Positions 1-40,952 of a stretch of 40,952 nt of DNA are shown piece after piece. Source of the stretch: Campylobacteraceae bacterium (lineage in GTDB: Bacteria > Campylobacterota > Campylobacteria > Campylobacterales > Sulfurovaceae); assembly GCA_026983875.1 (NCBI GenBank), contig JALSTG010000156.1, forward strand, positions 1-40,952, written 5' to 3'. A model generated the notes under the pieces. That model saw nothing but the letters and a program-made list of their open reading frames with translations, ran no database searches and was not told the origin of the DNA. The translations under genes were made by a program, and so were the position numbers. Position 1 is the first letter of the stretch, and each line of letters begins with the position of its first letter.

Positions 1-1
1 T

Positions 2-649
2 GAAAAGGAGACCCTGGGCTTTTACGTTTCGGGTCACCCGCTGGACAAATATCGCGAAGAGCTGGCCAAGATCGACTACACCCTCAGCTCCGAGATCGAC
101 GAGCTGGCCGACGGCTCCCAGGCGCTCTTCATCGGCAAGATCGAGGAGATCACCGAAAAGATCTCCAAAAAGGGCAACAAATTCGGCATCGCCAATATCA
201 TGGACCTTCACGGCAATATCGAGCTGATGCTCTTTGCCGATCGCCTCAAAGAGCTGGAAGAGGAGTTCGATCTCTCCAAACCCATCGCCTTCAAGGTCAA
301 GGTGAACAAAGACGGTGATTTCACCCGCTTCAATATTCTCAAGATCGAAACCCTCAAAGAGGCGAAGAAAGAGAAGGTCAAGGTCAAAAAGGAGCAGCGC
401 CATACCGAAGTCCCCGAAGAGCAGCCGCCTCTGATCCTGGCCTTGGATCTGATGCCCGACCCCAAAATCGTCGAGGAGCTCTACTGCCTGGCCGAACGCC
501 ATCCCGGTCCTCATCCGCTACAGCTGCAGATTCGCTCCAAGCTGGCCGATGTGGTGATTGAGTCCAAGATCTACGTCAGTCAGGCAATCCTGGAGGAAGT
601 GGCGGCCCTGGGTATCACGCCGGTGGAGCCCCTGGAACTCAGCGCGTAA
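2..649 (+). CDS. dnaE: DNA polymerase III subunit alpha, C-terminal fragment (5' truncated by window)
   Basis: Frame is open from base 2 (EKETLGFYVSGHPLDKYREELAKID...ALFIGKIEEITEKISKKGNKFGIANIMDLHGNIELMLF), typical of the DnaE C-terminal OB-fold region. Confidence 0.9.
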   Translation, partial: EKETLGFYVSGHPLDKYREELAKIDYTLSSEIDELADGSQALFIGKIEEITEKISKKGNKFGIANIMDLHGNIELMLFADRLKELEEEFDLSKPIAFKVKVNKDGDFTRFNILKIETLKEAKKEKVKVKKEQRHTEVPEEQPPLILALDLMPDPKIVEELYCLAERHPGPHPLQLQIRSKLADVVIESKIYVSQAILEEVAALGITPVEPLELSA

Positions 650-724
650 CCGATCTACCCAGTTAACTTTTCGTACACTTTCTCCTTATACTCCTTTTGC
701 TCGTCTTAGAGAGTGCGCAGCTGA

Positions 725-751
725 AGGAGTGTATCATTCGGAAACACTCCT
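725..751 (+). repeat. Inverted repeat in the dnaE-icd intergenic region
   Basis: AGGAGTGT (725-732) / ACACTCCT (744-751), 8 bp perfect, 11-nt loop. Confidence 0.6.
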
Positions 752-806
752 GCAAAGTTCCGTTTTCTATCTTCTCGCTTTGAGCTACCCTATATTGTCC
801 CGTCGA

Positions 807-812
807 TATAAT
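807..812 (+). promoter_or_regulatory. Candidate -10 (TATAAT) for icd
   Basis: CGATATAATAGAG 36 nt upstream of ATG 849. Confidence 0.5.
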
Positions 813-848
813 AGAGCTGCCAAATATCACAATCAGGAGAACCCCCAC

Positions 849-3035
849 ATGAGTTCCAAACCTACCATCGTATGGTCCAAAATCGACGAGGCGCCCGCAC
901 TGGCCACCTATTCGCTGCTGCCCGTAGTGCGGAAATTTGTCGGTAAAGCCGGTGTCGACGTGCGTCTCAGTGACATCTCCCTGGCCGGTCGGGTCCTGGC
1001 CGCCATGGGCAAAAGAGAAGACGAGCTTGCCCAGCTGGGGGAGCTCGTCCTTAAGCCCGAAGCCAACATTATCAAGCTCCCCAACATCTCCGCTTCGGTC
1101 ACTCAGCTTAAAGAGTGCATTGCCGAGCTCCAGGAACAGGGCTTTGATATTCCCGATTATCCCGAGCATCCCGAAACCGAGGAGGAGAAGGCGATCGCCG
1201 CCAAGTATGCCACCTGCCTGGGCTCTGCCGTCAATCCGGTCCTGAGGGAGGGGAACTCCGACCGCCGCTCCGCCCATGCGGTCAAGAAATATGCCAAAGA
1301 GCATCCTCATCGGCTCAAACCCTTCGAGGCCGATCCCAAGTGCCGCGTCGCCCATATGAATGGTGACGGCGACTTCTATGCCAATGAGCAGTCGGTGATT
1401 GTCCCCAAGGCTCAAACGGTCTCCATCAAGCTCAACGGCAAGACGATCAAAGAGATCGAAACGGAAGTAGACGAGGTCCTCGACGCCACCTTCATGTCGG
1501 CGAAGAAGCTTCGCGATTTTTATATGAAAACTATCGAAGAGGCCAAAGAGAAGGGCCTGATCTGGTCTCTACACCTCAAAGCGACGATGATGAAGATCTC
1601 CGATCCCATCATGTTCGGCCATGCCGTGGAGGTATTTTTCAAGGACGTCTTCGCCAAGTATGCCGACGAACTGGAGAAGATCGGCTTCAATCCCAACCAG
1701 GGGCTGGGCGACCTCTACGACAAACTGAAAAATTCCGAGAAGGGCGAGGAGATCGAAGCGGCGATCAAAGAGGCGATCGTCAATTCCGATCCCGCTCTGG
1801 CCATGAGCGACAGTGACAAGCTCATCACCAATCTGGACGCCCCCAACCTGGTGATCGTCGATGCTTCTATGCCTGTCGTTATCCGAGAGGGGGGCAAACA
1901 GTGGGACAAAGACGGCGCGGCACGTGAAACCCTGGCGGTCATCCCTGACAGTAGCTACGGACGCTTCTACGAGGCGATGATGGAAGACTGCAAGAAGAAC
2001 GGTCAGTTCGACGTTACTACCATGGGCCGAGTCTCCAACGTGGGGCTGATGGCCAAGAAGGCCGAAGAGTACGGCTCCCATCCGACGACCTTTGAAGTCG
2101 CCGAAGACGGGGTGATGGAGGTCGTGGACGAGAGCGGCAACGTGCTGATGAAACACGAGGTGGAAAAAGGTGATATCTGGCGCCTGGTCCGGGCCAAAGA
2201 CGTAGCGATTCGCGACTGGGTCCGTCTGGCCGTGGAACGTGCCCGAATCGAGGGGGTGCCTGCGGTCTTCTGGCTGGATGAGAAGCGTGCTCACGATGCC
2301 AACATGATCAAACTGGTGGAAAAATACCTTAAAGAGCACGATACAACCGGGCTGGAACTTCCGATTATGGATGTAGAGACGGCGACATACTACACCAACG
2401 AGCGGGTTCGTGCCGGCAAAGACACTATTTCCGTTACCGGAAACGTCCTTCGGGATTACCTGACCGACATGTATCCCATCCTGGAGCTGGGAACTTCGGC
2501 CAAGATGCTCTCTATCGTCCCCCTGCTGGCCGGCGGCGGACTCTTCGAGACGGGTGCGGGCGGTTCGGCGCCCAAACATGTCGAACAGTTCCTCAAAGAG
2601 GGGCATCTGCGCTGGGACAGCCTGGGCGAGTTCCTGGCCCTGGCCGAGTCGCTGCGGATGGAGTATATGAAGTCCGGCGACGAGCGCATCGGCGTCATGG
2701 CCGAGACGCTGGACAAGGCCAACGAAGGGTACCTTGACAATGACAAAGCCCCCAGCCGCAAATGCTGCGAGCCCGACAACAAGGCGAGCCACTACTGGCT
2801 GGCCCGCTACTGGGCCGAAGCCTTGAGCACCCAGACTGCCGACAGCGAACTTGCCGACACTTTCACCCCCGTAGCCGACGCTCTGGCCAAAAACGAGGAG
2901 CAGATCCTCTCCGAGCTGCTTGTCGCCGAAGGGGAAACGAAGGATATCGGCGGATATTATCATCCCGACGATGCCCGGGCCGAGGCAGCGATGCGTCCGA
3001 GTAAGACCTTCAACGGGATTATTGACTCCATCTAA
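849..3035 (+). CDS. icd: Monomeric NADP-dependent isocitrate dehydrogenase
   Basis: [30 protein letters not shown]..., about 728 aa, characteristic of monomeric-type IDH. ATG at 849 preferred over the 558 ORF start because it follows AGGAGA and the upstream part overlaps dnaE. Confidence 0.95.
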
Positions 3036-3045
3036 CCCTCTTTGG

Positions 3046-3075
3046 TTACGAAACGTTACGGCGACCGTTTCGTAA
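3046..3075 (+). repeat. Perfect 10-bp inverted repeat in the icd-mdh intergenic region
   Basis: TTACGAAACG (3046-3055) / CGTTTCGTAA (3066-3075), 10-nt spacer. Confidence 0.7.
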
Positions 3076-3220
3076 TCGATGTGAGATAGAATCGTCGCCT
3101 TAGCTAATATCCAGAAGGCTTCCAAATCCGACCGGTGAGCGCAAGGCATAATTGAAAAGTCCACTTTTGAGTTATGTTTTGCCCGGAAGATTTGGGAGCC
3201 TCCGAAATCAAAGGAGCATT

Positions 3221-4204
3221 ATGAAAAGAGGAAAAAAAGTATCCATCATCGGTGCCGGTAACGTCGGAGCTACCGTCGCCTATTCCCTGGCGATGAAAGG
3301 AACCTGTCATGAAGTGATGCTTCGGGATCGTCAGCCGGAGATTGCCAAGGGTAAAGCGCTTGATATGTCCCAGGCGGCCAATGCTGCACGTCAACACACC
3401 CTGGTCAGTGTCGCCGAGCAGGCCAGCGATATGGCCGGCAGTGATGTGGTGGTCATTACTGCCGGCTCTCCCCGCAAGCCGGGGATGAGCCGTGACGACT
3501 TGCTGATGATCAATGCCGAAATCACGAAAGAGGTCGTTCGGGACGTCAAAGAGCACGCCCCCGACGCCATTATCATTATGGTATCCAACCCTCTGGACGT
3601 GATGACCTATGTGGCCCTTAAGGAGAGCGGTTTTCCCAAAGAGAGGGTCGTGGGAATGGCGGGGATCCTCGATAGCGCCCGGATGGCCCATTTCATCTAT
3701 GAGAAGATCGGCTATGGAGCCGGGCAGATCCGGGCTTCGGTCATGGGCGGCCATGGGGACGATATGGTGCCGCTGCCCAAGTTTTCCACCGTTGCCGGGG
3801 TGCCTCTGACGGATATCCTCAGCGAAGAGGAGATCATCGACGTAGTAGAGCGGACCAAACACGGCGGTGCAGAGATCGTCGGCTATCTCAAGACCGGTTC
3901 GGCCTATTATGCGCCTGCCAAATCCACTGCAATCATGGTCGAAGCGATCCTTAAGGATACGAAACAGATCCACCCTTGCGCCGTCTACCTGGAGGGGCAC
4001 TACGGATACCGTGACGTCGTCAGCGGCGTACCCGTCGCTCTGGGGGCCAACGGCGTGGAGAAGGTCTTTGAAGTGACCCTCAACGAGGGGCAGAAGAAAA
4101 AGTTTGCCAAAAGCGTCGCATCGGTCCGTAGTATGATCAACGTGCTGAAGAAGAACAACTTTTTCAGCAATCCCGATGACAATATCATCAATGAAGAAGC
4201 CTAA
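3221..4204 (+). CDS. mdh: Malate dehydrogenase (LDH/MDH family)
   Basis: MKRGKKVSIIGAGNVGATVAYSLAMKG Rossmann motif and VMGGHGDDMVP; AAAGGAG precedes ATG 3221. Confidence 0.93.
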   Translation: MKRGKKVSIIGAGNVGATVAYSLAMKGTCHEVMLRDRQPEIAKGKALDMSQAANAARQHTLVSVAEQASDMAGSDVVVITAGSPRKPGMSRDDLLMINAEITKEVVRDVKEHAPDAIIIMVSNPLDVMTYVALKESGFPKERVVGMAGILDSARMAHFIYEKIGYGAGQIRASVMGGHGDDMVPLPKFSTVAGVPLTDILSEEEIIDVVERTKHGGAEIVGYLKTGSAYYAPAKSTAIMVEAILKDTKQIHPCAVYLEGHYGYRDVVSGVPVALGANGVEKVFEVTLNEGQKKKFAKSVASVRSMINVLKKNNFFSNPDDNIINEEA

Positions 4205-4213
4205 AGGAATACC

Positions 4214-5065
4214 ATGAGAGAAATAGCTTACGAAGATCTGGTCAAATCGGTCAAAGCGATGGTGATGCACACGGCGTCCCATCTACCCGAGGACGCTCTC
4301 AAGGCGATCGAGAAAGCCTACGAGGAGGAACAGAGCGAAGTGGCCAAGTCCGTCCTCAAGCAGATTCTTGACAACGCACATCTGGCCAGCGAAGAGGATC
4401 GCCCTCTCTGTCAGGATACGGGACTGGCAGTCTACTTCGTCAATGTAGGCGAGGAGGTCAAAGTTGTCGGCGGTCACATCCGGGATGCCATCAACGAGGC
4501 GACGGAACAGGCCTACAAAGAGGGCTATCTACGGGCTTCGACCTGTGACTGCTTCGATCGCCACAACCTCAAAGACGAGATTGGCTACAACCTCCCGGCG
4601 ATTATCCATTTCGATCTCGTCCCCGGCGACAAGATTGAAATCGAATACGCCGCCAAGGGAGGTGGGAGCGAAAACGTCTCCCGTGCCACCGTCCTGGCTC
4701 CTGCTCAAGGGAAAGAGGGGATTAAAGCCTTCGTCAAGCAGGTCATCAGTGATGCCGGCCCCAACCCCTGTCCCCCGATTATCGTCGGCGTCGGTATCGG
4801 AGGGACTTTCGAAGTGGCGGCCAAATCCTCCAAGCATGCGCTTTTCCGGGAAGCGGGCACTCCCAACCCCGATCCGGATCTGAACGCTTTTGAGCAAGAG
4901 CTCAAAGAGGAGCTGAACAAGTTGGGAATCGGTGCTATGGGGATGGGGGGGACTCAAACGGTCTTGGCAGTCCATGTAGAGAAAAATCCCTGCCACATCG
5001 CTTCGCTGCCCGTGAGTGTCAACGTTCAGTGCCACAGCTCCAGACACAGTCACATTACCCTTTAA
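4214..5065 (+). CDS. Fumarate hydratase, class I, alpha subunit
   Basis: SEEDRPLCQDTGLAVYFVNVG, GGGSENVSRATVLAPAQG, GVGIGGTFEVAAKSSKHAL motifs; followed by a beta-subunit gene. Confidence 0.93.
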   Translation: MREIAYEDLVKSVKAMVMHTASHLPEDALKAIEKAYEEEQSEVAKSVLKQILDNAHLASEEDRPLCQDTGLAVYFVNVGEEVKVVGGHIRDAINEATEQAYKEGYLRASTCDCFDRHNLKDEIGYNLPAIIHFDLVPGDKIEIEYAAKGGGSENVSRATVLAPAQGKEGIKAFVKQVISDAGPNPCPPIIVGVGIGGTFEVAAKSSKHALFREAGTPNPDPDLNAFEQELKEELNKLGIGAMGMGGTQTVLAVHVEKNPCHIASLPVSVNVQCHSSRHSHITL

Positions 5066-5075
5066 AGGATCGATC

Positions 5076-5633
5076 ATGGCAGAGTATCATTTGACCACGC
5101 CTCTGAGCGACGAGGATGTCAGTAAGCTCAAGGCAGGCGACATCGTCTATCTAAGCGGCACGATCTATACCGCTCGTGATGCGGCCCATAAGCGCTTGGT
5201 GGATCTTATCGAAGCAGGCAAAGAGCTACCCTTTGACCTCAAAGGCAGTGTGATCTATTTCGTCGGACCGACGCCCCCCAAGCCGGGAGAGCCAATCGGC
5301 AGTGCCGGTCCGACCACCAGCTACCGGATGGACAGCTACTCTCCGATCCTCATCGAGCATGGCCAGAAAGGGATGATCGGCAAGGGTAAACGCAACCAGG
5401 CGGTCAAAGATGCCTGTATCAAGCACAAAGCTGTCTATTTCGGCGCTACCGGAGGTGCGGGGGCGCTGATTGCCAAGGCGATCAAGAGTGCCGAAGTGAT
5501 CGCCTACCCTGAACTGGGCCCCGAGGCGATACGCAAACTCGAAGTGGAAAATTTCCCCGTCACCGTCATCAACGATACCTACGGAAACGATCTCTACGAA
5601 ATGGGTAGGGCGAAGTATGAAGTGAAGGATTAA
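5076..5633 (+). CDS. Fumarate hydratase, class I, beta subunit
   Basis: MAEYHLTTPLSDEDVSKLKAGDIVYLSGTIYTARDAAHKRL...; FVGPTPPKPGEPIGSAGPTTSYRMD; AAAGGA precedes ATG 5076. Confidence 0.92.
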   Translation: MAEYHLTTPLSDEDVSKLKAGDIVYLSGTIYTARDAAHKRLVDLIEAGKELPFDLKGSVIYFVGPTPPKPGEPIGSAGPTTSYRMDSYSPILIEHGQKGMIGKGKRNQAVKDACIKHKAVYFGATGGAGALIAKAIKSAEVIAYPELGPEAIRKLEVENFPVTVINDTYGNDLYEMGRAKYEVKD

Positions 5634-5761
5634 TCTACCTTCCTTCCAAAGAGGCCTCTTTCGCTACGCCCAGCGAGAAGACTGAGTGTAATATCTTAAC
5701 ACTTCAAAGTATTTTATCTGTTATATAACCCGCTTTCACCCATACTTTCCTTAGGCTTAAC

Positions 5762-5767
5762 TATAAT
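5762..5767 (+). promoter_or_regulatory. Candidate -10 (TATAAT) for sucCD
   Basis: CTATAATAAAGG 29 nt upstream of the GTG start. Confidence 0.5.
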
Positions 5768-5796
5768 AAAGGACTTCAACCCGAAAGGAGAATATC

Positions 5797-6969
5797 GTGA
5801 ATATTCATGAGTATCAGGCGAAGGAGATTTTCCGCAAGTACGGCGTACCCGTCCCTCGCGGCCGCGTTGCCTTCACCGTCGACGAGGCGGTGGAAGCGGC
5901 CAAGGAACTGGGAGGATCACTCTGGGTGGTCAAAGCTCAGATCCATGCCGGAGGACGGGGCCTGGGCGGCGGTGTCAAATTGGCCAAATCCCTCGATGAG
6001 GTTCGGGAATGGGCCGACAAGATTCTGGGGATGACCCTGGTGACGCACCAGACGGGTCCCGAAGGAAAGGTGGTCCACAAAGTCTATATCGAAGAGGGCG
6101 CCGACATCCAAAAGGAGTTTTATCTGGGAATGCTGCTGGATCGGGCTGCAGAGATGCCCGTGATGATGGCTTCGACCGAAGGGGGAATGGAGATCGAGAA
6201 GGTCGCTGCCGAGACACCCGAAAAGATTGTCAAAGTCACGATCGACCCCACCGTGGGATTTCAGGGCTTCCACGGCCGTAAGCTCGCCTTCGGTCTGGGA
6301 CTTCCCAAAGAGGAGATCGGTACCTTTATCAAGTTTGCCAAAGCCCTCTACGAAGTCTATATGGACAACGATGCCGAGATGATCGAGATCAATCCCCTGA
6401 TTAAGACGGGTGACGGCAAATTCCTCGCCCTGGATGCCAAGATGGGCTTTGATGACAATGCGCTCTATCGTCATCCCGATATCTCCGAGATGCGGGATTT
6501 GGAAGAAGAAGAACCTACCGAGCTCGAAGCCAAGGCTCACGGATTGAGCTACATCAAGCTCGACGGCAACGTCGGCTGTATGGTCAATGGAGCCGGTCTG
6601 GCCATGGCGACGATGGATATTATCAAGCACGAAGGGGGCGAGCCGGCCAACTTCCTCGACGTGGGAGGCGGAGCCAATCCTGAGACAGTCGCCAAAGGAT
6701 TTGAAATCATTCTCAAGGATCCCAACGTCAAAGCGATCTTCGTCAATATCTTTGGAGGAATCGTCCGCTGTGATCGGGTCGCAAACGGAATCCTCGAAGC
6801 GACCAAGATCACCGACGTTAATGTCCCCGTCGTGGTCCGTCTCGACGGCACCAATGCGGAGGAGGCCGCCGAGATTCTCAAAAATGCCAACATCGAAAAC
6901 ATCATCGCAGCAGAAAATCTTGCCGACGGTGCCCGCAAAGCCGTCGCCGCGGCGAAAGGAGAGCTATAA
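5797..6969 (+). CDS. sucC: Succinyl-CoA synthetase (ADP-forming) beta subunit
   Basis: [22 protein letters not shown]...[18 protein letters not shown] (ATP-grasp); GTG start after AAAGGAG. Confidence 0.96.
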
Positions 6970-7841
6970 TGTCCATTCTCGTCAACAAAGATACCAAAGT
7001 CATCGTTCAAGGCTTCACCGGGAAAGAAGGAACCTTCCATGCGTCCCAGTGTATTGAATACGGTACGCAGATCGTCGGAGGGGTCACTCCGGGCAAGGGG
7101 GGACAGGAGCATCTGGGCAGGCCGGTTTTCAATACCGTCGAGGAGGCGGTCGCAACGACCGGCGCGACGGTCAGCATGATCTTCGTTCCTCCTGCTTTTG
7201 TCGCCGATGCAGTGATGGAAGCCTCCGACGCAGGGATCGAGCTTGCGGTGATCATCACCGAAGGCGCTCCCGTGCGGGATATGATGTTTGCCAAGATGTA
7301 CGCGACCAAGAAGGGCATGAGTACCATCGGCCCCAACTGTCCGGGTATCATTACTGCCGAAGAGTGTAAGATCGGCATCATGCCCGGCAATATCTTCAAG
7401 AAGGGCAACGTCGGCCTCATCTCCAAATCCGGAACACTGACCTACGAGGCAAGCCATCAAGTGGTCCAGGAAGGCTACGGCATCACTACGGCAGTGGGAA
7501 TCGGAGGAGACCCGATCATCGGGTTGAGTTACAAGCAGCTGCTTCCGATGTTTGAAGCCGATCCGGAGACCGAGGCGATCGTGATGATCGGCGAGATCGG
7601 AGGGGATTTGGAGATCCAGGCGGCAGCCTATATCAAGGAGAATATCTCCAAGCCCGTCGTCGCCTTTATCGCCGGACAGACCGCTCCCAAGGGCAAGCGT
7701 ATGGGCCATGCCGGAGCCATTATCAGCGGCGGCAGCGGTACGGCAGCCGAGAAGATGGCGGCTCTGGAAGCCGCCGGAGTCAAAGTCGTCGTCTCCCCTG
7801 CAGATATCGGCAAGGCGGTCAAAGAAGTGCTCGGCAACTAA
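6969..7841 (+). CDS. sucD: Succinyl-CoA synthetase alpha subunit
   Basis: [48 protein letters not shown] overlaps the sucC stop (TAATG); [13 protein letters not shown]. Confidence 0.96.
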
Positions 7842-7919
7842 AGCTGCGGAGACTCTCTATCCGCCTTTTCCGCGGAACGAGTAGGCTGTTTGCTTCTCCC
7901 TCTTTTCTGCTTCATGTAT

Positions 7920-8130
7920 TCATTTGTTCTTTTCAATACTTTAAAGATAGATACTCATTCATCAATCTAAAAAATATATACACACACTTTATATCAATAA
8001 AATATATCAAACTTAGAATGATGATTTATAAAAAATTAAATAATATTTTTTGTTCCGATAAGTAACAGCAGAAATAGTCAATCATCGATTTTTCTCTATT
8101 TATATTAAATTTAGTTATATAGCGTTATAC
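7920..8130. other. Strongly AT-rich intergenic tract between sucD and soxC
   Basis: Direct reading: long A/T runs (ctaaaaaatatatacacacactttatatcaataaaatatatc, aaaaaattaaataatattttttg) unlike the surrounding moderate-to-high GC coding DNA. Confidence 0.8.
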
Positions 8131-8131
8131 T
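8126..8131 (+). promoter_or_regulatory. Candidate -10 element (TATACT) for the sox cluster
   Basis: TATACT in an AT-rich leader, 50 nt upstream of the soxC ATG; no -35 box assigned. Confidence 0.35.
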
Positions 8132-8180
8132 GTCGACTGACTAATCGAGGTCAAAGAACTATGAGAAAGGAGATTATTCA

Positions 8181-9554
8181 ATGATGAATGATAAGGACCG
8201 TAAGGTCCACTCTCCGACAACTGCCGAGATGATCCAGGAGGTCGCGAAGCAGCTGGAGGAAGTACCCAAAGAGGAGCGCCGCGACTTCCTGAAGCGTGGC
8301 GTCGCCTTCTCCGTCGGTGCCGCAGCGGCCATGAGCGGTGCTATCAGCAGCAGCGCGAAAGCGGGTGAGTTCAAGCCCGATCCGGAGAACTTGCCTCCCC
8401 ATGTACCCAAGTGGGGAAAAAGTTGGGGTCGTGACGTCAATACATATCCTTATGGGATGCCTTCGAAGTACGAGGCTAACGTCGTCCGGCGGATCGTTCC
8501 CTGGTTGACTGCAGATCAGAAGGCATCGGTCAGCTTCACCCCCTGGCAGGATCTCGAGGGGACTATCGTTCCCAATGGGCTGCACTTCGTTCGCTGCCAC
8601 GGCGGTGTCGTGGACATCAACCCCCTCGAGTGGCGATTGATGATCCACGGACTGGTAGAGCGTCCGGTGATCCTGACCCTGGAGGATCTCAAACGCTATC
8701 CCAGCGTCACGAAGAAATATTTCTTCTCTTGCCCCGCCAACAGTGCTATGGAAGCACGGGGTCCGGGTTTGAACTCTCTTCAGATTACTCACGGGATGCT
8801 CTCTGCTTCCGAATACACCGGTGTGCTGGTCAAGACGATTCTTGAGGATATCGGTCTCAAACCTGAGGCGAAGTGGATGTTCTCGGAAGGCTCCGACCCT
8901 GCAGGTGTAGGGCGCTCCGTTCCCATCGAAAAGGTTCTTGACGATGCGATGCTGGTCTATGCCATGAACGGTGAAGCCCTGCGTCCGGAAAACGGTTATC
9001 CTGTTCGTTTGCTTCTGCCGGGCTGGGAAGGCGTTATCCAGACCAAATGGCTGCGCCGGCTCAAATTTGACGACAAGGCCTGGTGGGTCAGGGAAGAGAC
9101 GACCAAATATACCGAACTTCTTCCCGACGGACATGCCAAGATGTTCAACTGGGTCTTCGAATCCGACTCGGTCATCACCTCTCCCTGTCCGGAGCGGGGC
9201 TGGGAAGGGCGCAAGCCTGGTCCGACCAAACTCTCCGGTATTGCATGGAGCGGAAAGGGTAAGATCGAGAAGGTCGATGTGACGCTTGATGGCGGTAAGA
9301 CCTGGCATGAAGCGACGATTACCAGTGAGAAATTGCCCAAGATGATCACACGCTTCGAATTCTATTTCGACTGGGACGGCAAGCCGCTGATTATCGGCAG
9401 TCGCTCCACTGACGAAACCGGCTATACCCAGCCTGAGCAGCAACAGTTGCTTGATGCACGGGGTACCGAATTTATTTATCACAGAAATGCGATCCAGTAC
9501 TGGGAAGTCAAAGCAAATGGGGAGGTGAACAATGTCCAGATTCGTCGCGCGTAA
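8181..9554 (+). CDS. soxC: SoxC, sulfite/sulfane dehydrogenase molybdopterin subunit, Tat-exported
   Basis: Twin-arginine motif ERRDFLKRGVAFSVGAAAAMSGA; sulfite-oxidase-type molybdopterin fold (KKYFFSCPANSAMEARGPGLNSLQITHG; RLLLPGWEGVIQTKWLRRL). Confidence 0.92.
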   Translation: MMNDKDRKVHSPTTAEMIQEVAKQLEEVPKEERRDFLKRGVAFSVGAAAAMSGAISSSAKAGEFKPDPENLPPHVPKWGKSWGRDVNTYPYGMPSKYEANVVRRIVPWLTADQKASVSFTPWQDLEGTIVPNGLHFVRCHGGVVDINPLEWRLMIHGLVERPVILTLEDLKRYPSVTKKYFFSCPANSAMEARGPGLNSLQITHGMLSASEYTGVLVKTILEDIGLKPEAKWMFSEGSDPAGVGRSVPIEKVLDDAMLVYAMNGEALRPENGYPVRLLLPGWEGVIQTKWLRRLKFDDKAWWVREETTKYTELLPDGHAKMFNWVFESDSVITSPCPERGWEGRKPGPTKLSGIAWSGKGKIEKVDVTLDGGKTWHEATITSEKLPKMITRFEFYFDWDGKPLIIGSRSTDETGYTQPEQQQLLDARGTEFIYHRNAIQYWEVKANGEVNNVQIRRA

Positions 9555-10692
9555 TCTCGCACTGTGGACAGGGGCTTTAGCCCTGAGCGCCTCTGTTGCA
9601 TTGGCCTCCGAAGGCGCAGCAAAGGCGAAGCACTATAAAGTCGCCAATCCGGATCATTATCCCTACCATGGTGTTGCCAAGGACAAAAAAGGTCGTCCCA
9701 TCAACGTGGACGGAGCCATTATGCGCCCTGTCATTGAGGGGGATGTTGTCAAGCTGAAAAAGAATCAGCTGAAGTACGGCCAGAACGCCACACCTGAGCA
9801 GATTGCCGGATGGAATGTCGATGTACGTCCCGACGGCAAGGGTTTGCCTCCCGGACAGATGACGGTGGAAAAAGGGGCTGAGGTCTTCGCCAAAAATTGT
9901 GCATCATGCCACGGGGACTTCGGTGAAGGCGTAGGGAAGAATCCGGTTCTAGTCGGCGGCTTTGGTACGCTGACCCATCAGGCTAAGACCGGGGGAGACG
10001 AAGGTCCGGAGAAGACCTTGGGAAGCTATGCGCCTTACATTACGCCTTTTTACTGGTATATCAAGATGGCGATGCCGTTACCGACGCCTAAGAAACTGAC
10101 CAACGATGAGGTATACGGAATCCTGGGTTATCTTCTCCAGCTTAACGAGATCAAGGTTGACGGTAAAGATATTGAGGATGATACGGTCATCAATGCCGAG
10201 TTTCTCAAGAAGGTTCATATGCCCAACGAGAAGGGTTTCGAGTACAACAATCTGAGAGTACCCGATACCCACAATACTCGGTGTATGAAGGGGTGTATCG
10301 ATCCGAAGAAGGTTAAAGTGATGCACATCAAAATTGATGCCACCGAGAGCATCACGCCGACCGTCAAGGTACCCCGCTATGCAATTGGAGAGACACCTGA
10401 ATTCAATACGGCGGTAGAAAAGCCGGTCCTCAAAGCTAAAAGCGGGGGAGGCAATGCAGCCGAAGCGGACTACAAGGCCAATTGTGCTGCATGTCACGCC
10501 ACAGGCGCGGCGGGTGCGCCGGTTGTCGGGAACAAAGATGACTGGGCACCTCGCATCAAGCAAGGCAAAAAAACTCTTTATGAGCACGCCATCAAGGGAT
10601 TCAACGGTATGCCTCCCAAGGGAGGGAATATGAGCCTGTCGGACGATCAAGTCAAAGCGATCACCGACTACATGGTTGGAAAAAGCAAATAA
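9532..10692 (+). CDS. soxD: SoxD, diheme cytochrome c subunit of sulfane dehydrogenase
   Basis: Signal peptide; two CxxCH motifs (CASCH, CAACH); start overlaps the soxC 3' end; C-terminal cytochrome c5-like segment (CAACHATGAAGAPVVGNKDDWAPRIKQG). Confidence 0.88.
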   Translation: MSRFVARNLALWTGALALSASVALASEGAAKAKHYKVANPDHYPYHGVAKDKKGRPINVDGAIMRPVIEGDVVKLKKNQLKYGQNATPEQIAGWNVDVRPDGKGLPPGQMTVEKGAEVFAKNCASCHGDFGEGVGKNPVLVGGFGTLTHQAKTGGDEGPEKTLGSYAPYITPFYWYIKMAMPLPTPKKLTNDEVYGILGYLLQLNEIKVDGKDIEDDTVINAEFLKKVHMPNEKGFEYNNLRVPDTHNTRCMKGCIDPKKVKVMHIKIDATESITPTVKVPRYAIGETPEFNTAVEKPVLKAKSGGGNAAEADYKANCAACHATGAAGAPVVGNKDDWAPRIKQGKKTLYEHAIKGFNGMPPKGGNMSLSDDQVKAITDYMVGKSK

Positions 10693-10702
10693 GGAGTAGA
10701 AA

Positions 10703-11056
10703 ATGCAGAGAATAAAACTGCTGGCAATGGCTTCGGTACTGACTGTCGCCCTGAGCGTATCCGTCAGTGCGGGCAATGCCGATCTGGTCAAAGAGGGTGA
10801 GAAGATCTTCAACACCAAAAAGATCGGCAACTGCCTGGCCTGTCATGCCGTCAACGGTAAAAAGATTAATAACCCAGGAAATCTTGGTCCCAAATTGCAG
10901 GGACTCTCTGCATGGCCTGAGCAGGCGCTGTACGATAAGGTCTACGATCCCTATGCGACCAATCCGATCTCGGCGATGCCGCCGTTTGGTAAGAATGGGG
11001 TGTTGGATGACCATCAGATCAAGGCTGTCGTCGCCTATCTCAAGACGATCAACTAA
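10703..11056 (+). CDS. soxX: SoxX, monoheme cytochrome c
   Basis: Signal peptide; CLACHAVNGKKINNPGNLGPKLQGLSAWPEQALYDKVYDPYATNPISAMPPFGKNGVL; cluster context. Confidence 0.88.
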   Translation: MQRIKLLAMASVLTVALSVSVSAGNADLVKEGEKIFNTKKIGNCLACHAVNGKKINNPGNLGPKLQGLSAWPEQALYDKVYDPYATNPISAMPPFGKNGVLDDHQIKAVVAYLKTIN

Positions 11057-11084
11057 TCAAACTCCACGAAAGAAAGGAACGAAC

Positions 11085-11567
11085 ATGGAAAGAAGAAAAT
11101 TTTTGGGTATGGGTGCAGGACTGCTGGCGGTAGCGGCGGCAACTCCTTCTGCAGTTTTTGCTACGAACTATCGTGAAAAACTTCCTAAAGTTTGGAAAAT
11201 CAAAAACGATGAGAAGGCCAAGGGCGAGGATATGAAGGGGGTCAATGAGGCAATCAAGGCGATCTTCGGCAGCGACAAAGTCGAAGAGGGCAAGATCAAA
11301 CTCAAAGCTCCCGATATCGCCGAAAACGGTGCGGTTGTACCCGTAACGTTTCAGGCCGAAGGCGCCAAGAAAATCGCTCTGATGCAGACGGCGGATCCCG
11401 AAGCGGTCGTCGCCATCTTCGACGTTCCCGAGCGTGGAATCCCCAATTACTCTGTCCGGATCAAGATGCAACAGACTGGGCATGTCGTTGTCGTCGCCGA
11501 GATTGACGGCAAGCTCTACAAAGCTGATAAAGTCGTAAAAGTCACCGTCGGCGGTTGCGGCGGCTGA
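11085..11567 (+). CDS. soxY: SoxY, sulfur carrier subunit, Tat-exported
   Basis: MERRKFLGMGAG Tat motif and C-terminal GGCGG carrier-Cys motif; ATG 11085 after AAAGGAAC. Confidence 0.94.
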   Translation: MERRKFLGMGAGLLAVAAATPSAVFATNYREKLPKVWKIKNDEKAKGEDMKGVNEAIKAIFGSDKVEEGKIKLKAPDIAENGAVVPVTFQAEGAKKIALMQTADPEAVVAIFDVPERGIPNYSVRIKMQQTGHVVVVAEIDGKLYKADKVVKVTVGGCGG

Positions 11568-11648
11568 TGACCGGAGTAATTTAGAATCTAGTGAGCGTTA
11601 AAGAACGGAACAGAAAAAAGTACGAAAAGAAATGAAAGGATCCATACT

Positions 11649-11942
11649 ATGAGAATCAAAGCAAAATCCAAAGGCGATAAAACCGAAGTCAAGGTGATGA
11701 TGAAGCATCCCATGCTCAGCTACCGGGAAGCGAAGAAAAAAGGTAAAGAAGCCAACTTTATCGTCTATGTCACCGCCAAGAACGAGGGAGCGCTTGTCTA
11801 CGAAGTCTCTACAAGCCAATTTCTCTCCAAGAACCCCTACATGAAGTTCTACTTCAAAGGCGGGAAAAAAGGAGAAGAGGTCGAGATTACCTGGGTAGAC
11901 CTCAAGGGTAAGACCAAGACCGGCAAGGCCAAGATCAAGTAA
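11649..11942 (+). CDS. soxZ: SoxZ, sulfur carrier partner of SoxY
   Basis: MRIKAKSKGDKTEVKVMMKHPMLSYREAKKKGKEANFIVYVTAKNEGALVYEVSTSQFLSKNPYMKFYFKGGKKGEEVEITWVDLKG. Confidence 0.94.
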   Translation: MRIKAKSKGDKTEVKVMMKHPMLSYREAKKKGKEANFIVYVTAKNEGALVYEVSTSQFLSKNPYMKFYFKGGKKGEEVEITWVDLKGKTKTGKAKIK

Positions 11943-11979
11943 ACCGACCTGCGGGTCCCGTCCTCAGAAAGGAGTAAAG

Positions 11980-12882
11980 ATGAAGAAGAGTATCGTCAGG
12001 GCATCCGTATTGATGCTAGTCGGAAGTGTTTTCCTGGTCGCTGGGGGCTACAATGCCCAAGCGGAAAAAGACCGTAAAGCACTGGTCCAGTATATGGAGA
12101 AGAAGTTTTCCGATCCTGCGAAAAACAAAGCCATGTTCTTCCCCTATGCGACGGATGAAGACATCAACAAGCATCTCAAAAAGGGTGTGAAGTTTGAAGA
12201 ATTTCGGCTAGGATCCTACGCCATCGACAAGGGTGGCCGCGACCAGTACGAAGAGATCAAAGAGATGCCTCCCTATGAGGACAATATCGACGCGGGAGAG
12301 GAGCTCTACAAGAAGTACGCCTTCTTCAAGAAGTGCTTCCCCGATCCCGCTATCGCCGGCGAGTATCCCAAATTCGACGACAAAAGCGGCAAAGTCGTTA
12401 CCCTGACCCGGGCCATCAACCAGTGCCTCGTCGCTAACGGCGAAAAGCCTTGGAAGATGACCAAGGGCAAGATCGCCGACCTGGAAGCCTATTTTGCCGC
12501 CAAGAGCGCCGAAGCGGGTAAAAAGGTCAATATCCAGATTAACTCCAAGGCGGCGGCCGATGCCTACGAGCGGGGTAAAAAAGAGTATTACAGCCAGCGG
12601 GGTTATCTGAAGCTCTCCTGCGCCAACTGTCATGTCCAGGGAAGCGGAAACCGCGTTCGTAGAGAGTACCTCTCACCTCTGCTTGGGCATACGACTCATT
12701 TCCCCGTCTATCGCCTGAAGTGGCAGGGGCTGGGCACGCTGGAGCGCCGGATCAAAGGATGCGAGAAGAACCAGGGCGAGAATCCCCACAAGCCTTCGAG
12801 CGATTGGACGGCGGAGATGCTCTATTTCATGTCCTATATGTCCAACGGACTGCCCGTCGATGGGCCCGATGTCAGAAGATAA
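11980..12882 (+). CDS. soxA: SoxA, L-cysteine S-thiosulfotransferase cytochrome c subunit, single CxxCH
   Basis: Signal peptide; one heme motif (LSCANCHVQGSGNRVRREYLSPLLGHTTHFPVYRLKWQGLGTLERRIKGCEKN) with a downstream KGC candidate heme-ligand/active Cys. Confidence 0.92.
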   Translation: MKKSIVRASVLMLVGSVFLVAGGYNAQAEKDRKALVQYMEKKFSDPAKNKAMFFPYATDEDINKHLKKGVKFEEFRLGSYAIDKGGRDQYEEIKEMPPYEDNIDAGEELYKKYAFFKKCFPDPAIAGEYPKFDDKSGKVVTLTRAINQCLVANGEKPWKMTKGKIADLEAYFAAKSAEAGKKVNIQINSKAAADAYERGKKEYYSQRGYLKLSCANCHVQGSGNRVRREYLSPLLGHTTHFPVYRLKWQGLGTLERRIKGCEKNQGENPHKPSSDWTAEMLYFMSYMSNGLPVDGPDVRR

Positions 12883-12892
12883 GGAGTCCAGG

Positions 12893-13339
12893 ATGAACAG
12901 CATTAAGAAAATAGCGACAACTCTCGGCCTAGGGCTTGCCCTCACGGCAGCCGCTACGGCGGGCGATGCGATGAAGATGGTGGACGAAGCGGCCAAACTC
13001 GATGTCAAAAAGGTCTGCGACGTCAAAGCAAACGGAGCTGCCAAGGTTCTGGCGGTCGCCGAGAAGTACAATCCGGCGGCGGTCGAGTTGGGAGTGGAGT
13101 TTAAGCGTCTGGGAATCCGCAACAGCGTCTATATCAAGGGACTCAAAGAGGCGGTCAAAGCCAAGAAGCCCGAAGTGACCCTGAAATACAAGGCCAAGGG
13201 TAAAGAGAAGAAAAAGACCTTCAAGACCGACTACGCTGCGTGGAGAGCCTGTACCTTCGCCGTACGCGCTCTGCAGCAGGTCAAAGAGGCGGACAAGACC
13301 TATCGCCTGGCGATTCCCGGCGACGGGTTTAAGTTCTGA
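12893..13339 (+). CDS. Uncharacterised secreted protein between soxA and soxB
   Basis: MNSIKKIATTLGLGLALTAAATAGDAMKMVDEAAKLDVKKVCDVKANG...; AGGAGTCCAGG upstream of ATG 12893; signal peptide-like N-terminus; no family recognised. Confidence 0.8.
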   Translation: MNSIKKIATTLGLGLALTAAATAGDAMKMVDEAAKLDVKKVCDVKANGAAKVLAVAEKYNPAAVELGVEFKRLGIRNSVYIKGLKEAVKAKKPEVTLKYKAKGKEKKKTFKTDYAAWRACTFAVRALQQVKEADKTYRLAIPGDGFKF

Positions 13340-13377
13340 TTTCTCCCTCCGGAGGAATCGGATTTAATGCAAAGCAC

Positions 13378-13413
13378 AAAGCTGAAGGCTTGAGCGCAGA
13401 GCTTTTTGCTTTT
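13378..13413 (+). terminator. Possible intra-cluster hairpin plus T-rich tail upstream of soxB
   Basis: AAAGCT (13378-13383) and AGCTTT (13400-13405) inverted repeat followed by TTGCTTTT. Confidence 0.3.
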
Positions 13414-13445
13414 AGCTTTCATCTATACAAAAGAAAAGGATCACA

Positions 13446-15215
13446 ATGAACAGACGAGAATTTGTCTACATGATGGCAGTTCTGGGATCGGCCCCGCTTT
13501 TTGCCAACTCTCACATGCGCATCTCTCCCAACGGCGATTTGAAGGACTACTACAAGCTCAAGCCCTTCGGGAACGCTCGGATTCTGCACATGACCGACAG
13601 CCATGCTCAATTGATGCCGGTCTATTTCCGGGAGCCCAGCGTCAACCTTGGAGTGGGCGAGAATTTCGGCAAGCCTCCCCATATCGTCGGTGAGCACTTC
13701 ATGAAGTACTACGGTATTACCGGCAACAAACGCCTGGAGTATGCTTTGACCTGCCTGAACTTCGACAAACACGCCGAAGTGATGGGCCGGGTCGGCGGCT
13801 TTGCTCAGCTCAAAACCGTCGTCGATTTCCTCCGGGGAGACTTCGGCAAAGAGAAGACCCTTTTCCTCGACGGCGGAGACACCTGGCAAGGAAGCTGGAC
13901 TTCGCTTCAGACCCGCGGTAAAGACATGGTCGGTGCCCTGAACCTCTTGGGAGTGGACGTCTGTACCGGACACTGGGAGTTTACCTATACCGAACCCGAG
14001 ATTCTCGAGAACATCAAGCTCCTCAAAGCCGAGTTCGTTGCCCAGAACGTCAAGGTCAAGGAAGATGCCATCATGGAGGAGAAGTTCACGCCCTACGATG
14101 AAGATACCGGCTGGGCCTTCAAACCCTACACCATGAAGAAGCTGGGCAACGCCCGCGTCGCTGTGATCGGCCAGGCCTTCCCCTATACGACCATCGCCAA
14201 TCCCCAACGTTTCATCCCTGACCTGACTTTCGGGATCAACGACGGCGATATGCAGGAGCTGGTCACCTATATCCGCAAGAAGGAGAAACCCGATGCCGTG
14301 ATCGTCATCTCTCACAACGGTTACGATGTCGATAAAAAGATGGCCCAAAACGTCAGCGGTATCGACTTTATCATGGGCGGCCACACCCACGACGGCGTTC
14401 CCGAAGCCTATCCTGTCAAGAACAAAGGCGGCGTGACTTACGTCTGCAACGCCGGCTCCAACGGCAAGTTCCTCAACGTTCTGGATCTCGATATCCAAAA
14501 CGGCAAGGTCAAGGACTTCAAATTTACCCTGCTGCCGATCTTCAGCGACCTGATCCCCGAAGACAAGCAGATGAAAGAGTATATTGCCAAAGTCCGCAAG
14601 CCTTATGAGAAGGATCTCAATCGCGTCATCGCTACGACGGAGGTGACCCTCTTCCGCCGGGGTAACTTCAACGGAAGCTGGGATCAGATCATCTGTGACG
14701 CGCTGCGGGAGGTCAAGGGTGCGGATATCAGCCTCTCCCCCGGCTTCCGCTGGGGAACGACGGTAATCCCCGGTCAGGAGATCACCTTCGACGATCTGGC
14801 GACCCAGACGGCGATGACCTATCCCGAGACCTACCTCCGGGAGATGGACGGTGCGACGGTCAAGATGATTCTCGAAGACGTGGCCGACAACCTCTTTAAC
14901 CCCGACCCCTACTATCAGCAGGGAGGGGATATGGTCCGGACCGGAGGTATCAGTTACAAGTTTGATCCTCTGGCTAAAATCGGAAGTCGCCTGAGCGACA
15001 TTACTCTGGCCAACGGCCAGAAGCTCGACCCCAAGAAGAAATACAAAGTTGCAGGCTGGGCGACCGTGGGCTCCAAATCTCCCGGCGAGCCCATCTGGGA
15101 GACCGTGGAAACTTATCTCAAGGCTCACAAGCATATCAAGCAGGTCAAAGTCGACACCCCCGAACTTATTCACGTTAAGAACAACCCCGGCATCACCTAC
15201 AAATGCAAGGGCTAA
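13446..15215 (+). CDS. soxB: SoxB, thiosulfohydrolase, Tat-exported
   Basis: MNRREFVYMMAVLGS Tat motif; metallophosphatase/5'-nucleotidase motifs (ILHMTDSHAQLMPVYFREPS, FLDGGDTWQGSWTSLQTRG, VVISHNGYDVDKKMAQ, FIMGGHTHDGVP). Confidence 0.95.
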   Translation: MNRREFVYMMAVLGSAPLFANSHMRISPNGDLKDYYKLKPFGNARILHMTDSHAQLMPVYFREPSVNLGVGENFGKPPHIVGEHFMKYYGITGNKRLEYALTCLNFDKHAEVMGRVGGFAQLKTVVDFLRGDFGKEKTLFLDGGDTWQGSWTSLQTRGKDMVGALNLLGVDVCTGHWEFTYTEPEILENIKLLKAEFVAQNVKVKEDAIMEEKFTPYDEDTGWAFKPYTMKKLGNARVAVIGQAFPYTTIANPQRFIPDLTFGINDGDMQELVTYIRKKEKPDAVIVISHNGYDVDKKMAQNVSGIDFIMGGHTHDGVPEAYPVKNKGGVTYVCNAGSNGKFLNVLDLDIQNGKVKDFKFTLLPIFSDLIPEDKQMKEYIAKVRKPYEKDLNRVIATTEVTLFRRGNFNGSWDQIICDALREVKGADISLSPGFRWGTTVIPGQEITFDDLATQTAMTYPETYLREMDGATVKMILEDVADNLFNPDPYYQQGGDMVRTGGISYKFDPLAKIGSRLSDITLANGQKLDPKKKYKVAGWATVGSKSPGEPIWETVETYLKAHKHIKQVKVDTPELIHVKNNPGITYKCKG

Positions 15216-15315
15216 GCCCTTCTGCCTCCCCTTCCGGGGCGGAGTTTAAAGCAGTGTTTGTTTCTCCCTCAAAGTCTTCATTTTTGCGTTAAAATCAGCT
15301 CCTAAAGACCGATCG

Positions 15316-16146
15316 ATGTTTAAGATACCACTCAAAACGCTTTTTGTTTTTCCTCTTTTTCCCCTGACGATTCAAACAGTTTGTGCCGGTTTCCAGGAGG
15401 GACAGAAACTCTTCGAGGCTCGTTGCAGCAGTTGCCATCTTAGCTATGTCCCGGAAAAGCAGATCAAAGAGAACTTTTTTGAAAAGAACAACACGATGCT
15501 GAAACTGAAAGCTCCCACGGCCAATATGCTGGCTTGGGCAATTACCGAAGGGCCGAGGAAGATCGGGGATCCCGAAGATCCAGAAATGCGTCAGGCTGAG
15601 ATTGAAGAGTACCTGAGGGATGCATTGGAACACCCCGATCCGGACGACTCCATCTGCAATCGTTCGGTCATGAAATATTATGCTACCAAAATGCCGATCT
15701 TAGGTCTTAAAGATCGAGAAATTGCAGACTTGGCTAGCTATTTTATGGGCTACAAAGTTCATCGGAAAGCGAAGCATCCCAAGGTGAAAAGGCGATTGGG
15801 CAAGGCGTTTAGCCTCAAGAAGCTGCTGGCCGAGGCGAAAAAGAGCGGCAAGACACTCATCGTCGAGGCCAGTTCTCCCACTTGCCACTACTGTAAAAAG
15901 ATGGAAAAAGAGGTCATCGACGATCCCGAAATCCGGGCGAAGCTCCGTCAGGGATTTCTCCTGACGGAGCTCAACGTGGACGAGACCCGACTGCCGCCGA
16001 AACTCTCGCCGGTCTATCAGCAGATTACCCCCAGTTTCTTTTTTCTCTCCCCCCAAGGTGAGTTGCTTGGCCACTACCCCGGCAGTTGGAACAAAAGCGA
16101 TTTTTCCCGTATGCTTGATCAGTTCGCACCGAAAAAGCGTCGTTAA
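15316..16146 (+). CDS. Cytochrome c domain fused to a thioredoxin-like domain
   Basis: N-terminal signal peptide and CSSCH heme motif; C-terminal thioredoxin-like segment SGKTLIVEASSPTCHYCKKMEKEVIDDPEI...QQITPSFFFLSPQGELLGHYPGS. Confidence 0.82.
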   Translation: MFKIPLKTLFVFPLFPLTIQTVCAGFQEGQKLFEARCSSCHLSYVPEKQIKENFFEKNNTMLKLKAPTANMLAWAITEGPRKIGDPEDPEMRQAEIEEYLRDALEHPDPDDSICNRSVMKYYATKMPILGLKDREIADLASYFMGYKVHRKAKHPKVKRRLGKAFSLKKLLAEAKKSGKTLIVEASSPTCHYCKKMEKEVIDDPEIRAKLRQGFLLTELNVDETRLPPKLSPVYQQITPSFFFLSPQGELLGHYPGSWNKSDFSRMLDQFAPKKRR

Positions 16147-16307
16147 TCCTCCAAAGCAATCCCCCTCCCTTGAGGCTTGCTTCCTACGGTAACAACCTCG
16201 GAGCCTTCTAAATAAAATAACCTTCCTTAATAGGCGACTTATTCAAACTTGGTTATGCTAATCCCATAGTGATACTTCACTGCAAACCATTGAAAAAGGG
16301 GAAGAGT

Positions 16308-16625
16308 ATGTCATTGATGAAAGCTCCTGAAAATACGCCGGTCTGGACCAATGAGGCCAACTGCAAAGCGTGTGACCTTTGCGTCTCCGTCTGTCCGGCG
16401 GGCGTTCTGGCGATGCGCTACGAGCCGCATTCCGTTTTGGGGTCGATGATTACGATCATTGCGCCTGAGGATTGCATCGGCTGTAACGAGTGTGAGCTGG
16501 CCTGTCCTGATTTTGCCATTTATGTGGCGGATAAGAAGGAGTACAAGTTCGCCAAGCTGAGCGATCAGGCTAAAGAGCGCGCGAAAAAAATCGCCGAAAA
16601 CGATTATATGATGCTCGGCGCATAA
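16308..16625 (+). CDS. oorD: 2-oxoglutarate:acceptor oxidoreductase delta subunit (2[4Fe-4S] ferredoxin)
   Basis: CKACDLCVSVCPAGVL and CIGCNECELACPDFAIYV; first gene of oorDABC. Confidence 0.92.
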   Translation: MSLMKAPENTPVWTNEANCKACDLCVSVCPAGVLAMRYEPHSVLGSMITIIAPEDCIGCNECELACPDFAIYVADKKEYKFAKLSDQAKERAKKIAENDYMMLGA

Positions 16626-16639
16626 CTGAAGGAGGTTGT

Positions 16640-17779
16640 ATGAGCAAAAAAAGAGAAGTGATTGCTTCAGGTAACGATCTGGCAGCTATGGCAGCTGTCG
16701 ACGCCGGATGTATGTTTTTCGGAGGCTATCCGATTACCCCGTCCAGTGAAGTCATGCACACCATCTCCGACCTGCTTCCCAAAGTGGGAGGCGTGGCGAT
16801 CCAGATGGAAGACGAGATCGGCGGTGTCGCCGCAGCGATCGGCGCCTCGATGAGCGGTGTCCGGAGCCTTACGGCTACATCGGGTCCCGGAATCAGTCTT
16901 AAGGCGGAGAACCTGGGATTGGCACAGATGGCCGAGGTTCCCCTGGTCGTCGTCAACGTGATGCGGGGCGGTCCCTCCACGGGGTTGCCGACCCGCGTCA
17001 GCCAGGGAGACGTCGCTCAGGCCAAAAACCCCAGCCACGGAGACTACAAGTCGATTACCCTCTGCGCAGGCAACCTGGCGGAGTGTTATACCGAAACGGT
17101 TCGTGCCTTCAATCTCGCCGATCGCTTCATGCAGCCGGTTTTCGTGCTTTTGGACGAGACCATCGGCCATATGCACGCCAAAGCGGAGCTGCCGACGGTC
17201 GAAGAGGTCAAGGCCAGTATCAAACCTCGTAGAAAGTTTGAGGGGGATCCCAAGGATTACCATCCCTACGAAGTGCCTCAGGATGAGCCGGCGATTCTCA
17301 ATCCCATGTTCCAGGGGTATCGCTACCATTTCACCGGACTCCATCACGATCGCGATGGTTTCCCGACAGAGGAGAAGGAGACCTGCCGCAAGCTGATCGA
17401 TCGCCTCTTCCGGAAGGTCGACGAGCATCGTGACGAGATCGAACTGAACGAAGAGTATCTGCTCGATGATGCCGATATTCTCTTGATCGGCTACGGATCG
17501 GCATCACTGGCGATCCGTGAGGCGATCGACCGTCTCCGAGAACAAGGAATCAAAGCCGGAATGTTCCGTCCCATCACCCTCTGGCCCAGTCCCGAAGAGC
17601 GCCTCTTCGAGCTGGGACAGAAGTTTGACAAAGTGCTCTCCATCGAGCTCAATCAGGGCCAGTATCTTGAGGAGATCCAGCGCGCCATGGGCCGCAAAGA
17701 TATCCAGAAGCTGACGAAAACCAATGGACGGCCCTTCTCGCCCCAGGATATTATCGATAAAGTCAAGGAGGTATTCTAA
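16640..17779 (+). CDS. oorA: 2-oxoglutarate:acceptor oxidoreductase alpha subunit
   Basis: MSKKREVIASGNDLAAMAAVDAGCMFFGGYPITPSSEVMHTISDLLP; TSGPGISLKAENLGLAQMAEVPLVVVNVMRGGPSTGLPT. Confidence 0.95.
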   Translation: MSKKREVIASGNDLAAMAAVDAGCMFFGGYPITPSSEVMHTISDLLPKVGGVAIQMEDEIGGVAAAIGASMSGVRSLTATSGPGISLKAENLGLAQMAEVPLVVVNVMRGGPSTGLPTRVSQGDVAQAKNPSHGDYKSITLCAGNLAECYTETVRAFNLADRFMQPVFVLLDETIGHMHAKAELPTVEEVKASIKPRRKFEGDPKDYHPYEVPQDEPAILNPMFQGYRYHFTGLHHDRDGFPTEEKETCRKLIDRLFRKVDEHRDEIELNEEYLLDDADILLIGYGSASLAIREAIDRLREQGIKAGMFRPITLWPSPEERLFELGQKFDKVLSIELNQGQYLEEIQRAMGRKDIQKLTKTNGRPFSPQDIIDKVKEVF

Positions 17780-17780
17780 G

Positions 17781-18638
17781 ATGGCATTTAATTACGACGA
17801 ATATTTACGCACCGAAAAGATGCCCACGCTCTGGTGCTGGGGCTGTGGAGACGGAGTCATTCTCAAAGCCTTCATCCGTGCGGTTGACAAGCTCGGATGG
17901 AACAAAGACGATGTCTGCGTAGTGTCGGGAATCGGCTGTTCCGGCCGTTTCAGCTCCTATGTGGATTTCAATACCGTTCATACGACCCACGGTCGGACCG
18001 TCGCCTTTGCCACGGGGATCAAACTGGCCAATCCCGACAAGCATGTCATTTGCGTCGCCGGCGACGGCGATGCCCTGGCGATCGGCGGGAACCATACGAT
18101 CCACGGATGCCGCCGCAATATCGATATGACACTGATCGTGATCCAGAACTTTATCTACGGCTTGACCAATTCCCAAACATCCCCGACCACTCCTCGGGGC
18201 TTCTGGACCGTCAGCCAGAAAGCCGGAAACATCGATCCTACCTTCGACGGCTGCAAGCTGGCCGAAGCAGCCGGCGCCTCCTTTGTCGCCCGTGAAAACG
18301 TCTCCGAGCCTCGGAAGCTGGAGAAGGTGCTCTACAAGGCGCTGGCCCACAAAGGCTTTAGTTATGTCGAGGCGATGTCCAACTGCCACATCAACCTGGG
18401 ACGGAAGAACAAAATGGCCAGTGCGATAGAGAATCTCGATTGGATCGACTCTATCACGATGCCCAAGAAAAAATGGGACGCGCTGAGCGAAGAGGAGAAG
18501 ATCAATTACCTGCCTACCGGTGTGCTCAAAGAGGATACCGAGGCGGAAGAGTACTGCGATATGTATGAAGAGGTCAAAAAGGTGCATCAGGGTCTGCGGC
18601 CCAAGATTACACCCGACGATTTCAAGAAAAAAATCTAA
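17781..18638 (+). CDS. oorB: 2-oxoglutarate:acceptor oxidoreductase beta subunit
   Basis: PTLWCWGCGDGVILKAFIRAV; TPP motif GDGDALAIGGNHTIHGCRRN; ATG at 17781 just after the oorA stop. Confidence 0.95.
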   Translation: MAFNYDEYLRTEKMPTLWCWGCGDGVILKAFIRAVDKLGWNKDDVCVVSGIGCSGRFSSYVDFNTVHTTHGRTVAFATGIKLANPDKHVICVAGDGDALAIGGNHTIHGCRRNIDMTLIVIQNFIYGLTNSQTSPTTPRGFWTVSQKAGNIDPTFDGCKLAEAAGASFVARENVSEPRKLEKVLYKALAHKGFSYVEAMSNCHINLGRKNKMASAIENLDWIDSITMPKKKWDALSEEEKINYLPTGVLKEDTEAEEYCDMYEEVKKVHQGLRPKITPDDFKKKI

Positions 18639-18649
18639 GGGGCAGGAAG

Positions 18650-19219
18650 ATGAGCAGAATTGTCATGCGATTTACCGGTGTCGGCGGCCAGGGTGTCCTC
18701 CTGGCGGGAGAGATTTTTGCCGCGGCAAAAATCAAAATGGGAGGATACGGTGTCAAGACGGCGACCTACACTTCCCAGGTTCGTGGTGGCCCTACCGTGG
18801 TCGACATCCAGCTCGACGACAAAGAGATCTATTATCCCTACGCCATCGACGGCCAGATCGACTTTATGCTCTCCGTCGCCGACAAGAGCTATCAGCTCTT
18901 CAAAGACGGCGTTGCGGAGGGGGGCACGATCGTCATCGACCCCAACCTGGTCTATCCTAGCGAAGAGGATAAGAAAAAATATAAAATCTACGAGATCCCC
19001 ATTATCACCATCGCCAAGGAAGAGGTGGGTAACGTCATTACTCAGAGCGTCGTCGCTCTAGCGATTGCCAACACGATGACGAAAGCTCTGCCCGACGATG
19101 TGCTGATCGAGACGATGTTGAGCAAGGTTCCCAAAAAGGTTCATGAAGCTAACCTCAAAGCCTACGAGCTGGGTAAAAAATACGCGTTAGAAGCGCTGGA
19201 AAAGGGCCCCGCTAAATAA
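18650..19219 (+). CDS. oorC: 2-oxoglutarate:acceptor oxidoreductase gamma subunit
   Basis: RFTGVGGQGVLLAGEIFAAAKIKMGGYGVKTATYTSQVRGGPTVVDIQLDDKEI. Confidence 0.95.
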   Translation: MSRIVMRFTGVGGQGVLLAGEIFAAAKIKMGGYGVKTATYTSQVRGGPTVVDIQLDDKEIYYPYAIDGQIDFMLSVADKSYQLFKDGVAEGGTIVIDPNLVYPSEEDKKKYKIYEIPIITIAKEEVGNVITQSVVALAIANTMTKALPDDVLIETMLSKVPKKVHEANLKAYELGKKYALEALEKGPAK

Positions 19220-19230
19220 GCTTCTCCTTC

Positions 19231-19261
19231 CGGTCCTTTCGGGCCGAAATCTCTCTTTTTC
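19231..19261 (+). terminator. Probable Rho-independent terminator after oorC
   Basis: CGGTCC-TTTC-GGGCCG stem-loop (one G-T wobble) followed by aaatctctcttttt. Confidence 0.6.
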
Positions 19262-19272
19262 ACTATTTCAAG

Positions 19273-19278
19273 TATAAT
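19273..19278 (+). promoter_or_regulatory. Candidate -10 (TATAAT) for proC
   Basis: Exact TATAAT 27 nt upstream of the proC ATG, after the oorC terminator. Confidence 0.55.
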
Positions 19279-19305
19279 CTTTCCAAAAAGCGGAAGGATA
19301 AATCA

Positions 19306-20052
19306 ATGAAACTCTTATTAATTGGTGCGGGCAATATGGGGGCTGCAATGATCCCCGGACTTAGAGACTACGATTTGACCGTCGTCGAGGGGAGGGCGGA
19401 GCGACGGGAAGAACTGGCCAAGCGTTATCCTAATATCTCACTTCGTGGCGATATACCCTCCCTGGAGGGGTATGTCGTGATTCTGGCGATTAAGCCCCAG
19501 TCCCTTGAAAATCTGAGCACTCAGGGGGAAGCGGAAGCATTGGTCTCGATTCTCGCCGGTACTCCTCTGAGTAAGTTGCGGGAGCGGATCGTCGCGAAAG
19601 CCTATATCCGTGCCATGCCCAACATCGCCGCGCTAAAAGGTAAATCGGTCACCTCGGTTACCGGGGACAGCTCCTTCAAAGCCCAAGCTCTGGAGATTCT
19701 CTCCTCTATCGGCAAGGCGATCTGGCTTGAGAACGAGAAGCAGCTCGATATCGCTACGGGCCTGGGAGGCTCTGCGCCCGCATGGTTGGCACTTGTGGCC
19801 GAAGCCCTGGCCGACGGAGCCGTCAATCTGGGCCTTCCCCGCTCGGTAAGCTACGAATATCTCTCCGGGTTGATGGAGGGGATGGGTGCCTTGCTGGCCG
19901 ACGAACATCCGGCCCTGCTCAAAGACCGGGTCATGTCCCCGGGAGGTACCACTGCCGCCGGCTATCTTGCCCTGGAAAAAGGTGCCGTCCGTGATGCTTT
20001 TATCGAAGCGATGGAAGCGGCTTATCGCCGAAGCGAAGCGTTGGGAAAATGA
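19306..20052 (+). CDS. proC: Pyrroline-5-carboxylate reductase
   Basis: MKLLLIGAGNMGAAMIPGL; AYIRAMPNIAALKGKSVTSV; LKDRVMSPGGTTAAGYLALE. Confidence 0.92.
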   Translation: MKLLLIGAGNMGAAMIPGLRDYDLTVVEGRAERREELAKRYPNISLRGDIPSLEGYVVILAIKPQSLENLSTQGEAEALVSILAGTPLSKLRERIVAKAYIRAMPNIAALKGKSVTSVTGDSSFKAQALEILSSIGKAIWLENEKQLDIATGLGGSAPAWLALVAEALADGAVNLGLPRSVSYEYLSGLMEGMGALLADEHPALLKDRVMSPGGTTAAGYLALEKGAVRDAFIEAMEAAYRRSEALGK

Positions 20053-21330
<1,278 letters not shown>

Positions 21331-21364
21331 CTTCCCACGACTTCCGCCTTGAGCCTTACACTTC

Positions 21365-22342
21365 CTACAACAGATTCTGCATTTTGATCAGTATGCCGTA
21401 GAGAAGGGTCTCTCTGTTTTCGGGTTTGCAGGATTTGAGCCGAAGCTCGGAGCCCAAGAGATGTTCGTAGATTTTGATCCATTTGGCGGGTGTGACTCGC
21501 GCGGCAAGGGCTGCTTTTTGCTCCTCGATCTGGCGGGGGAGTTTGTAACCCAGGATCGCTTTGGAGTCGGCGACGCCGTGGAGACGGATGTAGGCGTGAA
21601 AGAGGAAGATCTGATTGACAAAGAATTGGGTGGCGCGGAGAATGTCGGTTTCATCTTCTCCAAGTTCCAGTAGCTTTCCGATCGTTTCGGTGATCGGCTT
21701 TTTGGCGAAAAGATCGATGAGGAGGTTTTCGACGGCCAGGGGGGCGGTGGAGTAGACCAGAGTGTCGATCTCCTTGTGGCCGACGGGTTCTCCCGAGATG
21801 GCAAGCTTCTCAAGCTCTTTGGCCGCGAGGGCCAGATTGCCGTTGAGGAGGGTCAGGAGATGTCCTAGAGCGTAATCGTCTATCTCCATGTGGAGTTCCA
21901 AGGCTTTTTGTCGCAGCAACACGACACCCTCGCGAGGATTTGGCGGGAAGAAGCGGACCCAGATTCCCCCCTTCTTCTCCGTAAAACTGCTCTGCATCGC
22001 CTTGGCATCCTTGGCTGCTCCCGTAAAGGCGAAGAGGAAGTAGTTGTCGGGGTTTTTAACGGTGAGGGAGATCAGGGCATCGAGCTCCTTCTTGGGCAGT
22101 TTCTTTTCCCGGCGGATCAGCAGCAGGTTGGTCCCGCCGAAAAGCGAGCTCTGGGAGAGATAGGCCTTTGCCTGCTCAAAATCGTACTCGTCGTGATAGA
22201 GAGTCAACATAGACTCGGTTGCATCGAGATCTCTCTTGTAGCGGTCAAGATAGAAGTCGATGAGGTAATCGTTCTCACCGTAAAGAAGTACACTTCGGGG
22301 AAGGCTCTGCTTGAGGCGCTGTTCGAACTCTCGCTGATACAT
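21365..22342 (-). CDS. holA: DNA polymerase III subunit delta
   Basis: MYQREFEQRLKQSLPRSVLLYGENDYLIDFYLDRY... clamp-loader delta family signature; 325 aa. Confidence 0.85.
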   Translation of the reverse strand: MYQREFEQRLKQSLPRSVLLYGENDYLIDFYLDRYKRDLDATESMLTLYHDEYDFEQAKAYLSQSSLFGGTNLLLIRREKKLPKKELDALISLTVKNPDNYFLFAFTGAAKDAKAMQSSFTEKKGGIWVRFFPPNPREGVVLLRQKALELHMEIDDYALGHLLTLLNGNLALAAKELEKLAISGEPVGHKEIDTLVYSTAPLAVENLLIDLFAKKPITETIGKLLELGEDETDILRATQFFVNQIFLFHAYIRLHGVADSKAILGYKLPRQIEEQKAALAARVTPAKWIKIYEHLLGSELRLKSCKPENRETLLYGILIKMQNLL

Positions 22343-22496
22343 TAAAATCCTCCAGTGGAGGATGTTTTAGTGAATAGTGAATAGTGAATAGTGAACAGTG
22401 TCGGTATGCACGGCTCGGCCGTGCCTTTATTGATAATACTTTCGACTTGTGTCTTGCGACTCGTGACTGTGCCGAAGGCACCCTCAATAACCATCA
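22343..22496 (-). repeat. Composite heptamer repeat element, copy 2 (5' leader of holA)
   Basis: SD palindrome ATCCTCC-AGT-GGAGGAT (22347-22363), GTGAATA x4 (22370-22397), GCACGGC-TCG-GCCGTGC hairpin (22408-22424), degenerate ACTTGCG x4.4 (22438-22468); collinear with 24483-24650. Confidence 0.85.
22347..22363 (-). promoter_or_regulatory. SD-containing hairpin upstream of holA
   Basis: mRNA sense 5'-ATCCTCC-ACT-GGAGGAT-TTTA-ATG: the GGAGG SD lies 6 nt before the ATG and is paired in a 7-bp perfect stem. Confidence 0.6.
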
Positions 22497-24482
22497 CTAT
22501 CCCTCCCGTTCCAGCTTTTTTATCTGGGTTCCCAGAATGATCGCCTGGGGAATATTGGCCTCGGTGATTTCCACTTCAATCCGATCAAAGAGAAGGGCAT
22601 CGTAGGCTTTGAGATGGACGACGATTCCCTGCATTTCACACTCCAGGATCGCTTTAGCGCCCCGGGTCGGGTCGTCGGGGTCGATTTCGATCAGCTCCGC
22701 AGCGAAGCGTTCGCCTAAGTGCCTCTGGGCCCAGCGGGCGAATTTTCGGTCGCGGAAGTCCCATTCGGCCTTGGTGGCGTTTCGCTCCAGTTCGCTGACC
22801 CGGACGCAGAGGGGCTCGATGTTGCGCAGGAGATAGGCGTGGCGCTCTTCATCTCGATGCAAATCGGCCTTGATGAGCCGGTGGAGGATTAGGTCGCTGT
22901 AGCGTCGGATGGGGGAGGTGAAGTGACTGTACTTCTTGAAGCCCAGGCCGAAGTGACCTACATTGAAGGGCGAATAGCTGGCCCGACGCAGGGACTGGAT
23001 GATGAGGGCGTCGACCTCCGCTTCGATTCCCTGGGCGGCGGCCTCTTTCTGGATGGCTCGGATCACGGTACAGGCGTCGGCTTCTTCAGGAAGATCGACG
23101 AAGATTCCTACCGTAGCCAACTGTTCCAGAAGCTCCTCGATCTTGCCCATTTCCGGGGCTTCGTGGATCCGGAAGATTGCGTCTCCATCGCCTTCAAAGC
23201 GTTTGGCGGCGGCTTTGTTGGCTAGGAGCATGCACTCCTCGATGAGGCTATGGGCCGGAGTGCCGGTCTCGATAGTGGTCTCCTTGAGCTCGTGTTCGGG
23301 GTCGATGGCCAGCTTGACTTCGTCGGTGCGGAAGTCAAAGCCCTTTTTGAGCCGCTGTTTTCGTAGTCGCTGGGTGAGCTTCTGCAAAGGAAGAAGCCAT
23401 CGGAGAATCTCCTGCTCCGTTTCGCTAAAGTGCGTGCGTTTCCCTTCTAGTATCGCGTCGATTTCGTCATAGTTAAAGCGGCGTTTGGAGTGAATGACCC
23501 CTTCGAAAAATTCCTCTTTGATAGGCTGGAGGTTTTTGGGATCGAGAGTGATCTTCGCGATAAAGGCGAGGCGGTCGACATGGGGCTTGAGAGAGCAGAT
23601 ATTTTCGCTCAGTTCCCGAGGCAGCATGGGGAAGGCCTTGTGGGGAAGGTAGGTGGTAAAGCCCCGGAGTTTTGCCTCCTTGTCGATAGGACTGGAGTAG
23701 GGGACGTAGTGGCTGACGTCGGCGATAGCCACATAGAGGGTATGATGTTTCAGATCCAGATAGATTGCGTCGTCGAAATCCTTGGCGGTAACCGGATCGA
23801 TGGTGCAAAAGCTCAGATCCCGTAGATCGACGCGCCCTTCGATCTCCTGGGGTAGGACCTGGCTGGGGATTTTAAGAGCTTGTTCCACGCAGTCATCGGG
23901 GAAGGTATCATCCCGGCGTTCATAAAGCAGCAGGCTGATGCGCTCGTCGACTCTCGGATCGCCCAGATGGCCCAGCACTTCGATCACTTTGGAGCTCATA
24001 GCGTCGATGAGTAGCACCGTGCCCAGCTTGAAGGCCTTCAGATCCATCCCCGGCATCTCGGCGGCGATGGGCTGGGCGGTTTTGATATGAAGTACGGCGA
24101 AGTTTCCGCTCTCATCCCGGTGGGTGTAGCCGATGAGGTGGAGAGCCTCAGGACGGGTGACGAGAACGACCTTTGCCGCCGGCCGTCCCCGTCTGGCGAT
24201 GATGCGCTTGACGACTACTTCGTCACCGTTTTTTGCCTCATCCAGATCCTTGGGTTCGATGAGCAGATCTTTGTCCCCTTCAAATTCGCTTTCGACGTAC
24301 CCTTTGCCCTCCTGGGAGATCCAGAGCCGTCCCACCCGGTAGAGAGAACGCAGACGAAGCAGTTCCCGTTCGTCCTTCTCCAAAGCTCCTATACGCTCGA
24401 GCTCCTCATACTTGGGATAATCCTCGGGCTCCAGATCGGAGGGGAGAAATCCGCGGGTGAGTTGGATGCCGAAGGGAGACAT
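22497..24482 (-). CDS. rnr: Ribonuclease R / RNase II family exoribonuclease (VacB)
   Basis: RNB-domain motif SFCTIDPVTAKDFDDAIYLDLKHHTLYVAIADVSHYVPYSSPIDKEAKLRGFTTYLPHKAFPMLPRELSENICSL; HFTSPIRRYSDLILHRLI. Confidence 0.92.
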   Translation of the reverse strand: MSPFGIQLTRGFLPSDLEPEDYPKYEELERIGALEKDERELLRLRSLYRVGRLWISQEGKGYVESEFEGDKDLLIEPKDLDEAKNGDEVVVKRIIARRGRPAAKVVLVTRPEALHLIGYTHRDESGNFAVLHIKTAQPIAAEMPGMDLKAFKLGTVLLIDAMSSKVIEVLGHLGDPRVDERISLLLYERRDDTFPDDCVEQALKIPSQVLPQEIEGRVDLRDLSFCTIDPVTAKDFDDAIYLDLKHHTLYVAIADVSHYVPYSSPIDKEAKLRGFTTYLPHKAFPMLPRELSENICSLKPHVDRLAFIAKITLDPKNLQPIKEEFFEGVIHSKRRFNYDEIDAILEGKRTHFSETEQEILRWLLPLQKLTQRLRKQRLKKGFDFRTDEVKLAIDPEHELKETTIETGTPAHSLIEECMLLANKAAAKRFEGDGDAIFRIHEAPEMGKIEELLEQLATVGIFVDLPEEADACTVIRAIQKEAAAQGIEAEVDALIIQSLRRASYSPFNVGHFGLGFKKYSHFTSPIRRYSDLILHRLIKADLHRDEERHAYLLRNIEPLCVRVSELERNATKAEWDFRDRKFARWAQRHLGERFAAELIEIDPDDPTRGAKAILECEMQGIVVHLKAYDALLFDRIEVEITEANIPQAIILGTQIKKLEREG

Positions 24483-24510
24483 TCAAAATCCTCCAACGGA
24501 GGATTTTGAA
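24482..24510 (-). promoter_or_regulatory. Perfect 13-bp inverted repeat with 3-nt loop, containing the rnr SD and reaching the A of the start codon
   Basis: TTCAAAATCCTCC-AAC-GGAGGATTTTGAA on +; mRNA sense TTCAAAATCCTCC-GTT-GGAGGATTTTGA-ATG, with GGAGG 7 nt from the ATG. Confidence 0.75.
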
Positions 24511-24650
24511 GTGAAGAGTGAAGAGTGAAGAGTGAAGAACTTTGGTATGCACGGCCTGGACGTGCTTTTATCAATACTTGCGACTTGCGACTTGCGACTT
24601 GCGACTCCTCCCCCCCAATGACCAATGACCAATAACCAATAACCAATAAC
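24483..24650 (-). repeat. Composite heptamer repeat element, copy 1 (5' leader of rnr)
   Basis: SD palindrome, GTGAAGA x4 (24511-24538), GGTATGCACGGC block with hairpin (24544-24565), ACTTGCG x4.4 (24576-24606), C7 run, CCAATGA x2 + CCAATAA x3 (24615-24649). Confidence 0.9.
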
Positions 24651-24658
24651 AGCGCCCA

Positions 24659-25504
24659 TCAGGCGCCTTTCAGTTGATATTTAATCTCTTCGAGTCGCTC
24701 GATCCGCTCTTCGGTTGTGGGATGGGTGCGGAAAAGATTGGCTACCTGACCGCCGATGCCGGCGAAGGGGTTGACGATGAACATATGGGCCGTAGAGGGG
24801 TCGGCATCGTGGATCACGGCACCGCGCCGGGCGTAGTTGTCGAGCTTGGTGAGGGCTCGCTGGAGCCATTCGGGATGGCCGGTCATCAGTGCCGAGCCTT
24901 TGTCGGCTTCGAACTCCCGGCTGCGGCTGATGGTCATCTGGATGACGGTCGCGGCCAGAGGCATGATGATCATCAGGGCGATGGTAACGATGGGATTGCG
25001 GTCCCGGTCGCCTCCGAAAAACATCCCGAAATTGGCCAGCATACTGATAGCTCCGGCGATGGTAGCGGCGACGGTGCCGATGAGCATATCGTAGTGTTTG
25101 ATATGGCTCAGCTCATGGGCGATGACTCCTTCGATCTCTTCCTCGTCCAGCAGGTCCAGCAGCCCCTTGGTAACCGCCACGGCGGCGTGTTCATAGTCCC
25201 GTCCGGTAGCGAAGGCGTTGGGAACCGGATCGGGGATGATGTAGAGCTTGGGCATCGGCAGGCCCGCGCGTTGGGTAAGGCGCCGGACGATGCCGTAGAG
25301 CTCAGGGGCGCTTTGCTCGTCCACGGGCACTGCGTCGTAGTGGGCCAGGACATGCTTGTCACTGTAGTAATAGGCGTAGAAATTCATTCCTGCGGCGATG
25401 AGAAAGGCGAGGATCATACCCGTCTTCCCGCCGATGAGTCCACCGAACCAGATAAAGAGTAGGGTCAGGCCGGTCATGAGAAAATAGGTTTTGAATTTTT
25501 CCAT
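24659..25504 (-). CDS. htpX: HtpX-like membrane zinc metalloprotease (M48)
   Basis: [26 protein letters not shown]; zinc motif [24 protein letters not shown]. Start at 25504 has a good SD (AAGGAG). Confidence 0.92.
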
Positions 25505-25632
25505 AACTATCTCTCCTTCTTTTTCAATTCTATTCAATAATTTTGGGCTTCATTATAATATATTCCCCGTTTACTCTATGCAATTATGGTCGCATCGATG
25601 CAGTGGATGGTTTCCTCTTACCGATTCTTCGA

Positions 25633-25638
25633 TATAAT
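25633..25638 (+). promoter_or_regulatory. Candidate -10 (TATAAT) for ilvC
   Basis: GATATAATCCCCC 29 nt upstream of ATG 25668. Confidence 0.5.
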
Positions 25639-25664
25639 CCCCCCAAATCACGATGCAAGGATAG

Positions 25665-26690
<1,026 letters not shown>

Positions 26691-26712
26691 TCGCTCGGTT
26701 TCCGGACGTCTA

Positions 26713-26735
26713 CCGAAGGTACAAGGTGCCTTCGG
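26713..26735. terminator. Hairpin after ilvC (no T-tract)
   Basis: CCGAAGG-TACAAGGTG-CCTTCGG, 7-bp stem. Confidence 0.4.
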
Positions 26736-26882
26736 CGATCTGCGCTAGCTTCCCTCATTCATAATCCCACCGTCGTCCGATCGGTTAGTAAATCCCTTAT
26801 TTCTTTTCCCTCTGCTATATAACTTCGATGCTTTTTTACTTTTGGATAAAATATCTCCAAAATAACCGGACGAAGGATTGGG

Positions 26883-27920
26883 GTGTCGACAAACAAACAT
26901 GGATCGGCGAAACGGCGGGTACAAGTAAAACGCCAGAAGCAGAAAAAAACGGTACGGCGTCGGCTTTTTATCTCTGTCTTGGGCTTTCTCGGTCTGAGTA
27001 CTTTGCTGGGATTTGCCTTCCTGCTGGGAGGAGGGGCACAGCAGGATCAGGGTGCCAAGAAGCGTACGCCAAAAGCGACAACCGTTACCGTGAAACCAAA
27101 AGAGAAAGAAAAATATAGTAGACCTTCCGAAGCTGTCGTCGTCGCGGAAGAGTATCCCCAAGAAGAGGAGAAGGTCGGCTTCGGTCTGGAGGATTTGATC
27201 CGCAAGACGCAGCACTCGAGACCTGAAAAGGAGCCAGTAACCGCAGTCAAGGGGAAAAAACCTCAGCTGGTGTTGATTATTGACGACGTATCACAGGCTC
27301 GACAGCTTCAGGCGATTCGAACACTCTCCTACCGTATCACTCCCTCGATTTTTCCTCCCTCCCAGATCAACCGTCATAGTAATCTCTTGGTAAAAAATCT
27401 GAAGCATTATTTGATCCATCTTCCTCTGGAGTCGGGAAGCAAAAAAATGAATCGTTTCGCCAAGACGCTTTTCGTTGATGATGGGCCGGCGAAGATCCGG
27501 GCACGGGTCAAGGAGATCCGTCGCCTCTTTCCCAAAGCGCGCTTTGTCAATAACCATACCGGCAGTGTCTTTACCTCGAACTATCCGGCGATGAATCATC
27601 TTTATGGAGACTTGAAGCGTGAGGGCTTCGTCTTTCTCGATAGCCGGACAACAGGGCATTCGGTGGTGCCCAGAGTGTCGAAAGAGTATCATACTCCTTA
27701 TGTGGCTCGTGATGTTTTCATCGACAATATACAGAAACGCTCTGCGATCCTTGCGCAACTGAAGCGCGCCGTACGTATTGCCGAAAAACGGGGCTACGCC
27801 ATTGCGATCGGGCACCCTCATCCGGCAACGTTTGACGCATTGCGTCATGCAAAGAACTTACTCGCTCCGGTAGAGACGGTCTACTTTGACGAGTTTTACC
27901 GAAGCCGTTTCGGAAAATAA
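26883..27920 (+). CDS. Divergent polysaccharide deacetylase family protein, membrane anchored
   Basis: N-terminal TM segment (RRRLFISVLGFLGLSTLLGFAFLLGGG); LVLIIDDVSQ...ITPSIFPPSQ...HLPLESG...NNHTGSVFTSN...FLDSRTTGHSV...IAIGHPHPATFDAL motifs; GTG start. Confidence 0.85.
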   Translation: MSTNKHGSAKRRVQVKRQKQKKTVRRRLFISVLGFLGLSTLLGFAFLLGGGAQQDQGAKKRTPKATTVTVKPKEKEKYSRPSEAVVVAEEYPQEEEKVGFGLEDLIRKTQHSRPEKEPVTAVKGKKPQLVLIIDDVSQARQLQAIRTLSYRITPSIFPPSQINRHSNLLVKNLKHYLIHLPLESGSKKMNRFAKTLFVDDGPAKIRARVKEIRRLFPKARFVNNHTGSVFTSNYPAMNHLYGDLKREGFVFLDSRTTGHSVVPRVSKEYHTPYVARDVFIDNIQKRSAILAQLKRAVRIAEKRGYAIAIGHPHPATFDALRHAKNLLAPVETVYFDEFYRSRFGK

Positions 27921-27928
27921 GGGGCATC

Positions 27929-28708
27929 ATGGCGGAGAGACTCCTCGATGAGATGCCCGAAGCCTTCGCTCAGCTGAAAAAACCGCCGGAACGGATTTGG
28001 TATCGGGGGGACCCCTCTCTCTTGCGACGCCCGAAAGTCTCCATCGTCGGGACACGACGTCCCTCGAGCTATACGCGGGAGATGGTACGAACCCTCGCTT
28101 CGGAGTTGGCACGTCGGGGCGTGGCGGTGGTGAGCGGTGCGGCGATGGGAGTCGATGCCCAGGCCCACATGGGAGCAGGAGCGGCCCATACGATTGCCGT
28201 GGTAGGCAACGGGGTGGATATCCGCTATCCCGCTATTAATGCTTCGCTGATCGAATCGATCGAAAGAGAAGGACTTGTTTTGAGTCGTTTCGAACCGGGT
28301 TTTCGGGCGACGAACTGGAGCTTTGTCGTACGCAATGAACTGGTGGTTGCTCTGGGAGAACTCTTGGTCGTCGCGGAGGCAGAGGAGAAGAGTGGATCTA
28401 TGCGCAGTGCAGAATATGCATTGAAGCAGGGCAAAGAGATCTGGGTGCTTCCCCATCGACTTGGGGAGAGCGGCGGTACCCGCTATCTCCTGCGTGAAGG
28501 CCTGGCTCGTCCAATTCTTGATATGGATGCATTCTTGGAGCGTTTTGGCATCCTTCCCTCCCGCTTGACGGAGTATGACGACTTTCTACTCTTCTGTCAA
28601 AAGCGTCCGACGGTCGAAGAGGCGGTAGCAGCTTTCGGAGTGCGGGTTTACGAAGAGGAGTTGGAAGGGAGAATCGTCGTGAATAACGGCAGGATCTCCC
28701 TGGCGTAG
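27929..28708 (+). CDS. dprA: DNA-processing protein DprA
   Basis: VSIVGTRRPSSYTREMVRTLASELARRGVAVVSGAAMGVDAQAHMGAGAAHTIAVVGNGVDIRYPAIN Rossmann-like DprA core. Confidence 0.93.
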   Translation: MAERLLDEMPEAFAQLKKPPERIWYRGDPSLLRRPKVSIVGTRRPSSYTREMVRTLASELARRGVAVVSGAAMGVDAQAHMGAGAAHTIAVVGNGVDIRYPAINASLIESIEREGLVLSRFEPGFRATNWSFVVRNELVVALGELLVVAEAEEKSGSMRSAEYALKQGKEIWVLPHRLGESGGTRYLLREGLARPILDMDAFLERFGILPSRLTEYDDFLLFCQKRPTVEEAVAAFGVRVYEEELEGRIVVNNGRISLA

Positions 28709-28725
28709 AGGGGAGTCGCAGACTA

Positions 28726-29304
28726 TTATCTAGTCGTATTTTCTTCTTTAGCGGGGGTAGTGGGAGCTTTGGCGTTCTTCGATTTTTCCATTTTATGGAG
28801 TTGTTCGATGACGCCTGCAAGGGCTTTCTCCGAGAGGAGACCGACCTGGCCGGTGACGAAGCCCCCTTCGGGATCGAGGATGATGAGGTAGGGGATAGAG
28901 CCCTCCCATCCGGTACGCTGTGTTATATAGGCAACAAAATCCAAAGCTCCTTGATGGGCGACAACATTGTAATTGATCCCTTTGGCTTTGACGAAGGCTT
29001 TGAGGGCTTCGGGAGGGGTCGCTTGAACCTCGATGGCGACCATGGCCATTTTGTCTTTATATTTCTTGTTCAAATCGATATAGTGCGGGATGGACATCAG
29101 ACAGGGAGGGCAGTGGGTTCCCCAAAATTCGAGGAAAACGACTTTCCCTTTTAGCTCTTTAAAGAGCAAACCGTTTTTAAGTCCCTGTACGTGGAGCGTT
29201 TTCCCGTCAATCGTCTGAAGTGTAAACTTATCAGGCTGTTGAGCAGCCTGGACAAATCCAAGAGAAAGAAGTGTGAGCAGAAGCCATTTAAGCACTATTT
29301 TCAT
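28726..29304 (-). CDS. TlpA-like thioredoxin-family protein, secreted
   Basis: Signal peptide; VVFLEFWGTHCPPCLMSIPHYIDLNKKYKDKMAMVAIEVQ. Confidence 0.85.
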   Translation of the reverse strand: MKIVLKWLLLTLLSLGFVQAAQQPDKFTLQTIDGKTLHVQGLKNGLLFKELKGKVVFLEFWGTHCPPCLMSIPHYIDLNKKYKDKMAMVAIEVQATPPEALKAFVKAKGINYNVVAHQGALDFVAYITQRTGWEGSIPYLIILDPEGGFVTGQVGLLSEKALAGVIEQLHKMEKSKNAKAPTTPAKEENTTR

Positions 29305-29397
29305 ATCGGTTATTCCTTTACTTTGATTATGTTTGCGTCGGCATGTACCGGTGTGGTAGGATTATAACATAGGGGATTTATCGGAGATTAATGAGCT

Positions 29398-30756
29398 TCA
29401 GATGAAAATCCATTCGATGATTTTCCCCACTTCAGAAGCGACAAAGCATTTGATGGAACTTTTTTCCAGGGGCTTGGAGGGGAGGACCGCCTTTTTGAAG
29501 CCCTGGGTCTCCATCTCCCGAAGGCGCTGGGCGAGAGCAGGCACCTCCCGTATCTCGCCTGTGAGGCTTACTTCGCCGAGAAAGAGAGTCTCGGCACTGA
29601 GTTCACGATCCCGGAAGCTGCTGAGGATGGCGGCAATGACCGCCAGATCGGCAGCGGGCTCGGTAATACGGATACCGCCGCTTACATTGATGAAGACGTC
29701 GTAGGTACCCAGAGGCAGATCGAGCTTCTTCTCTAAGAGGGCCAGAAGCATCTGGAGGCGGTTGTTGTCGTAGCCCGTGGAACTGCGTTTGGGATGGCCG
29801 TAGGCTTCGGCGACAAGGGCCTGGATTTCGATGACGATGGGACGGCTTCCCTCCATAATAATCGTCAGGGCAGAGCCTGCGGAGAGCTTTTCCTTGTCGA
29901 AGAAACGGCCGGCAAAACTCTTAGCGTCCAGCAGCCCGTCACGGCGCATCTCGAAGATTCCTACCTCGTTGGTGGAGCCGAATCGGTTTTTGAATCCCCG
30001 GAGCAGCCGGAGTTCCGAGTTGGAATCTCCTTCGAAGTAGAGGACTGTATCGACCATGTGCTCCAGAACCCTGGGGCCGGCGATAGAACCCTCTTTGGTG
30101 ATGTGGCCGATGATAAAGATGGGGATCTGACGGTTCTTGGCCAGGCGCATCAGCTCGAAGGTGATGGTGCGCACCTGGGTGACGGAGCCTGGAGCCGAAG
30201 GGGTTTCGTCGGAATAGAGAGTCTGGATCGAGTCGATGACAACAAAATCGTAGTCTCTTCGGTCGATTTCGTTGAGGACGCGCTCAAGGTTGATTTCACT
30301 CAGGAGAAAGAGGCGTTCATGGTTGGCATTCAGGCGGTTGGCCCGGAGCTTGATCTGTCCCGTGGATTCCTCGCCGCTGACATAGAGGACGCTCTTGTCG
30401 ACGGAGGCGAGATTGCCGGCAATCTTAAGCAGCAGCGTCGATTTGCCGATGCCGGGGGAGCCGCCGATAAGGGTAAGAGAGCCGGGGACGATGCCGCCGC
30501 CGAGGACAAGGTCCAGCTCCCGGCTGCCGGAAGGGAATCGGATGAAGTTCTCTTCGTCGATCTCGGTAATGGGCTGGGCCTTGGCTTTGGTTCCTGCCGG
30601 AGAGGATGTGGTGCTGCTCTCCTTGAGAAATTTGATCTGCTCGGCGCTGAGTTCGATGAGACTCTCCCACTCCCCGCAACTGGGGCACTTCCCCATCCAC
30701 CGCGGGGTCTGAAAGCCGCATGCCTGACACTCGAAGAGAGTTTTCTTTTTTGCCAT
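29398..30756 (-). CDS. radA: DNA repair protein RadA
   Basis: Zinc finger MAKKKTLFECQACGFQTPRWMGKCPSCGEWESL; Walker A GGSPGIGKSTLL; RadA KNRFGSTNEVGIFEM motif. Confidence 0.96.
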   Translation of the reverse strand: MAKKKTLFECQACGFQTPRWMGKCPSCGEWESLIELSAEQIKFLKESSTTSSPAGTKAKAQPITEIDEENFIRFPSGSRELDLVLGGGIVPGSLTLIGGSPGIGKSTLLLKIAGNLASVDKSVLYVSGEESTGQIKLRANRLNANHERLFLLSEINLERVLNEIDRRDYDFVVIDSIQTLYSDETPSAPGSVTQVRTITFELMRLAKNRQIPIFIIGHITKEGSIAGPRVLEHMVDTVLYFEGDSNSELRLLRGFKNRFGSTNEVGIFEMRRDGLLDAKSFAGRFFDKEKLSAGSALTIIMEGSRPIVIEIQALVAEAYGHPKRSSTGYDNNRLQMLLALLEKKLDLPLGTYDVFINVSGGIRITEPAADLAVIAAILSSFRDRELSAETLFLGEVSLTGEIREVPALAQRLREMETQGFKKAVLPSKPLEKSSIKCFVASEVGKIIEWIFI

Positions 30757-30885
30757 TGCCGAATCCTTTGTCCTATATCCGTAGAGACCTGGAACAATTT
30801 TTGATATTTTAGTAGTTTTTTAGCTTGGTATTCAAGAAAACTTCGTTTTGAAAAAATCGATAGATTGTGAAAGTGAGTCTTGTGC

Positions 30886-30891
30886 TATAAT
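30886..30891 (+). promoter_or_regulatory. Candidate -10 (TATAAT) for the degenerate hybrid kinase
   Basis: TTGTGCTATAATCC; implies a leader of roughly 150 nt before ATG 31052. Confidence 0.45.
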
Positions 30892-31007
30892 CCATATAAT
30901 ATAGCAAAGATCCTACCTTGTGGCACTAAGCAAGCAAGAGGGTTGGAGAAATTTTAAATATTTCCCCACGGCAAAACGACAGAGAAAAAAAAGATAGATT
31001 ACGGAGA

Positions 31008-31027
31008 CTCTCAATGCTCTTTGAGAG
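31008..31027 (+). promoter_or_regulatory. Leader hairpin upstream of the degenerate hybrid kinase
   Basis: CTCTCAA-TGCTCT-TTGAGAG: perfect 7-bp inverted repeat with 6-nt loop. Confidence 0.5.
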
Positions 31028-31051
31028 ACGGGGTGAAGTAAAAGGGAAGAG

Positions 31052-33349
31052 ATGAAATACATTGTTTTGGGATTTTTATTGGAGACGATAGTAGTGCAGG
31101 CGGGGATTACTGCTCCGGAAACGACGGAGGATCTCTTTTGGTATTGGGCAGGGTTGATTGCTCTGGCCATCGTAGGGGTAATCATACTTTTTGTTTCGTC
31201 GGAGCAGCTTCGTAGACTGAAGAGAGTCTACGATCAGATATTGGAAAAAGAGAAGAAGCTTGAAGAGAGTCAGAGCAAATTTCTCGACGACCTGGGTGAA
31301 AATATCTATGAAACGCTCCAGGCGACGACTCGAACGACGAACGAAGTCATTGAGAAGGCGAAGGAATTGGTGCCGGAGAGCCAGATCGAGAAGATCAGAG
31401 AGGGGGAGCAGCAGCTACTTACCAGTACGAAAGATTTGATATTTTTTCTCAAACTCAAATCGAAGCGGGTTAAAATCCTTCCCCGGGATTTCGAACTCCG
31501 GCAGCTTATGGAGGATATTTCGGAGGTATTGCAGAGTAAATACGGCGATAAGGGACATCATTTTGATCTGGACATCGACGATTCGTTACCCAAGGTGCTC
31601 TATGGAGACTCTTTACGATTGGGACAAATTATCGTGAATTTGGCCGGAAATGCGGTCGAAGAGGTCTCTGAAGCAGTCGAGATTCACATCGATGTCCACT
31701 CGGCGGAGTTTGGCGAACCCAAAAGAGAGGGAATAGCTATCTCAATTCGTGATGCAAACGAAAAGAATGTTCACCCGGCGTTTCAAAACTTTGAACCCTA
31801 TTATGACGATACACGTAAGGAGTTTGTCGGCCTGCGTCTTTTTGTGGCCAGGGAACTAGTCGAATTGATGGGAGGTACGCTGAAGACGGAGCAGCGGAAG
31901 GGAAGCCATGAAGTCCGGCTGTTTCTTCCGATCTCGGCTCCGGAGGATCAAGAGGAGTTTTTAAAAGAACTTCCTCTTTCCTGTGTGCCTCAAAGGGTTT
32001 TGATCTATGATGATCGCGGGGAAGAGGTGGAGGTGATGCAGAGGGTCTTTGGGCACTACTGTTGTCCCGTGACCTATTTTGACAGTGAAGTGTGTAGCGA
32101 GGCCGTTCCAAATTTTGCTCTTTTTGAGCTGGTCTTTATCGCCGATGAGTATTTCGGCCCCCTGCAACAGAAGATGCTTGAAGCTTTGCGAAAAACGGAA
32201 AATCTGAAAGTGGTTTTGATAACGAATCATGAAGAGCAGATAGTGCGTCGGGATCTGATCGATGCTTATCTTCTCCGTCCGATTACCAGCGGGGAGGTCA
32301 CGATCGTGCTTTCGAAACTCTTGGACGAAATAAGTCCTGAAGTGGAGAGTGACGAAAGGGATCCGGAGCAAACTCGTCAGGAGCATGAGAATGTGCTCGA
32401 AGCCCAAAAAGTGGTTTCTCCTCCCTCATTTGTCGGCAATGTTACTGTAGTGGATCAGGAAGAGAAGCTGCAAGAAAAGCTGACCGAAGAAAGTAAGATA
32501 GAAAGCAGTGTAGAGTCCGAGTCTGGAGAGGCGCTTCATTCCCTCTATCTTCCCCCGACAGTCCCGGGAATTACCCGTGAGAGTTTTGCTCCATTACGGG
32601 GGAATATATTACTGGCTGAAGACAATCGAATCAATCAGAGGGTCATTCAGGATCTACTGAAAAATTCGGGTATCGAGCTCACGATTGTTTCCGACGGCTA
32701 CGAAGCATTGGAGGCGATCGAAAGCCCAGAGAAGACCTTTGACCTGGTTTTACTCGATAATGGTCTCCCGATGATGACCGGTGAAGAAGTTGCCAGGATC
32801 GTCCGTCAGAATCCCGAACATGAAATGCTTCCTCTTGTCGCTTTTACCGCCACGCCTTATGCGGATGCAAAAGAGAAATATCGTGAGATCGGATTCGATG
32901 CATTTTTACCCAAACCCTTTCAGGTCTCGCAGCTGTATAATTTACTGCTTCGTTATTTGACCAGGGAAGCAGCCGAAATACCGTCTTCCTCTAAAACAGA
33001 GCAGGATACCGTTCTGGACGAAGAAAAAGGATTGGCCTTTGCCCATGGGAAAAAGGAACTTTATCAGGAGTTACTCAAAGAGTTTCTCTCAGTTTATGCT
33101 CCCAGTTGGTCTCTCCTGGAAAAGTATCGCCGTGAAGGCAGTCTGGATCAGGCTCGGAATTTTCTCCTGGATATCCGAGGGCTTTCCGCGACAATCGGGG
33201 CAGAGGCCCTCTACCGACTCGTCGATCGCCTGTTTCGTAAAGTAGGTGAAGAGAGAGAACCTTTGTCCGAAGAGGATGTGGAAGCTTACGGAAGAGAACT
33301 CGAAAGGCTCAAAGCTGCGGTAGAGCGTTATCTGTTGAAACAGGTCTGA
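31052..33349 (+). CDS. Degenerate hybrid sensor histidine kinase: TM, HisKA/HATPase-like, pseudo-receiver, canonical receiver, degenerate HPt-like C-terminus
   Basis: TM near residues 32-49; FLDDLGENIYETL at the HisKA H-box position; GDSLRLGQIIVNLAGNAVEEV N-box; ILLAEDNRINQRV...LVLLDNGLPMMTG...AFTATP...LPKPF receiver; HPt-like ...ARNFLLDIRGLSATIGAEALYRL. Confidence 0.8.
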   Translation: MKYIVLGFLLETIVVQAGITAPETTEDLFWYWAGLIALAIVGVIILFVSSEQLRRLKRVYDQILEKEKKLEESQSKFLDDLGENIYETLQATTRTTNEVIEKAKELVPESQIEKIREGEQQLLTSTKDLIFFLKLKSKRVKILPRDFELRQLMEDISEVLQSKYGDKGHHFDLDIDDSLPKVLYGDSLRLGQIIVNLAGNAVEEVSEAVEIHIDVHSAEFGEPKREGIAISIRDANEKNVHPAFQNFEPYYDDTRKEFVGLRLFVARELVELMGGTLKTEQRKGSHEVRLFLPISAPEDQEEFLKELPLSCVPQRVLIYDDRGEEVEVMQRVFGHYCCPVTYFDSEVCSEAVPNFALFELVFIADEYFGPLQQKMLEALRKTENLKVVLITNHEEQIVRRDLIDAYLLRPITSGEVTIVLSKLLDEISPEVESDERDPEQTRQEHENVLEAQKVVSPPSFVGNVTVVDQEEKLQEKLTEESKIESSVESESGEALHSLYLPPTVPGITRESFAPLRGNILLAEDNRINQRVIQDLLKNSGIELTIVSDGYEALEAIESPEKTFDLVLLDNGLPMMTGEEVARIVRQNPEHEMLPLVAFTATPYADAKEKYREIGFDAFLPKPFQVSQLYNLLLRYLTREAAEIPSSSKTEQDTVLDEEKGLAFAHGKKELYQELLKEFLSVYAPSWSLLEKYRREGSLDQARNFLLDIRGLSATIGAEALYRLVDRLFRKVGEEREPLSEEDVEAYGRELERLKAAVERYLLKQV

Positions 33350-33367
33350 TCCGCGGATCATCAAATC

Positions 33368-34240
33368 CTATTTTTCGTAAATCTCATCAAGAATCATATT
33401 GACATAGTCGTTGGCCCGGAAGGGGATGAGATCGTCGGGACTCTCACCGGTGCCGATATAGTAAAGGGGCATTTTGAGCTCGTCGGCGATGGTGAGGATA
33501 GCGCCGCCCTTGGCGGTGCCGTCCAGCTTGGTGATGATGATACCGTCGATGCCGATCATCGCGTCGAAGGCCTTGGCCTGGTTAAGGGTGGAACTGCCCT
33601 GGGTACCGTCGAGAATAAGCATCTTGCGATGGGGAGCACCCGGGAGAGCTTTGTCGGCGACTCGGACCATCTTTTTGAGCTCTTCGGCGAGGTTGGTCTG
33701 GGTGTGGAGGCGTCCGGCAGTGTCGATGATGACCCGGTCGATCTCTTTGGCCAGAGCAGATTTGATCGTGTCGAAGACTACGGCGGAGGGGTCGTGTCCC
33801 TGGCGGGTCGCAACGATGGGAACGTTGAGCTTTTGGGCCCAGCGGCTCAACTGCTCGATCGCCGCGGCCCGGAAAGTGTCCCCGGCACCGAGAACGACGC
33901 TGCGGCCCTCTTTTTGGTAGAGTCTGGCGAGCTTGGCAATGGTTGTGGTCTTGCCCGCACCGTTGACGCCGATGATCATCTCCACGAAGGGGTGATGGTC
34001 GTCGGGGTTGATCCATCGGGCCTGATATTGGAAGACGGAGATGAGGGAGTTGAAAGCCTGGGTGCGGGAGATAGTCTCTGGAAGCCCTTCCAGGAGCCTT
34101 TCGACGAGTTCGTAGTCCACATCGGCTTCTAGGAGAACCTCTTCCAGTTCATTTTTTTCCAGTGTTTTCTTCTTTTCCGGGACGGTTTCTCGGATTGCTT
34201 CATTGGTTTTACCGAAGGCTTTTTTCAAAAAATCAAACAT
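33368..34240 (-). CDS. ftsY: Signal recognition particle receptor FtsY
   Basis: MIIGVNGAGKTTTIAKLARLYQKEGRSVVLGAGDTFRAAAIEQL; RVIIDTAGRLHTQTNLAEELKKM; ITKLDGTAKGGAIL. Confidence 0.96.
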   Translation of the reverse strand: MFDFLKKAFGKTNEAIRETVPEKKKTLEKNELEEVLLEADVDYELVERLLEGLPETISRTQAFNSLISVFQYQARWINPDDHHPFVEMIIGVNGAGKTTTIAKLARLYQKEGRSVVLGAGDTFRAAAIEQLSRWAQKLNVPIVATRQGHDPSAVVFDTIKSALAKEIDRVIIDTAGRLHTQTNLAEELKKMVRVADKALPGAPHRKMLILDGTQGSSTLNQAKAFDAMIGIDGIIITKLDGTAKGGAILTIADELKMPLYYIGTGESPDDLIPFRANDYVNMILDEIYEK

Positions 34241-34244
34241 CTAT

Positions 34245-34883
34245 CTATCCTTCTTTTTTCTTGATTTCGCGTAATTGGTCGATAAGACTCTGGAGCATTT
34301 CATAGGGAACGGCCCCTTGAATGTTCATAATATATTTACCATCTTTAAAGATGAGAGTCAAAGGAAGGGGGTAGTCCGAGCCCTGCTTTGCCAGACCGGC
34401 GAGATAATCTGCCAGGGCGTCGTTGTCCGGGGCCCGGGAGATAAAAAAATTGCTCTCGTATCGGCGCATGAGCCGACGGAGCCTCGTAGGATCAAGTTCG
34501 CTATGGACCAGGAGGCCGATGACGAAGAGTTGATCCTTGTTGGCGGCTTGTAACTTTCCTAGATAGGGGAGCATTCCCCGACAGGGCGGGCACCAGTCGG
34601 AAAAAAGGACGAGCATGACCAGAGGCTGACGGATGCGCTGGAAACGGGCTTCGTGGTCGGTGAATTCCAATATCGTCTGCCGGCCGTCGATATCGCGGAT
34701 CGTAAAACGTTTGGTCCGAGAGGCGGTTGAAGTTTCTTTGGAAACATGAACGGTCATAGGCTCGGAAGGCGAAGGTGTGGCGTTTGCTTCTTGCTTCTGC
34801 GCTTTCTCTTTGTCGCTACAGCCGGCGACACCGAAGAGGAACGATAGAAGGATCACCGGAATGATATAAGGGTAACCGTTCAC
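34245..34883 (-). CDS. Thioredoxin-like (TlpA/ResA-type) lipoprotein
   Basis: Lipobox-like LFGVAGCSDK; LVMLVLFSDWCPPCRGMLPYLGKLQ. Confidence 0.82.
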   Translation of the reverse strand: MNGYPYIIPVILLSFLFGVAGCSDKEKAQKQEANATPSPSEPMTVHVSKETSTASRTKRFTIRDIDGRQTILEFTDHEARFQRIRQPLVMLVLFSDWCPPCRGMLPYLGKLQAANKDQLFVIGLLVHSELDPTRLRRLMRRYESNFFISRAPDNDALADYLAGLAKQGSDYPLPLTLIFKDGKYIMNIQGAVPYEMLQSLIDQLREIKKKEG

Positions 34884-34961
34884 TCTTCCGAGCTCCTCTT
34901 CGATATAATTTTTAGATCATTAAGCACGGGATTATATCTAAGGAAGGGTAAGAAGCGCGGC

Positions 34962-35549
34962 ATGAAGCAAGGGAAAAGAGAGGAGCTTAAAGAACATTTT
35001 CGCCGCTGGGCGATTGAGCGCCTGCGCTCCGTACCGCCCGGAAGAGCTCGAATGGAGGATCGAAAACTGCGGGAACGCCTGAGAACCCATCTGCAGAAAC
35101 GAAAAATCAAAAGGGTTCTTTTGTACCTGCCTTTGACGCTGGAAGTGGATTTGCGACCTCTGATCGCGGAACTACGCCGTAAAAGGGTAGAGGTATATGT
35201 CCCTTTTATGGAGGGTGCAAGTTTCCGTCCGGTAAAATATAGATTGCCACTGCATAAAAAGCGTTTTGGCATTTATGAACCTAAAAACTCAAGACAATAT
35301 AGAGCACGGAAGATTGATATCGCGGTTGTGCCCATCGTGGGTACCGATCCGACATTGCGTCGGATCGGGTTTGGCAAAGGCTTTTATGATCGTTTTTTTG
35401 AAAAAGAGAAGCCGCATATCAAAGAGATTATTTTTATACAGCGGCGGTTTTGCCGCACCACTTTTGTCGTCACCGAGCGCCACGATATTCGAGCCGATGT
35501 CCTGATCGCAGGCAAAAGTGCCGGAGACTTTCCTTTCCCGGGAGAGTAG
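34962..35549 (+). CDS. 5-formyltetrahydrofolate cyclo-ligase family protein
   Basis: RVLLYLPLTLEVDLRPLIAELRRKRVEVYVPFMEG...FGIYEPKNS...IDIAVVPIVGTDPTLRRIGFGKGFYDRFF. Confidence 0.88.
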   Translation: MKQGKREELKEHFRRWAIERLRSVPPGRARMEDRKLRERLRTHLQKRKIKRVLLYLPLTLEVDLRPLIAELRRKRVEVYVPFMEGASFRPVKYRLPLHKKRFGIYEPKNSRQYRARKIDIAVVPIVGTDPTLRRIGFGKGFYDRFFEKEKPHIKEIIFIQRRFCRTTFVVTERHDIRADVLIAGKSAGDFPFPGE

Positions 35550-35622
35550 CGCTGCCCGGTGACGCTGAACCCATATCTCTGATAGATCCCGTTGCCGTGT
35601 TGTTCTAAAAAAGGACAGACGA

Positions 35623-37146
35623 ATGGAGTTGTACTATCTTTGGATTACCCTGGCAGGGCTTTTGGGAGGGGGAATCGGTTTTGCCGCCGGACGCTTCTCC
35701 CTTGCACGGCGTTTTGACTATTTGAAGCTCGAAGCCGAGGCGAAGGCCCGGGCGATCGAACAGGAGGCGCAAAAGCTTCTGCATGATGCAGAGGCCGAAC
35801 GCCAGAGCCGGGCTTTGGCACAGGAGCGTCGTTTTGAAGAACGCCTGACGGAATTGGAAACCCGATGGCGGGATTTGAATCAAAAGGAGCAAGAGCTAGA
35901 AGAAGAACGGGGAAAGCTTCGGCAACTGGAAAACCGTCTGGAGGAGAAGTATCGCCATGCGGAAGAGCTTGCCGAACGTCGCCGTCGTCTTCTGGCGGAG
36001 GATTTGGAGCGCCTTGAAAACGTCGCATCCATGACAAGGGGGGAGGCGAAAGCGTTTCTCATCAAAAAGGTCGAAGAGCAAAGCGCTTCCGAACTGGCGG
36101 CGGTAGTGCGCAAACGAGTGAAACTGGCCGAGGACGAAGCCCGTCGCCGGGCCCATTACATTCTCGCCCAAGCGACGACTCGCTATGCCGGAGAGTTCGC
36201 CGGAGAGCGCCTCATCAATACCATCACGCTACCGACCGATGATCATAAGGGACGGATCATCGGCAAGGAGGGGCGCAATATCAAGGCCTTGGAGCAACTA
36301 TTGGGCGTCGATATTATTATCGATGAGACTCCCGGCGTCATCGTGGTCAGCAGCTTCAATCTCTATCGTCGTGCCATTGCCACCCGCGTCATCGAACTTC
36401 TGGTCGCCGACGGTCGGATCCATCCGGGGAGAATCGAGGAGGTCCATGCCAAGGTCCAGGAGGAGTTTGAACGGACGATCTACGAAGAGGGGGAGAATGT
36501 CCTGATCGATCTGGGACTCTTTCCTATGCACGAGGAGCTTATCAAACTCATCGGTCGACTCAAGTACCGGGCCAGCTACGGTCAAAACGCTCTGGCCCAC
36601 TCCCTGGAAGTAGCCCGCTTGGCGCGGGTCATGGCGGCGGAGATGGGCGGTGATGAGAAGCTGGCGATGCGTGCCGGGCTTCTGCACGATATCGGCAAGG
36701 CTCTGACCCAGGATTTCGGCGGCAATCATGTGGATCTCGGCGCGGAGCTCTGTCGAAAGTACAAAGAGCACCCGACGGTGATCAATGCGATCTATGCCCA
36801 TCACGGACACGCCGAGCCCGACAGTGTCGAGAGCGCCGCCGTCTGTGCCGCCGACGCGCTCAGCTCGGCCCGGCCCGGGGCTCGACGCGAAGTGCTGGAG
36901 AGCTTTACGCGCCGGGTGAAGGAGATCGAGGAGATCGCCAAAAAAGAAGAGGGGGTCGCCCACGCTTATGCGATCAACGCCGGCCGGGAGCTGCGGGTCT
37001 TCGTCGATGCAGGAAAGGTAGATGACAATCAGGCGGCCCGCTTGGCCCACGAGATCGCCCGGAAAGTCGAGGAACAGGTCCAGTACCCCGGGGAGGTGAA
37101 GGTCAATGTGATTCGTGAGACCCGGGCCGTAGAGTTTGCCCGCTGA
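35623..37146 (+). CDS. rny: Ribonuclease Y
   Basis: N-terminal TM plus coiled coil; KH domain RIIGKEGRNIKALEQLLGVDIIID; HD domain HSLEVARLARVMAAEMGGDEKLAMRAGLLHDIGKAL. Confidence 0.95.
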   Translation: MELYYLWITLAGLLGGGIGFAAGRFSLARRFDYLKLEAEAKARAIEQEAQKLLHDAEAERQSRALAQERRFEERLTELETRWRDLNQKEQELEEERGKLRQLENRLEEKYRHAEELAERRRRLLAEDLERLENVASMTRGEAKAFLIKKVEEQSASELAAVVRKRVKLAEDEARRRAHYILAQATTRYAGEFAGERLINTITLPTDDHKGRIIGKEGRNIKALEQLLGVDIIIDETPGVIVVSSFNLYRRAIATRVIELLVADGRIHPGRIEEVHAKVQEEFERTIYEEGENVLIDLGLFPMHEELIKLIGRLKYRASYGQNALAHSLEVARLARVMAAEMGGDEKLAMRAGLLHDIGKALTQDFGGNHVDLGAELCRKYKEHPTVINAIYAHHGHAEPDSVESAAVCAADALSSARPGARREVLESFTRRVKEIEEIAKKEEGVAHAYAINAGRELRVFVDAGKVDDNQAARLAHEIARKVEEQVQYPGEVKVNVIRETRAVEFAR

Positions 37147-37211
37147 CTCAGCCGACTCTAATCCCTCCTTGCGATAGAATAATTTTATGAAACCACAGGA
37201 AGGATAACCGA

Positions 37212-37496
37212 ATGACCCAATGCATCAAAGCCCATATACGGATGGAAGAGCGTTATGAAGGCCTGAGCCTCACCTATGGAGATAATCCGGAACTCAAAGC
37301 CCAGGTTTTTGAAGCGATCGAAGCTGCGAAAAGAGAGACGGGACTCGATCCGGATATCTTTGGTAATCCTGCCAAGGAGCATCCCGAGAAGGAGGGGGTC
37401 TATATCGAGTTTCACGAGGACGCCCAACGGGAAGCGGGAGATTTCTTCGAGCGAGTGCTACATCGGCTGGGTGTCGTCTGCGAGAAGGACGACTGA
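37212..37496 (+). CDS. Small conserved-looking protein of unknown function
   Basis: 94-aa ORF preceded by AGGAAGGAT; stop overlaps the next start (TGATG), implying translational coupling. Confidence 0.75.
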   Translation: MTQCIKAHIRMEERYEGLSLTYGDNPELKAQVFEAIEAAKRETGLDPDIFGNPAKEHPEKEGVYIEFHEDAQREAGDFFERVLHRLGVVCEKDD

Positions 37497-38017
37497 TGGG
37501 AAGGATCTTCCTGGCGCTTTTGGTGACGGTGCTTCTGGCTTGTGCCCAGGCTCCCCGGGTAGTCCTCAAAACGACGCAAGGCGAAATCATGCTCAAACTC
37601 TTCCCCAAGGCGGCTCCCCTGGCGGTGGAGAACTTCACGAAGCTGGTGAAGAAGGGCTACTACGACGGGACGATCTTTCATCGGGTTATCAAAGGTTTCA
37701 TGATCCAAGGGGGCGATCCTAGCGGGACCGGAAGAGGAGGAAGCTCGATCTGGGGAAAAGAGTTTAAGAATGAATATGCCCCCAATCTGGTCTTCGATCG
37801 TCCTTATCTCCTGGCCATGGCTAATCACGGTCCCAATACCAACGGCAGTCAGTTTTTTATCACCGTCGCTCCCGCCCCCTGGCTCAACGGCGGCTATACG
37901 ATCTTCGGCGAAGTGGTCAAAGGCAAAGAGGTGGTCGACGCCATCGACCGGACACCCACCGGTCCCGGAGATCGGCCTCTTAAAGAGCCAAAGATCATCA
38001 AAGCGATCGTCAAGTAG
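37496..38017 (+). CDS. Peptidyl-prolyl cis-trans isomerase, cyclophilin type
   Basis: VVLKTTQGEIMLKLFPKAAPLAVENFTKLVKKGYYDGTIFHRVIKGFMIQGGDPSGTGRGG; NGSQFFITVAPAPWLNGGYTIFGEV. Confidence 0.94.
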   Translation: MGRIFLALLVTVLLACAQAPRVVLKTTQGEIMLKLFPKAAPLAVENFTKLVKKGYYDGTIFHRVIKGFMIQGGDPSGTGRGGSSIWGKEFKNEYAPNLVFDRPYLLAMANHGPNTNGSQFFITVAPAPWLNGGYTIFGEVVKGKEVVDAIDRTPTGPGDRPLKEPKIIKAIVK

Positions 38018-38923
38018 ATGCATCTCGATGACCTGCGGGCCGAACGGCGCCGATGGCTGAGGTGGAAAAATATTGCGCCGCTCGTTGAAGCGATCGATGC
38101 GCTGCCCGAACCTGTCGTGACCCGGCGGAGCTATGAGGATGTCGTGACGGCGGAACTGGATCCCGACTATGAGACCCGCTGGGGCGCGGAGATCGAAAAG
38201 ACGGCCCGGATGCTCATGCCCTGGCGCAAAGGGCCCTTTCATCTGGGCCGACTCTTTATCGACAGTGAGTGGCAGAGTCAGATCAAGTACAATCTTCTGT
38301 ACCCCCATTTTGACCTACGGGACAAGATGGTCGGCGATATCGGCTGCAACAACGGATACTATCTCTATCGGATGCTTGCCCAAAAGCCGGCGAAGCTCGT
38401 GGGCTTCGATCCGTCGGCTCTCTACTACAGCCAGTTTCGCTTTCTGGAGCGTTTCTTTTGCAGCGGAATCGGCTATGAACTTCTGGGAGTCGAGCATCTG
38501 GAGTATTACGAAGAGCCTTTCGATACGCTTTTTTGCCTGGGAGTGCTTTACCACCGCAGCGATCCCGTCTCTACACTGAAATCCCTGAAAAAAGGGCTCA
38601 AAAAAGGGGGAGAGCTCTTTCTGGATACTTTTATGATTGAAGGGGAGGAAGAGATTTGCTTGACGCCGGCGGGACGTTATTCCAAGATTCCCAACATCTA
38701 CTTCATCCCGACGATTCCTGCTCTTAAAAACTGGTGCTATCGGGCGGGATTCGGCTCGGTGGAAGTCCTGGCGGTCAAGCCCACCGACCGAACGGAGCAG
38801 CGCAAGACCGAATGGATTGCCACCCAAAGCCTGGAGGACTTTCTCGATCCCGAGGATCCTACCCGAACGGTGGAGGGGTATCCGGCCCCGAAGCGTGTCT
38901 ATATCAGGGCGATCAGAGCGTAG
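38018..38923 (+). CDS. cmoB: tRNA U34 carboxymethyltransferase
   Basis: WRKGPFHLGRLFIDSEWQSQIKYN; MVGDIGCNNGYYLYRM; FCLGVLYHRSDPVSTLKSLKKGLKKGGELFLDT; CmoB-specific arrangement. Confidence 0.92.
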   Translation: MHLDDLRAERRRWLRWKNIAPLVEAIDALPEPVVTRRSYEDVVTAELDPDYETRWGAEIEKTARMLMPWRKGPFHLGRLFIDSEWQSQIKYNLLYPHFDLRDKMVGDIGCNNGYYLYRMLAQKPAKLVGFDPSALYYSQFRFLERFFCSGIGYELLGVEHLEYYEEPFDTLFCLGVLYHRSDPVSTLKSLKKGLKKGGELFLDTFMIEGEEEICLTPAGRYSKIPNIYFIPTIPALKNWCYRAGFGSVEVLAVKPTDRTEQRKTEWIATQSLEDFLDPEDPTRTVEGYPAPKRVYIRAIRA

Positions 38924-39063
38924 TTTTCTCTCACCACTCTATTGTCGCAACAAGAAGATAAAAAATATCCAAACTTTTCTGAAAAAGAGTTTTTATTTTT
39001 AAATAAGCGAGCTTTCGCTATAAATACGCTATGAAATGAGGGGCTCTATTTACAGAAAGCCCA

Positions 39064-39069
39064 TATAAT
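39064..39069 (+). promoter_or_regulatory. Candidate -10 (TATAAT) for the orphan response regulator
   Basis: CCATATAATGG 40 nt upstream of ATG 39110. Confidence 0.5.
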
Positions 39070-39109
39070 GGCTTCTCTCAGCAAATTTTGAATGGACATG
39101 TGATCAGGG

Positions 39110-39769
39110 ATGAGGATTTTAACGGTAGGATTCGACGAAGAGTTTGCCAAAGAGGTAGAAAAAGAGATCGGGAAATATTTTATCTGCATCGTCGATAGTG
39201 CAATGGATCTATACGATGCCAGCAACTTCACCTATTTTCGTCACTATGAGCTGATTATCATTGTGGATGAGGGGGTACAGTTCTCCCTGGAGCGTTACGT
39301 TCACGAGATCAAAAAAAAGAAAAAAGAGACCAAGATTATCCTTCTGACTGACAAGCCCCAGAAGCAGCGGGCCTTTTTCGCTTTGGGGGTCGACGACGTA
39401 GTTTTCAATCATATCGGTGAACCTGATCTGATCGCTGCCCGGGTCCTGGCCAATATGCGCAATCTTTACGGCACCAAGGTCGATATCGGCAAACTGTGTA
39501 TCGACATTGTCAACAAGAAGATCGAATATGACGACAAAATCGTCTCTCTTAACGGCAAGACCTTCGATATCCTTGCCTACTTGGCTTTGCGTAAACAGCG
39601 GGTCTTTTCCAAAGACGAAATCATCAATGCACTCTGGGAAGAGCCCGAGTATGTCAGCGACAATACCGTTGAAGTAGCGATCAATCAGATCCGCAAGCGT
39701 CTGCGAAGTATTCTAGGCTTCCAGGTGATCCATACCGTTCGGCGGCGGGGCTACAAGTTTTCTTATTGA
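39110..39769 (+). CDS. OmpR-family orphan response regulator resembling HsrA/HP1043 with a degenerate receiver
   Basis: C-terminal wHTH ALWEEPEYVSDNTVEVAINQIRKRLRSILGFQVIHTVRRRGYKFSY, close to the HP1043 C-terminus as I recall it; receiver lacks the usual acidic pocket, phospho-Asp context and Lys. Confidence 0.8.
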   Translation: MRILTVGFDEEFAKEVEKEIGKYFICIVDSAMDLYDASNFTYFRHYELIIIVDEGVQFSLERYVHEIKKKKKETKIILLTDKPQKQRAFFALGVDDVVFNHIGEPDLIAARVLANMRNLYGTKVDIGKLCIDIVNKKIEYDDKIVSLNGKTFDILAYLALRKQRVFSKDEIINALWEEPEYVSDNTVEVAINQIRKRLRSILGFQVIHTVRRRGYKFSY

Positions 39770-39913
39770 CAAATCTCAAGCCATAGAAGCGTTGCGGATT
39801 TATCCAAAATTCTCCGGGCATTAAGCCCCTTTTCTCACCGCTTGAATGAACACTTCTCGAACGATTGATCCTTCTCTTCTGCATTGACTACTGCAAGTTG
39901 GATAGCTTTGCCT

Positions 39914-40952
39914 CTAGAACATATCTGGCAAAGCTTCATGAGGAGTGGGATGTTTGCGGGGTGCGGGACGTGGAGGCCGATAATGGTGCACCGGCCGGGG
40001 GCGGGGTTTGACGGCCGGCCGGTGTTTCCGGGCTTTTTGGCGTATCTCCTGACGCTGCTGTCTGAGGAGCTCTTTGATCTTTCGGGTCCGCTCTTGCTGT
40101 TTTTTTCTGGCGATTTCACGTCGTTTTTTCTCTTTGGCCAACATTTCGGCTCGCTGTTCCGGTGTAAGATTGGGAGCCAAATAGTTGAGTTCTACTAGAT
40201 TGTCCACAATGCTTTTGAAGGTGGGTACGGCAGACTGAGAGGCGAAGTATTTGTGATATTTGCTTGCTTCGATGACCAGGACGCCGATCTCGTAGCGGTG
40301 ACCTTTGTCGTCGTTGGCAAAGCCGAAAAAGGAGCTGTTGTAGCGTTTGACATAACGACCCTTGGTTGCGATGTGGGCAGTTCCCGTCTTTCCGCCGATC
40401 TCCAGTCCGGGGTATTGGGCCGCGACGCCGGTCCCCTCCGAGACAACTTTTTTGAGAATTTTCTTCATTGCTCGGGCCGTAGCCGGTTGAATCACCTGCC
40501 GGATTTGGGCTTGAGTTTCCCGGAGGCGGAATTTGCGTCCGTCGTAGGACTCCAGATAGTCGACGATTCGCGGTGGGACGAGACGTCCGGAGTTGTTAAA
40601 GACGTTATGAGCCTGAAGGAGTTGGATGAATGTCGCTTGCATTCCATAACCGTAGGCTTGATTGGCCCGGTGGGGTTTCTTTTCCAGTTTCCAGGCAGGT
40701 TTGATCCGTCCGGGAAGTTCTCGGGAGAGATCGATATCCGTGCGCCGTCCCAAGCCGAAAGCTCTGAAGCCGTCGTACATCTCTTTGCCGCTAAGACGCC
40801 AGGCGATCTGGGAGATACCGATGTTGGAGGAGTGGACGATGATGTCGGTGGCGGTCAGGGAGTCGAAGGCCTCGTCGTCGGTGATTTTCTGATGTTTGCC
40901 GATATAGAAGGGGCCGCCGTTGTAGGTATTGAACCAAGTCTGGGGCGTGACG
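39914..40952 (-). CDS. FtsI/PBP2-type penicillin-binding protein, C-terminal part (5' end outside window)
   Basis: Frame open to the window edge: ...YNGGPFYIGKHQKITDDEAFDSLTATDIIVHSSNIGISQIAWRLSGKEMYDGFRAFGLGRR (SSN motif) and GGKTGTAHI (KTG motif); basic Pro/His-rich tail. Confidence 0.88.
   Translation of the reverse strand, partial: VTPQTWFNTYNGGPFYIGKHQKITDDEAFDSLTATDIIVHSSNIGISQIAWRLSGKEMYDGFRAFGLGRRTDIDLSRELPGRIKPAWKLEKKPHRANQAYGYGMQATFIQLLQAHNVFNNSGRLVPPRIVDYLESYDGRKFRLRETQAQIRQVIQPATARAMKKILKKVVSEGTGVAAQYPGLEIGGKTGTAHIATKGRYVKRYNSSFFGFANDDKGHRYEIGVLVIEASKYHKYFASQSAVPTFKSIVDNLVELNYLAPNLTPEQRAEMLAKEKKRREIARKKQQERTRKIKELLRQQRQEIRQKARKHRPAVKPRPRPVHHYRPPRPAPRKHPTPHEALPDMF

Follow-up and report, generated by a model that had tools for sequence, protein, structure and literature searches.

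The window analysed in this study is a stretch of 40,952 bp, contig C156 of a 1.85-Mb MAG (G000) of a Nitratifractor-like member of the Campylobacterota. Comparison with rnr relatives grouped its rnr with Nitratifractor and Campylobacteraceae MAGs, followed by Sulfurovum. The genes htpX, rnr and holA follow each other on the minus strand and are separated by two intergenic stretches of heptamer arrays and small hairpins, with the following features:

21365..22342, minus strand: holA, 325 aa, encoding the delta subunit of DNA polymerase III, start codon at 22342 (full-length hit to NCBIfam NF006302, above cut-off)
22347..22363, minus strand: holA gene-edge palindrome; inner arm 22347-22353, loop 22354-22356 (centre 22355), outer arm 22357-22363
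22368..22400, minus strand: heptamer array (ATTCACT)4.7 on the gene strand (TRF 96%), outward from holA (AGTGAAT)n
22403..22424, minus strand: oriented hairpin GGTATGCACGGC-TCG-GCCGTGC upstream of holA, -12.8 kcal/mol
22439..22465, minus strand: degenerate CTTGCGAC/CTTGTGTC heptamer array (TRF, about two 14-mer copies, 84%)
22497..24482, minus strand: rnr, 661 aa, encoding an exoribonuclease of the RNase R family, start codon at 24482 (NCBIfam TIGR02063/TIGR00358), N-terminus conserved in relatives
24482..24510, minus strand: rnr gene-edge palindrome; inner arm 24482-24494, loop 24495-24497 (centre 24496), outer arm 24498-24510
24510..24538, minus strand: heptamer array (CTTCACT)4.1 on the gene strand (TRF 100% match), outward from rnr (AGTGAAG)n
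24544..24565, minus strand: oriented hairpin GGTATGCACGGC-CTG-GACGTGC on the far side of the CTTCACT array, recurring in dispersed composite copies
24576..24606, minus strand: heptamer array (ACTTGCG)4.4 upstream of rnr (TRF)
24615..24650, minus strand: stop-proximal heptamer array (TTATTGG/TCATTGG)5.1 next to the htpX stop (TRF), G-rich outward from htpX
24651..24668, minus strand: htpX stop codon enclosed by a weak palindrome, GGCGCC-TGATG-GGCGCT (5 bp and one G.T pair), with stronger counterparts in relatives (L032-L035)
24659..25537, minus strand: htpX, upstream neighbour of rnr (NCBIfam NF002826 over cut-off), start as called, stop codon abutting the stop-side end of the insertion

The rnr palindrome revealed perfect arms of 13 bp, the inner of which holds the SD GGAGG and extends to the first base of the ATG, while the outer directly abuts the heptamer array. 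Folded as RNA, this SD hairpin reached -17.6 kcal/mol (z -4.5; 0/200 shuffles equally stable); that of holA was weaker (-9.3 kcal/mol, z -1.8), with a flanking TAAAA/TTTTA also pairing beyond a 2-nt bulge. Both palindromes have AAAATCCTCC-N3-GGAGGAT in common. Comparison of the window with Rfam models resulted in no matches at gathering score. Elsewhere in the window, TRF reported a two-copy 20-mer (GGAACGATAGAAGGATAACC) and a 12-mer repeat, at 34838-34878 and 1746-1779.

The two composites that a first-pass annotation had described upstream of rnr and holA are real, with positions and module order as given there, and the distance from palindrome centre to the GGTATGCACGGC block is indeed 48 bp in both (24496 to 24544 and 22355 to 22403). 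Its 4.4 copies of ACTTGCG were found upstream of rnr only, while holA carries about two degenerate 14-mer copies instead, and rnr has a third array, TTATTGG, in addition to those listed there. The proposal that the repeat carries the same SD hairpin to both genes had to be abandoned, since each palindrome is particular to its gene, with an outer arm that repeats the adjoining gene edge in inverted form, and since AATCCTCC-N2-12-GGAGGATT was present solely at rnr in a search of the whole genome. Among orthologous loci, an empty state was also found: at L037, L088 and L107, htpX, rnr and holA abut each other with neither insertion nor palindrome.

Dispersed composites and heptamer arrays

When the rnr leader was compared with its own genome by BLASTn, 48 matches resulted, about 12-13 of which were composite, in agreement with the dispersed element suggested at first; many more heptamer arrays exist besides. 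On the gene strand, the composite has the order (TTATTGG)n, GGCGCC hairpin, (CGCAAGT)n, a second hairpin (arms GCACGGC or GCGTTGC, loop about 3 nt), WWACC, and (CTTCACT)n. The CTTCACT end faces a downstream start codon in 10 of the 12 distinct copies, as expected from the proposed relation to starts, and one copy, found in two near-duplicate contigs, faces a stop codon. Local duplication, the alternative if copies were lacking or none were tied to starts, is therefore set aside, as copies exist and are tied to both gene edges. Contigs C169 (L008) and C171 (L010) of the own genome are near-identical around one composite copy and are probably strain variants in one bin.

Other species revealed the same design with different units and hairpin arms, both varying freely within and between species. 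In 800 kb of Nitratifractor salsuginis (G011), 107 arrays were counted, and 400 kb held about 20 distinct heptamer units rather than a few fixed ones. As dispersed intergenic 7-bp repeats arranged head to tail, the arrays resemble the intergenic heptamer tandem repeats of the STRR/TAACTGA kind, but differ from these in their many units. The own genome is sparse in them (6 in the 223 kb sampled), and the array motif TCACTNT x4 has a patchy distribution, with 15/249 genomes of the order and 5/73 genera in a tally among good genomes. Nostoc plasmids held few arrays, too few for testing gene-edge palindromes. At several N. salsuginis loci (L163, L166, L171, L177 and others), the hairpins between arrays have a common TTTCGGTWWG-like flank and mostly 3-nt loops, while their arms vary (GCGTTGC, GTGTCGC, GCTTTGC); in the cases read, the C-rich array is found on the side of the ACC. 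The genus mate G008 displayed 42 TTATTGG-type array matches on many contigs, with neither array nor start hairpin at apaH and dxr.

Palindromes at the start and stop codons of array-bearing genes

Statistics were obtained with a simple purpose-written gene caller on 223 kb of the own genome plus array loci, 800 kb of N. salsuginis, 386 kb of G001 and 400 kb of G003. A start was considered array-adjacent with an array within 45 bp, and a start hairpin was counted at a score of 8 or more. Such hairpins occurred at 13/26 starts near arrays versus 4/667 elsewhere in N. salsuginis, at 5/25 versus 1/326 in G001, and at 0/345 starts of the array-less genus mate G003, while mirror repeats, used as a control, displayed no comparable excess near arrays. 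A hairpin with SD or start codon between array and gene is thus far commoner than chance, as had been supposed. Among array-selected starts of the own genome, 13/21 reached a score of 7 or more; an unrestricted palindrome count there resulted in weak enrichment only, since its arrays are sparse, and the signal appeared only beside arrays.

Further array-bearing starts of the own genome carry TGCCGATCATGCGAAG-GAA-CTTCGCATGATCGGCA, TAAGCATTTCTTCTCC-GACA-GGAGAAGAAATGCTTA and TACGATGGAGTTCAA-AGCATG-TTGAACTCCATCGTA, the last with its inner arm entirely within the coding sequence. At several starts, the first codons contain a CTCC or CTCCT of which the SD is the reverse complement. Loops are short (3 nt in 16 of 36 start hairpins), and the gap between the outer palindrome end and the array is mostly -1 to +4 nt at starts and -1 to +3 nt at stops. 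About half of the array-adjacent starts and three quarters of the array-adjacent stops have no palindrome. The genes with start hairpins are assorted housekeeping genes, encoding Dxr, a class-I glutamine amidotransferase, an ABC ATPase, a CDP-alcohol phosphatidyltransferase and others.

Stop codons revealed the same feature. Near arrays, stop palindromes were found at 10/36 genes versus 23/632 others in N. salsuginis (p 2e-6) and at 8/29 versus 20/308 in G001 (p 0.001), and the stop-side result rests on these two genomes; the own-genome sample displayed no excess near arrays (0/9 versus 11/231). Stems reach 16 bp, with the inner arm within the coding sequence, as in AAGGAGATCGAAGTCA-TTTTG-TGACTTCGATCTCCTT and CGAGACAGGAGGATGA-GATG-TCATCCTCCTGTCTCG, each directly followed by an array. 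An association with start codons only, on which the idea of a portable translational regulator depended, is contradicted by this enrichment, and there is no ribosome-binding site to regulate at a stop. In relatives of the window locus, the end of htpX reads CAGTTGC-GGA-GCAACTGA, GGCGCTC-GGT-GAGCGCC or CAATTGC-GGA-GCAATTGA, so that the last codons and the stop lie inside the palindrome; judging from these sequences, the inverted copy seems to have overwritten the end of the gene. At L033 and L035, the HtpX C-terminus QLRSN* lies within the first of these.

Gene edges were also swapped between genes, counting arms that reach at least 6 nt into the coding sequence, as 3 nt are uninformative with a shared ATG. 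At starts, 20 palindromes extended at least 6 nt into their own coding sequence, compared to 2.3 on average and at most 7 in 200 swaps; at stops, 7 were observed against a mean of 0.7 and a maximum of 3. Chance palindromes are ruled out by genes without arrays, by mirror repeats and by the swapped gene edges. Likewise, a MAG assembly error is ruled out as the cause, since the pattern is present in the complete N. salsuginis genome (2,101,285 bp).

Array polarity and comparison between species

Read outward from the start or stop of a gene, the arrays are G-rich in all gene arrangements, including convergent and divergent ones. The ratio of G-rich to opposite arrays was 31:1 at starts and 36:3 at stops in N. 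salsuginis, 24:4 and 34:0 in G001, and 10:1 and 8:1 in G027, a complete genome of 2,254,567 bp from another family. The arrays of G027 are often longer (up to about 100 bp) and keep the polarity, with start hairpins at 0/8, so that the polarity rule can exist without palindromes.

For comparison between species, the halves of orthologous start regions were exchanged and the mean stem score determined over 300 exchanges. Own halves scored 8.3 versus 4.7 for exchanged halves (max 5.5) at rnr in 18 species, 13.0 versus 6.6 (max 8.75) at dxr in 8 species, 7.9 versus 4.8 (max 6.2) at an apaH-like gene in 9 species, and 7.5 versus 4.6 (max 5.5) at holA in 6 species; the observed score was reached by 0/300 exchanges at each of the four genes. 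At dxr, the outer arm tracks changes of the coding sequence (ATGGTCCTG with CAGGACCAT, ATGATCCT with AGGATCAT, ATGGTGA with TCACCAT), and no palindrome was found at this locus in the array-less G003 and G004 and in G008. In Sulfurovum, rnr again carries an array and a hairpin; over all rnr loci, hairpins were present at 10/14 starts with an array and at 6/63 without, 3 of these 6 displaying array remnants in the sequence. At rnr and dxr, the loci compared, array-less relatives do not have the gene-edge copy, but these relatives are distant.

Possible origin of the insertions and known systems

Altogether, the palindromes are specific to their gene, abut the array, occur at both gene ends, depend on arrays and stay complementary between species, and the arrays are G-rich outward. 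Based on these end products, we give a probability of roughly 55% to insertions with junctions that arose by fold-back template switching on DNA and are kept perfect by the same process. An intergenic stretch would then be an insertion of heptamer arrays and small hairpins, often beginning with an inverted copy of about 7-17 nt of the gene's own edge and a short loop between the two. A 3' end at the array edge or at a break would fold back over this loop and copy the gene edge, the heptamer array coming directly after the copied edge. Recurrent template switching (quasipalindrome correction) would keep the arms matched while the gene changes, and the polarity would fit extension of 3' ends on each side of the intergenic region. 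Occlusion of SD and start codon would be a by-product, tolerated or later used. The palindromes, near-perfect Watson-Crick inverted copies of adjacent sequence with a short spacer, have the form left by template switching.

As a rival explanation, translational control at the RNA level would have the hairpin sequester SD and start codon, with selection keeping the arms complementary and the array serving as a standby site for the ribosome (S1) or as a loading site for a helicase; the role of the array would rest on a pyrimidine-rich, nearly G-free upstream sequence that lets the structured start open. The stable SD hairpin at rnr would suit such control, as would the start codon, which lies inside the inner (3') arm in 24 of 36 array-adjacent start hairpins, and the start-proximal arrays, which are C-rich and G-poor in sense. 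In addition, rnr retains an array and a hairpin with (A)AAGG in the loop/SD in many species of both Nitratifractor and Sulfurovum, and SD-sequestering hairpins regulate aapA3 in Helicobacter pylori (PMC6733600). However, the same palindromes stand at stop codons, the SD has no fixed place in the hairpin (5' arm 14, 3' arm 12, loop 8 among the 36), regulation would not require the array to follow without a gap, and the genes are housekeeping genes of assorted kinds. Mismatches in 80 distinct start stems were A.C in 11 and G.T in 5 cases among 889 Watson-Crick pairs, so that A.C is at least as common as G.U and there is no RNA-type tolerance of G.U. Fold-back copying of DNA better explains the stops, the unfixed SD, the missing gap to the array, the short loops and this mismatch spectrum, and we regard RNA-level control as a doubtful account of the whole. 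The occurrence of the hairpin at rnr in both genera could nevertheless reflect selection for a structure, and with it a functional role.

Unlikely, and offered tentatively, is an end processing of an undescribed type that would repair or refill broken intergenic DNA in bacteria of the Sulfurovum and Nitratifractor types: each 3' end would fold back and copy the gene edge, a run of G-rich heptamers would be added outward in a telomere-like manner, and the two dressed ends would be joined. If this were true, gene-edge palindromes and outward-polar arrays would be its genome-wide scars. A reverse transcriptase or telomerase-like origin of the arrays was rejected, as RVT_1 is absent from G000, G001, G005, G009, G010 and G011, i.e., from most array bearers.

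We consider it improbable that the hairpins act as mRNA boundary elements, which would shield the ends of a cistron against RNase J (5' end) and 3'-5' exonucleases (3' end) once the unstructured array has been cleaved, thereby dividing polycistronic mRNAs into segments. Judged from the sequences, such elements would account for hairpins at starts and stops and at operon junctions, but leave unexplained why the inner arms run into the coding sequence, why pairing is Watson-Crick only, why no gap separates palindrome and array, and why arrays between convergent and divergent genes have the same polarity.

A RAYT/Y1 transposase as common cause was also rejected, since Y1_Tnp is absent from the array-bearing G005 and G010 and present in the array-less G003. 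The own genome encodes a RAYT-like Y1 transposase (257-aa frame, G000:C121:5253-5582), and N. salsuginis a 143-aa Y1 protein with seven places of equal score. A conventional non-autonomous mobile element of the REP/BIME or MITE type, copied to rnr and holA together with its own terminal hairpin, would agree with the dispersed oriented core (array plus GGTATGC hairpin) and with the motif common to the two palindromes, but is very improbable and, for the gene-edge palindrome, mostly refuted, as the palindrome at the end differs from locus to locus, the presence of Y1/RAYT transposases does not follow that of the arrays, and array units and hairpin arms vary freely.

The mirrored gene edges seen in this group of marine Campylobacterota point to an unusual way of copying DNA and not to a portable switch. 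Any mechanism has to satisfy two rules that can be put to the test: the inverted copies of gene edges abut the arrays, and the arrays are G-rich outward from starts and stops alike. The cultured N. salsuginis has about 100 arrays in 800 kb, so that both rules are open to laboratory study. They also bear on the translation of essential genes such as dxr and holA, whose start codon lies within or beside a strong stem.

Bacterial heptamer arrays have been recorded for a long time, with no accepted origin or function to our knowledge. REP/BIME elements with RAYT transposases are small oriented extragenic palindromes; in this they resemble the elements described here, whose own genome also carries a RAYT-like Y1 gene, but here the ends are locus-specific and RAYT does not track the arrays. 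A search of open PMC text revealed no gene-edge palindromes tied to heptamer arrays. A similar arrangement is known from MacGregor's TAACTGA direct repeats, heptamers found in marine Beggiatoaceae, Cyanobacteria and Bacteroidetes (PMC4679880), which are also intergenic arrays of few copies each with a patchy distribution. They lie near start codons and are oriented to them, with reversed orientation after a stop, in agreement with the polarity rule found here. In contrast to our arrays, there is one unit instead of many, and neither gene-edge palindromes nor internal hairpins were reported. The cyanobacterial STRR and the GGGAATC/GGGGAYT repeats of Xanthomonas and Nostoc are likewise many-copy intergenic heptamer tandem repeats; the latter are G-quadruplex motifs, unlike those of this study, and inverted gene-edge copies are not described for either in the part of the source available to us (PMC4692102).

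The aapA3 hairpins of H. pylori (PMC6733600) are short, occlude the SD and come from the same phylum, but belong to a single toxin family with a defined regulation, and neither heptamer arrays nor gene-edge copying were reported for them. Template switching can create and maintain perfect hairpins (PMC8794818). The mutations described there concern rRNA and microRNA genes and are neither tied to tandem arrays or gene ends nor recurrent at many sites of one genome; as in the palindromes of this study, perfect stems arise in one event and the arms are complementary without stepwise compensation.
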